Assembly: GCF_001642575.1 (NCBI RefSeq)
Contig: NZ_LXNG01000012.1
Coordinates: 248,001 to 312,000 of the forward strand
Direction: 5' to 3'
Length of the DNA stretch: 64,000 nt
Source: Xanthomonas floridensis
GTDB taxonomy: Bacteria > Pseudomonadota > Gammaproteobacteria > Xanthomonadales > Xanthomonadaceae
The position numbers were made by a program, and so were the translations under genes. How positions within the stretch are numbered: position 1 is the stretch's first letter; the number at the start of each line of letters is the position of its first letter. Below, piece by piece: positions 1-64,000 of this stretch. Under the pieces are notes generated by a model, which was given only the letters and a program-made list of their open reading frames with translations, ran no database searches and was not told the DNA's origin.

Positions 1-2
1 TC

Positions 3-155
3 GCGGCCGTGGACATCGGCGTGCTGCGGTTGGTGCGCGTGGCGATCGGGCCGTTGGCAATCGGCGAGCTGGGCAAAGGCGCCTGGCGGATGCTCAGTGC
101 GGCGGAAGTCCTGGCGCTGACGCCGGGTCGCGCCAGCGCGCCAGACGCGCGCTGA
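3..155 (+). CDS. C-terminal fragment of a probable RsuA/RluE-type pseudouridine synthase (cut by window edge)
   Basis: An open frame runs in from the left edge and stops with TGA at 153-155. The visible 50 residues read like the end of a small pseudouridine synthase of the RsuA/RluE group: a basic strand with 'RLVRVAIGPL', then 'LGKGAWRML' and a short alanine/leucine helix, which is how these enzymes close (family knowledge, matched by eye). Such enzymes isomerise one uridine in rRNA. The catalytic Asp lies outside the window, so the assignment rests on the tail only. The last 62 bases overlap, in convergent orientation, the 3' end of the HNH gene. Confidence 0.55.
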   Translation, partial: AAVDIGVLRLVRVAIGPLAIGELGKGAWRMLSAAEVLALTPGRASAPDAR

Positions 156-498
156 GCAAGGCGCTCACCACGTCCACCGCGCGTGCGTCGCCGGCACCGT
201 TGGCGTCATGGCGCCGGCCCTTGGCGTGATTGCAGCCTGCACAGGCCAGCGCCAGATTGCGCGCATCGTTGGGCGCATTGCCCACCCGCATGCACAGATC
301 GGCTGCGGCGCGGCGCCCGAACCAAGCCTGCGGCACCACGTGTTCCAGTGTGGTGTGCCCCAACGGTTCGCCGTCGATGCCGATGTGCAGGCGGCGACGG
401 CAATGCAGGCAGCGGGTTTCCCAGCTGCCGTCCAGCAACCGGGCCTGGGCATCGGTCTGCGCCGCGAGCAGCAGCCGTCGGCGCAGCACTGTCCGCAT
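94..498 (-). CDS. HNH endonuclease family protein
   Basis: Predicted 134-residue nuclease-fold protein. It carries a CxxC pair (Cys30, Cys33), the 'LEHVVPQAW' core with Glu52-His53, Asn81, and a second zinc pair in 'CAGCNHAKG' (Cys86, Cys89), the arrangement of small zinc-stapled HNH nucleases. HNH proteins cut DNA, but the substrate and role of this stand-alone type are not known from sequence. The ATG lies two bases after the kbl stop codon, so the two genes are probably cotranscribed and translationally linked. The last 20 or so codons overlap the convergent pseudouridine synthase gene, so the C-terminus is probably not a conserved part. No partner methylase or toxin gene is visible nearby. 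Confidence 0.8.
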   Translation of the reverse strand: MRTVLRRRLLLAAQTDAQARLLDGSWETRCLHCRRRLHIGIDGEPLGHTTLEHVVPQAWFGRRAAADLCMRVGNAPNDARNLALACAGCNHAKGRRHDANGAGDARAVDVVSALLSARLARWRDPASAPGLPPH

Positions 499-500
499 GC

Positions 501-1709
501 TCAGGCCTTGATGACGTCCAGTTCGCGGCCGATCTTGATGAAGGCGTCGATGGCCTGATCCAGATGCTCCCGGGTATGCGCTGCGCTGATCTGGGTGCGG
601 ATACGCGCCTGGCCCTTGGGCACCACCGGAAAGAAGAAGCCGATCGCGTAGATGCCTTCTTCCAGCAGGCGCTCGGCGAACTTCTGCGCCAGCGGTGCGT
701 CGTAGAGCATCACCGGGCTGATCGGGTGCACGCCGGGCTTGAGGTCGAAGCCGGCGGCGGTCATGCGCTCGCGGAAATAGCGGGTGTTGTCGACCAGTTG
801 CGTGCGCAGCTCGCCGGCCGCGTCCAGCATCTCGAACGCCTTGATGCCGGCAGCCACCACGTGCGGCGGCAACGAATTGGAGAACAGGTAAGGGCGCGAG
901 CGCTGGCGCAGCAGTTCGATCACCTCGCGCCTGGCGGTGGTGAAGCCGCCCAGCGCGCCGCCCATGGCCTTGCCCAGCGTGCCGGTGAAGATGTCGATCT
1001 GGTCCAGCACGCCCTTGACCTCGGCCGAGCCGCGGCCGGTGGCGCCCAGGAAGCCGGTGGCATGGCATTCGTCGATATGCACCAGCGCGTTGTATTTGCG
1101 GGCCAGGGCAGTGATTTCGTCCAGCGGGGCAATGAAGCCGTCCATCGAGAACACGCCGTCGCTGGTGATCAGCTTGGTCTTGCAGCCGGCCGCGTCTGCC
1201 GCCTGCAGCTGCGCTTCCAGATCGGCCATGTCGCAGTTGGCGTAGCGGAAGCGCTTGGCCTTGCACAGGCGCACGCCGTCGATGATGGAGGCGTGGTTGA
1301 GCGCATCGGAAATGATCGCATCGTGCTCACCGAGCAGTGGTTCGAACAGGCCGCCGTTGGCATCGAAACAGGCGGCGTAGAGGATGGTGTCCTCGGTGCC
1401 GAAGAACTCGGCGATGGTGCGCTCGAGCTGCTTGTGCAGGTCCTGGGTGCCGCAGATGAAGCGCACCGACGCCATGCCGAAGCCGTGGCTGTCCAGCGCA
1501 TCCTTGGCGGCCTGGATGATATCCGGATGGTCGGCCAGGCCAAGATAGTTGTTGGCGCAGAAGTTCAGCACGCTGCGGCCATCGGCCAGCGTGATCTGTG
1601 CCGACTGCGGGCCGGTGATGATGCGCTCGGACTTGAACAGGCCCTGGGACTGGATGGCATCCAGTTCGGCGGCGTAGTGGGCGGTGAGCGCGGCAGGCGG
1701 ACGGGTCAT
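501..1709 (-). CDS. kbl: Glycine C-acetyltransferase (2-amino-3-ketobutyrate CoA ligase)
   Basis: PLP enzyme that splits 2-amino-3-oxobutyrate with CoA into glycine and acetyl-CoA, the second step of threonine catabolism after Tdh. The 402 residues match the usual length (about 398). Visible landmarks are '[10 protein letters not shown]' near the N-terminus, 'HIDECHATG' at 211-219 and the PLP-lysine motif '[10 protein letters not shown]' with Lys247. The ATG at 1709 is preferred; the frame is open to a TTG ten codons upstream. It is first in a two-gene unit with the HNH nuclease and is divergent from the sulfate-transport genes. Its partner tdh sits about 5 kb away, at 7003-8037, instead of adjacent as in E. 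coli. Confidence 0.95.
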
Positions 1710-1879
1710 GGCGGTCGCAGTGGCAAGGAAGAAGCGCAATCTTAACGATCACCATGGCATACCACTACGTCATGCAAAATCGGCATAAGCAGCGGCGTGG
1801 ATGTCATTTCACCGCCCGCGTGACGCTGCGCAGCATGGCATGCTTGCTGTTCAGCTGTGCCCCCGGCCAGGAGATCGTT

Positions 1880-2896
1880 GTGACACACCCCCGCTTCCGC
1901 CTTGTTTCCTTCATATGCATCTTGCTGGCCCTGGCCGGCCCGGCAGGCGCACGCGACATCGGTTTGCTCAATGTGAGCTACGACCCCACTCGCGAGTTCT
2001 ACCGCGATTTCAACACCGCATTCGCGGCGCACTGGAAACAGCAGCACCCGCAGGACACGGTCACGGTGGAGACCTCGCACGGCGGGTCCGGCAAGCAGGC
2101 GCGCGCGGTCATCGACGGGATCGAGGCAGACGTGGTGACCCTGGCGCTGGCCTACGACGTGGATGCGATCGCGCAGAAGGCCAAGCTGATCGACAGCGAT
2201 TGGGAAAAGCGGCTGCCGGACAACAGCGCGCCGTATACCTCCACCATCGTGTTCCTGGTCCGCAAGGGCAACCCGAAGAACATCAAGGATTGGCCCGACC
2301 TGCTGCGCTCGGGCGTGGCGGTGGTGACGCCCAACCCCAAGACCTCCGGTGGCGCGCGCTGGAATTATCTGGCCGCCTGGGCGTATGCGGATCACATCTT
2401 CAAGGGCGACCGCGAGCGCATCGTGCGCTACATGCAGGCGCTGTTCCGCAACGTGCCGGTACTCGACACCGGTGCGCGCGGTGCGACCACCACCTTCGTC
2501 CAGCGGGGTATCGGCGACGTACTGCTGGCCTGGGAAAACGAGGCGCTGCTGGCGCGCGAGGAACTGGGCAAGGACAAGTTCGAGATCGTGGTGCCGAAGC
2601 TGTCGATCCTGGCCGAGCCATCGGTGGCGCTGGTGGACAAGAACGTCGACAGGCACGGCACCCGCGAGGTGGCCGACGCCTATCTGCGCTACCTGTACGC
2701 GCCGGAAGGGCAGAAGCTGGCGGCCAGGCATTTCTATCGCCCGCGCCATCCGGAGTTTGCCGATCCGGCGGATCTGGCCCGTTTCCCGGACATCAAGCTG
2801 GTGACGATCCAGCAGGCGTTCGGGTCCTGGGACAAGGCGCAGCAGGAACACTTCGCCGACGGCGGCCTGTTCGACCAGATCCAGGCCAAGAAGTAG
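1880..2896 (+). CDS. Sulfate ABC transporter, periplasmic substrate-binding protein (Sbp/CysP family)
   Basis: Periplasmic protein that captures sulfate or thiosulfate for the CysTWA importer. The product has 338 residues with a signal peptide ending near 'AGPAGA'. Typical family blocks are '[13 protein letters not shown]', '[12 protein letters not shown]', '[12 protein letters not shown]', '[18 protein letters not shown]' and '[10 protein letters not shown]'. I chose the GTG at 1880 because AGGAG ends seven bases before it and a signal peptide follows directly; the frame is open back to 1754, so annotation software may call a longer form. It is the first gene of a four-gene unit and lies two bases before cysT. 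Sulfate versus thiosulfate preference (Sbp or CysP) cannot be told by eye. Confidence 0.93.
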
Positions 2897-2898
2897 GC

Positions 2899-3762
2899 AT
2901 GCAGACCTCGGTTGCACCCCGCCCGGTGTCGCCAGCGCGCCGCCGCCGCGTGATGCCGGGGCTGGGCCTGAGTCTGGGCATCACCCTGACCTGGCTCGGC
3001 CTGATCGTGCTGATTCCGTTGCTGGGCATCTTCATCAAGACCAGCGGCTTGGGTTGGGAAGGGTTGTGGAAGGTCTGGAGCGAACCGCGCGTGCTGGCGG
3101 CGTTGCGGCTCAGTTTCGGTACCGCCCTGGCGGCAGGCGCGTTCAATGCGTTGATGGGCACCTGGGTGGCCTGGGTGTTCGTGCGCTATCGTTTCCCGGG
3201 CAAGCGCTTCTTCGATGCAGTGATCGACCTGCCGTTCGCGCTGCCCACCGCAGTGGCCGGTATCGCGCTGACCGCGTTGTATGGCGGCAACGGCTGGATC
3301 GGGCGCTGGCTGGAGGCGGCCGGGATCAAGGTGGCCTATACCCAGCTCGGCATCGTGATCGCGCTGGTGTTCGTTGGCCTGCCGTTCGTGGTGCGGGTGG
3401 TGCAGCCGGTGCTGGCCGAAAGCGATCGTGAAATGGAGGCTGCGGCCGCCACGTTGGGCGCCTCGCGCTGGCAGACGGTCTGGCGGGTGGTGTTGCCGGG
3501 GCTGTGGCCGGCGGTGCTGACGGGATTTGCGCTGGCCTTCGCACGCGGGGTGGGGGAGTACGGGTCGGTGATCTTCATTGCCGGCAACCTGCCCAACTCC
3601 ACCGAGATCGCGCCGCTGCTGATCACCATTCGGCTGGAAGAGTTCGACTATGCCGGCGCTACCGCGATCGCGGCGGCGATGCTGTTGCTGTCGCTGGTGA
3701 TCCTGCTGGTGGTCAACACGTTGCAGGCACGCCTGTTGCGCTATCAACGGAGGCCGGCATGA
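2899..3762 (+). CDS. cysT: Sulfate/thiosulfate ABC transporter permease CysT (CysU)
   Basis: Inner-membrane channel subunit that pairs with CysW. The 287 residues contain about six hydrophobic segments and the permease signature that contacts the ATPase, seen here as '[20 protein letters not shown]'. Other blocks typical of CysT are '[20 protein letters not shown]' and '[16 protein letters not shown]'. It follows the binding protein by two bases and ends in an ATGA overlap with cysW, so the cluster is a tight operon. No regulator gene is adjacent, and I did not find a convincing CysB site. Confidence 0.95.
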
Positions 3763-4712
3763 CCGATGCTGTTTCTTCGTTGCCCTCGATGCTGCAGACC
3801 CGTGCGATGACCGAGCAGGCGCGCCGCATCACCGATTCGGCCACCAACGAGCCGCGCTGGGTGCAGTGGCTGATGATCCTGGGTGCACTGGGATTTCTGC
3901 TGGCGTTCTTGTTGCTGCCGCTGGTGCTGGTCTTCGCCGAAGCACTGCGCGGCGGCTGGGAGACCTTCCTGCGCGCGGTGGTCGACCCGGATGCGCTGTC
4001 GGCGATCAAGCTGACGCTGCTGGTGACGGCCTTCGTGCTGCCGTTGAATCTGGTGTTCGGCGTGGCCGCTGCCTGGGCGGTGAGCAAGCACCAGTTCCGC
4101 GGCAAGCGCCTGCTGGTCAGCCTGATCGACCTGCCGTTTTCGGTCTCGCCGGTAGTGGCGGGGCTGATCTTCGTGCTGATCTTCGGCCGCAATGGCTGGG
4201 CCTGGCCATTGATCGACGAAGGCTGGCATGTGCAGCTGCCGGCGCTGGGCGAATATGTGATTCAGCTGCCACGGATCGTGTTTGCGTTGCCGGGCATTGT
4301 GCTGGCCACCACGTTCGTGACATTTCCCTTCATCGCGCGCGAGTTGATGCCGCTGATGGAACAGCAGGGCAGCGACGAGGAATTGGCCGCGCTGAGCCTG
4401 GGCGCCAATGGCTGGCAAATGTTCTGGCGGGTAACGCTGCCCAATATCCGCTGGGGCCTGCTGTATGGCGTGCTGTTGTGCGCGGCGCGGGCAATGGGCG
4501 AGTTCGGCGCGGTGTCGGTGGTGTCCGGGCATATCCGCGGGCGCACCAATACGCTGCCGCTGCATGTGGAGATTCTCTACAACGAATACGCCTACAGCGC
4601 GGCATTCGCATGTGCCTCGCTGCTGGCATTGACCGCGCTGCTGACGCTGGCGCTGAAGACGTACCTGGAATGGCGGCACGGCGATTCGCTGGCCGCCAAC
4701 CACCGCCACTGA
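3759..4712 (+). CDS. cysW: Sulfate/thiosulfate ABC transporter permease CysW
   Basis: Second membrane subunit of the sulfate importer, 317 residues. An N-terminal cytoplasmic stretch of about 40 residues precedes the first membrane helix. The EAA-type loop '[20 protein letters not shown]' and the block '[20 protein letters not shown]' match CysW. The start ATG overlaps the cysT stop by four bases (ATGA). The extended N-terminus is longer than in many CysW proteins; an internal ATG 16 codons in ('MTEQARR') is a possible alternative start. cysA begins seven bases after the stop. Confidence 0.95.
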
Positions 4713-4719
4713 GGTCACC

Positions 4720-5751
4720 ATGGGCATCCGTATCCACCGCCTGCGCAAGCAGTTCGAGAGTTTCACCGCACTGGACGACATCAGCCTGGACGTGCGCCAG
4801 GGCGAGCTGCTGGCGTTGCTGGGGCCGTCCGGGTCGGGCAAGACCACCTTGTTGCGGATCATGGCCGGGCTGGAGCACGCCGATGGTGGGCAGGTGCTGT
4901 TCGGCGACGAGGACGCGACCCGCATGAGCGTGCAATCGCGCCGGGTCGGCTTCGTCTTCCAGCATTACGCGCTGTTCAAGCACATGGATGTGTTCGAGAA
5001 CATCGCCTTCGGGCTGCGCGTGCGGCGCGGCAACGAGCGCTGGGCCGAAGCGCGGATCCGCGCGCGGGTGGAAGAGTTGCTGGCGTTGGTGCAGCTGCAG
5101 GGTCTCGAGCAGCGTTATCCCACCCAGCTGTCCGGCGGCCAGCGGCAGCGCGTGGCGCTGGCGCGGGCGCTGGCGATCGAACCGCGCGTGCTGTTGCTGG
5201 ACGAGCCCTTCGGCGCGCTGGATGCGCAGGTGCGCCGCGACCTGCGGCGCTGGCTGCGTGAGTTGCACGAGCGCACCGGCCTGACCACGGTGTTCGTGAC
5301 CCATGACCAGGAGGAGGCGCTGGAGCTGGCTGACCGGGTTGCCATCCTCAACCGCGGTCGCATCGAACAGCTCGACACCCCGGCGCTGATCTATGACAAG
5401 CCGGCCTCGCCGTTCGTGTATTCCTTCGTGGGGGCAGTAAACCGCATTCCCGGCGTGCTCGAGCAGGGGCAGATCCACGTGGCAGGTCATGCCTTGCCGG
5501 CAGCCAATGCTGCACTGGCTGCCGGCCCTGTGGAAGTCTACGTGCGGCCCGAGGACCTGGTGCCCGATGACGCCGGCTGGCCGGCCACGGTGGCCTGGTC
5601 GCAGCGCAGCGGCCCACGGCTGCGGCTGCGCGCCACCCTGCAGCCGGCAGGCAACGAAGTGGAAGTGGAGCTGCCGGCCTCGGCCGGCAATTTCCAGCCC
5701 GGCCAACAGCTGCGACTGGCCGCACGCCAGTACGGGGTGTTTCCGGCCTGA
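4720..5751 (+). CDS. cysA: Sulfate/thiosulfate import ATP-binding protein CysA
   Basis: ATPase of the importer, 343 residues. Walker A is 'GPSGSGKTT' near residue 38, the Q-loop is 'FVFQHYALF', the ABC signature is '[15 protein letters not shown]', Walker B is '[12 protein letters not shown]', and the switch histidine is in '[10 protein letters not shown]'. After the nucleotide-binding domain there is a short C-terminal regulatory region of about 110 residues, shorter than in MalK-type proteins and usual for CysA. It is last in the operon. No clear intrinsic terminator follows within 150 bases. Confidence 0.96.
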
Positions 5752-6130
5752 GGAGCCGCCGCCGAGGCGTTTCACTCGGGGCGCGATGGAAGTGCCCGGG
5801 AGTTGCTGAGGGGAGCCCCCGGTTTGCCGTGCCCTTGAATGCGGTGTCCCACGACCGACCGGCAAGCGATCGGCGCTAGCCGCGCTGCATGCGAGGCAAT
5901 GGGTGGTTCGCGAACGATTCCCGACTCCCGACTCCCGATTCCCCAACATCAAGATTCCGCAGCGGCGGTCGATGACACGCATACCCGATCGGCGCATCGA
6001 CAGGCGAAGGATGTGCGCTGGATCAAGCGAGCGCGACTTTTATGTTGCGCTGCAACGACAGTTCGACTAAGAATCCATTGCAGCTCTCGCTTCGCGCCAT
6101 CCGACCGCCCATCGCTCCAGGAGAAGCCCC
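5752..6130. other. Intergenic region between cysA and the TorF-like gene
   Basis: No gene is supported in these 379 bases. The region holds one GATTCCC/GACTCCC heptamer tract (5915-5944). Short open frames here have no ribosome site or recognisable product. A ribosome-binding sequence (AGGAGAAG) lies just before the ATG at 6131. Confidence 0.6.
5915..5944. repeat. GGGAATC-family heptamer tract, about 4 copies
   Basis: Four tandem 7-mers, GATTCCC then GACTCCC twice then GATTCCC; on the other strand the unit reads GGGAATC or GGGAGTC. It is one of seven tracts of this family in the window, all between genes. Confidence 0.9.
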
Positions 6131-6844
6131 ATGAAGCCGTCCTCGCTCGCTTGTTGTCTGTCGTTGCTGTTTGGCGTGGTGCCCCTGGCCCAGGCGCAAG
6201 ACGAAGACGCGCCCGCGCCACCGCTCAGTGGCACGTTTGCGCTGACCAGCGATTACCTGTTCCGCGGCATCTCGCAGACCAACGAAGAACCTGCGTTCCA
6301 GGCGGGCCTGACCTACAAGCTGCCGTATGGCTTCTACGTCGGGACCTGGGGCTCCAATGTCGATTTCGGCGCGGGCGATCCGGACTGGGAAGTGGACGGT
6401 TTTGTCGGCTACAACACCGACTTGAGTGCGAATTTCAATTTCGACGTGATGGTGAACCGCTATCACTATCTCGGTGCCGGTGCGTCCAACTACGCCGAGC
6501 TGATCACCAAGACCACGTTCCTGAAGACCTATAGCCTGACCCTGGCGTACACCAACGATCTGTACGGCACCGATACCGATGGGTATTACTACGCGCTGGA
6601 TGCCAATTGGGCGTTGCCGCACAACTTCACCATCGGCGCGCATGCCGGGCACAGCATCTACACCTCGGCGCTGAGCCAGGTCGATCACGACTACAACGAT
6701 TTTGGCGTCAACGTGGGCAAGACCTTCGGTCCACTGGGCCTGAGCGTGGGCTATTACGACACCAGCGAAGCGGCCGAATTCGGCTTCGGACGACAGAATT
6801 CGCAGAACCATCTGGTGGCGACGGCAACGGTCACTTGGCCGTAA
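6131..6844 (+). CDS. TorF family putative porin (Gcw_chp domain outer-membrane protein)
   Basis: A 237-residue exported protein with a signal peptide cut near 'PLAQAQ' and then a beta-strand-rich body ending in '..ATVTWP'. The block 'FALTSDYLFRGISQTNEEPAFQAGL' region and repeated aromatic/glycine strands ('YGFYVGTWGSNVDFG') are the hallmark of the Gcw_chp/TorF family (family knowledge). Members are thought to sit in the outer membrane, but their cargo is mostly unproven. It is a single-gene unit with a good ribosome site (AGGAGAAG), followed by a strong bidirectional terminator shared with the convergent tdh. Confidence 0.85.
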   Translation: MKPSSLACCLSLLFGVVPLAQAQDEDAPAPPLSGTFALTSDYLFRGISQTNEEPAFQAGLTYKLPYGFYVGTWGSNVDFGAGDPDWEVDGFVGYNTDLSANFNFDVMVNRYHYLGAGASNYAELITKTTFLKTYSLTLAYTNDLYGTDTDGYYYALDANWALPHNFTIGAHAGHSIYTSALSQVDHDYNDFGVNVGKTFGPLGLSVGYYDTSEAAEFGFGRQNSQNHLVATATVTWP

Positions 6845-6956
6845 GTGTGATTGGCTGAAGCGACTCCACACCTTTGCTGCATCACCGTGCGTCGGGAAGC
6901 GTTGCGCGCAGCATCTTCGGTCTCTGCATCCAGGTGAGGTCAGGAAACGGAAATAC

Positions 6957-6980
6957 AAAAGGCGCCTCGCGGCGCCTTTT
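6957..6980. terminator. Bidirectional intrinsic terminator between the TorF-like gene and tdh
   Basis: A perfect inverted repeat: AAAAGGCGCC, loop TCGC, GGCGCCTTTT. Each arm ends in a T run on its own strand, so it can stop both converging genes. Confidence 0.9.
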
Positions 6981-7002
6981 GCGTATCTGCAGGATCAGTC
7001 GA

Positions 7003-8037
7003 TCAGTTCCAGCTCAATACGACCTTGCCGGCCTTGCCTTCTTCCATCAGGTCGAAACCCTTCTGGAAATCGTCGATCGGCAGCTGGTGGGTCAGCACCT
7101 TCTGCAACGGGAAGCCCGACAGCACCAGCTGGGTCATCTTGTACCAGGTCTCATACATCTTGCGGCCGTAGATGCCTTGCACAGTAAGGCCCTTGAAGAT
7201 GATCTTGTCCCAGTCGCAACCGGCACCGCGCGGCATGATGCCGAGCATGGCGATCTTGCCGCCGTGGTACATGCAATCGAGCATGTCGTTGAACGCGCGC
7301 GGGTTGCCGCTCATCTCAAGGCCCACGTCGAAGCCTTCCATGTGCAGGTCCTTCATCACGTCCTTCAACGACGTATTGGACACGTTGACCACGCGGGTGG
7401 CGCCCATGTCGGCGGCCAGCTTGAGACGGAAATCGTTGACGTCGGTGACCACCACGTTGCGCGCACCGATGTGCTTGCAGATGCCCGCCGCAATGATGCC
7501 GATCGGGCCGGCGCCGGTGATCAGCACGTCCTCGCCGATGACGTCGAACTCCAGCGCGCAATGCGCGGCGTTGCCGTAAGGGTCGAAGAATGCCGCCAGT
7601 TCGGAGGGGATCTGATCCGGGATTGGCCACAGGTTGGAGGCGGGCATCACCATGTATTCGGCAAAGGCGCCGTTGACGTTGACGCCGATGCCCACCGTGT
7701 TGGGGCACAGGTGCGGGCGGCCACCGCGGCAGTTGCGGCAATGGCCGCAGACGATGTGGCCTTCGGCCGAGACGCGTTGGCCGACCTGGTAGCCGGTCAC
7801 CGCTGAACCGAGCTCGGCTACGCGGCCGACGAACTCATGGCCGATGGTCAGGCCGGGGGTGATGGTGCGCTGGCTCCACTCGTCCCACAGGTAAATGTGC
7901 AGGTCGGTGCCGCAGATGGCGGTCTTTTCGAGCTTGATCAGCACCTCGTTGGGGCCGGGGGTGGGAACCGGCACCTGCTCCATCCAGATGCCTTTTCCCG
8001 CGTCGCGCTTGACCAGCGCTTTCATCGTCTGCGCCAT
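7003..8037 (-). CDS. tdh: L-threonine 3-dehydrogenase
   Basis: Zinc-dependent, NAD-linked medium-chain dehydrogenase (344 residues) that oxidises L-threonine to 2-amino-3-oxobutyrate, the substrate of Kbl. The catalytic-zinc residues are seen at Cys42 ('[10 protein letters not shown]') and His67-Glu68 ('IGHEFVG'); the structural-zinc cysteines are 97, 100, 103 and 111 ('[15 protein letters not shown]'). The nucleotide motif is '[10 protein letters not shown]'. The sequence follows E. coli Tdh along its whole length. Two in-frame ATGs (8037 and 8025) are possible starts. It is transcribed towards the TorF-like gene and is separated from kbl by the sulfate importer. Confidence 0.96.
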
Positions 8038-8663
8038 ATGGCGAGCCTGCTAAGTGAAATAAGTCGGCAATTATATGCCCGATGCCGCATTCGCCATGCG
8101 GCAGTGCAGGACGGCCGCCCACGTTGATCCGGCGCCTGCCGGGAGACGGGAGCAGGCGGTGTACGAGCGGGCGCACGAGCCGGGTAAGGGGCGACCTCGC
8201 GCTGCCCCCATCCGCCCTTCGGGCACCTTCCCCCGCTTGCGGGGGAAGGCGATGCGCAGCGCCGGATGGAGGTCACCACCGCCTTCACCCTTCTTCCGCA
8301 TGTGGGAGAAGGTGGAGCACAGCGCCGGATGGAGGCCACGACCGCCTTCACCCTTCTTCCGCATGTGGGAGAAGGTGGAGCACAGCGCCGGATGGAGGTC
8401 ACCACCGCCTTCACCCTTCTTCCGCATGCGGGGAAAGGCGATGCGCAGCGCCGGATGGAGGTCACCGCCTTCAGCCTTCTCCCGCTTGCGGGGGAAGGCG
8501 ATGCACAGCGCCGGATGGAGGTCACCACCGTCTTCAGCCTTCTCCCGCATGCGGGGAAAGGCGATGCGCAGCGCCGAATGGAGGTCACCACCGTTTTCAC
8601 CCTTCTCCCGCATGCGGGAGAAGGTGGCGCGCAGCGCCGGATGAGGGCGCAATCGGCAGATGC
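8038..8663. other. Intergenic region upstream of tdh, filled mainly by a 63-bp minisatellite
   Basis: 626 bases between the tdh start and the receptor stop. Bases 8038-8210 should carry the tdh promoter; I do not see a clear sigma70 box pair. From 8213 the region is a tandem repeat. Frames stay open across the array on both strands only because the period is a multiple of three; I do not call them genes. Confidence 0.75.
8213..8655. repeat. 63-bp minisatellite, about 7 units, with a palindromic core
   Basis: Units begin at 8221 (partial), 8281, 8344, 8407, 8467, 8530 and 8593, with a period of 63 bases; the unit at 8407 lacks one ACC triplet (60 bases). Each unit has the core CTTCTCCCGC AT GCGGGAGAAGG or a variant with T, A or G changes, followed by 'GCGCAGCGCCGGATGGAGGT'. 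The core is self-complementary. The first unit differs at its left end and carries 'TCCGCCCTTCGGGCACC', which is shared with the isolated element near 26.5 kb. This looks like local amplification of a dispersed palindromic element. Confidence 0.93.
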
Positions 8664-10988
8664 TCAGAATTTCACATCCAGGCTCAGGAAGGTCTGCCGC
8701 GGCGCACCGACCACCATGGTCTGGTTGTAGCCGGCCGGATCGGAGGCGACATAGCCGTTGGTGCCGGTGCTGGCGAAGTAGCGCTTGTCGGTGAGGTTGG
8801 TGACATTGAGCGCCAGGGCCACGTCCGCTACCCCGCCGAGGCGGCCGAAGTCGTAACGCGCGCCGGCATTGAACAGCCAGTACGAAGGCACCTGCGAATC
8901 GTTGAGGAAGGTGATATAGCGCTTGTCGACGTACTTGCCGTCCAGGTCCAGGCGCAGGTTGCCGAGCTGGTAGCTGGCGCTGGAAGAGAACATCAGCGCG
9001 GGAATGCCGACCACGTCCTTGCCGGAGGTGGCGACCACGCCGTTGTTGAGGTAATCGTCCTGATAACGCGAGCGATTCCACGACAGCGAGTTCAACCAGC
9101 TCAGGCCTTCGACCGGGCGCCACATCAGCGCCAGGTCGGCACCGGCGCTATGCACGGCGCCGACGTTGCTCAGGATCGCCGCGCAGGTCTGCACCGCGGT
9201 GCACGGCGAAGTGGTCAACAAGCGGTTGGAGAACTTGGTGAAATAGGCGTCGGCCGACAGCTGGAACTGCGCATCCTGCACGCGGTAACCCACCTGCACG
9301 GTCTGCGATTCTTCCGGCTCCAGCGTGGAGCGGCTGCGATCGAATGCGGCCTGCGAGGTGGCGAACGGGGTGAACCCGAATGCAGCGATGTTCTTGCTGT
9401 AGGAAGCGTAGAGGTCCTGGCGCTCGTCGAGCTTGTAGTTGATGCCCACCTGCGGCAGGAAGTTGTCTTCGGCACGGATGCGGCCTTGCGCCAGCGCGGT
9501 GGTCGGCACCAGCGATTGCGCGCGTGTGGTGGTGTCGAGCGCCTTTGCGCCGTAGTTCAGCGTGAGGCGGTCATCGAGCAGGCGCACGGTGTCCTGCAGG
9601 TACAGCATGCGGGTCTGGGTGGTGTAGCGCTGCAGGAAATCGCGGCGGAACGGAGTCTGCGCCTCAAAGACGTTGTACAGCGAGGTGTAGCCCTCGTTAC
9701 CGAGCGCGAAGTAGTTGCGGCCCTGCGTGGTACCCGCGTTCTCGGCCCAGGCACCGATCTCCAGATCGTGGTTGCCCCACGACCACTTCAGCGCACTGGT
9801 GCCGCCAAAACGATCCAGCCCGTAGTCGGTGGTGCGCATCGACACTGGAATCTGCGCCGAGGTGACGACATATGGCGTCACCCATTGCCCTTCGCCCCGA
9901 TTGGCGTGGTAGTAGCCGGCGGCATCCAGGGTTGCACCGCCGAACACGAACGTTCCCGACAGGCCGGCCAGATTATCCCGACGCAGGCCGCCGCCGGCGT
10001 AGTAGCTGGCATCCAGCCAGCTGTAGTCGCTGGGCAGGCCGGCCAGCGATTGCGGATAGCCATTGGCCACGCCGCTGGTGGCGCCGGTGCTCTGGTACGC
10101 GCGGGCCATCTGCACGGCAGTGGCCCAATCCGGCTGCAGGTAGTCGTAGTCCCAGCCCAGCGCGCGCTGGCTGGTCAACGACAGGTCCATGTAGTCGTAT
10201 TCCTTGCGCCGCGAGGTATCCAGGAACAGGCTCAGGCGATTACCGTCGCCCCATTGGTAGACGGTCTTGAGGTTGGCCTGTTCGGATGTCTGGTCGCCGA
10301 AGCCCTTCCACTTGTCGGTGCTGGCATTGGCGTAGGACAGGTACGCCGACAGGCCATTGCGATCGCCGGTGTCGGCGCGCACGAAGGTGCGGCGGGTTGC
10401 ATCGCTGCCCACCGTTTGCACCAGCCGCGCACCGGGCGTGGTCTGCGGATCGGCCGAGTAAAACTGCATGGTGCCGCCGAGATTGGTGTTGGAGGCGGTG
10501 CCCAGTGCACCGGCGCCTTGCGCGATCTCTACCGAACCGAGGTTTTCGGAAATGATGGCGCGGGTGATGTGCAGGCCGTTGGTGACGCCGTAGCTCATGT
10601 TGCCCAGCGGAATGCCATCCAGCGTGTAGCCCAGGCGGCTCTGATCGAAACCGTGCAGGGTGACCTGCGTGGACCACTCGTAGGTACCGAACGGATCGGC
10701 GGACTGGAACTGCACGCCCGGCAGTTTTTCGACTGCCTTGAAGGCGCTGCTGCCCGGTGTCAGCTGCTCGATGTCCTGCCGGCTGATGCGCTGCACCTGG
10801 CGCGTACTGCCCTGCGAGACCACATTGATCGCATCCAGTTGGGTGGCGTTTCCCGCGGCATCGGCCACTGCGGCCGGAGCATCTGCACTGCCGGCGGCAA
10901 CCGGCTCGGCGGCGTATGCCATGACGGGAAGCAGCGCGGCCAGGGCCAGCGCCAACGGAGTGACATCAAAACGACGAGCGGAAGTCAT
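8664..10988 (-). CDS. TonB-dependent outer-membrane receptor
   Basis: A 774-residue outer-membrane transporter. A signal peptide ends near 'VMAYAA'; the plug domain follows ('QRISRQDIEQLTPGSSAFKA', 'TLHGFDQSRLGYTLDGIPLG', 'GSVEIAQGAGALGTASNTN'); then a long beta-barrel that closes with 'TFLSLDVKF', where the terminal Phe is typical of barrel proteins. The ATG at 10988 has the ribosome site CAGGAT and is preferred over the longer open frame. The ligand is not evident; one Cys pair occurs in an extracellular-type loop ('SPCTAVQTCAA'). It is divergent from a phospholipase C and has a Pho-box-like site on its side of the shared region, so uptake under phosphate limitation is a reasonable inference. 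Confidence 0.93.
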   Translation of the reverse strand: MTSARRFDVTPLALALAALLPVMAYAAEPVAAGSADAPAAVADAAGNATQLDAINVVSQGSTRQVQRISRQDIEQLTPGSSAFKAVEKLPGVQFQSADPFGTYEWSTQVTLHGFDQSRLGYTLDGIPLGNMSYGVTNGLHITRAIISENLGSVEIAQGAGALGTASNTNLGGTMQFYSADPQTTPGARLVQTVGSDATRRTFVRADTGDRNGLSAYLSYANASTDKWKGFGDQTSEQANLKTVYQWGDGNRLSLFLDTSRRKEYDYMDLSLTSQRALGWDYDYLQPDWATAVQMARAYQSTGATSGVANGYPQSLAGLPSDYSWLDASYYAGGGLRRDNLAGLSGTFVFGGATLDAAGYYHANRGEGQWVTPYVVTSAQIPVSMRTTDYGLDRFGGTSALKWSWGNHDLEIGAWAENAGTTQGRNYFALGNEGYTSLYNVFEAQTPFRRDFLQRYTTQTRMLYLQDTVRLLDDRLTLNYGAKALDTTTRAQSLVPTTALAQGRIRAEDNFLPQVGINYKLDERQDLYASYSKNIAAFGFTPFATSQAAFDRSRSTLEPEESQTVQVGYRVQDAQFQLSADAYFTKFSNRLLTTSPCTAVQTCAAILSNVGAVHSAGADLALMWRPVEGLSWLNSLSWNRSRYQDDYLNNGVVATSGKDVVGIPALMFSSSASYQLGNLRLDLDGKYVDKRYITFLNDSQVPSYWLFNAGARYDFGRLGGVADVALALNVTNLTDKRYFASTGTNGYVASDPAGYNQTMVVGAPRQTFLSLDVKF

Positions 10989-11069
10989 GGGGGAATCCTG
11001 TTCGAGCACGGCTGGGGGCGGACGCGCGGTGCAAGACCGGCGTTTCGCGACGCAGGGTGTCAACGGCTC

Positions 11070-11087
11070 ATGAAACATTGATGACGG
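11070..11087 (-). promoter_or_regulatory. Pho-box-like site facing the TonB-dependent receptor
   Basis: Read on the minus strand it is CCGTCAT CAAT GTTTCAT, two 7-mers spaced 11 bases apart, as in the PhoB consensus CTGTCAT-N4-CTGTCAT (6/7 and 5/7 matches). It lies about 80 bases upstream of the receptor start. The downstream -10 element is weak by eye. Confidence 0.5.
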
Positions 11088-11090
11088 CCG

Positions 11091-11124
11091 CTGTCGCAAA
11101 ACTGTCGTGCTTGACGGCTATACG
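11091..11124 (+). promoter_or_regulatory. Pho-box promoter facing the phospholipase C gene
   Basis: CTGTCGC AAAA CTGTCGT at 11091-11108 is an 11-base-spaced direct repeat (5/7 and 6/7 to CTGTCAT, with an A-rich spacer). A -10-like TATACG starts at 11119, ten bases after the box, which is the spacing known for PhoB-activated promoters in E. coli. The phospholipase ATG is at 11183. Confidence 0.65.
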
Positions 11125-11182
11125 TGTGCGCTGCGCATCGCGACACGCGCTGCATCGCCCCGACTTCGGCAAGGCTTCCGTC

Positions 11183-13264
11183 ATGACGTCATCTTCTTCG
11201 CGCCGCGATTTTCTCAAGCGCGTTGCCGCGCTCACCGCGGCCGGAGCCTTGCCGACATCGATCGGCCGCGCGCTGGCGCTGCCGGCCAATGCGCGCACCG
11301 GCACGCTACGCGACATCGAGCATGTGGTGATCCTGATGCAGGAAAACCGCTCGTTCGATCATTACTTCGGCGCGCTGCGCGGCGTGCGCGGCTTCGGCGA
11401 TCCGCACGCGCTGCAGCTGCGCGACGGCAACCCGGTCTGGAGCCAGCCTGCCGCCGATGGACGGCGACTGTTGCCGTTCGCGTTCGATTCGCACAACACC
11501 AGCGCACCACTGATCAAGAGCCTGGATCATTCCTGGAAGGCCGGCCATGGGCAGGACCCGATGCGCTGGGCCGAATACGATGCCTGGGTGCCGTACAAGG
11601 GCGAGCTGACGATGGGCTATTTCCAGCGCCAGGACATCCCGTACTACCACGCGCTCGCCGATGCCTTCACCATCTGCGATGGGTATTTCTGTTCGATGCA
11701 CGGGCCTACCAATCCCAATCGCATGTATCTGTTCACCGGCACCAGCGGCCTGAGCGTGGGCGATCTGCGCGCGCAGGTGGCCAGCAATGCCGATGACGGC
11801 AACTGGACCGCCGACATGGCGCGCGACAAACCCGGTTACGCGGCGATGGGCTGGACCACCTATGCGCAGCGGCTGCAGGCGGCAGGCATCGACTGGCGCG
11901 TGTACCAGGAATACGACAACTTCGGCTGCAACTCGCTGGCGTATTTTTCCCATTACCGTGGGCTCGATCCCGCCGACGAGCGCTATCGCCGCGCGCGTGC
12001 CTGCGTGCCCGGATCCACCGCAGACAACGCGGCCACCACACAGGCCGATCATCTAGTCGCCGCAATTGCGACCGACGTGCAGGGCGATCGCCTGCCGCAG
12101 GTGTCGTGGATCATTCCACCCACTGCGTACTGTGAACATCCCGAAGCACCGCCGGCCTACGGTGAGTCGCTGGTGGCGCGGCTGATCGATGCGTTGACCT
12201 CCAATCCGCAGGTCTGGGCGAAGACGGCCTTGATCATCAACTACGACGAGAACGACGGTTTCTTCGATCATGTGCCGGCGCCGCTGCCGGCGCTGGATGC
12301 GCGCATGGGGCGCAGCAATGTCGATGTGCGCGGCGAAGCCTATGACGGCGTACCGGTGGGTCTGGGCATCCGCGTGCCGATGCTGGTGATCTCGCCGTTT
12401 ACACGCGGCGGCTGGGTCAATTCACAGGTGTTCGACCACACCTCGGTGCTGCGCCTGCTGGAGCGCCGCTTTGGCGTGGCCGAGCCCAACATCAGCCCCT
12501 GGCGCCGCGCGGTCAGCGGCGATCTGACCAGCGTGTTCGATTTCCGCAAACCGGACGATTCGGCACTGAGCGCATTGCCATCGATCGACGACTACCGCGT
12601 GCGGACCGCTTCGTTGCGCAACAAACCGTCACCGGTGCCGCCGAGCGACCCTCGCATGCCAAGGCAGGAGCCGGGCCAACGCCCCGCGCGCGCATTGCCC
12701 TATGCCCTGCAGGTGCATGCGCGCGTGCACGCCGGCAACGCGCTGCAGTTGCAGTTCGTCAACAGCGGCGCCGCTGCGGCAGCGTTCAACGTCTATACCC
12801 GCACCGCCAGCGGTGGGCCCTGGTACTACACCGTGTTGCCGGGCACGCAGCTCGACGATGTTCCGGTAGGTGCGCTGCACGAGGGGGCGTACGCGCTGCG
12901 CGTGCATGGGCCGAATGGATTCCTGCGCGAGTTCGCCGGCGAGTTGCACCCCGACGCCGAGCAGCAGGCCAGCCCCTGGGTGGAAGCGCGGCAGGACGGC
13001 GATGCGCTGGTGCTGGAGATCGGCAACGCAGGGCGACAGGCCTGTGCGCTGCAATTGCGTGCGCTGGACCATGGCGACCCGACGCCGCGGCCGCTGCAAC
13101 TCGCCGCCGGCCAGCGGCAGAGCATCCGCCTGCCGCTGGCGGCGAGCGATCACTGGTACGACCTGGTGATCGAGCAGCCGGGTGCGGCTTTCCGCCGCCG
13201 CCTGGCCGGCCACCTGGAAACCGGGCGACCCAGCCGCAGCGATCCCAGCTTTGGGCGCGCCTGA
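11183..13264 (+). CDS. Tat-exported phosphocholine-specific (non-haemolytic type) phospholipase C
   Basis: A 693-residue phosphoesterase that removes the phospho-headgroup from phospholipids outside the cytoplasm. The N-terminus has a twin-arginine signal ('SRRDFLKRVAALTAAGALP', residues 6-24). The catalytic domain starts with 'VVILMQENRSFDHYFG' (about 48-63) and contains 'SMHGPTNPNR' and 'ALIINYDENDGFFDHVP', the hallmarks of the PlcN/PlcH/acid-phosphatase A family. The C-terminal 200 residues resemble the two small beta domains found in bacterial PLCs. The ATG at 11183 is chosen because the Tat signal follows directly. A Pho-box-like promoter precedes it, fitting the known phosphate-starvation control of PLCs in Pseudomonas. 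Confidence 0.93.
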   Translation: MTSSSSRRDFLKRVAALTAAGALPTSIGRALALPANARTGTLRDIEHVVILMQENRSFDHYFGALRGVRGFGDPHALQLRDGNPVWSQPAADGRRLLPFAFDSHNTSAPLIKSLDHSWKAGHGQDPMRWAEYDAWVPYKGELTMGYFQRQDIPYYHALADAFTICDGYFCSMHGPTNPNRMYLFTGTSGLSVGDLRAQVASNADDGNWTADMARDKPGYAAMGWTTYAQRLQAAGIDWRVYQEYDNFGCNSLAYFSHYRGLDPADERYRRARACVPGSTADNAATTQADHLVAAIATDVQGDRLPQVSWIIPPTAYCEHPEAPPAYGESLVARLIDALTSNPQVWAKTALIINYDENDGFFDHVPAPLPALDARMGRSNVDVRGEAYDGVPVGLGIRVPMLVISPFTRGGWVNSQVFDHTSVLRLLERRFGVAEPNISPWRRAVSGDLTSVFDFRKPDDSALSALPSIDDYRVRTASLRNKPSPVPPSDPRMPRQEPGQRPARALPYALQVHARVHAGNALQLQFVNSGAAAAAFNVYTRTASGGPWYYTVLPGTQLDDVPVGALHEGAYALRVHGPNGFLREFAGELHPDAEQQASPWVEARQDGDALVLEIGNAGRQACALQLRALDHGDPTPRPLQLAAGQRQSIRLPLAASDHWYDLVIEQPGAAFRRRLAGHLETGRPSRSDPSFGRA

Positions 13265-13404
13265 GCCTGGGTGAGCCGGGCCGGCCAGCTGCGCATCAAG
13301 TGGTCTGGCGCGGTTGCGAGGTCACGTATCCCTGCCATCAGTCATGCGTTCGGCTGCAATCGTGAGCGTTACACTATAACTCTCGCCTATGCCGGAATCA
13401 TGCA

Positions 13405-15564
<2,160 letters not shown>

Positions 15565-15652
15565 GTCGGCCGGGCCGTGGGCGGGGAGCGGTTATGATGC
15601 GGTCCGGTTTCGCTGCCGCGAGCCGGCCCCTCCCCCAAGGAACTCTCAGCGC

Positions 15653-16297
15653 ATGCGCATCCTGCTTGCTCGTCACGGCGAGACGCCGTGGAACGCCGAA
15701 GGCCGTTACCAGGGTCAGATCGATATTCCGCTGTCGCCGGTCGGCGAAGGCCAGGCGCGCGCATTGGGCGAACGGCTGCAGGCCTTGCAGATCACCCGCG
15801 CGGTCGCCTCGCCGCTGTCGCGCGCGCAGGCCACTGCCAAGGCCGCCCTGGGTGCGTCGCGCGCCTCGCTGCTGCAGACCGATGCCGACCTGCAGGAAAT
15901 CGCGCATGGCGAATGGGAAGGGTTGCTTGCAAGCGAAATCAACGACAGGGACCCGGCACGCCTGCGCGCATGGCGCGAGGAACCCGATACCGTGCTGATG
16001 CCCGGCGGCGAATCGCTGCGCCAGGTGCTGGACCGCAGCTGGCGCGGCCTGGCGCGCGCCGCCGATGGACTGGGTGTCGACGACACCCTGCTGGTGGTCG
16101 CGCACGACGCCGTCAATCGCGTGATCCTGTGCAAGATCCTGGGCCTGCCGTTGTCCAGGCTGTGGAGCTTTCGCCAGGCCCCGACCACGCTCAACCTGCT
16201 CGAAGGCGACGACGTCGAGCACCTGGAAGTGGTGCGCCTCAACGATTGTGCGCATCACACACCGTTCTTTGGTGAGGCCAAGCATCGGGCGTTGTAA
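15653..16297 (+). CDS. Histidine phosphatase family protein (phosphoglycerate-mutase-like)
   Basis: A 214-residue branch-1 histidine phosphatase. The phospho-accepting histidine is in 'LLARHGETPWN' (His8), followed by 'GQIDIPLSPVGEGQARALGE', the catalytic-acid region 'LQEIAHGEWEG', and the second histidine in 'VVAHDAVNRV'. The substrate cannot be told from sequence; relatives act on phosphoglycerate, alpha-ribazole phosphate or sugar phosphates. The ATG at 15653 has AAGGAA upstream. It follows the peptidase by 88 bases on the same strand and could be cotranscribed. Confidence 0.9.
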   Translation: MRILLARHGETPWNAEGRYQGQIDIPLSPVGEGQARALGERLQALQITRAVASPLSRAQATAKAALGASRASLLQTDADLQEIAHGEWEGLLASEINDRDPARLRAWREEPDTVLMPGGESLRQVLDRSWRGLARAADGLGVDDTLLVVAHDAVNRVILCKILGLPLSRLWSFRQAPTTLNLLEGDDVEHLEVVRLNDCAHHTPFFGEAKHRAL

Positions 16298-16771
16298 GAG
16301 CAGCTAGCAAAGCAACCGCGCGGCTGCCAGGCGGGCGCCGCCGGCGCTCGAATCGGCATGTACCACGCGTGCACGTCGGTTCCTCCGCGGCGTACGCACC
16401 TAGCGACCGCCCGCTCCGTGTTGATAGCCACTCGAAGGCGATCTGACGGGTGGCGCGTCCGGCAGGACGCAACCGCGATGCGTGCTAAGTCACGACGTTG
16501 GGGAGGGCTCGGTCTCCGACCCAGCATTGAAGGAGTCAGCGCACCGGCAACCGGCGATGTCATCGGATGGAATTCAAAAGTCTTCCGATCTTCCTGGCAT
16601 TGCGTGCGTGCCAGATATCAGTTTTCTCTGCCGACAGACGCGTCAATCGAAATGGATTGCATCGTTGGCGCCACGTGACTCCGATGCAGTAACTGCTGTG
16701 GTGATTCAAAGACCACAGCGGCATCGCAAGCGCGATAATGCGCGGCGCAACGCACGACATCAGGTAACCCC
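16298..16771. other. Intergenic region before folC
   Basis: 474 bases without a supportable gene; short frames on both strands lack ribosome sites and known motifs. One clear inverted repeat is present (GCTGTGGT at 16695-16702 pairing with ACCACAGC at 16712-16719) without a T run. A GATAAT at 16734-16739 could be a -10 for folC. Part of the segment (about 16560-16680) is less GC-rich than its surroundings. Confidence 0.55.
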
Positions 16772-18070
16772 GTGACCACTCCCACCACACTCTCCGATTG
16801 GCTCGCTTATATCGAGCAGCAACACCCCAACAGTATCGCGATGGGGTTGGAGCGCGTGCGCGAAGTCGCCGCGCGGTTGCAGATTGCAGCGCCAGCCAGG
16901 CATGTCATCGTCGTGGGGGGCACCAATGGCAAGGGCTCGACCGTGGCCTTTATCGAGGCGATCGGGCGTGCTGCCGGGTGGAGGGTGGGTGCCTACACGT
17001 CGCCGCATCTGGTGCGCTACAACGAGCGCGTGCGTATCGATGGCGAGGAGGCCAGCGACGCGCAGCTGGTCGATGCGTTTGCTGCGGTAGAGGCAGCGCG
17101 CGGCGACACCGCGCTGACCTATTTCGAGTTCGGCACGCTGGCGACGCTGTGGCTGTTTCAACACTCCGCGCTGGAGTTGGCGGTGTTGGAAATCGGCCTG
17201 GGTGGACGGCTGGATGCGGTCAATATCGTCGACTCGGACGTCGCCGTGATCACCACGGTCGATATCGACCACACCGACTGGCTGGGCGAGGACCGCGAGG
17301 CGATCGGTGCCGAGAAGGCCGGCATCATCCGCGCGTGGAAGCCGGTGGTGCTGGGTGAGATCGACCCGCCGTCGAGCGTGCTGCGCCGCGCTTACCTGCT
17401 GGGCGCCAATGCGATCCGAGCCGGTAGCGATTACTTCTTCGAGCCGATCGACGCAGGGCAGGGTGAGACCCCGCACGCCGATGCGCGGCAATGGCGCTGG
17501 CGCGATGTGGCCGTGACGCTGCAATTGCCGATGCCGGCATTGCACGCGCCGGTACAGCTGGCCAACGCCGCTGCCGCAATCGCCGCATTGCAGGCGCTGC
17601 CGGTGGAGTTGCCCGATGCAGCCTGGGCGCAGGGCATCGGCAACGCACACCTGGCCGGGCGATGGCAACGCCTTGAGGTCGAGGGCGTGCAGGTGTTGCT
17701 GGATGTCGGTCACAACCCGCAGGCCGCACGCGCGCTGGCCGCTGCGCTCGGTGCGCAGGCGCATGCCGGCAGCACGTATGCGATCTATGCCGCGCTGGCC
17801 GACAAGGATGCGCCGGGTGTGGTCGAGGCCTTGGCGGCGCAGGTCGACGACTGGGTGCTGGCAGGGTTGGACGGAACGCGCGGTCAGTCGGCCCAGGCCC
17901 TGCAGCAACGCCTGCGCGACACTGCCGCCGCACAGGCCGCTTGCCACGCCAGCGTTGCTGCGGCGCTGCAGGCAGTGCTGGCCGCTGCCCAGGCCGGCGA
18001 TCGGGTGCTGGTGTTCGGCTCGTTTCACACCGTTGCCGACGCGCTGAGCGCACTTCGTTCAGCCCGTTAG
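16772..18070 (+). CDS. folC: Bifunctional folylpolyglutamate synthase / dihydrofolate synthase
   Basis: ATP-dependent ligase (432 residues) that adds glutamate to dihydropteroate and then to folates. The Mur-ligase-type P-loop is 'VVGGTNGKGSTVAF', followed by 'TSPHLVRYNERVRIDG', 'VLEIGLGGRLDAVNIV', 'ITTVDIDHTDWLG' and the C-terminal domain with 'LLDVGHNPQAA'. Translation starts at GTG 16772 with AGGT upstream. It begins the folC-dedD-cvpA-purF cluster, the same order as in E. coli. Confidence 0.96.
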   Translation: MTTPTTLSDWLAYIEQQHPNSIAMGLERVREVAARLQIAAPARHVIVVGGTNGKGSTVAFIEAIGRAAGWRVGAYTSPHLVRYNERVRIDGEEASDAQLVDAFAAVEAARGDTALTYFEFGTLATLWLFQHSALELAVLEIGLGGRLDAVNIVDSDVAVITTVDIDHTDWLGEDREAIGAEKAGIIRAWKPVVLGEIDPPSSVLRRAYLLGANAIRAGSDYFFEPIDAGQGETPHADARQWRWRDVAVTLQLPMPALHAPVQLANAAAAIAALQALPVELPDAAWAQGIGNAHLAGRWQRLEVEGVQVLLDVGHNPQAARALAAALGAQAHAGSTYAIYAALADKDAPGVVEALAAQVDDWVLAGLDGTRGQSAQALQQRLRDTAAAQAACHASVAAALQAVLAAAQAGDRVLVFGSFHTVADALSALRSAR

Positions 18071-18138
18071 GGTCGGCGAGCGGGCGCCGGCCTTATAATC
18101 GCCGCGGCACCCCGCCACGCCGCCTTTAGCTCTCTTCT

Positions 18139-19221
18139 GTGGACACTGCTCTGAAACAGCGATTGATTGGCGCCATCGTTCTGGTGGCGCTCGCCGTGAT
18201 CTTCCTGCCCATGCTGGTCAAGGGCCCCGCGCCGTCCAGCGGCGTGGCCGATGTGCCGCTCGAGGCGCCCGCCGCGCCCGGCAAGGGCGAATTCGAAACC
18301 CGTGAGTTGCCGCTGGTGACGCCGGGCAATGCCCCGGCCGGTGGCGCGCTGGGCATGGCCGGTGCTCCCGGCGCCCCGGCAGCGGTGCAGGACAACCCCG
18401 ACGCCGCCGATCTGGCCGCGCCCTCCAGCGCACCCTCCGCGCCGGACGTGGCGGCCGGCAATTACGCGGTCAACTTCGGCGCCTACGCCACCAGCGCCGA
18501 TGCCGATGCGGTGATCGCCCGGCTCAAGCAGGCGCAGTTGCCTGGTTTCAGCGAAAAGACCCAGATCAGCGGCCGTCCGGCCTGGCGCGTGCGCGTGGGC
18601 CCGTATGCCGATCAGGCCCAGGCCGAATCGGCCCGGCTGCAGGCGGTGAAGGTCCGCAGCGACGTCAATGCCCAGGTGGTGACGCTGGATGCGAGCGCCA
18701 GCGCTCCGCCGCCGGTGACAACCCCGACCCCGGCACCGGCGTCCAAGCCGGCCAGCAGCACCACTGCCACCGCCGCTGCCACGCCTGCCGCCACCAGGAC
18801 CGAAAGCCTGCCGCCGGAGCCGGCCAAGCCGGTTGCCGCCGCGCCCAAGCCCGCCGAGGCGCCGAAGCCGGCACCGGCCAAGCCCGAGGTCGCCAAGACC
18901 CCGGCAACGCCGGAGCCCGCCAAGCCCGAGACGGCCAAGCCGGCTGCGCCTGCCCCCACGGCTCCGGCAGCGCCGGCCGCCAGCGGCGTCGGGTTTGCGG
19001 TACAGCTGGGTGCCTTCGGCCGCGCCGAAGACGCCAACGCGCTGCGCGACCGCGTGCGCGCCGCCGGCTTCAGCGCGTTCGTCGAACAGGTCCGCACCGA
19101 CAAGGGCGCGCTCAATCGCGTGCGCGTCGGTCCGGTAGCCAACCGAGGCGATGCCGAACAGCTGCGTGCGCAAGTGGCGGCCAAGGTGGGCATTTCCGGC
19201 ATGGTCCGCCCGCATCCGTGA
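18139..19221 (+). CDS. dedD: SPOR-domain protein, DedD-like, with two SPOR domains
   Basis: A 360-residue division-associated protein. One N-terminal membrane helix ('IGAIVLVALAVIFLPML') anchors it. Two SPOR domains follow, at about 107-185 ('NYAVNFGAYATSADADAV' onwards) and about 281-358 ('GFAVQLGAFGRAEDANAL' onwards), joined by a long Pro/Ala/Lys linker of roughly 95 residues. SPOR domains bind glycan strands stripped of stem peptides at the septum. E. coli DedD has one SPOR domain, so the duplicated form is notable. The start is GTG at 18139; a TATAAT at 18094-18099 may be a -10. Between folC and cvpA it fits the dedD position. Confidence 0.9.
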   Translation: MDTALKQRLIGAIVLVALAVIFLPMLVKGPAPSSGVADVPLEAPAAPGKGEFETRELPLVTPGNAPAGGALGMAGAPGAPAAVQDNPDAADLAAPSSAPSAPDVAAGNYAVNFGAYATSADADAVIARLKQAQLPGFSEKTQISGRPAWRVRVGPYADQAQAESARLQAVKVRSDVNAQVVTLDASASAPPPVTTPTPAPASKPASSTTATAAATPAATRTESLPPEPAKPVAAAPKPAEAPKPAPAKPEVAKTPATPEPAKPETAKPAAPAPTAPAAPAASGVGFAVQLGAFGRAEDANALRDRVRAAGFSAFVEQVRTDKGALNRVRVGPVANRGDAEQLRAQVAAKVGISGMVRPHP

Positions 19222-19448
19222 GATCCACGCATTGCGCCGCGCCGCCATCTGGCGGTTGCGGCAGCACGACGGCGTAGCATGCTGGCTGCGCTACCTGCGT
19301 AAAGCAGACGCTGCCTTGACCAGTGCGTGTGTTGAGCACGCATCTGCTTCACCGAATCGTTCGACAGCCTCACGCCCAGGGAGGGGAAGGCCATGATCAG
19401 CCCGCCACGTTGCACAAGCGGCCCGTATGCCGCGCGGAGACCTTGCCG

Positions 19449-20198
19449 ATGATCGACATGGTGCTGGGCGTCATCATCCTGGTGTCGGCCCTGCTGGGCC
19501 TGCTGCGCGGCTTCGTCGCGATCGTGGTGGGGACCTTGTCGTGGTTGCTCGCCGGCTGGGCCACGTTCCAGTTTGGCGGTGCGGCCGCGCATTGGTTGGC
19601 CGATGGCAGGCAGCCATCGGCTACCGAGTCCTTCGGCGGCTACGCCATGGTGTTCGTCGGCGTGCTGATCACCGTGGCAGTGACCGGCATGGTGATCCGC
19701 GCCGGCGTCGACGCGGTCAAGCTGGGCGGTACCGACCGCATGCTCGGGTTCGGGCTGGGCGTGGTGCGCGGCGCATTCCTGGCCAGCGTGCTGGTGCTGC
19801 TGATGGGGTTCACCCCGTTGCCGCGCGAGGCGGCATGGCGGCAGTCGGTGCTGTTGCCGGTACTGCAGCCCGGTGCGGGCTGGATGCGGGCACAACTGCC
19901 GGCGTGGCGGATGCCGTCGATGGAGATGCCATCGATGGAACTGCGCAACCTGCCAACGGAGTTGGGGAAGTTGCCCTCGGCAGGCGATAATGCGGACCTG
20001 GGCGAGGCGCTTGCGGGCTCCGGGCTGAGCGACACCATCACGCGTGCGCTTGGCAAGCAACCCGGCAAGGCCGCCAGCGACGGACGCGATCCGGCGCAGG
20101 CGATGCCGGCCAATATCGATCCGGCGCAGGTTCGCGGCGGAGAAAGCGACCCCGCGCGGGTCGAGTCCCATGGCCAGGCACGGCCACCTTCACAGTAA
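19449..20198 (+). CDS. cvpA: CvpA family membrane protein
   Basis: A 249-residue protein with about four membrane helices in the first 150 residues ('MVLGVIILVSALLGLLRGF', 'AMVFVGVLITVAVTGMVI', 'VVRGAFLASVLVLLMGF'), matching the CvpA/colicin V production family. The remaining 95 residues form a polar tail with a short repeat ('MPSMEMPSMELRNLP'), longer than in E. coli CvpA (162 residues). The start at 19449 has GGAG upstream. Its function is not settled; it is linked to purF in many proteobacteria, here by 30 bases. Confidence 0.9.
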   Translation: MIDMVLGVIILVSALLGLLRGFVAIVVGTLSWLLAGWATFQFGGAAAHWLADGRQPSATESFGGYAMVFVGVLITVAVTGMVIRAGVDAVKLGGTDRMLGFGLGVVRGAFLASVLVLLMGFTPLPREAAWRQSVLLPVLQPGAGWMRAQLPAWRMPSMEMPSMELRNLPTELGKLPSAGDNADLGEALAGSGLSDTITRALGKQPGKAASDGRDPAQAMPANIDPAQVRGGESDPARVESHGQARPPSQ

Positions 20199-20228
20199 CG
20201 GCGCAAGCCGAAGCGGAGAACACGCACC

Positions 20229-21695
20229 ATGTGTGGCATCGTCGGTATTGTCGGCAACCAGAACGTCGCCGGGCAGCTTTATGACGGCCTGACCGTCCTG
20301 CAGCATCGTGGGCAGGACGCCGCAGGCATCGCCACCGCCGACGGCACGCGTCTGCGCGTGCAGAAGGCCAACGGCCTGGTGCGCGATGTCTTCGACGAAA
20401 AGAAGATGGCGGTGCTTGAGGGCCGTGTCGGCATCGCACACTGCCGCTACCCGACCGCCGGGTCGGAGGGCATGGACGAAGCGCAGCCGTTCTACGTCAA
20501 TTCGCCCTACGGCATCGCGCTGGCGCACAACGGCAACCTGATCAACACCGAGGCGCTGCGCCAGCAGGTGTTCGAGGCCGACCGCCGCAACATCAACACC
20601 GATTCGGACAGCGAAGTGCTGTTGAACGTGTTCGCCTACGAGCTGGATGCGCAGCGCATGCTCACCCCGGAAGCGGCGATCCGCGCCGTGGCCGGCGTGC
20701 ACCGCCGTTGCAAGGGCGGCTACGCGGTCGTCAGCGTGGTGCTGGGCCTGGGCCTGGTCGCGTTCCGCGACCCGCACGGCATCCGCCCGCTGGTGCTCGG
20801 CAAGCGCGAACACGCCGAAGGCACCGAATACATCGTGTCCTCCGAATCGGCCGCACTGGATATCCTCGGCTATCAACGCGTGCGCGACGTGCGCCCGGGC
20901 GAAGCGTTGGTGATCACCGCGCGCGGCGAGCTGTTTTCGGAAGTGTGCGCGTCGCCGACCAACAACGCGCCGTGCATTTTCGAATACGTGTATTTCGCGC
21001 GTCCCGATTCGATGATCGACAATATCTCGGTGCACAAGGCGCGCATGCGCATGGGCCTGAAGCTGGGCGAAAAGATCCTGCGCCTGCGCCCGGACCACGA
21101 TATCGACACCATCATCCCGATTCCGGACACCTCGCGCGACGTGGCGCTGGAAATGTCCAACGTGCTCGGCGTGAAGTACCGCGAAGGCTTCGTCAAGAAT
21201 CGCTACGTGGGCCGCACCTTCATCATGCCGGGGCAGGGCGAACGGCAGAAGTCGGTGCGCCGCAAGCTCAACCCGATCCATCTGGAATTCCGCAATCGCG
21301 TGGTGCTGCTGGTGGACGATTCCATCGTGCGTGGCACCACCAGCCGGCAGATCGTGCAGATGGCGCGCGATGCCGGTGCGCGCAAGGTGTATCTGGCCTC
21401 GGCCGCGCCGCCGGTGCGCTATCCCAACATCTACGGCATCGACATGCCGGCCGCCGAAGAACTCATCGCGCATGGCCGCAGCGAGCAGGAAATCCAGGAA
21501 TTTCTGGGTTGCGACTGGCTGATCTACCAGGATCTGGAAGACCTGGAAGTGGCGGTGCGCGAAGGCAACCCGGACATCAAGCAGTTCGATTCCTCGTGCT
21601 TCAACGGCGAATACATCACCGGCATCGAGCCGGGGTATTTCGAACGCATCCAGCAGCTGCGCTCGGACGATGCCAAGAAGCGTCGCCGCGCATGA
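20229..21695 (+). CDS. purF: Amidophosphoribosyltransferase
   Basis: First committed enzyme of purine synthesis: PRPP plus glutamine gives phosphoribosylamine. The 488 residues begin 'MCGIVGIVG', where Cys2 becomes the N-terminal nucleophile of the glutaminase domain. The glutamine-site block 'CRYPTAGS', 'AHNGNLIN' and the PRPP-binding motif '[15 protein letters not shown]' are all intact. It ends the folC-dedD-cvpA-purF order; the next open frame starts inside its last codons. Confidence 0.97.
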
Positions 21696-22275
21696 GTCCC
21701 AGCGGCGCTGCCGCCGCCTGGCCGTGCTCGCGGCTGGGGCGGCGGCGCCGCTGGCCGGTTGTGCCGCCGATGACACTGCGGCAGTTCGCTCGGTAGACGA
21801 GCAGCGCCTGCGCCACCGGCAGCCGCCCATGGCGCTAGGCACCACGCTGGACATGCAACTGGATTGGCAGCAACAGCCCGCGCCAGACCCCGCATTCGCC
21901 ACACCAGCCGGTGCGCGGCGGCTGGATCTTGCCGCCGCCACGCGCGTGGGCAGGGCGATCGTAGCGGTGCGTCTGCGCGAGACGGCGGCCGCAGGCGCGG
22001 CGCCAGTGGGCCTGGCGGAATGGACGTACGCGGTGGAGTGCCGCGGCCAGCAAACGCGTTCGCTCGGTGCAGGAATCGCTATTGGCGCAGGTCTGCCCGG
22101 TGCGTTGTCCTTATCGGTGCCGGCGCCTGCCCGGGCCGATCGCACCCGTCTGCTCGGGCGGGTGCGCGCCAACCGTACCGCCTGCGCGTTGCGGAACAAG
22201 GCGAACGCGTGCGAGCGGGTACGTGCAGCATCGCTCGCGGCACCGAGCCAGCCACCACTGCGGCAGGCACTGTGA
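21670..22275 (+). CDS. Putative lipoprotein of unknown function, coupled to a ferritin-like gene
   Basis: I do not recognise a family. The frame encodes 201 residues with an Arg-rich N-terminus, a hydrophobic stretch and a lipobox-like 'PLAGC' (Cys near residue 31), so it may be a lipoprotein. The start is uncertain: ATG 21670 overlaps purF by 26 bases, and a GTG 18 codons later would give a shorter signal. Support for the gene is its GTGA overlap with the following ferritin-like gene. Composition is Ala/Arg rich and codon use is less clean than in purF, so doubt remains. Confidence 0.5.
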
Positions 22276-23078
22276 TCACGGATCTGTTCGACGCTGCGTG
22301 TGCGTGCCTGGACGCTGCCGATCCGCTGCAAAAAGTTGCGTTGACGCAGCAGTACGCAGCGGCGTTTCGCGCAGGCCAATTGACGATCGATCCGGCAGCG
22401 GCGGCGCCTGCGCCGATCCGCATGCCGGGCCGTCCTTCCACGCCGATCCTGGTGCATCCGCGCGAGCTGCCACGGCGCGGGTTGGGCACGCCGGACGGGC
22501 GCGCGGCCTTCATCCACGCCATCGCGCATATCGAACTCAACGCCATCGATCTGGCGTGGGATGCGGTGTACCGCTTCCGTGGGCTGCCTGATGCGTTCTA
22601 CGCCGATTGGGTGGCGGTGGCCGACGACGAATCGCGGCATTTCATGCTGCTGCGCGCGCGGTTGCAGGCGCACGCGCGCGACTACGGCGATTTCGCCGCG
22701 CATAACGGGCTGTGGGAGATGTGCGAGAAGACCGCACACGACGGACTGGCACGGATGGCACTGGTGCCGCGCGTGCTGGAGGCGCGCGGGCTGGATGTGA
22801 CACCGGCGATGATCGTCAAGCTGCGCTCGTTGGGCGATGCCGCCACCGCCGACGTGCTCGAAACCATCCTGCGCGAAGAAGTGGCGCATGTCGCCGCCGG
22901 CTCGCGCTGGTACCGCTGGTATTGCGAGCGGGCCGGCATCGAGCCGCGTGCCCGTTTCAAGACGTTGCTGCGCGAGTACGCCGGCGGCTACCTGCACGGA
23001 CCGTTCAACATCGAGGCGCGGCTGCTTGCCGGTTTCGATGAGGACGAGTTGGCCAGCCTGGTGGAGCAGGCCGGCTAG
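22272..23078 (+). CDS. Ferritin-like domain protein (DUF455 family)
   Basis: A 268-residue helical protein with the di-metal ligand pattern of the ferritin-like DUF455 family: 'AHIELNAIDLAWD' (Glu and His on one helix), 'DDESRHFML', and 'REEVAHVAAGSRWY'. Members are related to tRNA-hydroxylase MiaE and to di-iron oxygenases, but the reaction is unknown. Translation starts at GTG 22272, overlapping the TGA of the lipoprotein frame by four bases. It is the last gene of the purF unit. Confidence 0.85.
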   Translation: MITDLFDAACACLDAADPLQKVALTQQYAAAFRAGQLTIDPAAAAPAPIRMPGRPSTPILVHPRELPRRGLGTPDGRAAFIHAIAHIELNAIDLAWDAVYRFRGLPDAFYADWVAVADDESRHFMLLRARLQAHARDYGDFAAHNGLWEMCEKTAHDGLARMALVPRVLEARGLDVTPAMIVKLRSLGDAATADVLETILREEVAHVAAGSRWYRWYCERAGIEPRARFKTLLREYAGGYLHGPFNIEARLLAGFDEDELASLVEQAG

Positions 23079-23299
23079 GCGGGCGGGAACGCTACATATC
23101 CCTGCCGAACAGGACTGTGCGCTGGTTCCCTCCACGTCACTGCCGGAATCGCATCCAGTGGCCGCCAGGCATCACAGAACTGTAATTTTCTGTTGTAACA
23201 ACTTGCAATCCGCACATTCCCGCGCGCCCTAATGGCGTCCCGGGGACAGGGGCCCGGTGTTTCACATCCGTAACTTCCATGTCTTAGGAGAGAGAGACG

Positions 23300-24553
23300 A
23301 TGAAGTCGAAGTCGATGTGCACCACGGTGGGTCTGCTTGCCATGTGCCTGGCCGGTACCGCCGCCGCCGCGGGCAAGCCGCTGTATCAGGCCGGCCCCGC
23401 GCTCAGCCGCAGCGCCGCTGCCACCGTCACTGCCGAACCCTCGCTGCAACGCCTGTTGAGCGCACCATCCACTGCCAATGCGCAGGTGGTCCAGCTCGAT
23501 GCAGGTGCAGTGACCGCCGGTGAAAAACTGCTGGAATTGCAGCTGGACGGCCAGACCATTACTGCCACGCAGGCCAAGGTGGATGCATTGGAGGGCGGCG
23601 ACAGCGTCTGGTACGGCAATCTCGGCCCGCGTGCCGGCACCCGTGCGCGCACGTTGTCCGGCGTGGATCCGCTCAATTCGGCCATCCTGGTGCGTAGCGG
23701 CGACAACGTCACCGGCACCATCCGCTATGCCGGCAAGCTGTATCGCCTGCGTCCGCTGGCCGATGGCCGCCACGTGCTGGTGCAGGTCGACGAGCAGCGC
23801 ATGCCGCAGGAGCATCCGGCCGAGTACAGCCTGTTGCCCAAGTTCGACATGCCGGGCGACGGGCGCGTGACCACCGCTGCTGCCTCATCCGGCAGCCCGG
23901 CCACCATCCGCGTACTGGTCGTGGCCACCAACAAGGCCGTGACCGCGTATGGCGGCAACATGCAATCGTTGGTGCAGCTGGCGGTGGCCGAAGCCAACCA
24001 GGGCTACATCAACAGCAACGTCGGCATCACCTTGCAGTTGGCGCGCTACGAGACCACCAGCTACACCGAAACCGGCAACTTCACCACCGACCTGCAGCGC
24101 TTCCGGGTGACCAACGACGGGTACATGGACAGCATCCACACCAGCCGCAATACCTACACCGCGGACGTGGGCGTGATCGTGCTGGACAACAGCAGCTACT
24201 GCGGCCTGGCCTCGGGCATCGGCTCGAATGCGGCCAGTGCATTCGCCTCGGTGTACTGGGATTGCGCTACCGGCTACTACAGTTTCGCGCATGAAATCGG
24301 TCACCTGCAGAGCGCGCGTCACGATGCCACCAACGACCCGAGCACGTCGCCGTACGCCTACGGCCACGGGTATCGCTACGGCAATAGCTGGCGCACCATC
24401 ATGGCCTACGATTGCACCAGTGGTTGCCCGCGCTTGAATTATTGGTCCAATCCCAACATCAGCTACAACGGCGTGCCGATGGGCAATGCCAGCACCGCCG
24501 ACAACCAGCGCGTGCTGGTCAACACCAAGGCCGCGATCGCCGGCTTCCGCTGA
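23300..24553 (+). CDS. Secreted zinc metalloprotease with a metzincin-like site
   Basis: A 417-residue exported protein: signal peptide to about residue 24, then a propeptide-like region and a C-terminal catalytic domain. The zinc site is 'HEIGHLQSARHD' (His331, Glu332, His335, His341), with a Met-turn 'IMAY' at 367-370. In the metzincin pattern HExxHxxGxxH the glycine is replaced by Ser338, as judged by eye. The overall layout resembles peptidyl-Asp/reprolysin-like (M72/M12) enzymes. Four cysteines in the catalytic half could form disulfides. The start has an AG-rich ribosome site (GGAGAGAGAG). It is a single-gene unit with a hairpin after it. Confidence 0.88.
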   Translation: MKSKSMCTTVGLLAMCLAGTAAAAGKPLYQAGPALSRSAAATVTAEPSLQRLLSAPSTANAQVVQLDAGAVTAGEKLLELQLDGQTITATQAKVDALEGGDSVWYGNLGPRAGTRARTLSGVDPLNSAILVRSGDNVTGTIRYAGKLYRLRPLADGRHVLVQVDEQRMPQEHPAEYSLLPKFDMPGDGRVTTAAASSGSPATIRVLVVATNKAVTAYGGNMQSLVQLAVAEANQGYINSNVGITLQLARYETTSYTETGNFTTDLQRFRVTNDGYMDSIHTSRNTYTADVGVIVLDNSSYCGLASGIGSNAASAFASVYWDCATGYYSFAHEIGHLQSARHDATNDPSTSPYAYGHGYRYGNSWRTIMAYDCTSGCPRLNYWSNPNISYNGVPMGNASTADNQRVLVNTKAAIAGFR

Positions 24554-24571
24554 CGCCGTGCCTGCCGTTCT

Positions 24572-24600
24572 CGTCCCGACACCGGTCAGGTGCCGGGACG
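24572..24600 (+). terminator. Hairpin downstream of the metalloprotease gene
   Basis: CGTCCCG (24572-24578) pairs with CGGGACG (24594-24600), extended inward by CACC with GGTG after one mismatch. There is no T run, so termination is possible but not certain. Confidence 0.5.
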
Positions 24601-24685
24601 GGAGCGCTACCCCCGCACACGATGATCGCGCAGACTAGAGACACCGCCGGCACCCGCCGGCAACGTCCTGTCCAGCGGAGTGCTC

Positions 24686-25105
24686 ATGTCCACGTCCTTG
24701 CGTCATGCCCTTGCGTGCCTGGTCGTGCTGACCATTGTCGGCTGCCGGCAGCAAGCAGCCGAGCCCGCTGCCAGCACGCCCACGCCTGCCGCGACAACGC
24801 CGGCGGCAGTGACCGGCAACGACGCCGAGGCCCGCGCGCTGCATGTGCTGCAAGCGCAGCTGCAGCGCGATCATGCGTATCCGGACAACTGCATCAGCAT
24901 CCTTACCGAAGCCGGCGATACGCCTGGCGCGGATGCGTTTGAATTTGCCGTCCACGAACGCCACGGCAATGGCTGCCCCGGTGATCCGCAGACCAGTCCG
25001 GTGCGCGATCGCTTCCGCGTGCAGGCCGACGGCACGGTGCTGTGGTACGACGTGGTCAACGCCGATTTCGTCGACTACGCCGAGCGCGCGCGCAGCCTGC
25101 AGTAG
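24686..25105 (+). CDS. Small putative lipoprotein, unknown function
   Basis: A 139-residue protein with a lipoprotein signal ending in the lipobox 'TIVGC' (Cys about residue 20), a Pro/Ala/Thr linker to about 43, and a compact globular part with two cysteines ('DNCISIL', 'GNGCPGD'). No known domain is recognised. GGAG lies six bases before the ATG at 24686; a GTG two codons earlier is an alternative. It stands alone between the metalloprotease and lpxH, which is on the other strand. Confidence 0.75.
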   Translation: MSTSLRHALACLVVLTIVGCRQQAAEPAASTPTPAATTPAAVTGNDAEARALHVLQAQLQRDHAYPDNCISILTEAGDTPGADAFEFAVHERHGNGCPGDPQTSPVRDRFRVQADGTVLWYDVVNADFVDYAERARSLQ

Positions 25106-25228
25106 GGCCTGCGCTTCACCACACGCGTCTTCAATACCGGCTGGTGCCGACTCCCGGCCGCAGCGCGGAGGCATTGCTCGCTGGTACGTGAGCGGCAGGT
25201 TGGCCGCTCGCAACACACCGGCGGCGCA

Positions 25229-25972
25229 CTATAGGGGCAGCTGTTCCAGCGCGACGCCGTCGGCATCCACGCGCAGCACCGAGCCTTGTTCGTACCAGTC
25301 GCCCAGTACAATGCGCGTGCAGGTGCGGTCACCGGCCTGCACGGTATGGATGGCGGGGCGGTGGGTATGTCCATGAATCAGGCGATCCACACCGTAACGC
25401 ACGAAGGTCGTCTCCACTTCGGACGGCGAGACATCGGTGACGGTTTCCAGCTGCGCCTGATCGCCTTGCTTGAGTTCGGCGTAGCGGGCCTGGCTTGCGG
25501 CACGCGCCTGCTGCGCAAACGCCACGCGCGCGGCCAGCGGCTGCGACAGGAATTGCGCCTGAAACACCGGGTCGCGCGTCTGTGCCCGGAACGCCTGGTA
25601 CGCGGTGTCGTCGGTACACAGCAGGTCGCCGTGCATCAGCAGGGTGGTGTGCCCGTACAGGTCGATCACCGTGGGGTCGGGCAGGATGCGGAAACCTGCA
25701 CGCCGCGCATAGTGTTCGCCGACCAGGAAGTCGCGGTTGCCGGCCATGAAAAACACCGGCACGCCCGCACCGGCCACCGCATGCAGCGCCAGCGCGACCG
25801 CATCGGCCGCGGTCGACGGAGTGTCGTCGCCGATCCAGGCTTCGAACAGATCGCCGAGGATGTACAGCGCATCACTGCCGGGGACCTGCGTGCGCAGGAA
25901 CTCCAGGAACAGTTCGGTGATCGCCGGCCGCGCCGGATCCAGATGCAGATCGGAAATGAACAGTGTCGTCAT
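25229..25972 (-). CDS. lpxH: UDP-2,3-diacylglucosamine diphosphatase
   Basis: Peripheral inner-membrane metallophosphoesterase (247 residues) that hydrolyses UDP-2,3-diacylglucosamine to lipid X and UMP in lipid A synthesis. All metal motifs are present: 'ISDLHLD', '[12 protein letters not shown]', 'GNRDFL', 'MHGD' and 'HGHTHRP'. The gene is monocistronic. A 12-13-copy GGGAATC/GGGATTC tract begins 29 bases upstream of its start codon, so the tract lies in its 5' region and may affect expression. Confidence 0.96.
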
Positions 25973-26001
25973 CGCGTCATTGTACGGCGGGAACGCGGGA
26001 C

Positions 26002-26090
26002 GGGAATTGGGATTCGGGATTCGGGATTCGGGATTCGGGAATCGGGAATCGGGAATCGGGAATCGGGAATCGGGAATCGGGAATCGGGAA
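26002..26090. repeat. GGGAATC-family heptamer tract, 12-13 copies, just upstream of lpxH
   Basis: Starts as GGGAATT, then GGGATTC units, then a homogeneous run of GGGAATC to 26090. Period is seven bases. The homogeneous half is the type of tract that changes copy number by slippage. Confidence 0.95.
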
Positions 26091-26464
26091 AGCGTGCGGC
26101 GGTATAGCCTCTCAGCGTCTGTTGTTCGAGCAATGCGCGTCTTTCCGTATCAGTAGCCGGCGACTGCCATCCGGTTATCCTGCCGGCCAGGCCCCGATAC
26201 GTCGGATATGCGCCCGGTGTGCAGGGCTTTGTCAGCCCCGTACACCTTCAGCGCTGGATCCCCCTCTCTCTGCTGGGCGAGAAGGCACGGCTTGCGCGCC
26301 ACTGGCGCGCGTGCCTCGGAGCGCTCGCGCCGCAAGCGCGGGCCGGGGCGTGGAGCGTCGGTAGGGTACGGGGTGAAGCCACGCGCTGAAGTCGCACCGT
26401 AGCGTTATGGTTCGTTTCGGCTTTCGCGAAAAGCCAATCGACGGCGAGTGCATGAGGCTTCGCA

Positions 26465-26537
26465 CGCACCCTCGTCCGCCCCTGCGGGGCACCTTCTCCC
26501 CCGTAAGGAGGACAATGTCCCGCGGGGAGAAGGGTTA
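26465..26537. repeat. Isolated palindromic element related to the 63-bp minisatellite core
   Basis: 'CGTCCGCCCCTGCGGGGCACC' region followed by CTTCTCCCC and, after an internal insert, GGGGAGAAGG. The left part and the arms match the first minisatellite unit near 8213-8245, which suggests one dispersed family. Confidence 0.7.
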
Positions 26538-26637
26538 GTAAAAAGGCCCCGCCACCTGCGTGGGTTCGTACTGATTCCCTGTTCGCCCGCATTGCGCCGG
26601 CCGGTCAGAAGCCGGCTCGTACGCGATCCGCTATCGC

Positions 26638-27180
26638 TTACCCCAGCACCGCAGGCAGCCCCCACAGCGACAGGCTGGCCAGCACCACGCCGATCGCCGT
26701 TGCGGCGAGCACGTCGCTGGGATAATGCAGGCCCAGCACCACGCGCGACAGCGCAACACCGGCAGAGAACGGCACCAGCAGCGGAGCCAGCCACGGGTAG
26801 TAGGCCAGTGCGACGATGCTGAAGGACACCGCGTGCAGGGTGTGCCCGGACGGAAAGCTGAACTCGTCCAGCGGCGCCACCCAGGCGCGGATGCGCACGT
26901 CGGCCGCGTAGGGGCGCGGGCGGCGGGTCCAGCGCTTGAGAGCCTTGTACAACGTCAGCGCCAGCACGCCGGTGGCGGCCATGTGCGCGGAGGCACGCAC
27001 GCCGTCCATGCCATCGAGCAGCACCAGCAGCCCCATCAGGCTGTACCAGAACACGCCGTCGCCCAACCGGCTGATCGCGGCAAACGTGCGCCGCACCGGA
27101 TGGCGACGGCACCAGTGATTGGCGCGCCGGCACCAGCGCGCTTCGTGACCGCGCCATACCTCAAGCCGCGTTGACGACAT
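26638..27180 (-). CDS. PAP2 family membrane phosphatase
   Basis: A 180-residue membrane protein with the three acid-phosphatase motifs: 'KALKRWTRRPRP' (79-90), 'PSGH' (110-113) and 'SRVVLGLHYPSD' (145-156), with about five membrane helices around them. Relatives dephosphorylate undecaprenyl diphosphate, phosphatidate or lipid A; the substrate here is not determined. The ATG at 27180 overlaps the end of the upstream glycosyltransferase gene by 20 bases, so the pair is an operon and may act on the same lipid or glycan. Confidence 0.9.
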   Translation of the reverse strand: MSSTRLEVWRGHEARWCRRANHWCRRHPVRRTFAAISRLGDGVFWYSLMGLLVLLDGMDGVRASAHMAATGVLALTLYKALKRWTRRPRPYAADVRIRAWVAPLDEFSFPSGHTLHAVSFSIVALAYYPWLAPLLVPFSAGVALSRVVLGLHYPSDVLAATAIGVVLASLSLWGLPAVLG

Positions 27181-28300
27181 AACGCCCCCGTGCAGCGGTG
27201 ATGCCCAGCAGCAGGGCTTCGAAGTCGGACACCACATTGTCCGGGTGCAATTTTTTCATCGCCTGCGCGGCGGCCGCAGCCAGGCGCTGACGCAGTGCAT
27301 CGTCCCGCGTCAGCGCCACGGCGGCCTGGACGAAGGCCTCATCGGTCTCCACCGCCGCGCCGGTCTGGCCATTGCGCAGGTACTCGCGAGCAGCGCCGTA
27401 GTCGAAGGCGACCGTGGCCACGCCGCTGGCCATGGCTTCCAGGGTGACATTCCCAAAGGTCTCGCTGCGGCTGGGAAACAGGAACAGATCGCCGCTGGCG
27501 AAGTGGCGCGCCAGAGCGTCGCCGCGCTGGATGCCGCTGAAGATGAAGTCGGGATTTTCATGCGCGATCTTCGCACGTGCCGGCCCATCGCCCACCCAGA
27601 CGAAGCGCGCCTTCGGGCGGACCTGCTGCAGCTTGCGGAATGCATGCACGGCCAGCGGCAGGTTCTTTTCGTTGGCGATGCGCCCGACATAGATCGCGGC
27701 AAAACCTTCGCCTTCGATACCCCATTCCGCCCGCAACGCCGGATCGCGCCGGGCCGGATCGAACTGCTGGCTGTCGACCGCACGCGCCAGCACCTGCACG
27801 TGCTGGAAGCCATCATCGCGCAGGGTCTGCTGCAGCTCGCGCGTCGGTACCAGGGTGGCTTCGGCCTGGTTGTGGAAGCGCCGCATCCAGCGCAGCGCGG
27901 TGCCTTGCAGCCAGGCCGCGCCATAGTCGGGCAGGTATTCGTCGAAGCGGGTATGGAAGCCGCTGGCTACCGGAATGCCGAGCCGGCGTGCGGCCCGCAT
28001 CGCCGACCAGCCCAACGGGCCTTCGGTGGCGATGTAGATCGCATCCGGTTGGCTCATGCGCCAGTGGCGCGTCAGGCGCTGCGTGGCCGGCAACCCGAAC
28101 TTCAATCCCGGGTAGCGCGGCAGCGCCGCGCCACGCACCAGCAGGGCATCGGCAGCCTCGGCCGGATCGCCGTTCTGGCGTGGGCGCACCACGTCCACCT
28201 GGTGCCCGCGCGCGCGCAGCCCGGTTTCCAGGCCATGCACCGTGAGTGCCACGCCGTTGACTTCGGGGGGATAGGTTTCGGTAACGATCGCGTAGCGCAT
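27161..28300 (-). CDS. Glycosyltransferase family 4 protein
   Basis: A 379-residue GT-B fold enzyme. The N-terminus 'TETYPPEVNGVALTVHGL' and 'GFHTRFDEYLPDYG' resemble GDP-mannose-dependent (MgtA-like) and related glycolipid glycosyltransferases; the C-terminal donor site has 'VGRIANEKN' and the ExxxxxxxE motif in 'SRSETFGNVTLEAM'. The product is probably a glycolipid, but donor and acceptor are unproven. Its stop overlaps the start of the PAP2 gene. A heptamer tract lies about 80 bases upstream. Confidence 0.9.
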   Translation of the reverse strand: MRYAIVTETYPPEVNGVALTVHGLETGLRARGHQVDVVRPRQNGDPAEAADALLVRGAALPRYPGLKFGLPATQRLTRHWRMSQPDAIYIATEGPLGWSAMRAARRLGIPVASGFHTRFDEYLPDYGAAWLQGTALRWMRRFHNQAEATLVPTRELQQTLRDDGFQHVQVLARAVDSQQFDPARRDPALRAEWGIEGEGFAAIYVGRIANEKNLPLAVHAFRKLQQVRPKARFVWVGDGPARAKIAHENPDFIFSGIQRGDALARHFASGDLFLFPSRSETFGNVTLEAMASGVATVAFDYGAAREYLRNGQTGAAVETDEAFVQAAVALTRDDALRQRLAAAAAQAMKKLHPDNVVSDFEALLLGITAARGRYVVNAA

Positions 28301-28378
28301 GCCCGTTCTCCCGTTTTCGCTAGCTTCCGGGAGGGCGATGGCATTGATGTTGCGCCGACAAGACGTGGCGGTGACAGT

Positions 28379-28406
28379 GGAATCGGGAATCGGGAATCGG
28401 GAATCG
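28379..28406. repeat. GGGAATC heptamer tract, 4 copies, upstream of the GT4 gene
   Basis: Four near-perfect GGAATCG-phase 7-mers in the 231-base gap between the divergent-facing ends of the GT4 start and the ppx stop. Confidence 0.9.
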
Positions 28407-28480
28407 CAACAGCGCGGCGTTGCTTGTGTCTAGCGCATGGTCGCCTGTGAGACATCTGCATCAGAAGCCGGTGACCGACA

Positions 28481-28529
28481 ATTCTCGACTCCCGACTCCC
28501 GACTCCCGATTCCCGATTCCCGATTCCCG
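28481..28529. repeat. GATTCCC/GACTCCC heptamer tract, 7 copies, at the ppx stop codon
   Basis: Runs of GACTCCC followed by GATTCCC, ending two bases from the ppx stop (on the ppx strand the unit reads GGGAATC). The two variants are blocked rather than mixed. Confidence 0.93.
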
Positions 28530-28531
28530 CC

Positions 28532-30058
28532 TCAGGTCACAAACGGTTTGAAGGCGATACCCAGGCCGGCCATGCTTTCCACTTCGCCGATCAGGTCGGC
28601 GCGCAGCAGCGGGCGTGAGTCGATCCAGCTTTGCGACAGGATCAATGACAGCCGTGTGTCTTCGGCGGTGAGTTCCAGGGTCGGAATCGGGTCCGCCTCG
28701 TGTGCACGGTGCAGCAGCACCGCCAAGCGCAGCAGCGCCGCTTTGCGGCGGGTGGGCAGCAGCAGACGGTCGGGCAGGGCGTCGAAGGCGGTCTTGGGCA
28801 CGTTGCGCCGATGCGTGCGCACCAGCGCGGCCAGCACCTGCTGCTCCTGCCGCGAGAAGCCGGCGATATCGGAGTGCTCCAGGATGTAGCTGCCGTGCAC
28901 ATGGTACTGGCTGTGGGCGATGATCAGGCCCAGTTCGTGCAGGCGCGCGGCGCGGCGCAACACCTGCGCATCGTCGCCGTCCAGTTGCCAGGAGTCGCAC
29001 ACCTGGTCGAACAGGCGGCAGGCAGTGGCTTCCACGCGTTGCGCCTGTACTTCGTCGATGCCGTAGCGCTGCACCAGCGAGGCCACCGAACTGTCGCGCG
29101 GGTCGTTCTGGCCGCCGCGGCCAAGCATGTCGTACAGGATGCCCTCGCGCATCGCCGCCTTGCTGACCATCAGCTTCTCCAGCCCCAGCGCCTGGAAGGC
29201 CGCTTCGAGCACCAGAATGCCGCCGGCAATGATCGGCCGGCGTTCGGCGGCCAGCCCGGGCAGCTGGATGTCTTCGATGCGCCTGGCCTTGAGCAGCTCC
29301 TCGCGCAGCGCCGGCAGCGCCTGTGCGGTGATCGCGCCCTTGGTGAGCTTCATTGCCGCGCAGATCTCGCCGATCGCCTTGTGCGTACCGGACGAGCCGA
29401 TCGCTTCGTGCCAGCCCAGCGCCTTGTATTGGCCGGCGAACTGCTGGAATTCGGCACCGATCTCGGTCAGCGCATCCTTCCATTTTTTCTTGGACAACTT
29501 GCCGCCGGGAAAGAACCGCCGGGTGCTGGCGATACAACCGGCTTGCAGGCTTTCGCGCTCCAGGGTGTGGAAGCCACGGCCGATGATGAATTCCGTGGAG
29601 CCGCCGCCGATGTCGATCACCAGCCGGCGCTGGTCGGGCTTGGGCGGTTGCGCGTGGGTCACGCCGAGATAGATCAGGCGTGCTTCCTCGCGCCCGCTCA
29701 CTACTTCGATCGCATGCCCGAGCGCAGTCTCTGCCGGCATCAGGAACGTCTGCGGCGAGCGCAGCTGACGCACCGTATTGGTTGCCAAGGCACGCACGCG
29801 CAGCGAGGGCACGTCGCGGATGCGCTGGCCAAAGCGCGCCAGACATTCCAGTGCGCGCTGGCGCGCCTCGTTGGACAGGCCGCCCTTGCCATCCAGCCCA
29901 TCGGCCATGCGCACGGTTTCGCGCAGGCGATCGACCACCCGCAGCTGGCCCATCAGGTAGCGCGCGATGACCATGTGGAAACTGTTGGAGCCTAGATCGA
30001 TGGCGGCAAGAAAATCGCCATCACGCAGGGGGGCAATCGTGGGGGAGGATGTTGGCAT
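28532..30058 (-). CDS. ppx: Exopolyphosphatase (Ppx/GppA family)
   Basis: Releases phosphate from the end of polyphosphate chains (and may hydrolyse pppGpp). At 508 residues it is close to E. coli Ppx (513). The ASKHA-fold phosphate loops are 'AIDLGSNSFHMVIAR' and 'VIDIGGGSTEFIIGRG'; the C-terminal half has the HD-like helical domain ('YHVHGSYILEHSDIAGF'). The ATG at 30058 is preferred; the frame is open to a GTG 15 codons upstream and no ribosome site decides between them. It lies 58 bases after ppk1, the usual ppk-ppx arrangement. Confidence 0.95.
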   Translation of the reverse strand: MPTSSPTIAPLRDGDFLAAIDLGSNSFHMVIARYLMGQLRVVDRLRETVRMADGLDGKGGLSNEARQRALECLARFGQRIRDVPSLRVRALATNTVRQLRSPQTFLMPAETALGHAIEVVSGREEARLIYLGVTHAQPPKPDQRRLVIDIGGGSTEFIIGRGFHTLERESLQAGCIASTRRFFPGGKLSKKKWKDALTEIGAEFQQFAGQYKALGWHEAIGSSGTHKAIGEICAAMKLTKGAITAQALPALREELLKARRIEDIQLPGLAAERRPIIAGGILVLEAAFQALGLEKLMVSKAAMREGILYDMLGRGGQNDPRDSSVASLVQRYGIDEVQAQRVEATACRLFDQVCDSWQLDGDDAQVLRRAARLHELGLIIAHSQYHVHGSYILEHSDIAGFSRQEQQVLAALVRTHRRNVPKTAFDALPDRLLLPTRRKAALLRLAVLLHRAHEADPIPTLELTAEDTRLSLILSQSWIDSRPLLRADLIGEVESMAGLGIAFKPFVT

Positions 30059-30116
30059 GGGCCGCATGGTAGCCGATGGGCCGTTGGCCACGTGAGAGGC
30101 CACGGCGGCGGCGTTT

Positions 30117-32231
30117 TCAGATCCGATCGAGCAAGGTCATCTGCGCCGAATGGGCCGGCTCTCCGGGGGCAGGGGTACGCTTGTGGTAGACGCCTTCGGC
30201 GTCCAGCTCCCAGGCGCTGACGTTGTCATCCAGATAGTTCTGCAGCACCTCGCGATACACGCGTCGGGCCAGGTCCGGGTCCAGGATCGGAAAGCAGGTC
30301 TCCACCCGGCGCAACAGGTTGCGCTCCAGCCAGTCGGCGCTGGCGCAATACAACTCGGCCGCGCCGTCGTTGCCGAACCAGTACACGCGGCTGTGTTCCA
30401 GAAAGCGCCCTACGATCGAACGCACGCGGATATTGTCCGACACGCCCGGCACGCCCGGCCGCAGCGTGCAGGCCCCGCGGATGATCAGGTCGATCTGCAC
30501 GCCGGCCTGCGAGGCGGTGTACAGGGCGCGCACCACCTGCGGTTCGTTGAGCGCGTTCATCTTGGCGATGATGCGGCCAGGGCGGCCGTTGCGGGCCAGG
30601 CGGGTTTCGCGCTCGATCCGTTTCAGCACGCCGGCATGCAAGGTGAACGGCGACTGCAGGAGCTGATCCAGCTTCATGCGCGGGGCCAGCCCGGACAACT
30701 GCTGGAACAGCATGTGCACATCGTTACCGATCTCCGCATCGGCGGTGATCAGGCTGATGTCGGTGTACAGCCGCGCGGTGCCGCTATGGTAGTTGCCGGT
30801 GCCCAGGTGCACGTAGCGCTTGAGCTTGCGTCCCTCGCGCCGCACGATCAGCAGCATCTTGGCGTGGGTCTTGTAGCCAACCACGCCGTACACCACCTGC
30901 ACGCCAGCCTCCTGCAACTTGTCGGCCAGACCCAGGTTGGCCTCTTCGTCGAAGCGCGCGCGCAGCTCCACCACCACGGTGACGTCCTTGCCGTTGCGCG
31001 CGGCCAGGATCAGCGCATCGACGATCAACGAATCCTTGCCGGTGCGGTACAGCGTCTGCTTGATCGCCAGCACGTTCGGATCGACCGCCGCCTGGCGGAT
31101 GACATCCAGCACCGCGGTGAACGCATCGAAGGGGTGGTGCAGCAGCACATCGCCCTTGCCGACGATGTCGAAGATGCCTTCGCTGTCGCGCAAGGTGCGC
31201 GGGTTGAACGATGGGTACTTGAGCTCGGGGCGCTGCACCAGGTCGTAGACCTGGGTGACGCGGCTGAGATTGACCGGGCCAACGATGCGGTACACCGCGT
31301 TCTCGTTCAGGCCGAAGTTCTGCAGCAGGGTGCGCATGATCGGCGCCGGGCAATCGTGCGCAATTTCCAGGCGGACTGCCGGCCGGTAGCCGCGCGTGAC
31401 CAGTTCGTCGCGTAAGGCCAGCGCGAGATTTTCGACCTCTTCCTCGTCCACCACCAACTCGGAATTGCGGGTGACGCGGAACTGGTAGGACCCCTTGACC
31501 TGCATGCCCGGGAACAGTTCGTCCACGAACTCGGACAGCACCGAGGACAGGAACACGAAACTCTGCGCGCCTTCCGGCGACAGGCTGGCCGGCAACTGGA
31601 TGATGCGCGGCAACGAACGCGGCGCCCGCACGATGGCCAGGTGGCCGGCGCGACCGAACGCGTCCTGGCCTTCCAGCACCACCACGATGTTCAGGGTCTT
31701 GTTGAGGATCTTCGGGAACGGATGCGCCGGATCCAGCCCCAGCGGCGACAGCACCGGCATGATCTCGTTACGGAAGTAGGCGCGCAGCCAGCGTTTCTGC
31801 CGCGCCGTCCATGCGCTACGGCTGAGCACGGCCACGCCGGCTTCTTCCATCGCCGGGCGCAGCACCTCGTTCCAGGCGTGGTACTGCTGCTCCACCAGCT
31901 TGGCCGCGCGATCGTGCACGGCATTGAGGATGGCAGTGGGGCTCAGGCCATCCGGTGCCGGCGGCAAGCCGAACTCCTGCGCATGGCGTACGGTGGCGGC
32001 GCGGATCTCGAAGAATTCGTCCAGATTGGTGCAGGAAATGCACAGAAAACGCAGGCGTTCCAGCAGCGGCACCTGTTCGTCCAGCGCTTGCGCCAATACC
32101 CGGAAATTGAAATCCAGCTGCGACAGCTCGCGGTTGATGTACAGCGCCGGATCACGCAGCGGATCGGTGGCGATGTCGTCGCCGGGTGTGACGTCGTGCA
32201 GTTCTTTGGCGTGGCCCATGGAGTCGGTCAT
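30117..32231 (-). CDS. ppk1: Polyphosphate kinase 1
   Basis: Membrane-associated kinase that builds polyphosphate from ATP. The 704 residues cover the N-terminal, head and two PLD-like catalytic domains. 'YINRELSQLDFNFRVL' marks the N-terminus; the autophosphorylated histidine lies in 'HLGTGNYHSGTARLYTD'. Other blocks are 'KQTLYRTGKDSLIVDAL' and 'RARFDEEANL'. ATG 32231 is chosen; ATG 32219 is also possible. It sits between phoR and ppx on the same strand, about 110 bases after phoR. I did not find a Pho box directly before it. Confidence 0.95.
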   Translation of the reverse strand: MTDSMGHAKELHDVTPGDDIATDPLRDPALYINRELSQLDFNFRVLAQALDEQVPLLERLRFLCISCTNLDEFFEIRAATVRHAQEFGLPPAPDGLSPTAILNAVHDRAAKLVEQQYHAWNEVLRPAMEEAGVAVLSRSAWTARQKRWLRAYFRNEIMPVLSPLGLDPAHPFPKILNKTLNIVVVLEGQDAFGRAGHLAIVRAPRSLPRIIQLPASLSPEGAQSFVFLSSVLSEFVDELFPGMQVKGSYQFRVTRNSELVVDEEEVENLALALRDELVTRGYRPAVRLEIAHDCPAPIMRTLLQNFGLNENAVYRIVGPVNLSRVTQVYDLVQRPELKYPSFNPRTLRDSEGIFDIVGKGDVLLHHPFDAFTAVLDVIRQAAVDPNVLAIKQTLYRTGKDSLIVDALILAARNGKDVTVVVELRARFDEEANLGLADKLQEAGVQVVYGVVGYKTHAKMLLIVRREGRKLKRYVHLGTGNYHSGTARLYTDISLITADAEIGNDVHMLFQQLSGLAPRMKLDQLLQSPFTLHAGVLKRIERETRLARNGRPGRIIAKMNALNEPQVVRALYTASQAGVQIDLIIRGACTLRPGVPGVSDNIRVRSIVGRFLEHSRVYWFGNDGAAELYCASADWLERNLLRRVETCFPILDPDLARRVYREVLQNYLDDNVSAWELDAEGVYHKRTPAPGEPAHSAQMTLLDRI

Positions 32232-32340
32232 CAAGGCGAAGTGGTGTGCGTGGTGTGCGGCGCGTGGGCCGCGACGCAGGCGATGCGACACGGATGGCGC
32301 CGGTGCATCGCGCCGCGCTGCGGCCTGCACCTCTTACATA

Positions 32341-33669
32341 TCACGCCGAGCGTGACAGTGGCAGGGACTGCTCGCGTTGCACGACGCGGGCGGCCACAAA
32401 ATGACACGAGAATTCGCTGCCGCGTCCCACCTCGCTTTCGATGTCCAGCCGCGCCTGGTGCAGGCCCAGGATGTGCTTGACGATCGACAGCCCCAGCCCG
32501 GTGCCGCCACTCTCGCGCGAGCGGCTGCTGGACACGCGATAGAAGCGTTCGGTGATGCGCGGCAGATGCGAGGCGGGGATGCCGTAGCCGGTGTCGCGCA
32601 CCGACAGCGCCGCGCCGTCGCCTTCGCGCAGGAAGCGGATGGTGACCGTGCCGCCGCCGGGCGTGTAGCGCACTGCGTTGGTCACCAGGTTGGAGAACGC
32701 GCTATGCAGTTCCTTGTTGGAGCCGAGCAGATCCACGCCGGCCTCGTCGATCACTTCCACCGTGTGCCGGCCCTGGCTGTGCGCCTCGGCCTCGCGGCGC
32801 AGGGTGGACAGCATCGGCGCCATCGCCACGTGTTCTTCGCCGAGTTCTTCCTGCGATTCCAGCCGCGACAGGGTCAGCAGGTCCTCGACCAGCTGCGCCA
32901 TGCGCTGCGACTGCTTGCGCATCTCCGCCAGCATCGGGCCCGAGTCCGGGAAGTCTTCCGGGTCGAGCATGTCCAGGTAGCCGTGCACCACCGTCAACGG
33001 GGTGCGCAGCTCGTGGGAGACATTGGCCACGAAGTCGCGGCGTACCTGCTCCAGGCGCAGCAGCTTGCTGACATCGCGTGCCACCAGCAGCCAGTAATCG
33101 TCCGAATACGGGATCAGGCGCAGATTCAGGCGCAGGTCCGGGTCCACCGGCGAGGCAGCATCCAGCATTGGTTCGGCATTGCGCCCGGCTGCCAGCCAGT
33201 GGGCCAGCGGCAGCGGCTGCAGCCGTTCCACCACCGACACACCCATATCGCCGGGATGATGCAGCCCGAGCAGGCCGCCGGCCGCCTTGTTGAACCACTG
33301 CACGCGCTGGCTATTGCGGTCCACCACCACCACCGCATCCGGCAGCGCCTGCGCCGCGGCGCGGTAGGTGCGCAGCATGTCGATCAGGCGTCGCTTGCGC
33401 CCGCGCATTTCAGCCTGGCTGCGGTACAGTAGGCGGTCCAGTTCGTTCCAGGCACCGACGCCGGCGGCCGGCTCGGCGCGCTGGCGCGCGGTGAGCCGGC
33501 GCAGCACCTGGCGCAGCCGCCAGTAATGCCAGCTCAGCACGCCCAGTGCGGTGAGCGTCAGTGCCATCCACACATGCTCGATCAACACGCCCACCACGAC
33601 GGCAGCGCCCAGCAACAGCGCAAGAGTGCCGAGCGTCTTGAGCCAGGCGGAACGGATATGTTGAGGCAT
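32341..33669 (-). CDS. phoR: Phosphate regulon sensor histidine kinase
   Basis: Membrane kinase (442 residues) that phosphorylates PhoB when phosphate is scarce. Two N-terminal membrane helices (about 11-48), a charged linker, a PAS-like domain (about 105-200), then the catalytic core: phospho-accepting His219 in 'VSHELRTPLTV', N-box 'NLVTNAVRYTPGG', G1 'DTGYGIP' and G2 'GTGLGLSIVKHIL'. The ATG at 33669 has no strong ribosome site; a GTG five codons upstream is an alternative. It follows phoB by 78 bases. Pst transport genes and phoU are not in this window. Confidence 0.95.
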   Translation of the reverse strand: MPQHIRSAWLKTLGTLALLLGAAVVVGVLIEHVWMALTLTALGVLSWHYWRLRQVLRRLTARQRAEPAAGVGAWNELDRLLYRSQAEMRGRKRRLIDMLRTYRAAAQALPDAVVVVDRNSQRVQWFNKAAGGLLGLHHPGDMGVSVVERLQPLPLAHWLAAGRNAEPMLDAASPVDPDLRLNLRLIPYSDDYWLLVARDVSKLLRLEQVRRDFVANVSHELRTPLTVVHGYLDMLDPEDFPDSGPMLAEMRKQSQRMAQLVEDLLTLSRLESQEELGEEHVAMAPMLSTLRREAEAHSQGRHTVEVIDEAGVDLLGSNKELHSAFSNLVTNAVRYTPGGGTVTIRFLREGDGAALSVRDTGYGIPASHLPRITERFYRVSSSRSRESGGTGLGLSIVKHILGLHQARLDIESEVGRGSEFSCHFVAARVVQREQSLPLSRSA

Positions 33670-33746
33670 GGAAGGCGTTACCACGGAGCGTCAGGTGGGC
33701 GTGCGAGCCAGCCCAGCATCAGGGCCGACCGGCTGTGCGGCAACCA

Positions 33747-34436
33747 CTAGGTTGCCGAAGAGAAACGGTAGCCCGAGCCACGCACGGTCTGCACCATGTT
33801 TTCCAGGCCGAACGGTTCCAGCGTCTTGCGCAGGCGGCGGATGTGCACGTCAATGGTGCGTTCTTCCACATACACGCTGCCGCCCCAGACATGGTCCAGC
33901 AGTTGGGTACGCGTATACACGCGCTCGGGGTGGGTCATGAAGAAATGCAGCAGGCGGTATTCGGTCGGGCCGATCGGCACCGGCGCATCGCCGGCGAACA
34001 CGCGGTGCGCAGCGCCATCGATCCGCAGGCGGCCCACCGCCACGCTGCCGTCTTCGTCGTCCTCGCGGGTGCGCCGCATCACTGCGCGGATGCGCGCCAG
34101 CAGTTCACGGGCGGAGAACGGCTTGACCACGTAGTCGTCGACCCCGGCCTCCAGGCCGCCGACACGGTCGTTCTCTTCGCCGCGCGCAGTCAGCATGATG
34201 ATCGGGATCTCCCGCGTCAGCTGCTCCTTGCGCCAGCGCCGTGCCAGATCCAGCCCGCTGGTGCCGGGCAACATCCAGTCCAGCAGGATCAGGTCCGGCA
34301 CCCGGTCGGCGATGGCGGTCTGCGCTTCACGCGCGTCGCCAGCATGGATGGGTTCGAACTCGCCTTTGCGCAGCGCGAACGCCACCATGTCGCGAATCGC
34401 GGGTTCGTCATCGACGATCAGAATGCGTTTCTGCAC
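33747..34436 (-). CDS. phoB: Phosphate regulon response regulator
   Basis: OmpR-type regulator of 229 residues that binds Pho boxes. The receiver domain shows Asp9-Asp10, the phosphorylation site Asp53 ('LILLDWMLPG'), Thr83 and Lys105 ('VVKPFSARELL'). The winged-helix domain ends 'VRGSGYRFS', the usual PhoB ending, with the recognition-helix region 'VEERTIDVHIRRLRK'. Translation starts at GTG 34436. A Pho-box-like site at 34485-34502 suggests autoregulation of the phoB-phoR-ppk1-ppx string. Confidence 0.96.
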   Translation of the reverse strand: MQKRILIVDDEPAIRDMVAFALRKGEFEPIHAGDAREAQTAIADRVPDLILLDWMLPGTSGLDLARRWRKEQLTREIPIIMLTARGEENDRVGGLEAGVDDYVVKPFSARELLARIRAVMRRTREDDEDGSVAVGRLRIDGAAHRVFAGDAPVPIGPTEYRLLHFFMTHPERVYTRTQLLDHVWGGSVYVEERTIDVHIRRLRKTLEPFGLENMVQTVRGSGYRFSSAT

Positions 34437-34468
34437 GCGGGGCTTACCGTCTGGCTTTGGTGATCGCC

Positions 34469-34502
34469 AGTAGACTACGGTTTTGTGACTCTAATGTGAC
34501 AT
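34469..34502 (-). promoter_or_regulatory. Pho-box-like promoter of phoB
   Basis: On the minus strand ATGTCAC ATTA GAGTCAC, an 11-base direct repeat (6/7 and 5/7 to CTGTCAC/T), followed after exactly ten bases by a -10-like TCTACT (34469-34474). The phoB GTG is 33 bases downstream. Confidence 0.6.
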
Positions 34503-34597
34503 GGCCGGCACGGTCAGTCGGCTGCACGCGGCGCGCGCAAACGGACTGAACTGAAAACAGTGACAAGATCCAGCGCGTCGCCGGTACGCTGTCACCC

Positions 34598-34625
34598 GAT
34601 TCCCGATTCCCGATTCCCGATTCCC
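34598..34625. repeat. GATTCCC heptamer tract, 4 copies, next to the BepA-like gene stop
   Basis: Four perfect units ending nine bases from the stop codon at 34635. On that gene's strand the unit reads GGGAATC. Confidence 0.95.
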
Positions 34626-34634
34626 GCCCAAGCG

Positions 34635-36281
34635 TCACTGTGTCGACAGATCCGGGTCGCGAATCCCCTGCCGGCGCAGCTCCAGCACCGTGGGCGTGAT
34701 CGCGGCGATACGCGCATCCACTCGCGCCCGTGTCACATAGTCCAGATCCTTCTTTTTCAGCGCCTCCAACTGGATCAGGGCCTGCTCCGGGCGCCCGTTC
34801 AGAGATGCCGATTCGGCATAGGCCTCGCTGGCACGCAGATGATCGCCAGCCAGCTCGCAGGCGCGGGCGTAGGTTTGCTGCAGCAACGGGTCCTCGCCGC
34901 TGCGGTAGAGCAGGGGCTCCAGCACCTGGCGCGCGCGTTGACCGGATTCCTTGCTGGCCTGTTCGTTGAGCGCCCCGGCATAGGTCAGCGCCACCGCACG
35001 GTTGTTCGGCAGTCGCTTCAGCAGCGCATCGAAGCGCGCGTTGGCCGCCTCGCGCTGGCCCACGCGCGCCTGCGCCTCGCTCAGGCCCAGCGCCAGCCAC
35101 AGGTTGTCCGGATGCGCTTCCAGCAGGCCGGCCAGCTCGGCCACCGGCTCGCTCGGCCGGCTCCCGCTGTTGCGCAGCTGCGCCAGCGCCAGCCCATAAC
35201 GCTGCGCATCGGTCAGGCCCTGCTTGGCGCTGCGGCGCAGGTTTTCGTATTCGCGAATGGCCGCATCGGGCGTGCTCGCACTGAGCACGCGCAGGCGCTC
35301 CTTGGCCCAGTCGAACCCCTGTTGGTCGCCGCCACGGCTCAACGCGTCCACCGGCAACCGCAGCGCATACGGCAGCAGCGCGTTGCCGTTGCGGCTCAAC
35401 GGCTCCGACAACGATGGGTCGGCCGGGTCCACGCGCTCCTGGCGCGTTCCGCCCGGCACCGAGGTGGTCAACACCACGGTGTTCTTCTTCATCTGCTCGG
35501 CGCGCGCCTTGGCTTCGCTGATGCGGGTGGTGGTGACCGGGTGGGTCTGCAGGAAATCCGGTGCGCTGTAGCCGCCCTCGTTGGCGCGCATCGCCACCGA
35601 CATGCGTTCGAAGAAGCCGGCCATCGCGTCCACGTCGTAGCCGCTGCGCACCAGCGTGCGGATGCCCAGCCGGTCGGCCTCCGATTCGTTGGAGCGGGTG
35701 TAGTCGATTTGGCGCTGCTGCATCAGCCCCATGGCGCTGGTGATCGTGGCCATGGTGGCATCGCCCTTGGAGTTGCCACCGGCCTGCTGCGCCGCCACCA
35801 CCGCGGCCAGCATGCCGAGCAGGATCGGGATCTGGTCGCGTTGCGCGCGTTCCACCCCGCGCAGCACGTGCTGCTGGGTGACATGGGCGATTTCGTGCGA
35901 CAGCACCGCGGCCACTTCGTCCTCGCGCTCGGCGGTGAGCACCAGTCCGGCGTTGACCGCGATGTAGCCGCCCAGCGTGGCGAACGCATTGATCTGGCGG
36001 TCGCGCAGCATGAAAAAGGTGAACGGCTGCTGCGGTTGATCGCTATTGGCGCCCAGGCGGGTGCCCATGGTCTGCAGCCAGTCGCCGATCAACGGGTCGT
36101 CCAGCACGTAGTCGTAGTTGCGCAGCTCGGCCAGCATCATCTTGCCGTACTCGGCCTGGCGCGCCGGCGTCAGCAGCTCGCCGGCCGACGAACCAATATC
36201 GGGCAGGCGGTTCTCCTGCGCAGGTGCCACGCCCATGGCGACGGCCAGGGTCAAGGCGGTAGCGAGCGGAAGCAGGCGCAA
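34635..36281 (-). CDS. bepA: M48 family periplasmic metalloprotease with TPR repeats (BepA-like)
   Basis: Periplasmic protease/chaperone that surveys outer-membrane protein assembly in E. coli. The 548 residues start with a signal peptide to about 'APAQE'. The M48 site is 'LSHEIAHVTQQH' (His129, Glu130, His133) and the third ligand is in 'SNESEADRLG' (Glu201). The C-terminal half is made of TPR-like helices. I start at TTG 36281 because GGGAG lies six bases upstream and the signal peptide follows; the only upstream ATG gives a signal-less extension. It is monocistronic and divergent from the glutaredoxin gene. Confidence 0.9.
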   Translation of the reverse strand: MRLLPLATALTLAVAMGVAPAQENRLPDIGSSAGELLTPARQAEYGKMMLAELRNYDYVLDDPLIGDWLQTMGTRLGANSDQPQQPFTFFMLRDRQINAFATLGGYIAVNAGLVLTAEREDEVAAVLSHEIAHVTQQHVLRGVERAQRDQIPILLGMLAAVVAAQQAGGNSKGDATMATITSAMGLMQQRQIDYTRSNESEADRLGIRTLVRSGYDVDAMAGFFERMSVAMRANEGGYSAPDFLQTHPVTTTRISEAKARAEQMKKNTVVLTTSVPGGTRQERVDPADPSLSEPLSRNGNALLPYALRLPVDALSRGGDQQGFDWAKERLRVLSASTPDAAIREYENLRRSAKQGLTDAQRYGLALAQLRNSGSRPSEPVAELAGLLEAHPDNLWLALGLSEAQARVGQREAANARFDALLKRLPNNRAVALTYAGALNEQASKESGQRARQVLEPLLYRSGEDPLLQQTYARACELAGDHLRASEAYAESASLNGRPEQALIQLEALKKKDLDYVTRARVDARIAAITPTVLELRRQGIRDPDLSTQ

Positions 36282-36430
36282 GTGGAACTCCCAGCTAGTG
36301 CGCGGAGCCTGCGGGCAGCACGGCGCGGCGGCGTGAATCGGCAATTAATCCACAGTGTTGCGGTGGCGAGGTGGAAATTCCAGTCGCCCGTTACCATGTG
36401 TCAGACCTCAGACCAACCACGGAGTTTCCC

Positions 36431-36736
36431 GTGAGCCAAGAACACACCGGGCAGGACGCGGCCGCCGGCCCGCAGATCACCTTGTATTCCACCGCCATCT
36501 GCCCGTACTGCGTGGCAGCCAAGAACTTCCTCAAGAGCAAGGGCCAGACCTGGACCGAGGTGCGGATCGACCTGGACCCGGCCGAGCGCGAGAAGATGGT
36601 CGCGCTGGCCCGGCGCACCAGCGTGCCGCAGATCTTCGTCGGCGACGTCCATGTGGGCGGCTACGACGACATGATGGCCATGCATCGCGCTGGCAAGCTG
36701 GAACCGCTGTTCACCGGCACGGGCGGTCAGGCATGA
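36431..36736 (+). CDS. grxC: Glutaredoxin (GrxC type)
   Basis: A 101-residue thiol-disulfide oxidoreductase using glutathione. The active site is 'CPYC' (Cys24, Cys27), followed by 'TSVPQIFVGDVHVGGYDD', the cis-Pro and glutathione-binding stretch. GTG 36431 is chosen over the longer frame because GGAG lies six bases before it. The stop overlaps the next gene by ATGA, so the two are coupled. Confidence 0.93.
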   Translation: MSQEHTGQDAAAGPQITLYSTAICPYCVAAKNFLKSKGQTWTEVRIDLDPAEREKMVALARRTSVPQIFVGDVHVGGYDDMMAMHRAGKLEPLFTGTGGQA

Positions 36737-37128
36737 GTGGTTCCGACGACGGCAGCGCCGACCGCCTGCGCGAATTCACGCAATTCCGCCAGCGCATGAA
36801 CCAGCGCATCCTGGCCGAGCCCAACCAGGTCGTGCGGCGTTTCTTCGCGCTCGACACCCAGACCTACCAGGCCGGCGCGCTGGACGTGAAGACCAAGGAG
36901 CTGCTTGGCCTGGTCGCCTCGATGGTGCTGCGCTGCGACGATTGCATCAGCTACCACGTCGCCCAGTGCAAGGAGGCGGGGGTGACCCGTGAGGAGTTCT
37001 TCGAGACGTTCTCGGTCGGCCTGGTGGTTGGTGGCTCGATCGTGATCCCGCACCTGCGCCGCGCGGTGGATTTCCTTGACCAGCTTGAAGGCGGCGCGCA
37101 GGCGCCGGCCCAGCATGCGCATGGTTGA
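36733..37128 (+). CDS. Carboxymuconolactone decarboxylase family protein (AhpD-like)
   Basis: A 131-residue all-helical protein with the AhpD-type redox pair 'RCDDCISYH' (Cys68, Cys71, His75). Such proteins act as thiol peroxidases or partners of peroxiredoxins; true decarboxylases lack the CxxC. Coupling with the glutaredoxin gene by a four-base ATGA overlap supports a redox role. No peroxiredoxin gene is adjacent. Confidence 0.88.
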   Translation: MSGSDDGSADRLREFTQFRQRMNQRILAEPNQVVRRFFALDTQTYQAGALDVKTKELLGLVASMVLRCDDCISYHVAQCKEAGVTREEFFETFSVGLVVGGSIVIPHLRRAVDFLDQLEGGAQAPAQHAHG

Positions 37129-37158
37129 TGGGCTGCTGGTGAGCGGCTGATTGACGTT

Positions 37159-37179
37159 CGGGATTGGGGATTCGGGATG
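37159..37179. repeat. Degenerate GGGATTC heptamer tract, 3 copies
   Basis: Imperfect units (CGGGATT, GGGGATT, CGGGATG) about 30 bases after the AhpD-like gene stop. Confidence 0.75.
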
Positions 37180-37195
37180 CGTGAAGGGCCGTGTG

Positions 37196-37218
37196 CGCGC
37201 CGCCGTTGAGGCGGCGCG
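37196..37218 (+). terminator. Strong hairpin after the AhpD-like gene
   Basis: CGCGCCGCC, loop GTTGA, GGCGGCGCG (perfect 9-base stem) followed by TTGCGTTT. The weak T run makes it a plausible rather than certain terminator. Confidence 0.6.
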
Positions 37219-37393
37219 TTGCGTTTGGATGGTCGTTACGCGTCGGGTTGCCCGCGTGCCGTCCATGCCTTAGACCAAGGTCGGTTTGGGCGCCTTCACC
37301 GGCATCGGGCATAATTGCCTGTGAAACCTCCTTGCGCTGGTGAGCCGGGCTTCCGGCTGGCGCTCCCCCCTTCAAGTTCGGAAACCCAACGTT

Positions 37394-38401
37394 ATGACGC
37401 AGACAATCACGGTCATCCGCGGCGACGGTATCGGCCCGGAGATCATGGATGCCACGCTGTTCGTGCTCGACGCGCTGCAGGCTGGCCTGACCTACGAGTA
37501 CGCCGACGCCGGCCTGGTCGCGCTGGAAAAGCACGGCGATCTGCTGCCCGAGTCCACCCTGGCTTCGATCACCAAGAACAAGGTCGCCCTGAAGAGCCCG
37601 TTGACCACGCCGGTCGGCGAGGGTTTCAGCTCGATCAACGTGGCCATGCGTCGCAAGTTCGACCTGTATGCCAACGTGCGTCCGGCCAAGTCGTTCCCGA
37701 ACACCAAGTCGCGTTTCGCCGATGGCGTGGACCTGATTACCGTCCGCGAGAACACCGAAGGCGCGTACCTGAGCGAAGGCCAGACCGTGTCCGAGGATGG
37801 CGAAACCGCGTTCTCCGGTACCCGGATCACCCGCAAGGGCTCCGAGCGCATCGTGCGCTACGCCTTCGACCTGGCGCGCGCCACCGGCCGCAAGAAGGTC
37901 ACCGCGGTGCACAAGGCCAACATCATCAAGTCGACCTCGGGCCTGTTCCTGAAGGTCGCCCGCGATGTTGCCGCGCAATACCCGGAAATCGAATTCCAGG
38001 AAATGATCGTCGACAACACCTGCATGCAGCTGGTGATGCGTCCGGAGCAGTTCGACATCATCGTGACCACCAACCTGTTCGGCGACATCATCTCCGACCT
38101 GTGCGCCGGTCTGGTCGGCGGCCTGGGCCTGGCCCCGGGCGCCAATATCGGTCTGGACGCGGCGATCTTCGAAGCCGTGCACGGCTCGGCGCCGGATATC
38201 GCAGGGCAGGGCAAGGCCAATCCGTGCGCACTGCTGCTGGGCGCCGCGCAGATGCTGGACCACATCGGCCAGCCGCAGAATGCCGAGCGCCTGCGCGAGG
38301 CCATTGTGGCCACCCTGGAAGCCAAGGATTCGCTGACCCCCGACCTGGGCGGCACCGGCAACACCATGGGCTTCGCCAAGGCCATCGCCAGCCGCCTCTG
38401 A
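37394..38401 (+). CDS. NAD-dependent isocitrate dehydrogenase
   Basis: TCA-cycle enzyme converting isocitrate to 2-oxoglutarate. The 335 residues begin with 'ITVIRGDGIGPEIM'. The substrate loop is 'VRENTEGAYLSEG', and the coenzyme region is 'VHGSAPDIAGQGKANP': Asp-Ile here is the NAD-type signature, whereas NADP enzymes have Lys-Tyr. A short homodimeric NAD-IDH is known from X. campestris (family knowledge). 3-Isopropylmalate or homoisocitrate dehydrogenase is the main alternative, but the NTEG loop supports IDH. A perfect terminator follows. Confidence 0.9.
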   Translation: MTQTITVIRGDGIGPEIMDATLFVLDALQAGLTYEYADAGLVALEKHGDLLPESTLASITKNKVALKSPLTTPVGEGFSSINVAMRRKFDLYANVRPAKSFPNTKSRFADGVDLITVRENTEGAYLSEGQTVSEDGETAFSGTRITRKGSERIVRYAFDLARATGRKKVTAVHKANIIKSTSGLFLKVARDVAAQYPEIEFQEMIVDNTCMQLVMRPEQFDIIVTTNLFGDIISDLCAGLVGGLGLAPGANIGLDAAIFEAVHGSAPDIAGQGKANPCALLLGAAQMLDHIGQPQNAERLREAIVATLEAKDSLTPDLGGTGNTMGFAKAIASRL

Positions 38402-38424
38402 GCATCGAAGCGAGCTGCAAAACA

Positions 38425-38455
38425 AGAAAGGGCGCCTAGGCGCCCTTTCTTTTTG
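38425..38455 (+). terminator. Intrinsic terminator after isocitrate dehydrogenase
   Basis: AAGAAAGGGCGCC, loop TA, GGCGCCCTTTCTT plus further T. The arms are perfect, and it works in both directions by sequence. Confidence 0.92.
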
Positions 38456-38501
38456 CTTGAGACTTGCGCGTAACCAGAATGCACAGGGAATCCGCTCTTA
38501 C

Positions 38502-38528
38502 GATTCCCCAATCCCGATTCCCGATTCC
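38502..38528. repeat. GATTCCC heptamer tract, about 4 copies, next to the BI-1 gene stop
   Basis: CGATTCCCCAATCCCGATTC-type imperfect units ending about four bases from the stop codon at 38533; GGGAATC on that gene's strand. Confidence 0.85.
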
Positions 38529-38532
38529 AGGC

Positions 38533-39294
38533 TCAGTTGCGCGACTGCAGCTTCGACAGCAACCGCAGGAATTCGATGTACAGCCACACCAGCGTCACCA
38601 TCAGGCCGAATGCGCCGTACCACTCCATGTGCTTGGGCGCGCCCTGCTCAACGCCGCTTTCGATGAAGTCGAAGTCCAGCACCAGGTTCAGTGCTGCCAC
38701 CACCACAACGAACAGGCTGAAGCCGATACCGATCAGGCCCGAGTCGTGGATGAAGGGGATGCGCACGCCGAAAAAGCCCAGCACGAAGGTCGCCAGATAC
38801 ACCAGTGCAATGCCGCCGGTGGCCGCGACGACGCCGAGCTTGAAGTTCTCGGTGGCCTTGATCAAACCGCTGCGATACGCGAACAACAGCGCGAACATGG
38901 TACCGAAAGTCAGCAGCACCGCCTGGAACACGATGCCGTTGAAGCGTGCCTCGTACACCGCCGAAATCGACCCCAAGAAAAAGCCTTCCACCAACGCATA
39001 TATCGGTGCGGTGACCGGTGCCCAGGTCGGCTTGAAGCTGGTCGCCAGGGCAAACACCAGCCCGCCGATCGCGCCGGCGATCATGTACAGGCGTGCGGCC
39101 GGCAACGGTGCGCCGTCGGCGCCGATCGATTGCGACCACGCAAATGCAGCGGTGACCACTGCCATCAACAACAGCAGCCCGGTCTTGTTGACGGTGCCAT
39201 TGAGGGTCATCGCCTGGCCGTCTCGAGTGACCACCGAGCCGGAGCCGAGGTCGAGGAAGGTGGATTCCCGAAGGGCCGGGTTACCGCTACGCAT
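38533..39294 (-). CDS. Bax inhibitor-1 / YccA family membrane protein
   Basis: A 253-residue protein with seven hydrophobic segments, matching the UPF0005/BI-1 family ('PTWAPVTAPIYALVEGFFLG', 'YRSGLIKATENFKLGVVAAT', 'FDFIESGVEQGAPKHMEWYG'). Family members are calcium-leak-like or FtsH-modulating membrane proteins; the function here is unproven. AAGGAG precedes the ATG at 39294. It is monocistronic, with its promoter close to that of the divergent tRNA cluster. Confidence 0.92.
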   Translation of the reverse strand: MRSGNPALRESTFLDLGSGSVVTRDGQAMTLNGTVNKTGLLLLMAVVTAAFAWSQSIGADGAPLPAARLYMIAGAIGGLVFALATSFKPTWAPVTAPIYALVEGFFLGSISAVYEARFNGIVFQAVLLTFGTMFALLFAYRSGLIKATENFKLGVVAATGGIALVYLATFVLGFFGVRIPFIHDSGLIGIGFSLFVVVVAALNLVLDFDFIESGVEQGAPKHMEWYGAFGLMVTLVWLYIEFLRLLSKLQSRN

Positions 39295-39380
39295 GCGCGT
39301 TCTCCTTGGAAGAAAGGGTGCCCGCCCTGGTGGCGAGCGATGCTGGGAGGATACGTGATTGCCCAATTTACACAGGGTGA

Positions 39381-39410
39381 TTGACAGCGAGTCCAATCGT
39401 TCCCAAAATA
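39381..39410 (+). promoter_or_regulatory. Promoter of the tRNA-Pro/Arg/His cluster
   Basis: TTGACA at 39381-39386 and an AT-rich -10 (CAAAAT/AAAATA, 39404-39410) 17-18 bases later, with the tRNA starting about 38 bases downstream. Confidence 0.65.
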
Positions 39411-39447
39411 GCCGACCTTTCCAGCCTTCGGGACGGAGAGGTCCCGC

Positions 39448-39524
39448 CGGGGTATAGCGCAGTCTGGTAGCGCGCCTGCTTTGGGAGCAGGATGTCGGGG
39501 GTTCGAATCCCTCTACCCCGACCA
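39448..39524 (+). tRNA. tRNA-Pro (TGG)
   Basis: 77 bases with encoded CCA. The acceptor arms are CGGGGTA and TACCCCG; the anticodon arm is CCTGC-TTTGGGA-GCAGG, giving anticodon TGG. It is the first of four tRNAs. Confidence 0.97.
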
Positions 39525-39566
39525 TTCCGAGCTCTTGACGGCGTGGGAATGCGAAGTTCGGTCCGG

Positions 39567-39643
39567 GCGCCCGTAGCTCAACCGGATAGAGCACCGGCCT
39601 TCTAAGCCGGCGGTTACAGGTTCGAGTCCTGTCGGGCGCGCCA
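39567..39643 (+). tRNA. tRNA-Arg (TCT)
   Basis: 77 bases with encoded CCA. The acceptor arms are GCGCCCG and CGGGCGC; the anticodon arm is CCGGC-CTTCTAA-GCCGG, giving anticodon TCT. Confidence 0.97.
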
Positions 39644-39674
39644 TCGGCGGTACGGTAGGAAGCAGGTTTTCAGT

Positions 39675-39752
39675 GGTGGCTGTAGCTCAGCTGGTTAGAG
39701 TACTGGATTGTGATTCCAGATGTCGGGGGTTCGAGTCCCCTCAGCCACCCCA
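39675..39752 (+). tRNA. tRNA-His (GTG)
   Basis: 78 bases including the extra 5' G (G-1) that pairs with C73, and encoded CCA. The anticodon arm CTGGA-TTGTGAT-TCCAG gives anticodon GTG. Confidence 0.97.
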
Positions 39753-39799
39753 CTGAAACAGGCAATGCAGGAAAGTTTGACCCGATGCGTCGCAGGGTG

Positions 39800-39828
39800 T
39801 TGCAACGAAGCAAAAACGCGCATACAAT
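39800..39828 (+). promoter_or_regulatory. Separate promoter of tRNA-Lys
   Basis: TTGCAA (39800-39805), 17-base spacer, TACAAT (39823-39828). The tRNA begins 15 bases after the -10, so tRNA-Lys can be transcribed independently of the three tRNAs before it. Confidence 0.75.
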
Positions 39829-39843
39829 GTGCGACCAGTTTCA

Positions 39844-39919
39844 GGGCCGTTAGCTCAGTTGGTAGAGCAGTTGACTCTTAATCAATAGGTCCAAGGTTCG
39901 AATCCTTGACGGCCCACCA
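39844..39919 (+). tRNA. tRNA-Lys (CTT)
   Basis: 76 bases with encoded CCA. The acceptor arms are GGGCCGT and ACGGCCC; the anticodon arm is GTTGA-CTCTTAA-TCAAT, giving anticodon CTT. Confidence 0.96.
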
Positions 39920-39925
39920 GACAGG

Positions 39926-39960
39926 CAGCCACTCAGCGCAAGTTGAGTGGCTGTTTTTCT
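39926..39960 (+). terminator. Intrinsic terminator after the tRNA cluster
   Basis: CAGCCACTCA, an 8-base loop, TGAGTGGCTG, then TTTTTC. The 10-base stem is perfect. Confidence 0.93.
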
Positions 39961-41056
39961 TTGTGGCAAGCGTTGGTGCAAGCGGCGCTGCAACCGTCGT
40001 GTCGTCGGCATGGCCGCGCGCGCCCTTATCCCTGCATCAACCGCATGACACGCGCCACGTTGTCGCGCGCTGTCGACAGGTCCCAGGCAGTATCTGCCTG
40101 GATGTTGCGAATCGACCGACGAACGACGGCAGTGTCCTGCGCGCCGTTCGCGGTGGTCTCATCCCGCGTCCGTGCAGCCGCGCGGCGGCTAACGCTGCTT
40201 GTCCAGCAGCTGCTGGCGCACTGCGATGATGCAGCTCTCCTTGGTCAACAAGTGCTCGAGCGCACTGTTGTCTGCGCGATTGCCGCTGCCCAGATCCACC
40301 ACCGACACCTGCGTGCTGCCGCGTTGCTTGAATGCAGCGATGGCAGTGGTGGCGTTCTTCAACGGCACCGTGGCGTCATTGGACGAGCCGCAGAGCAGCG
40401 TGCGGGTGCGTGGCGTCCAGTCCAGCAATGCCGGGGCGTTCGGGTCGCCAGACTATGGGCTTGTGGATCGGGCAAGGATTCCGCATCCGCGAAGCGCGCA
40501 CTCCCGGCGCGAATGCGAGATGCTCCAGTCACCCCATCGCAGGCATGTGTTGATCGGCTGGTGGCTACGCTAGGAGTAGTAGCTGCGCCAGGAACTATGG
40601 GGTGGATCGATGGCCGACCATTGCAGATGCGCTGCGTCTACGTGCCTATGGGCATAAGAGCGCCGCCAGCGACGACCTTGCATCGGCGCGTATCAGTAAG
40701 TCGATCTGGAGTGGCTTCTTGCAGGCAGTTTTCCAAACCGAGCCCTGCATGCGAGAGGCCGCACCGTGTACCGCTGCAGCAGCGACAGGCATCAGGCAGG
40801 GCTGTCGGATAGTCAGCCACCAGGCACAGACAGATCGACAAGACAGTGCTGTTACCGATGGATTGCACGCATCGGCACCATCAAGTCTCGCATGGCGATT
40901 TGCAGGCAGGCGCACTCGTCCTCAAGCCATTTCGCCTGTCGCCGACGCTACTCGTATCCGCACTTGCTGGAATAGGAGGAGCTCATCGCGGCCGAGCGTC
41001 GGCCGCCATGCAGTCACGGTCCGCGCGTTACTCGTGCGCGTATCCGCGGTCGCCGA
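39961..41056. other. Mostly non-coding region with a decayed hydrolase gene
   Basis: About 1.1 kb after the tRNA cluster. Besides the hydrolase fragment (40189-40452) it holds a tight hairpin (CCAGGCAG, TAT, CTGCCTGG at 40083-40101). From 40453 to about 41050 no frame has a ribosome site or recognisable product, and base composition is a little lower in GC. The region looks like a site of past gene loss. I saw no copy of the tRNA-Lys 3' end that would mark an island boundary. Confidence 0.6.
40189..40452 (-). pseudogene. C-terminal remnant of an alpha/beta-hydrolase (secretory-lipase-like) gene
   Basis: The minus-strand frame reads about 87 residues from an in-frame stop (TAG at 40453-40455) to a TAG at 40189. 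It contains 'PRTRTLLCGSSNDATVPLKN', which looks like the strand and catalytic-Asp loop near the end of an esterase/lipase-type hydrolase. The protein ends 'RQQLLDKQR'. No start codon with a ribosome site and no upstream catalytic serine region are present, so the gene has lost its 5' part. Family placement is by eye. Confidence 0.6.
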
Positions 41057-42331
41057 TCAGCCGTCGGCGTGTTGCAGTCGTGGGAAGGCAAGCGTAAAGC
41101 GCGCGCCCAGACCCGGTGCCGACGTCACGTCGATAAATCCGCCGGCCTGTCGCACTGCGCTGTACACCTGTGCCAGGCCCAGACCCGCCCCCTTGTCCGC
41201 ACCCTTGGTAGTGAAATAGGCCTCGAATAACCGCGATTGCACGTCGCTATCCATGCCATGCCCATCGTCGGCAACGACGATCGTGACGTACTCACCAACG
41301 GGTTTGGTCAGATTGGCCTCGGCGTCTGTCACGCATGTATGGCCGGTCTCCACGCGGATGGTAGTGCCGCTGTCGCAGGCATCGCGCGCATTGATGACCA
41401 GATTGAGAAGTGCGCGTTCGAGGGTGTGCTGGTCGACCATGGCGCAACAGGCGCCTGCGTCGTTGCGTACCTGCAGGCGCAAGTCCGCGCCGATGACCTG
41501 CTCCATCAGCGGTGTGAGCTGTGCGGCCAAGGCACCCAGGTCGACCACGTCAGGGCTATAGGGATACTGGCGCGAGAAGCCCACCAGGCGTTGCGCCATC
41601 ACCGAGCCGTGCTGCAATGCTGCATCGGCAACCCCGAGCAACCTGGTGTCCTGCGCATCGATCTGCCCGCGCTGGACCACCAGGTCGATCGCCGAGGTTG
41701 CGGCCTGCAGCACGTTGTTCAGATCGTGCACGACGCCGGCCAGCAGCTGCCCGACCGCTTCCCCCTTTTGCGCCTGGTCGGAGATTTTTTCCGCAGCGCT
41801 CTGTGCGGCGCGGGCGATGTCCAGGTCGTCTTCGATGCGTTCGCGCAGATCGCGCAGGCTGTGCAACTCGGTCGCCAGCGAGTCCGCGCGGGTGCGCGCC
41901 AGCATCAACGCGCCCATGGAGAATTCGCGCTCGGCCTTCAAGGTGCGATCCAGCGTGTGGAACGCCGCTTCCAGCGCACGGCGGTCGGAGATGTTCTTGC
42001 TGACCGCCAGAATCGCCTCGACGTTGCCGGCCTCGTCAAACAACGGGCTGGTGACCACCTGCCAGGTCTGGCGCACGCCAACGAAGTTGACGCAGCTGGC
42101 CTCGAACTCGTGCACCGCGCCGTCGATCGACGCGGCCAGCGCGGTATCGACCAATGCAGCAGCCTCCGGCGGCCAGAACTCCCGCCAGTGTCGGGAAATC
42201 AACTGATCCGCATGACCGGCGCCCAGGGCCGCCAGTCCGTTGACGTTGACCGCGGTGATCCGTCCGTCGAGGTCGATTTCTTTGATGCAGTCTCGCGACA
42301 GGGCCACGATCTGCCGATATCGGTCTCTCAT
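41057..42331 (-). CDS. PAS-domain sensor histidine kinase (orphan, cytoplasmic)
   Basis: A 424-residue kinase without membrane helices. An N-terminal PAS domain (about 1-120, ending 'ILAVSKNISDRR') is followed by a coiled-coil-like stretch (about 120-190) and a kinase core with His202 in 'VVHDLNNVLQ', N-box 'NLVINARDAC', G1 'DDGHGMD' and G2 'GAGLGLAQVYSAVRQAGG'. The HDLNN form of the H-box resembles NtrB-like/HWE-adjacent kinases that often work with CheY-type partners. No response-regulator gene is adjacent, so its partner is unknown. The ATG at 42331 is preferred over the longer frame. Confidence 0.88.
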   Translation of the reverse strand: MRDRYRQIVALSRDCIKEIDLDGRITAVNVNGLAALGAGHADQLISRHWREFWPPEAAALVDTALAASIDGAVHEFEASCVNFVGVRQTWQVVTSPLFDEAGNVEAILAVSKNISDRRALEAAFHTLDRTLKAEREFSMGALMLARTRADSLATELHSLRDLRERIEDDLDIARAAQSAAEKISDQAQKGEAVGQLLAGVVHDLNNVLQAATSAIDLVVQRGQIDAQDTRLLGVADAALQHGSVMAQRLVGFSRQYPYSPDVVDLGALAAQLTPLMEQVIGADLRLQVRNDAGACCAMVDQHTLERALLNLVINARDACDSGTTIRVETGHTCVTDAEANLTKPVGEYVTIVVADDGHGMDSDVQSRLFEAYFTTKGADKGAGLGLAQVYSAVRQAGGFIDVTSAPGLGARFTLAFPRLQHADG

Positions 42332-42604
42332 TACGCCGGGGATCCCTCTGATTCGATTTAACGGAATTTTCGCAAATATCGGAGCCCTCGTGCACAACCG
42401 CACGCGACTGGAGCTGCGTGCGTGGTGCCAGGGCCTGTGAATTGTTCATTCCGAGGGATGGTGCGGCGTCGTTTGCCAGACTGCTTGCCCACTCCGAACG
42501 CCCACGCCGCCCGCGATGACAACTCGTATCGCCTCGCCGCAAACGGCCGCAGCGCTTTTTCTTTGGCTGCATCCCTGCAACAATGGCGGGGTACGTGCGG
42601 CATT

Positions 42605-42689
<85 letters not shown>

Positions 42690-42885
42690 ATGCAGTGCGG
42701 CCGTGAGCACTCCGGCCGCTGCAACGCCCGTCATTCCCTCGATTTTGCGCGCCGGGGCGCCTGTCCCGCTGGCAGCGGCAGCCGTTATCGGCGAAACTAC
42801 AAGGCTCGGCGGCTTTCTCGCCATCCGTCAACCCGCATCTTCCATCTCGTGCCGACGCCGTGCGCTGTCGGTGGCAGGAGTCAAC

Positions 42886-44178
42886 ATGCAAGCTTCGATC
42901 GAATCCACCGGCAATCTGGAACGCCGCCTGACCTTCACCCTGCCGCAGGAGCGCCTGGAGACGCATGTCGGTGGCCGCCTGCGCGAGCTTGCGCGGACCA
43001 CGCGCATCAAGGGCTTCCGTCCGGGCAAGGTGCCGCCCAAGGTGATCGAGCAGCGTTTCGGCCCGCAGGTGCGTGCCGAGGCAATGGAAGGTTTGTTGCG
43101 CGAGACCTTTGATTCGGCGGTGCGCGAGCATTCGCTGCGTCTGGCCGGCAATCCGCGCATCGACCAGGGCGAAGGCGACTTCGATTTCGTTGCCACCTTC
43201 GAAGTAGTGCCGGATTTCGGCGATATCGATGTCGCCAAGCTGTCGGTGGTGCGTCACACCGCTGAAGTGACCGACGCCGACATCGACCAGATGATCGAAA
43301 ACCTGCGCCTGCAGCGCCGTACCTGGAACCCGGTCGAGCGCGGTGCGCAGGTCGGCGACCTGGTGGCGCTGGAGACCTGGTCCCAGGCCGGCGATGAGCG
43401 TCTGCCCGCCGAAGGCGTGGAGACCGGCAGCAGCGTGCTGGGCTCGGGCGTGATGTTCGACCAGATCGAAAAGGGTCTGGAAGGGCTGTCCAAGGGTGAA
43501 GAAAAGACCCTGAGCGTGGCTTTCCCGGCCGAATGGCGGGTACCGCAGCTGGCCGGCAAGACCGTGCAGGTGCATGTGAAGGCAGTTGAAGTGTCCGAGC
43601 CGGTGCTGCCAGTGGTGGACAAGGAATTCATCAAGAGCTTCGGCGTCAAGAGTGGCGATGCCGAGCAGTTCCGCGCCGACATCCGCACCAACCTGGAGCG
43701 GGAACTCAAGGGCGCGCTGATGAACCGTCTGCGCCGCGAAGTGGGCGAGCAGCTGATTGCCGCCTACGCGCATGTCGAAATGCCGCCGCGCCTGGTCGAG
43801 AACGAAGCGCGTTCGATGCTGGCCCAGCAGGTGGAGCAGGTACGCCGCAGCGGCCGCGATCCGGGCCAGGTGCCGGACGATGCCCATCAGGGTTTCATGG
43901 ATGCCGCCGCCAAGCGCGTGCTGGTTGGTCTGCTGGTCGGTGAAGTGGCCCGGCGCAACGAGCTGCGCCTGGAATCCAAGCGCGTCAGCGAAACGCTGCG
44001 TCTGATCGCTTCCACCTACGAAGAGCCGGAACAGGTCATTGAGATGTACCGTAACGACCCCCAACTGATGGGTGGACTGCAGAGCCGTGTCATGGAAGAG
44101 CAGGTGATCGACTGGATCGCCGAGCGCGCCCAGCACACCGAGCAGTCGCTGTCGTTCCAGGACGCCATCCGGGTCTAA
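42886..44178 (+). CDS. tig: Trigger factor
   Basis: Ribosome-bound chaperone and prolyl isomerase, 430 residues. The ribosome-docking signature is '[12 protein letters not shown]' in the N-terminal domain; the FKBP-like domain covers about 150-245 ('GDLVALET', '[19 protein letters not shown]') and the helical C-terminal domain follows. The ATG at 42886 has a good ribosome site (CAGGAG). It starts the tig-clpP-clpX-lon-hupB-ppiD order shared with E. coli. Confidence 0.96.
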
Positions 44179-44270
44179 GGCGGTAGCAAGAGAACCGCGC
44201 TCTGCCGTCGTCAGGGTGCGGATATCGAACACGGGCATCGGCACAGGCCGCTGCCACAACAGGAAGACTG

Positions 44271-44897
44271 ATGAGCATTGTGACCAAAGCCCTGAACCTG
44301 GTGCCCATGGTGGTCGAGCAGACCAGCCGTGGCGAGCGTGCGTATGACATCTACTCGCGTCTGCTGAAGGAGCGTCTGATCTTCCTGGTCGGTCCCATCG
44401 ACGACCATATGGCCAACGTGATCGTGGCCCAGTTGCTGTTCCTGGAAGCGGATAACCCGGAAAAGGACATCAGCATCTACATCAACTCGCCCGGCGGCGT
44501 GGTCACGGCCGGCATGGCGATCTACGACACCATGCAGTACATCAAGCCGGACGTGAGCACGATCTGCGTCGGCCAGGCTGCCTCGATGGGTGCACTGCTG
44601 CTGGCCTCCGGTGCCGCCGGCAAGCGCTATGCGCTGCCGAATTCGCGCGTGATGATCCATCAGCCGCTCGGCGGCTTCCAGGGCCAGGCGACCGATATCG
44701 ACATCCACGCGCGCGAGATCCTGACGCTGCGTTCGCGGCTGAACGAGATCCTGGCCAAGCACACCGGCCAGTCGCTGGAGACCATCGCGCGCGATACCGA
44801 GCGCGACAACTTCAAGAGCGCCGTCGATGCCCAGGCCTATGGTTTGGTGGATCAAGTGCTTGAGCGTCGTCCGGAAGAGTCGATCCAGCCGTCTTGA
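44271..44897 (+). CDS. clpP: ATP-dependent Clp protease proteolytic subunit
   Basis: A 208-residue serine peptidase that forms the double heptamer chamber used by ClpX. The catalytic serine is Ser105 ('[10 protein letters not shown]'), the histidine is His130 ('MIHQPLGG'), and the aspartate is in '[17 protein letters not shown]'. '[19 protein letters not shown]' is the conserved handle region. AGGAAG precedes the ATG. It is 92 bases after tig and 125 bases before clpX. Confidence 0.97.
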
Positions 44898-45022
44898 TCG
44901 CCAGGTCGCTGAAATTGCAGGAAAATCCGGCAGGGTCGGGCAGGGCGAATGTCCTCCCGGCCCTGTGCTATTCTCGAAATCGAACCCCCGTACATCGGGT
45001 GGGGTAACTGGGTAACAGAAGC

Positions 45023-46309
<1,287 letters not shown>

Positions 46310-46371
46310 GCCCTGCCAGCCGGCCAGTCAGGCACTGTCCTCGCTGGCGGCTAAAGGGTTTCCGAGCGCTA

Positions 46372-46400
46372 CTTGCAACGTCCAGCCGATGGCCCCATAA
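46372..46400 (+). promoter_or_regulatory. Sigma32-like heat-shock promoter of lon, overlapping the clpX terminator
   Basis: CTTGCAA (46372-46378), 14-base spacer, CCCCATAA (46393-46400), close to the RpoH consensus CTTGAAA-N11-16-CCCCATNT. The -10 element lies in the left arm and loop of the clpX terminator. The lon ATG is at 46454. Confidence 0.65.
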
Positions 46401-46420
46401 CGGGGCCATCGGCTTTTTTT
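46385..46420 (+). terminator. Intrinsic terminator after clpX
   Basis: GCCGATGGCCCC, loop ATAAC, GGGGCCATCGGC, then seven T. The stem is a perfect 12 base pairs. Confidence 0.95.
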
Positions 46421-46453
46421 ACGCCTTAAATTCCCATTCCTGCGGAGCGCCCC

Positions 46454-48925
<2,472 letters not shown>

Positions 48926-48951
48926 CGTGCGCTGTCTAAGACGTCCCGAAA

Positions 48952-48988
48952 CAAGCCAAAACCCGCGTCGTTATTGGGTTTTGGCTTG
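48952..48988 (+). terminator. Hairpin after lon
   Basis: CAAGCCAAAACCC (48952-48964) pairs perfectly with GGGTTTTGGCTTG (48976-48988) around an 11-base loop. There is no T run after it; its right arm overlaps the hupB -35 element. Confidence 0.6.
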
Positions 48989-49014
48989 CGTGCTGTTGGG
49001 GGCGCTGGTATAAA
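48986..49014 (+). promoter_or_regulatory. Sigma70-type promoter of hupB
   Basis: TTGCGT (48986-48991), exact 17-base spacer, TATAAA (49009-49014). The predicted transcript leader to the hupB ATG is about 120 bases. Confidence 0.7.
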
Positions 49015-49139
49015 TGCACGACTCGTGGGCGCGGCAAAATGTGATGCGTCACGCGATACCACTTGTGTCGGGTTCTTCGCTAACGGCAAGAGCGCCGATT
49101 GTCGATTCCGCGGCATCTGCCGCAAAGGGAGTTTCAAGA

Positions 49140-49412
49140 ATGAATAAAACCGAATTGATCGATGGCGTTGCCGCTGCCGCTGACATCTCCAAGGCTGAAG
49201 CTGGCCGTGCTGTCGACGCGGTTGTGAGCGAAATCACCAAGGCGCTGAAGAAGGGCGACGCCGTCACCCTCGTTGGCTTCGGCACCTTCCAGGTCCGCGA
49301 GCGCGCTGAGCGTACCGGCCGCAATCCGAAGACGGGCGACAGCATCAAGATCGCCGCTTCGAAGAATCCTGCATTCAAGGCTGGTAAAGCCCTGAAGGAT
49401 GCAGTAAACTAA
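49140..49412 (+). CDS. hupB: DNA-binding protein HU (beta type)
   Basis: A 90-residue nucleoid protein, exactly the family length. '[20 protein letters not shown]' is the HU/IHF signature, followed by the beta-arm and '[15 protein letters not shown]'. Overlap of family features leaves little doubt that it is HU rather than IHF. It lies between lon and ppiD, as in E. coli, with three tRNA genes inserted before ppiD. Confidence 0.97.
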
Positions 49413-49423
49413 TCGACTCGCTA

Positions 49424-49498
49424 GGGTGCTTAGCTCAGCGGTAGAGCGTCTCCCTTACACGGAGAGGGTCGGGGGTTCGAAACCCTCAGCACCCACCA
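49424..49498 (+). tRNA. tRNA-Val (TAC)
   Basis: 75 bases with encoded CCA, starting 11 bases after the hupB stop, so it may be part of the hupB transcript. The anticodon arm TCTCC-CTTACAC-GGAGA gives anticodon TAC. Confidence 0.97.
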
Positions 49499-49526
49499 CT
49501 AAGCACCAGGCAAAAGTTTCAAGTGC

Positions 49527-49603
49527 GGAGCGGTAGTTCAGCTGGTTAGAATGCTGGCCTGTCACGCCGGAGGTCGCGGGTTCGAGTCCCGTCCGCTCCG
49601 CCA
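49527..49603 (+). tRNA. tRNA-Asp (GTC), copy 1
   Basis: 77 bases with encoded CCA. The anticodon loop CTGTCAC gives GTC. Identical in sequence to the second copy at 49697. Confidence 0.97.
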
Positions 49604-49611
49604 GTTACACG

Positions 49612-49642
49612 CAAAGCCCCTGAGCGATTGGGGGCTTCGTTT
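49612..49642 (+). terminator. Hairpin after tRNA-Asp copy 1
   Basis: AAGCCCC and GGGGCTT flank a ten-base loop, followed by CGTTTTC. The same kind of hairpin follows copy 2. Confidence 0.7.
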
Positions 49643-49696
49643 TCTCCACGACATTCGTGTTGCGAGTGTGGTGAGGTAGATGTCCAAGTTTAAAGC

Positions 49697-49773
49697 GGAG
49701 CGGTAGTTCAGCTGGTTAGAATGCTGGCCTGTCACGCCGGAGGTCGCGGGTTCGAGTCCCGTCCGCTCCGCCA
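49697..49773 (+). tRNA. tRNA-Asp (GTC), copy 2
   Basis: 77 bases, identical to copy 1. The identity extends to a few flanking bases on both sides (GC before, GTTACAC after), showing a recent tandem duplication or gene conversion. Confidence 0.97.
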
Positions 49774-49782
49774 GTTACACCG

Positions 49783-49816
49783 AAGCCCCTGGCCTTGTGC
49801 CGGGGGCTTTTTTTTG
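49783..49816 (+). terminator. Intrinsic terminator after tRNA-Asp copy 2
   Basis: AAGCCCC..GGGGGCTT with an 11-12-base loop and a run of nine T, stronger than the copy 1 hairpin. Confidence 0.88.
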
Positions 49817-50051
49817 GGCTGTTTGAGATTGTCCGACCAGTGGATCGCGCATTGGCCTTGGGTGGCCGCAGCTCGGGTCGGGCGCTGTGGCCGCCGGACG
49901 CCATGATGACCGTATCGCGGCGCGTGCCGCCGTTGCCGTTACGCGGCCCCACCTTTACTGCATCTTGGCCCGGGGCTGGCTGGCGTTGGGCTGGGTGCTT
50001 GGCGTCAGGCGGGTTACACTGCGCGGCTCGCCCACAGGCCGTGATTTGCCA

Positions 50052-52022
50052 ATGCTGCAGAAACTTCGCGACAAGACGTCAGGCTGGATCGCTACCGCCA
50101 TCCTGGGGTTGCTGATGATTCCGTTCCTGTTCGTCATCGACAACAGCTACCTGGGCGGCATTGGCGCCAATAACGTCGCCAAGGTGCAGGCGCCACCGAC
50201 CTGGTGGAAGTCTGCGCCGACGTGGTGGCCGGTCTCGCTGCTGTGGCAGCACCATGAAATCAGCACGCAGGATTTCCGCACGCGTTTCGAACAGGCGCGG
50301 ATGCAGGAACGTCAGCGTCAGGGTGAAAACTTCGACCCGCGCACCTTCGAATCCCGCGAAAACAAGCTGCAGGTGCTCGACCAGCTGGTAGACGAGCAAG
50401 TCGTGCGGCTTGGTGCGGAAGATGCCGGCATCGTGATCGGCGATGCGACGGTGCGCGATTACATCACCAACATCCAGGCGTTCCAGGTCGATGGCAAGTT
50501 CAGCCCGGATCAGTACCGCGCCGCCCTGGCGCAAGGCACGCCGCCGCGCACGCCTGCGCAGTTCGATGCATTGGTGCGCGACAGCCTGCAGCAATCGGTG
50601 ATTCCGCAGGCCGTGGCCGAATCGGGTTTTGCAACCAAGACCGAGTTTGAGCGTCTGCTCAAGCTGATGGGCGAAACGCGTGACGTGGAGCTGGCGATGT
50701 TGCCGGCGCCGGCGGCCGACACTGCCCCGGTCAGCGATGCGCAGATCAAGCAGTGGTATGACGCGCACACGCAGGATTTCCGTCAGCCGGAGACGGTGAG
50801 CATCGAATACGTGGAGCTCAACGCCGCCACGATGCCGCCGGCCACGGCAGCCGATGAAGCCACGCTGCGCAAGCGCTACGAAGAAGAGAAGGCGCGCTTT
50901 GTCGAGCCGGATCAGCGGCTGGCGTCGCACATCCTGATCACTGCCGGCAGCGATGCTGCTGCGCAGAAGGCCGCAGAAGCGAAGGCTGCCAAGCTGGCCG
51001 CCGATGCCAAGCAGCCGGGCGCCGACTTCGCCGCGTTGGCCAAGGCCAACTCGCAGGATCCGGGCTCCAAGGATGCCGGTGGCGATCTGGGCTGGGTCGA
51101 GAAGGGCACGATGGTCAAGCCGTTCGAAGATGCCCTGTTCTCGATGAAGGCGGGCGACGTGGTCGGGCCGATCAAGAGCGAATTCGGCTATCACGTGATC
51201 CAGCTGCGCGAGGTCAAGGGCGGGCAGGGCAAGTCGTTTGAGCAGGTCCGCGACCAGCTTGCGGCCGAGCAGCTCAAGGCCGATGCGGACAAGGCATTTG
51301 CAGATGTCAGCGGCAAGCTGGTGGATCAGATCTACAAGAACCCCACCGCCCTGGAGCCGGCTGCAAAGCAGGTCGGTTTGCCGGTTCAGACCCTGGGCCC
51401 GTTCTCGCGGACCACTGCCAGCGGTATTGCCGCCAATCCGGCGGTGCTGCGCTCGGCATTTTCCGAAACGCTGGTGCAGGACGGGACGGTGAGCGATCCG
51501 ATCACCATCGCGCCCAACCACAGCGTGGTGTTGCGCGTGACCAACCACACCGCCGAACAGGCGTTGCCGCTGGACAAGGTGCGCGACAAGGTGATCGCCG
51601 CCGTGCATGCGGATCGCACCGAGAAGGCCGCTGCCGCCGCTGCAGACGCATTGCTGGCCCGCGTGCAGAAGGGCGAAACGCTGCAGGCGCTGGCGGAGAG
51701 CGAGAAGCTGCAGCTGCAGCCGATCCCGGGCCTGCCGCGTACCGCGCCGATCCCCACGCCGGCTGCAAATCGCGCAATTTTCAGCGCTCCTCGCCCGAGC
51801 GAGGGCAAGCCATCGGTCGGCAAGGTGGAGCTGGATGGCGGGCGCTTTGCGGTGTTCGTCATCAGCAAGGCCACGCCGGGCGACTTGAAGCAGATGCCGG
51901 CCGAGCAGCAGACGATGCTGCGCGAGCAGCTGAGCCAGATCGACGGAAACAACGCGGCGCAGGCCTACGTCAAGGAAATGCGCAAGCGGTACAAGATCCA
52001 GATCGAAGAAGCGCAGCTGTAA
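50052..52022 (+). CDS. ppiD: Periplasmic folding chaperone PpiD (SurA N-domain and parvulin type)
   Basis: A 656-residue membrane-anchored chaperone at the Sec exit. One N-terminal membrane helix ('ATAILGLLMIPFLFVI'), a SurA-like N-domain with 'QFDALVRDSLQQSVIPQA', and one parvulin domain at about 300-395 ('DPGSKDAGGDLGWVEKG', 'IKSEFGYHVIQLREV'). The ATG at 50052 puts the membrane helix at residues 12-30. The gene follows hupB in the conserved order. A long palindrome closes it. Confidence 0.94.
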   Translation: MLQKLRDKTSGWIATAILGLLMIPFLFVIDNSYLGGIGANNVAKVQAPPTWWKSAPTWWPVSLLWQHHEISTQDFRTRFEQARMQERQRQGENFDPRTFESRENKLQVLDQLVDEQVVRLGAEDAGIVIGDATVRDYITNIQAFQVDGKFSPDQYRAALAQGTPPRTPAQFDALVRDSLQQSVIPQAVAESGFATKTEFERLLKLMGETRDVELAMLPAPAADTAPVSDAQIKQWYDAHTQDFRQPETVSIEYVELNAATMPPATAADEATLRKRYEEEKARFVEPDQRLASHILITAGSDAAAQKAAEAKAAKLAADAKQPGADFAALAKANSQDPGSKDAGGDLGWVEKGTMVKPFEDALFSMKAGDVVGPIKSEFGYHVIQLREVKGGQGKSFEQVRDQLAAEQLKADADKAFADVSGKLVDQIYKNPTALEPAAKQVGLPVQTLGPFSRTTASGIAANPAVLRSAFSETLVQDGTVSDPITIAPNHSVVLRVTNHTAEQALPLDKVRDKVIAAVHADRTEKAAAAAADALLARVQKGETLQALAESEKLQLQPIPGLPRTAPIPTPAANRAIFSAPRPSEGKPSVGKVELDGGRFAVFVISKATPGDLKQMPAEQQTMLREQLSQIDGNNAAQAYVKEMRKRYKIQIEEAQL

Positions 52023-52043
52023 CGGCGTACTGTTGCGTGGTGT

Positions 52044-52077
52044 CATGAAACAGCCCGGGTAACCGGGCTGTTTCATG
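52044..52077 (+). terminator. Palindromic terminator after ppiD
   Basis: CATGAAACAGCCCGG, loop GTAA, CCGGGCTGTTTCATG: a perfect 15-base stem with a TTT inside the right arm. Confidence 0.85.
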
Positions 52078-52853
52078 CCCGGCATCTGCGCGACGCAGTT
52101 GGGCTTGGGCGTGAGCTGAAACGCGCAGGTGTAGAAGAGGCTGGCGCCACGAATGCGCAGGGCTTGGTAGAGCGCATCCGCTTGGGGTGTGGATGTGCGC
52201 GGGTCCGGTGGCTTGGTTCGCTAACGTTGTCTGGCTGTCTGGCTGTCTGGCTGTCTGGTTTGGCCAGGGCTCAATGCGCAGCGCTTGTCACAGTGCTCCA
52301 GCGGGCGGTGAGGGCATTGCCGTCGGCCCTGTCGCGATCACTCTGCCGACGCGGCCATCGCGCTCGACCTGCAGACCGGCAGGGCCTCGGGATTGCCCGC
52401 CTAGGCACCTTAAGCGGAGGCTTGCCTCGCCGCGACGGCAAGGCCGACGCATTGCCTGGGTGGCTGTTCGAGTGAGGGTGCTAGCGATTGCGCCGTCATG
52501 TGCTGGGCGTTCGCGCATCAACGGCGACGTGCGGGGATTCAAGCCCGTGGTAGGAATGTGAGTCACCCGGATCGTCGGGATTCAGCACGTTGAGGCTCTC
52601 GCGAGTGCATCCCAGGGCAGCGCTGCAGCGAAGATCCTGCAGAGTTCAATGGCTCAAGTGGCAGCCGCCGTCTTCGCGCCCGGTACGCGCTGTCAAACGT
52701 GAAACGATGTCATCGTGCAAGTGCGTCATCGCACGCTTGATGGAGCGCATGCGCCGTCAGTAGGCGCCGGCATCACTGGGTCGGCTGGGCTTCACCGACA
52801 TTCGCGACCAACGTCTGCACTTCAAGACCCCATCAGTAACGAAGGGGGCTATA
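52078..52853. other. Non-coding region between ppiD and the MltD-like gene
   Basis: 776 bases. It contains four octamers (52229-52260). Short frames across this stretch (for example 52164-52475 on the plus strand and 52288-52566 on the minus strand) have no ribosome site and no recognisable motif, so I leave them unannotated. It may be gene debris. Confidence 0.6.
52229..52260. repeat. Octamer tandem repeat, GTCTGGCT x4
   Basis: Three perfect GTCTGGCT units and a fourth GTCTGGTT. The period of eight would shift the reading frame if a gene covered it, but none is evident. Confidence 0.9.
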
Positions 52854-54041
52854 TCAGGGCGTATCGTTGAACGACAGCACCATCCCCGGCTTGAGGACGG
52901 CGCGCTTGTCCAGGCCATTGCTGGCGAGCAGAGTGGCGACCGTGATGCCGTAGCGGCGTGCGATGGCCCAGGCCGATTCGCCATTGCGGACGGTGTGGGT
53001 CCTTGCAGGCGCATTGGAGGATTTGGCCGTCGCGACACTGGCCACTGTTGCTACAGCTGCGCTGGTGCCGGAGTCCATATCGGTCGTCGGGGACGCAGTG
53101 GCGACAACGGCACCGTTGGACCCAGGCTGCGCCGGTGCAACGGGTGCAAGCACGTGCACACCCTTGGGCGCGGCACGTGCGCTTGCCACGGCGGGATTGA
53201 GGCGCGCCAGCAGCTGCGGTTCGATCGCGCGTTGCCCGGCCCAGGCGTTGAGGCTGGTACCGGCAGGCAGCGCATGTTCGGTCAGGACCGGAACCTGGCG
53301 GTCCAGGGACGTCAACAGATTGCCCTGCTGCTGCGCATGATCGAGGACGCAGGCCAGCGCGTGCAGTTTTTCGACGTAGTCGTAGGTGACCTTGGACATG
53401 CCCGGCAATTCAGATGGACGCGCATTCTGGGCATTCATTCCGGCGCTGCGCATTGCCTGCAACACCCGGTACTCACCGGCGTTGTAGGCCATCAGTGCCA
53501 GGCGCCAGTCGCCGCCGAACATGCCGTACAGCGTCTTGAGGTAGCGCACCGCCGCCGTGGTGGAATCCACCGCCGACAGGCGGCCGTCGTACTGCGCGCC
53601 GACCGGAACATGGTGGTTGCGGGCTGTGGTGGCGATGAATTGCCAGAGTCCGGCCGGGCCGCTGCCATTGCGCGCGCCAGGGCGGTAGCCACTTTCGACG
53701 AACGGGATCAGCGCAAATTCGGTAGGCATGTCGGCGGCACGCAGCTCGTCGACGACATAGCCGAACAACGGCAGGACATCCTGTGCGTCGTCGGCCAAAC
53801 GCGCGGGCGCACGTGAGAAATGCTGTTCCCAACGGGTGTCGCTATGTTCGCTGTCGCAGCCCGGATCGGCGCGGCCTTCCAGAAACGACGAAAAGATCTC
53901 GCGCCCATTCCGCATGCTGGGCGCGCTGGTCGAGGTGGAGGAGCTTTGCGCGGATGTCGGGCGACCGGCATCGGTGGACGCTGCAGCCGCCGGCGCGATG
54001 GCCGCGCAAGCGGCCAGCACTGCCAAAACAAGGCGCCTCAT
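52854..54041 (-). CDS. Membrane-bound lytic transglycosylase D-like protein with C-terminal LysM
   Basis: A 395-residue periplasmic peptidoglycan-cleaving enzyme. The signal peptide ends near 'APAAAAS'. The SLT domain has the catalytic Glu116 in 'ALIPFVESGYRPGA', then 'GPAGLWQFIATTARNHHV' and 'LMAYNAGEYRVLQA'. One LysM domain closes the protein (about 345-392). E. coli MltD has two or more LysM domains and about 452 residues, so this is a shorter form. The ATG overlaps the stop of gloB by four bases, so the two are cotranscribed. Confidence 0.92.
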   Translation of the reverse strand: MRRLVLAVLAACAAIAPAAAASTDAGRPTSAQSSSTSTSAPSMRNGREIFSSFLEGRADPGCDSEHSDTRWEQHFSRAPARLADDAQDVLPLFGYVVDELRAADMPTEFALIPFVESGYRPGARNGSGPAGLWQFIATTARNHHVPVGAQYDGRLSAVDSTTAAVRYLKTLYGMFGGDWRLALMAYNAGEYRVLQAMRSAGMNAQNARPSELPGMSKVTYDYVEKLHALACVLDHAQQQGNLLTSLDRQVPVLTEHALPAGTSLNAWAGQRAIEPQLLARLNPAVASARAAPKGVHVLAPVAPAQPGSNGAVVATASPTTDMDSGTSAAVATVASVATAKSSNAPARTHTVRNGESAWAIARRYGITVATLLASNGLDKRAVLKPGMVLSFNDTP

Positions 54042-54805
54042 GCGCGAAATTCGTCTTTCCAGCGCCGAAGTTCGGCGAAAACGTCTACTTCAGAGGAAAC
54101 TGCGCCGCCTGCGCGTGGTACTACCGCGGAGCGGATTTCAGAACTGCTGGTACGTAAGAACGGATTGGTGGCCAGTTCACTCTTGAGCGAAATCGGCAGG
54201 GTAGGACGGGCTGCTTGACGCATGGCCTGGGCTTCCTGTTGACGGCGCTGCAAGGCAGCGTTGGTGGGATCGACATGCAGCGCAAAGGCCGCGTTGGCCA
54301 GGGTGTATTCATGGCCACAACACACAAGCGTTTCGCCGGGCAATCGGGCCAGGCGCTGCAACGAGTCGAACATCTGCGGAGCGGTACCTTCGAACATGCG
54401 TCCACAGCCTAGGCTGAACAGGGTATCACCACTGAACAGATGGCTGTCGGTCACGAAGGCGATATGGCTGCGGGTGTGGCCCGGAACCTCCAGCACCTCA
54501 AATGCAGTTTCGAGCAGACGTAACCGCTCGCCCTGGCCCACCTGGCGGGCGGTTGCAGGAATGCGCTCGTCGGCGGGCCCGAACAGCTCCAGCTGCGGCC
54601 AATGCGCCTGCAGCGCCGCCACGCCACCGATATGGTCGGCATGGTGGTGGGTCAACAAGACGGCGCTGGGAACCCATCCATCGCGTTCTGCGGCGGCAAT
54701 CACCGGCTCGGCATGCCCCGGATCGACCACAACGGCGCGGCCATCGGCGGCGACCAATGCCCAGATGTAGTTGTCGTCGAATGCGGGCAGGGCGATCAGT
54801 CGCAT
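54038..54805 (-). CDS. gloB: Hydroxyacylglutathione hydrolase (glyoxalase II)
   Basis: Hydrolyses S-lactoylglutathione to lactate and glutathione. The 255 residues match the family. The binuclear metal motif is 'THHHADH' (52-58); 'PGHTRSHIAF', 'FSGDTLFSLGCGRMFEG' and 'CGHEYTLANAAFA' are typical. It is divergent from the methyltransferase gene by 12 bases; gloB-methyltransferase-rnhA-dnaQ clustering is common in gammaproteobacteria. Confidence 0.96.
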   Translation of the reverse strand: MRLIALPAFDDNYIWALVAADGRAVVVDPGHAEPVIAAAERDGWVPSAVLLTHHHADHIGGVAALQAHWPQLELFGPADERIPATARQVGQGERLRLLETAFEVLEVPGHTRSHIAFVTDSHLFSGDTLFSLGCGRMFEGTAPQMFDSLQRLARLPGETLVCCGHEYTLANAAFALHVDPTNAALQRRQQEAQAMRQAARPTLPISLKSELATNPFLRTSSSEIRSAVVPRAGGAVSSEVDVFAELRRWKDEFRA

Positions 54806-54817
54806 AGAATTGGGACC

Positions 54818-55474
54818 ATGCCTGCCACGCCATTCTCCCGTCAAGCTGGTGTCTCAACCTGGTTTGATACGGGGGCGGGGCGCAGCCTGCTGCAACTGGA
54901 GCGCCGACTGGCGTTGGAGGCGCTGCAGGTGCGTCCCTCCCAACCTTGGCTGTGGGTTACGCCCAGCGGCGATCTGCCGCCGCGCGAGGGCTTGCAGGGC
55001 CGCGGCCTGCGCCTGTTTCGCAATGCCGGACGTTTTGCCGGCGATGCCCGCTGTGCGATGCCGTTTCCGCTACCGACCGAGAGCCTGCAGGCCATCGTGG
55101 TGCAGCATGCCGTGGTTGGCGGGGCGGCGGATTTTCTGGCCGAGTGCGAGCGCCTGTTGATGCCGGGTGGCCGACTGTGGCTGTTCACGCTCAATCCGTT
55201 GAGCCCTTATCGCTTCCATTGGGCGCGCCGCGGCCCGGTGGCGCTACGCCCGGATCGCTGGCGGGTGCTCGCGCAGCGCGCCGGCCTGCAGACCGTGGAG
55301 ACGGAGCGCTACCTTGGGCCGGTCTGGCGTGTCGGGCGTGGCTCGTCCGATCCCGGTCGCGCGCCCTGGCGCGCGGTGTATCTGCTCGAAGTGGAAAAGC
55401 GCGCCTCCGCACCGATCGCGCCGACCCCGATTGCGCTGCCGTCGCGCTGGCCGCAGCCGGTGGCCACGATTTGA
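54818..55474 (+). CDS. Class I SAM-dependent methyltransferase-like protein
   Basis: A 218-residue protein in the gloB-rnhA gap, where E. coli has yafS. The region 'AIVVQHAVVGGAADFLAECERLLMPGG' resembles the post-motif part of a methyltransferase fold, and 'LWLFTLNPLSPYRFHWARRG' fits the YafS family. The glycine-rich SAM motif is poorly kept, so the activity is uncertain. The start is ATG 54818, only 12 bases from the divergent gloB start. Confidence 0.82.
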   Translation: MPATPFSRQAGVSTWFDTGAGRSLLQLERRLALEALQVRPSQPWLWVTPSGDLPPREGLQGRGLRLFRNAGRFAGDARCAMPFPLPTESLQAIVVQHAVVGGAADFLAECERLLMPGGRLWLFTLNPLSPYRFHWARRGPVALRPDRWRVLAQRAGLQTVETERYLGPVWRVGRGSSDPGRAPWRAVYLLEVEKRASAPIAPTPIALPSRWPQPVATI

Positions 55475-55504
55475 CCCCTAGTCACGTTGCAACCCTGGAA
55501 ACTG

Positions 55505-55957
55505 ATGAAATCAATTGAAGTGCATACCGACGGCTCCTGCCTCGGCAATCCCGGTCCGGGCGGTTGGGCGGCGCTGCTGCGCTACAACGGCCGCGAGAAG
55601 GAACTGGCCGGTGGCGAAGCGGTGTCCACCAACAACCGCATGGAGCTGATGGCCGCGATCATGGCGCTGGAAACGCTGACCGAGCCGTGCCAGATCGTGC
55701 TGCATACCGACTCGCAATACGTGCGACAGGGCATCACGGAGTGGATGTCCGGCTGGGTGCGACGTGGATGGAAGACTGCGGGCGGTGATCCGGTCAAGAA
55801 CCGCGAACTGTGGGAGCGGCTGCATGCGGCCACGCAGCGGCACAGCATCGATTGGCGCTGGGTGAAGGGCCACAATGGCGACCCGGACAACGAACGCGTC
55901 GACGTGCTCGCCCGCAATCAGGCCATTGCCCAGCGCAGTGGTAGCGCAACCGCGTAA
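55505..55957 (+). CDS. rnhA: Ribonuclease HI
   Basis: Cleaves RNA in RNA-DNA hybrids. The 150 residues have all catalytic acids: Asp9 ('[11 protein letters not shown]'), Glu47 ('NRMELMAAI'), Asp69 ('LHTDSQYV') and the Asp in 'NERVDVLAR', plus the flexible His in 'GHNGDPDN'. It lies nine bases before dnaQ on the same strand, as in E. coli, but there the two genes are divergent. Confidence 0.97.
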
Positions 55958-55966
55958 GAGGATTCA

Positions 55967-56701
55967 ATGCGTCAGATCATTCTCGATACAGAAACCACCG
56001 GCCTGGAATGGCGCAAGGGTAACCGCGTCGTGGAAATCGGTGCGGTGGAGCTGCTGGAGCGGCGCCCGAGCGGCAACAATTTCCATCGCTACCTGAAACC
56101 CGATTGCGACTTCGAACCCGGCGCGCAGGAGGTAACCGGGCTGACCCTGGAATTTTTGGCCGACAAGCCGCTGTTTGCCGATGTGGTGGAGGAATTTCTC
56201 GCCTATATCGACGGCGCGGAGCTGATCATCCACAACGCCGCGTTCGATCTGGGCTTCCTGGACAACGAGCTATTGCTGCTGGGCGACAACTACGGCCGTA
56301 TCATCGATCGCGCCACCGTGGTGGATACCCTGATGATTGCGCGCGAGCGTTATCCGGGGCAGCGCAACTCGCTGGATGCCTTGTGCAAGCGGCTGGGCGT
56401 AGACAACTCGCACCGCCAGTTGCACGGCGCCTTGCTCGATGCGCAGATCCTGGCCGATGTATATATCGCGCTGACCTCCGGGCAGGAAGAGATCGGCTTT
56501 GCCAGCGCCGATGCCGGCCAGCATGCCAGCGATGGTGGCAATGCGATCACCTTCGACCCGGCGTTGCTGTTGCCGCGCCCGCGCGTGGCGGTGACTGCCT
56601 CCGAAACGCAGGCACATGAGGCGCGTCTGGCGCAGCTGCGCAAGAAGGCCGGGCGTGCGCTATGGGATCCGCCGGTCGAAGAGGTTGCGGTCGCCGGCTA
56701 G
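55967..56701 (+). CDS. dnaQ: DNA polymerase III epsilon subunit (proofreading exonuclease)
   Basis: A 244-residue 3'-5' exonuclease of the replicase core. Exo I is 'ILDTETTGLEW' (Asp7, Glu9), Exo II 'HNAAFDLGFLDNE', and Exo III 'HGALLDAQILADVY'. The C-terminal tail that binds the alpha subunit follows a disordered Gly/Asp stretch. It is cotranscribed with rnhA by spacing. Confidence 0.96.
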   Translation: MRQIILDTETTGLEWRKGNRVVEIGAVELLERRPSGNNFHRYLKPDCDFEPGAQEVTGLTLEFLADKPLFADVVEEFLAYIDGAELIIHNAAFDLGFLDNELLLLGDNYGRIIDRATVVDTLMIARERYPGQRNSLDALCKRLGVDNSHRQLHGALLDAQILADVYIALTSGQEEIGFASADAGQHASDGGNAITFDPALLLPRPRVAVTASETQAHEARLAQLRKKAGRALWDPPVEEVAVAG

Positions 56702-56834
56702 GCGACGATAGGCAATGGGCGCGTGGCGGGCGATGTCATCAGGCGTGGCTCGCCCAGCCGCTCGCGTCGCGCTCCGCGCGGATCACGATGCAAAGCGGCT
56801 GTTGTTGAAGTGTCTCATCAGCGCGAGGCACGCC

Positions 56835-57539
56835 TCAGTAGCTGCGCACCAGAATGGCGGTGATGTTGTCCGAGCCGCCGCCATCCAGCGCTGCGGCAAC
56901 CAGGCATTCCACACACTCCTGCGCGCTGCAATCGGCCTGCGACAGCGTTGCCGCGATGGCGGCGTCGTCCACTTCCTCGGTCAGCCCGTCGCTGCACAGC
57001 AACAGTTGCATGCCGGATTTGAGTTCGCCCTGCATGGTGGCGACGTTGAGATGCGCCGGGTCGGTCACGCCCAACGCCTGGGTCACCACGTTGCGATGTG
57101 GATGCGCACGCGCCTGCTCGCTGGTGAGCGTGCCCTGGGCGATGAGTTCCTGCACATAACTGTGGTCCTGGCTCAGCTGGGCCAGGCGTCCGTCGCGCCA
57201 GAGATACGCGCGGCTGTCGCCGACCCAGGCCACTTCGAAGCGCTGGCCCAGCACGCGTGCGGCGACCACGGTGGTGCCCATCGGCAAGGTGTCGTTGCAG
57301 CGGCGCGAGGTCTTGATGATTTCCTCGTCGGCAATGCGGATGGCCTGCGCCAGCAGCGTGCCGGCGCGCACTTCGCGCACGATGGTTTCGCGTGCCAGTG
57401 CGCTGGCGACCTCGCCGCAGGCGTGCCCCCCCATGCCATCTGCCACCAGCCACAACCCCAGTTCGCTGTCGCCGTAGTAGGTGTCCTCGTTGAGGTCACG
57501 GCGCAGGCCAACGTGGGTAAGGTGTCCGAATTCGAGCAT
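56835..57539 (-). CDS. PP2C family serine/threonine protein phosphatase
   Basis: A 234-residue soluble metal-dependent phosphatase. All metal-binding motifs are present: 'RRDLNEDTYYG', 'VADGMGGHACGE', 'WVGDSRAYLW', 'LCSDGLTEEV' and 'GGSDNITAILV'. The ATG at 57539 starts right at the first beta-strand. No Hanks-type kinase gene is adjacent, so its target is unknown; relatives also work in type VI secretion control, but no such genes are in this window. Confidence 0.93.
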   Translation of the reverse strand: MLEFGHLTHVGLRRDLNEDTYYGDSELGLWLVADGMGGHACGEVASALARETIVREVRAGTLLAQAIRIADEEIIKTSRRCNDTLPMGTTVVAARVLGQRFEVAWVGDSRAYLWRDGRLAQLSQDHSYVQELIAQGTLTSEQARAHPHRNVVTQALGVTDPAHLNVATMQGELKSGMQLLLCSDGLTEEVDDAAIAATLSQADCSAQECVECLVAAALDGGGSDNITAILVRSY

Positions 57540-57677
57540 GGGGCCGGTTCGCCAGGGAGAAGGTGCGCCACCATCATCGCGGCCCGACCGGCCAGCAGCA
57601 ACACGCGGCCGGCGAACGGCGCAGTGCCGGTTCACGCCCGGTCGGTGAGAGTGCCACCTGGGGCCGGCCCGGTCCGC

Positions 57678-57706
57678 TTGTGGCCGGGGCCGTGTGCCCG
57701 TATGAT
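57678..57706 (+). promoter_or_regulatory. Promoter of tRNA-Ser
   Basis: TTGTGG (57678-57683), 17-base spacer, TATGAT (57701-57706). The tRNA begins 29 bases after the -10. Confidence 0.7.
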
Positions 57707-57735
57707 GCACGGCCCCAGGACACTGGGGACCATCT

Positions 57736-57826
57736 GGAGAGGTGGCAGAGCGGTTGAATGTACCTGACTCGAAATCAGGCAGGCGTTTATAGCGCCTCGG
57801 GGGTTCGAATCCCCCCCTCTCCGCCA
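57736..57826 (+). tRNA. tRNA-Ser (CGA)
   Basis: 91 bases with a long variable arm and encoded CCA. The acceptor arms are GGAGAGG and CCTCTCC; the anticodon arm CCTGA-CTCGAAA-TCAGG gives anticodon CGA. Confidence 0.96.
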
Positions 57827-57988
57827 GATTTGAGGCAAGCAGGTGTGCCAGTGCCGCGTGGGTTTCGCCGGCGGCATTGGGGGATGAGAAGCCCCGGGTT
57901 CGACAGGCAGCGCAGCTGTCTGCACGGCGAAGCCGCCCGCAGGGCGAAGGCACGTAGTGCCAAGTGAATCCCCCCTCTCCGCCAGATT
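57807..57988. repeat. Direct repeat of the tRNA-Ser 3' end (attachment-site-like)
   Basis: Bases 57807-57830 (tRNA-Ser 3' part plus four bases downstream) recur at 57966-57988, differing only by one C in a C run (7 versus 6). The 135 bases between carry no gene. This is the pattern left when an element integrated into a tRNA 3' end and was later lost. Confidence 0.65.
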
Positions 57989-57994
57989 CGCATC

Positions 57995-58019
57995 AGCCCC
58001 CGCAAGGGGGCTTTTGTTT
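57995..58019 (+). terminator. Intrinsic terminator after the tRNA-Ser region
   Basis: AGCCCCC, loop GCAA, GGGGGCT, then TTTGTTT. Confidence 0.85.
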
Positions 58020-58083
58020 ATGTGTGGCCATCGCTGCCTGCGGCGATGGCTACAATCCGCTCGATTCCCGTTGGAGGCCTGTC

Positions 58084-58488
58084 ATGTCCGAGATCCTGGT
58101 GCCCGTGTCCTTTGGTGAGCTGCTCGACAAGATCGCGATCCTGCAGATCAAGTCTGAGCGCATGAGCGATGCAGCCAAGCTGGCCAATGTGCGCAATGAG
58201 CTGTCTGCGCTGGAAACCAGCTGGATGGCGCACCCGGCCGCCGGCCACGACATCGTGCGTCTGCGCGCGGAGCTGAAGGCCGTCAACGAGCGGCTGTGGG
58301 TGATCGAGGACGACATCCGGCTCAAGGAGCAGGCGCAGACCTTCGATGACGCCTTCGTGCAGCTCGCGCGCAGCGTATATATCGAAAACGACGAGCGTGC
58401 GCGGATCAAGAAGCAGATCAACCTGGCGCTGGGCTCGTCGTACGTGGAAGAGAAGTCCTACCAGGACTATCGCGCCAGCAAGGCCTGA
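58084..58488 (+). CDS. DUF6165 family protein
   Basis: A 134-residue soluble, mainly helical protein beginning 'EILVPVSFGELLDKIAILQIK', a conserved opening of DUF6165. Function is unknown. Members are often found near lipopolysaccharide or glycosyltransferase genes, and here it lies next to a GT9 enzyme and kdkA, so a surface-glycan role is an inference. The ATG has a strong GGAGG ribosome site. A 10-base-stem hairpin lies just after it. Confidence 0.8.
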   Translation: MSEILVPVSFGELLDKIAILQIKSERMSDAAKLANVRNELSALETSWMAHPAAGHDIVRLRAELKAVNERLWVIEDDIRLKEQAQTFDDAFVQLARSVYIENDERARIKKQINLALGSSYVEEKSYQDYRASKA

Positions 58489-58502
58489 GCGCCTGGTCCG
58501 GC

Positions 58503-58532
58503 CGATCGCGCCGCCGTGGTTTGGCGCGATCG
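58503..58532 (+). terminator. Hairpin between the DUF6165 and GT9 genes
   Basis: CGATCGCGCC pairs perfectly with GGCGCGATCG around a ten-base loop. Lacks a T run; it may act on the plus-strand gene or on the convergent one. Confidence 0.5.
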
Positions 58533-58668
58533 ATCCAAGCAGAGGCCGATTGCCGCATGGCGCGGCGGCATGCCTGCCGCTGTGCTTCAGGGTGATTGCC
58601 AGCGTGCGCGCGGTGTCGGTGCGCAAAGTGGCAGGACGCAGGCATTGTCTGACGCGCAGCCTTGGCGC

Positions 58669-59736
58669 CTATGTGTGCGCTTGGCCTTCGCCGGGATGGT
58701 CGGCGCGGTAGCGTTCGAAGGCGGCGATCGCGTCCTCGACGGTGATCAACGCCATCACGTCATCGAACTCGATCTTGGTGCCCCATCGCAGCTGGTCGGC
58801 CGGCGTGTGCAGGTACTTGCGCGCCGCCGCGTCGTAGCGGTCCACGCAATAGCGCACGTCCGAATACGGGCCGCTGCGCCGCGGATTGCTGGCCGCATGC
58901 AGTCCCAGCACCTTGGTGCCCATCGCATTGGCGATGTGCATCGGCCCCGAATCCGGCGTGACTACCAGATCCGCGCGGGCGAGCAGGGCGGGCAGCTGCT
59001 TGAGCGTGTCCTTGCCGACCAGGTCCAGCACCGGCGTGCGCGCGTTGGCGATGATGGCATCGGCGGTGCTGCGCTCCAGATCGCTGCGGCCGCCGCACAG
59101 GACGACGCGCCAGCCCTGCGCGGCCGCATGGTCGGCCAGGGCGGCATGCCGGTCCGGGTACCAGTTGCGCCTTGTGTGGCTGGAGCAGGGCGAGATCATC
59201 AGCACCGGACGACCATCGTCCTGCCACTGCGCCTGCGCCCAGGCATGTGCGTCCTCGGGCACTGGCAGATCCCAGCGCACCTGGCTCTGGCGCAGGCCCA
59301 GCGGCTCGGCAAAGCTGCCGATGGCGTCGAGTACGTGGATGCCGGGGCGGTCGGCGATGCGTTCGTTGACGAACAGGCCGTGCAGGTCCTTGGAGCGGCT
59401 GCGGTCGTAGCCGATGCGTCGGCGCGCCGGCACGAAGGCCGAGAGCACGTTCGCGCGCAACGCCACCTGCATCTGCAGCAGGGCATCGAAGCGACCCAGC
59501 GGCGCCAGCTGCTGGCGCAACGCGCGCATGCCGGCCACGCCACTGCGTTTGTCGTAGGCGTGGAACTGCACGCCGGGCAGGCCGTCGAGCAACTTCAGCC
59601 CGGCCTTGTCGATGATCCAGTGCAGCGCCGTCTGCGGGAAGCCCGCCTGCAGCGTGCGCACCAGCGGCACCACATGGGTGACGTCGCCCAGGGCGGACAA
59701 GCGCAGCAGGCACAGCGATGCAGGCGTTACAGCCAT
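58669..59736 (-). CDS. Glycosyltransferase family 9 protein (heptosyltransferase-like)
   Basis: A 355-residue GT-B enzyme of the ADP-heptose:LPS transferase family. 'LCLLRLSALGDVTHVVPL' carries the catalytic Asp; 'MISPCSSHTRRNWYP' and 'VVTPDSGPMHIANAMGTKVLGLH' are the donor-site blocks. It probably adds a core sugar to Kdo-lipid A. It is divergent from kdkA with only 20 bases between start codons, so each promoter lies within the other's coding region or the two share a very compact control region. Confidence 0.9.
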   Translation of the reverse strand: MAVTPASLCLLRLSALGDVTHVVPLVRTLQAGFPQTALHWIIDKAGLKLLDGLPGVQFHAYDKRSGVAGMRALRQQLAPLGRFDALLQMQVALRANVLSAFVPARRRIGYDRSRSKDLHGLFVNERIADRPGIHVLDAIGSFAEPLGLRQSQVRWDLPVPEDAHAWAQAQWQDDGRPVLMISPCSSHTRRNWYPDRHAALADHAAAQGWRVVLCGGRSDLERSTADAIIANARTPVLDLVGKDTLKQLPALLARADLVVTPDSGPMHIANAMGTKVLGLHAASNPRRSGPYSDVRYCVDRYDAAARKYLHTPADQLRWGTKIEFDDVMALITVEDAIAAFERYRADHPGEGQAHT

Positions 59737-59756
59737 GGTGTTGTTAGACTCGATAG

Positions 59757-60506
59757 ATGGTTTCTTTCGACGCCACCGAAGCGCTGACGCCGTACCGCGA
59801 GGGCCGCGGCTATGGTGCCATTCTGTTCGACCGCGAACGGCTGCGGCAAGCTGACGCCGGGCTGTTTTCGCCGCAGCGTTGGGGCGACAGGGCGCGGCCG
59901 GTCGATGAGGGCGGCCGCGGCGGGGCGTGGTTCGTGGATGCGCCGTTCGGTCGCAGCGTCTTGCGGCAATACCTGCGTGGCGGCATGGCGGCGCGCGTGA
60001 GCCGCGATCAGTACCTGTGGAAAGGCGCCGGACGCACGCGCAGTTTTGCCGAGTTCCGGCTGATGCGCGAGCTGATCAAGCGCAAGTTGCCGGTGCCGCG
60101 TCCGTTGGCGGCCTGCTATCTGCGCGAAGGCCTGGGCTACCGCGCGGCGCTGTTGATGGAGCGGCTGGAAAACGTGCGCTCGCTGGCCGATCACGCGCAG
60201 GTGGCCGGGCGCGGTGCACCGTGGGAGGCCACCGGCCAGCTGATTGCGCGCTTCCATCGTGCCGGGCTGGATCACGCCGATCTCAACGCCCACAACATCC
60301 TGTTCGATGCCGGGGGGCATGGCTGGTTGATCGATTTCGACCGCGGCGTGCTGCGCATCCCGGCCACGCGCTGGCGCGAGCGCAACCTCAAGCGGCTGCA
60401 TCGTTCGCTGCTGAAGCTGCGCGGCAACCGCAGCCGCGAGGATGTCGACAAGGACTACGAGCGCCTGCATCGCGCCTACGAACTGGCCTGGGGCCGGGGC
60501 TACTGA
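59757..60506 (+). CDS. kdkA: 3-deoxy-D-manno-octulosonic acid (Kdo) kinase
   Basis: A 249-residue inner-membrane-associated kinase that phosphorylates Kdo in the LPS inner core. Protein-kinase-like motifs are '[13 protein letters not shown]' (catalytic loop) and '[11 protein letters not shown]' (metal-binding Asp). '[16 protein letters not shown]' and the '[20 protein letters not shown]' stretch match the KdkA family. In Xanthomonadaceae, as in Haemophilus, one Kdo is phosphorylated instead of a second being added. Its TGA overlaps the ATG of the next gene by one base. Confidence 0.92.
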
Positions 60507-61255
60507 TGCAGTGGGCGTTGCGCGTGCAAGGGGTCGGCAATGCGTCGGCGGTGGCGCTCGGTTCGCCGATGGCCACGCTCGAGCGCGCCGGTGCGCCATG
60601 GCTGACCATCGATTGCGGGAGCGAGGGGCTCACTGCCTTTCAGGCGCAGTACGGCCAGCTACCGCAGGCAGTCTTCATTACCCACGTGCATCTGGACCAT
60701 GTTGGCGGGCTGGAGCGGCTGTTCGTGGACAGTTATTTCTCCGAACGGCGTGGGCGCACGCGCCTGTACGTGCCGGCGCCAGTGGTCCCGTTGTTGCAGC
60801 GGCGCATCGCCGATTATCCGAATGTGCTGGCCGAGGGTGGGGCCAACTTCTGGGACGCGTTTCAGCTGGTGCCGGTAGGCGATGCGTTCTGGCACGACGG
60901 AGTGCGGCTGGAGGTGTTTCCGGTGCGCCATCATTGGCCGGAGACCGCCTACGGACTGCGCCTGCAGGGCGCGCTGGTATGGACCGGAGACACCCGGCCC
61001 ATCCCGGAGATGCTGAAGCGTTACGCGTGCGACAACGAGCTGATTGCGCATGACTGCGGCGTTCACGGCAACCCGTCGCATACTGGCGTGGACGATTTGG
61101 AGCGGGAGTACCCGCAGGACCTGTTGAGCCGCATGCTGCTGTACCACTACGCCAGCGATGCCGACGGCGACGTGCTGCGCGCGCGTGGTCATCGCGTGGC
61201 CGTGCCTGGGCAACATCTGGCGCTGGCGGACCCGACCGCCGCCATGGTGCGCTGA
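60506..61255 (+). CDS. MBL-fold metallohydrolase
   Basis: A 249-residue metallo-beta-lactamase fold protein. The metal site is 'ITHVHLDHVGG'; other ligands are probably in 'VRHHWP', 'WTGDTRP' and 'LIAHDCG'. It resembles RNase Z-like and phosphodiesterase-like hydrolases but the substrate is unknown. TGATG overlaps link it to kdkA before and moaA after, so it belongs to a transcript joining LPS and molybdopterin genes. Confidence 0.88.
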   Translation: MQWALRVQGVGNASAVALGSPMATLERAGAPWLTIDCGSEGLTAFQAQYGQLPQAVFITHVHLDHVGGLERLFVDSYFSERRGRTRLYVPAPVVPLLQRRIADYPNVLAEGGANFWDAFQLVPVGDAFWHDGVRLEVFPVRHHWPETAYGLRLQGALVWTGDTRPIPEMLKRYACDNELIAHDCGVHGNPSHTGVDDLEREYPQDLLSRMLLYHYASDADGDVLRARGHRVAVPGQHLALADPTAAMVR

Positions 61256-62286
61256 TGGGCGCCCTGACGCTGCCGACGCTGGCCGGTGCCCCCATGCAGG
61301 ACCGCTATGGCCGCCCACTGCGCGATTTGCGCCTGTCGGTGATCGAGGCCTGCAACTTCCGTTGCGGCTACTGCATGCCGGCCGACCGTGTGCCCGACGA
61401 TTACGGCCTGGACGCGCAGCAGCGACTGAGTTTCGATCAGCTGGAGACGCTGGTGCGCTCCTTCGTGGCTGTGGGCGTCACCAAGCTGCGCCTGACCGGC
61501 GGCGAGCCGCTGCTGCGGCGTGGCCTGCCTAGCCTGATTGCGCGTCTGGCGGTGATCGATGGCATCGAAGACCTGGCGCTGACCACCAACGGTGCCCTGC
61601 TTGCGCGGCAGGCCCAGGCGTTGCGTGATGCCGGTCTGCGCCGGATCACGGTGAGCATGGACGCGCTGGACCCTGCGTTGTTCAGGCGCATGAGCGGTGG
61701 GCGCGGTGAGATCGCGCAGGTATTGGGCGGCATTGCTGCGGCCGAACGGGCCGGGTTCGAGCGGCTGAAGATCAACTGCGTGGTGCAGCGCGGCGTCAAC
61801 GAGGACCAGGTGTTGCCGCTGGTGGAGCACTTCCGGGGCAGCGGGCATGTGCTGCGCTTCATTGAATTCATGGACGTGGGCAGCTGCAACGGCTGGACGC
61901 CGGACGCGGTGGTGAGCTCGGCGCAGCTGCATGCGCGCATCCACGCGCGCTGGCCGTTGCAGGCGCTGGATGCCAACTACATCGGCGAGGTCGCGCAGCG
62001 TCACGCGTTTGCCGATGGTGCCGGCGAGGTGGGGTTTGTCAGTTCGGTCAGCGTGCCGTTCTGCGGCGATTGCCAGCGTGCACGCGTGTCGGCCGATGGA
62101 CATCTGTACACCTGCCTGTTCGCCAGCCAGGGCCATGACCTCAAGCCGGCACTGGCCGAAGGCGAGCAGGGGCTGGCGACGCATCTGCGGCAGCGCTGGA
62201 GTCTGCGCGGTGACCGCTACAGCGAAGTGCGGGCATCGGCGCCGCGTCGCGGCAAGCCGGTCGAGATGTTCCTGATCGGCGGATGA
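61255..62286 (+). CDS. moaA: GTP 3',8-cyclase
   Basis: Radical-SAM enzyme (343 residues) for the first step of molybdenum cofactor synthesis, converting GTP to 3',8-cyclo-7,8-dihydro-GTP. The N-terminal cluster ligands are Cys33, Cys37 and Cys40 ('ACNFRCGYC'); the C-terminal cluster is in 'FCGDCQRARVSADGHLYTC'; the protein ends in the required 'GG' ('MFLIGG'). It overlaps the next gene by four bases. Confidence 0.97.
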   Translation: MGALTLPTLAGAPMQDRYGRPLRDLRLSVIEACNFRCGYCMPADRVPDDYGLDAQQRLSFDQLETLVRSFVAVGVTKLRLTGGEPLLRRGLPSLIARLAVIDGIEDLALTTNGALLARQAQALRDAGLRRITVSMDALDPALFRRMSGGRGEIAQVLGGIAAAERAGFERLKINCVVQRGVNEDQVLPLVEHFRGSGHVLRFIEFMDVGSCNGWTPDAVVSSAQLHARIHARWPLQALDANYIGEVAQRHAFADGAGEVGFVSSVSVPFCGDCQRARVSADGHLYTCLFASQGHDLKPALAEGEQGLATHLRQRWSLRGDRYSEVRASAPRRGKPVEMFLIGG

Positions 62287-62663
62287 GCGAGGACGCGCTG
62301 CTGGCTCAGCTGCGCATGTTGGGACTGCGTCTGCTCGATCCGCAGCTGCGGGCCGATGTGCAGGCGTTGGAAGCGCTGCTCGATCCGGCGTTAGTCGAAT
62401 TCGGTGCGTCGGGCCGTCGGTACACGCGCAGCGAGGTGATAGCGGCCTTGCGCGCCCCCGGTGTTGCTGACGACTACCCCGCCGATGGCTTTGAGTGCGT
62501 GCGGCTCGCATCGGATCTTGCGCAGTTGCGCTATCGGTCGATGGGTCGCCGTCAGGGTGTCGAGCGGGAGGCATTGCGCAGCTCGTTGTGGCGCAGGAAT
62601 GCTGACCGATGGCAGTTGCTGTTCCATCAAGGCACCCCGTTCACCGAGAATGCCGCATCCTGA
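62283..62663 (+). CDS. NTF2-like small protein (DUF4440 type) inside the moa operon
   Basis: A 126-residue protein of the NTF2-like/SnoaL-like fold: an N-terminal helix, 'LEALLDPALVEFGASGRRYTRSEVI', then curved strands ending 'RRNADRWQLLFHQGTPF', which is the usual DUF4440 finish. Function is unknown. It is translationally coupled to moaA (ATGA overlap) and lies 24 bases before moaC, so it may be expressed with molybdopterin synthesis; a biochemical link is an inference. Confidence 0.85.
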   Translation: MSEDALLAQLRMLGLRLLDPQLRADVQALEALLDPALVEFGASGRRYTRSEVIAALRAPGVADDYPADGFECVRLASDLAQLRYRSMGRRQGVEREALRSSLWRRNADRWQLLFHQGTPFTENAAS

Positions 62664-62687
62664 TTGCCTGTCTTCGCGTCGCTTCCC

Positions 62688-63185
62688 ATGCCTGCAAAAT
62701 CCCGTTCCGCCCGCCTGACCCACCTCGACGATGCCGGGCTTCCCACCATGGTGGATGTCTCGGACAAGGTGGTCACCGCCCGTAGCGCCACCGCGGAAAG
62801 CCGCGTGCGGTTTCCGGCCGCCGTGGCCGCACAGCTGCGCGCCAACGGCTTGCGCAGCGCCAAGGGCGGCATCGTGGAAACCGCAGTGATTGCCGGCACC
62901 ATGGCGGTCAAGCGTACGCACGAGCTCATTCCATTCTGCCATCCGCTACCGATCGATGCGTGTCGTTTCGAGATCGACTGGGCCGGCGAGCAGGTGCTGG
63001 ACATCCGTTGCACGGTGCGTTGCGTGCATCGTACCGGCGTGGAAATGGAGGCGCTTACCGGTGCCAGCGTGGCCGCGTTGACGGTCTATGACATGTGCAA
63101 GGCGTTATCGCACAGCATGAGCATCGGTCCGACCAGGCTGGTCTCCAAGCGTGGCGGGAAGCGCGATATCGGAGCGACGCAATGA
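62688..63185 (+). CDS. moaC: Cyclic pyranopterin monophosphate synthase
   Basis: A 165-residue enzyme that completes the first stage of molybdenum cofactor synthesis. '[18 protein letters not shown]' followed by '[11 protein letters not shown]' and '[23 protein letters not shown]' are the conserved active-site stretches. ATG 62688 is chosen; an upstream TTG is less likely. The stop overlaps moaD by four bases. Confidence 0.97.
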
Positions 63186-63427
63186 CTGCGACGGTGAGGG
63201 TGCTGTATTTCGCCAGCCTGCGCGAGGCGGCGGGCGTGGCCGACGAGCGCGTGCAGTCCGATGCACAGAGCTTGCGTGGCCTGTACGCTGAGCTCGATGC
63301 GCGGCACGGCCTGCGCTGGACACCAGCGCAATTGCGGGTGGCCGTGGATGGTGCGTTCGCGCGCTGGGAGGATGCGCTGCGCGACGGCAGCGAAGTGGTG
63401 TTCATTCCGCCGGTGTCGGGAGGTTGA
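63182..63427 (+). CDS. moaD: Molybdopterin synthase sulfur carrier subunit
   Basis: An 81-residue ubiquitin-like protein ending 'IPPVSGG'; the terminal Gly-Gly is adenylated and thiocarboxylated by MoeB. It lies two bases before moaE, its partner in molybdopterin synthase. Confidence 0.95.
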
Positions 63428-63429
63428 GC

Positions 63430-63867
63430 ATGAGCGATCAGATGGCCGCAGTGTTTGCGTTGTCCGATGTCCCGTTGCCGCTCGACCATCTGCGCCGCGG
63501 GATGGAACATCCGCATGCCGGTGCCTTTGCCAGCTTCGAAGGCTGGGTGCGCAATCACAATGACGGTCGCACTGTCGCCGGGCTGCGCTACGAGGCGTAC
63601 GCCTCGCTGGCGCAAGCCGAAGGCCAGCGTGTGCTGGACGAGGCGATGCAACGGTTTTCCATCGTGCACGCGCACTGCGTGCACCGCGTGGGCGAGCTGC
63701 GCATCGGCGACATGGCGGTGTGGGTGGGCGTGAGTGCGGCGCACCGCAGCGCAGCCTTCGATGCATGCCGTTTCATCATCGACGAGGTCAAGGCGCGCGT
63801 GCCGATCTGGAAGCACGAGCATTACCTCGAAGGCGATGCGGGTTGGCTGCATCCCGAGTCGCAATGA
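63430..63867 (+). CDS. moaE: Molybdopterin synthase catalytic subunit
   Basis: A 145-residue subunit that inserts sulfur into precursor Z. 'FEGWVRNHNDGRTVAGLRYEAY' block and the active lysine in 'VPIWKHEHY' are visible. ATG 63430 has GGGAGG upstream and is preferred to a TTG two codons earlier. It is the last gene of the window; the final 133 bases hold no gene. Confidence 0.96.
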   Translation: MSDQMAAVFALSDVPLPLDHLRRGMEHPHAGAFASFEGWVRNHNDGRTVAGLRYEAYASLAQAEGQRVLDEAMQRFSIVHAHCVHRVGELRIGDMAVWVGVSAAHRSAAFDACRFIIDEVKARVPIWKHEHYLEGDAGWLHPESQ

Positions 63868-64000
63868 GGTCGATATGGGGGTGTTGCACCCTCGTGGGCG
63901 CAGGCCTCAACAGGCCTGAGCGCAGGCAATGTGGCGGGCTTGAACTGCTGCCGGTGGCTTGATCGCCGGCTTGATCGCCGACGACAGCGCACACATCGCC

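Follow-up and report, generated by a model that had tools for sequence, protein, structure and literature searches.

Organization of the receptor/phospholipase locus

A TonB-dependent receptor gene and a phospholipase C gene lie back to back in a Xanthomonas-like genome, and the gap between them carries two repeats that resemble Pho boxes. Could PhoB control both genes from this gap, and what would the receptor then import? The genome analysed is a 5.25 Mb assembly of 58 contigs, and the window is a 64,000-nt stretch of it. The receptor (774 aa; 8664..10988, minus strand) matches the Pfam Plug and barrel models above their cut-offs, and its closest relative among 75 fetched loci is that of X. 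codiaei (97%). The divergent gene (693 aa; 11183..13264, plus strand) codes for a phosphocholine-specific phospholipase C (PLC), which matches TIGR03396 over its full length (residues 6-690; 873.8 bits, cut-off 580.25), carries a Tat signal (TIGR01409; 20.6, cut-off 16.7) and has solved relatives in the PDB. The receptor ATG starts at 10988 on the minus strand and that of the PLC at 11183 on the plus strand, with a shared gap of 194 bases.

The PhoB response regulator is encoded in the same window, 22.6 kb from the pair (33747..34436, minus strand); it is the sole match to TIGR02154 above the cut-off in the whole genome (370.6 bits, cut-off 296.2). The adjoining gene (32341..33684, minus strand) probably codes for the PhoR sensor kinase, an assignment made from its position and a reading of its sequence. 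An Rfam scan of 7900-13600 gave no match. Beyond the 3' end of the receptor gene, a tandem array of a 63-base unit in 6.7 copies occupies 8226-8643, between the receptor and threonine dehydrogenase genes.

Two Pho-box-like repeats in the shared gap

An earlier note on this DNA had described two repeats of the CTGTCAT type in the 194-base gap, each with an 11-base period, on opposite strands and three bases apart, and this description is exact base for base. The repeat facing the receptor (11070..11087, minus strand) consists of the half-sites CCGTCAT and GTTTCAT, separated by CAAT, and agrees with a doubled CTGTCRY at 11 of 14 positions, GTTTCAT being the degenerate half. After a spacer of three bases (11088-11090), the repeat facing the PLC (11091..11108, plus strand) follows as CTGTCGC and CTGTCGT, separated by AAAA; it agrees at 14 of 14 positions and is an exact CTGTCRYNNNNCTGTCRY.

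The two sides differ in their promoter geometry. A -10-like TATACG (11119..11124, plus strand) lies ten bases past the plus box, the same distance as in the oprP-type gene of this genome. On the receptor side, no -10-like hexamer is found ten bases past the minus box, where GAGCCGTTGA and then CACCCT are present, and a sigma-70 and terminator scan of 10700-11500 gave no match. The geometry of PhoB-activated promoters, as claimed earlier, is thus found for the PLC, with its box, ten bases and TATACG, but not for the receptor, where the repeat is degenerate and has no -10. The PLC side is, as a prediction, a textbook Pho promoter, and the receptor side is a conserved candidate Pho box without a clear -10. 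Next to the boxes, a block GAGCCGTTGACACCCTGCGTCGCGAAACG that contains TTGACA (11041..11069, minus strand) has 24 of its 29 columns invariant among 29 Xanthomonas sequences, and 14 of 29 once P. boreopolis joins the alignment. This block is as conserved in Xanthomonas as the boxes are, but it matches no Pho box and no clear promoter.

Conservation of the boxes across Xanthomonas

The gap was aligned over 30 sequences, namely the window, 28 other Xanthomonas loci and P. boreopolis. When the 29 Xanthomonas sequences are compared, invariant columns make up 26 of 36 within the boxes and 56 of 158 elsewhere (Fisher p 6e-5); the latter figure becomes 27 of 123 when the -10 and the block 11041-11069 are taken out as well. 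Of the two boxes, the minus box varies less, with 15 of 18 invariant columns against 11 of 18 in the plus box. The spacing from the TATA element to the plus box is identical in all 30 aligned sequences, and the distance between the boxes is equal in 29 of them, P. boreopolis being 13 bases longer (18 vs 5 in the alignment measure). Since the latter distance changed in P. boreopolis and the TATA-to-box spacing was kept, each box appears to belong to the gene that it faces.

A two-box pattern containing free positions matched, with no mismatch allowed, in 33 of 35 genomes of the genus (own genome counted, and overlapping those of the alignment), compared with 0 of 35 for the backwards control. 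In the two genomes missing the pattern, the receptor and PLC genes are still divergent and both boxes are present, with one or two changes relative to the window. A search for relatives that retain the gene pair but lack both repeats gave none among the genomes examined.

Exact sites are rare and intergenic

Across the 5.25 Mb genome there are three copies of the exact CTGTCRYNNNNCTGTCRY, all of them intergenic. Besides the plus box of the window, it is found at C5:47756, in a second receptor module described below, between the receptor and an acid phosphatase, and at C45:51181 (L086:5181-5198), between genes for an OprP-type porin and a response regulator, directed at the regulator. Two of the three sites are therefore at receptor/phosphoesterase gaps and one at a porin/response regulator gap. 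Looser searches behave differently. Within the window, the exact form has one match, and with up to two mismatches there are 4 matches versus 7.9 expected; in the genome, up to two mismatches give 483 Pho-like matches (254 forward, 229 reverse) versus 583 (301, 282) in the backwards control, for which bare CTGTC is unusable, being identical when reversed. Because loose matches do not exceed expectation or control, they carry no meaning, and, as they are even commoner in the backwards control, only exact or conserved sites were used. A pattern derived from the minus box has one window match with one mismatch allowed, versus 0.08 expected.

The 194-base region was also shuffled 5000 times with dinucleotides preserved and scored with a matrix of 12 half-sites, taken from two pstS-family genes and one oprP-type gene. 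The score of the plus box was reached in 53 shuffles, that of the minus box in 123, and both on opposite strands in 2. In X. citri, PstS and PhoX are up about 40-fold in low phosphate, according to the accessible part of the report (PMC5439949), and they are probably orthologous to two of the genes that trained the matrix (here two adjacent PstS-family genes).

A second receptor/phosphatase module in the same genome

The nearest paralogue of the window receptor in this genome is 45% identical (receptor 2). Its gene is divergent from that of an acid phosphatase (PAP2, with a PhoC model match below its cut-off), a GDPD gene lies downstream, and the gap between receptor 2 and the phosphatase has Pho boxes on both strands. 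This region was aligned across 30 genomes, a 31st locus (L159) being excluded as a short contig without the phosphatase. The divergent receptor/phosphoesterase design is therefore present twice, with different enzymes.

The receptor family has varied phosphoesterase neighbours

A first family set of 75 loci came from one scan of a genome collection, and further genomes of the same family were then added. With the window receptor's own orthologues in Xanthomonas left aside, the family set comprises 88 loci, and at 57 of them a phosphoesterase lies no more than 3 kb away, as found with PLC-type, GDPD, ENPP-type, PhoD, PhoX, PAP2 and phytase-like queries that were partly drawn from the family loci themselves. 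None of the queried enzymes is found at the other 31 of 88, some of which sit on short contigs. The 88 loci include four paralogues from Xanthomonas genomes (L163 to L166); L163 and L164, scored as enzyme-less, have a calcineurin-type phosphoesterase instead. L020 and L022 were removed because they duplicate the records L167 and L168. Since the sets overlap and related genomes are counted separately, these locus counts are not independent events.

The partner enzyme varies with the lineage. In Dyella/Rhodanobacter types, the receptor comes after an ENPP-type phosphodiesterase, a GDPD is usually present too, and the second receptor type is also found at some of these loci. An ENPP-type gene directly follows the receptor in Sphingorhabdus types, a PF04185 enzyme and PhoX follow it in two Sideroxydans records, and PhoD follows it in three Erythrobacter or Porphyrobacter types. 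The added genomes contribute PhoD, GDPD and phytase-like neighbours, as well as PLC genes placed tail to tail with the receptor.

As a control, the same queries were applied to the receptors of this genome, which holds 68 Plug matches; 67 were used, the partial match C4:91244 being left out. An enzyme match within 4 kb was found for 6 of 67, in a control that is narrow, being of one genome only. Two of the six are the window receptor and its paralogue; the others are a second PLC, 41% identical (C30), an ENPP-type enzyme 2.6 kb off (C9; 28%, E 1e-20 to 1e-22) and two matches with E of about 1e-7 (C27 and C23). In the tree, the C30 and C45:133536 receptors branch just outside the family. The second PLC gene comes after the C30 receptor, a TonB receptor that is a close outside relative of the family (L250:4780-10277), and the same queries found no such phosphoesterase neighbour for C45:133536.

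A phylum-wide draw of 398 genomes gave 15 with a match and 18 matches in total. Among the 11 of these 18 that were examined, one of which (L274) is close to L174 of the 88-locus set, a phosphoesterase adjoins the receptor in five, and in a sixth a PLC lies at 3.7 kb.

Pho spacing upstream of the receptors

Regions upstream of family receptors were scored at spacings 8 to 15 with a matrix of 14 half-sites, none of them from the receptor loci. After regions shorter than 150 bases were left out, 83 receptors, whose upstream regions are mutually related, gave a mean best score of 10.12 at spacing 11, compared with 4.03 to 6.04 at the other spacings. Scores of at least 12 were reached by 23 of 83 at spacing 11 and by at most 4 of 83 at any other, and none of 200 permuted matrices reached the family mean (highest 7.18). 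Spacing 11 also gives higher scores on the opposite strand, with a mean of 7.65 and 15 of 83 at 12 or above. The 63 other receptors of the genome average 5.87 at spacing 11 versus 4.73 to 5.65, and 3 of 63 reach 12; the phylum-wide sample has a mean of 9.2, with 5 of 11 scoring at least 10. The upstream region of the window receptor ranks 6th of 67 (9th with the 12-half-site matrix), and the outside relatives C30 and C45:133536 score 6.6 and 5.1. An earlier family scan, in which 54 of 85 loci had p <=0.05, was set aside in favour of this one, because receptor loci had contributed half-sites to its matrix and coding sequence made up most of its null. High scores were also obtained for Pho-like repeats upstream of two other receptors of this genome, C7:88507 (15.5) and C15:15279 (12.6); CATAG comes after the repeat of C15:15279 and also after the box that precedes the second pstS-family gene.

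On the enzyme side, a Pho-like repeat precedes the PLC gene in the four relatives where it lies tail to tail with the receptor (L038, 11.1; L169, 7.6; L170, 9.7; L171, 13.9), two of them (L169 and L170) scoring below 10. A TANNNT hexamer is present ten bases past the repeat in L038, L169 and L170, and not in L171. Among 60 enzyme genes near family receptors, three entries are one and the same gene, PhoC of this genome, because its loci overlap; the set averages 5.49 at spacing 11 and 10 of 60 reach 10, so that most have no box of their own. We read this as operon transcription, and it does not count as evidence for the scavenging hypothesis.

Fold and presumed ligand of the receptor

The predicted model of the receptor (mean pLDDT 86.7) matches solved TonB-dependent receptors. 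Many siderophore receptors are among the nearest folds, and B12, PQQ, citrate and siderophore receptors score alike; because so many types tie, the fold search cannot tell the ligand. The best NCBIfam match is the siderophore receptor model TIGR01783, at 153.3 bits, below its cut-off of 223.5. The earlier note had linked import to phospholipid breakdown or an iron source, which is unsupported as put, the relatives of the receptor adjoining many different phosphoesterases. With so many esterase partners, a general phosphorus-ester ligand is favoured over one phospholipid product, and we infer that it is most likely a headgroup-type phosphodiester or phosphomonoester.

Xanthomonas genomes hold dozens of TonB-dependent receptors, and to our knowledge the ligands of few of these are known. 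The receptor family studied here gains a testable ligand class (phosphorus esters), an inducing condition and a second copy as an internal control. Uptake of organic phosphorus across the outer membrane would join the known carbohydrate and iron uses of TonB receptors.

A putative phosphorus-scavenging unit and its alternatives

We consider it fairly probable that the pair is a PhoB-controlled phosphorus-scavenging unit, in which PhoB would bind a two-way promoter, both genes would respond to phosphate and the receptor would carry an organophosphate inwards. The sequence of the gap, its conservation, the co-location of the family with phosphoesterases and the Pho spacing upstream of its members all point in this direction. 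Against it stand the degenerate receptor-side box, which ranks no higher than 6th or 9th and is followed by no -10, the 31 of 88 loci lacking a queried enzyme, the queries drawn in part from the loci themselves, the incomplete fit of C30 and C45:133536, a matrix of no more than 14 half-sites applied to related upstream regions, two of the four tail-to-tail PLC genes scoring below 10, and the phylum-wide draw, which was not selected by pattern and has an adjacent phosphoesterase in 5 of 11 loci and a score of at least 10 in 5 of 11. Under phosphate starvation, phosphorylated PhoB would bind the plus box and activate PLC transcription from the TATACG promoter, and the minus box would act likewise for the receptor, from a promoter without a placed position. 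The Tat-exported PLC would release phosphorus headgroups, the receptor would import the phosphorus ester into the periplasm, and exported phosphoesterases there would free phosphate from it for the Pst system. The receptor as a phosphate-starvation gene, as proposed earlier, is plausible from the sequence: Pho boxes face both genes and are conserved in Xanthomonas, and PhoB is encoded in the window. On a broader reading we are evenly divided: the receptor could represent a proteobacterial family for phosphorus-ester import under PhoB, spread over Xanthomonadaceae and Rhodanobacteraceae-type, Sphingomonadales-type and Sideroxydans-type genomes. Its exported phosphoesterases (PLC, GDPD, ENPP-type, PhoD, PhoX, acid phosphatase or phytase-like) would be interchangeable, and in Xanthomonas it would be controlled via two-way Pho promoters.

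Other explanations were weighed against the scavenging unit. It is conceivable, though unlikely, that the PLC alone is Pho-regulated, the minus repeat being a remnant or an extra PhoB site that assists the PLC promoter and the receptor being run from the TTGACA block by another factor. Such an arrangement would suit the degenerate minus box, with no -10 at the right distance, and the block 11041-11069, which fits no Pho model. However, it is the minus box that is better conserved (15/18 vs 11/18 columns), the family receptors, mostly without a divergent PLC, have the 11-base Pho spacing in their own direction, and the same design recurs in the second module. That the boxes are chance repeats in a conserved divergent promoter is very improbable: loose Pho-like matches are indeed no more frequent than in the controls, in the window and in the genome, but the exact form occurs only three times in 5.25 Mb, always intergenic and twice at receptor/phosphoesterase gaps, only 2 of 5000 shuffles reach both strands, and the 11-base spacing signal is family-wide.

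The ligand, too, could be read otherwise. PhoX and PhoD phosphatases need iron, and a siderophore or ferric-phosphate receptor might be co-induced with phosphatases since some of them require it. The siderophore model as best NCBIfam match, albeit below its cut-off, and the numerous siderophore receptors among the nearest folds speak for such a role. Nevertheless, the partners include GDPD, ENPP-type, PAP2 and PLC families, which are not usually iron enzymes, and the fold does not separate ligands, with B12, PQQ, citrate and siderophore receptors tied; an iron receptor thus seems decidedly doubtful.

Comparison with known systems

A phosphocholine-type PLC is under PhoB control in Pseudomonas, where we know of no divergent receptor. 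The PhoB regulon of Caulobacter crescentus includes TonB-dependent receptors, a PLC, a GDPD and a nucleotide pyrophosphatase, which its authors relate to phosphorus scavenging (accessible text of PMC11208175). As predicted here, TonB receptors and phospholipid-degrading enzymes are linked to PhoB, a likeness by description; the accessible text of PMC11208175 was not found to state a divergent receptor/PLC pair. In Flavobacterium, phosphate depletion induces PusCD and the low-phosphate TBDTs, whose genes lie together with those of phosphomonoesterases and phosphodiesterases (accessible text of PMC8115612). The Pus systems are, however, Bacteroidetes SusC/SusD pairs (PMC8115612), whereas no SusD domain is present among five scanned window proteins. 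The accessible text of a third report describes XanT/XanP of Xanthomonas oryzae pv. oryzicola, in which a phosphodiester is taken up by a TonB-dependent transporter with a phosphoesterase next to it (PMC12807533). Compared by description, XanT/XanP is avrBs2-linked, has a 2H phosphoesterase and uses its substrate as a nutrient (PMC12807533), whereas the present locus has a PLC and Pho boxes. No adjacent 2H phosphoesterase is present among the scanned neighbours of the receptor, which are the PLC, an S46 peptidase, threonine dehydrogenase and a TorF porin.

The main text of PMC1790865, in its accessible form, does not contain the whole words phospholipase, phytase, phosphatase or Pho. The earlier note had called the unit undescribed. 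This holds for the locus itself in the literature searched, where the receptor/PLC pair was not found described, though the X. citri phosphate proteome (J Proteomics 2014) may report it. It does not hold for the kind, since, on the accessible text of both reports, PhoB-controlled receptors in Caulobacter (PMC11208175) and low-phosphate receptors in Flavobacterium (PMC8115612) are already known. Novelty may lie in the combination of a single proteobacterial receptor family with exchangeable enzymes, and in the two-way Pho promoters of Xanthomonas.

Two further neighbours of family receptors were observed. In Sphingopyxis/Sphingorhabdus types, the genes beside the family receptor code for a larger TonB receptor and for a protein of 529 residues that matches no Pfam model (L066:734-5122), a pair that recalls, by description only, the Caulobacter ElpS and Flavobacterium low-phosphate lipoprotein loci. 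At two other loci (L175:8098-9366 and L178:8323-9681), a protein of 423-453 residues, without a Pfam match in its L175 copy, follows the family receptor.
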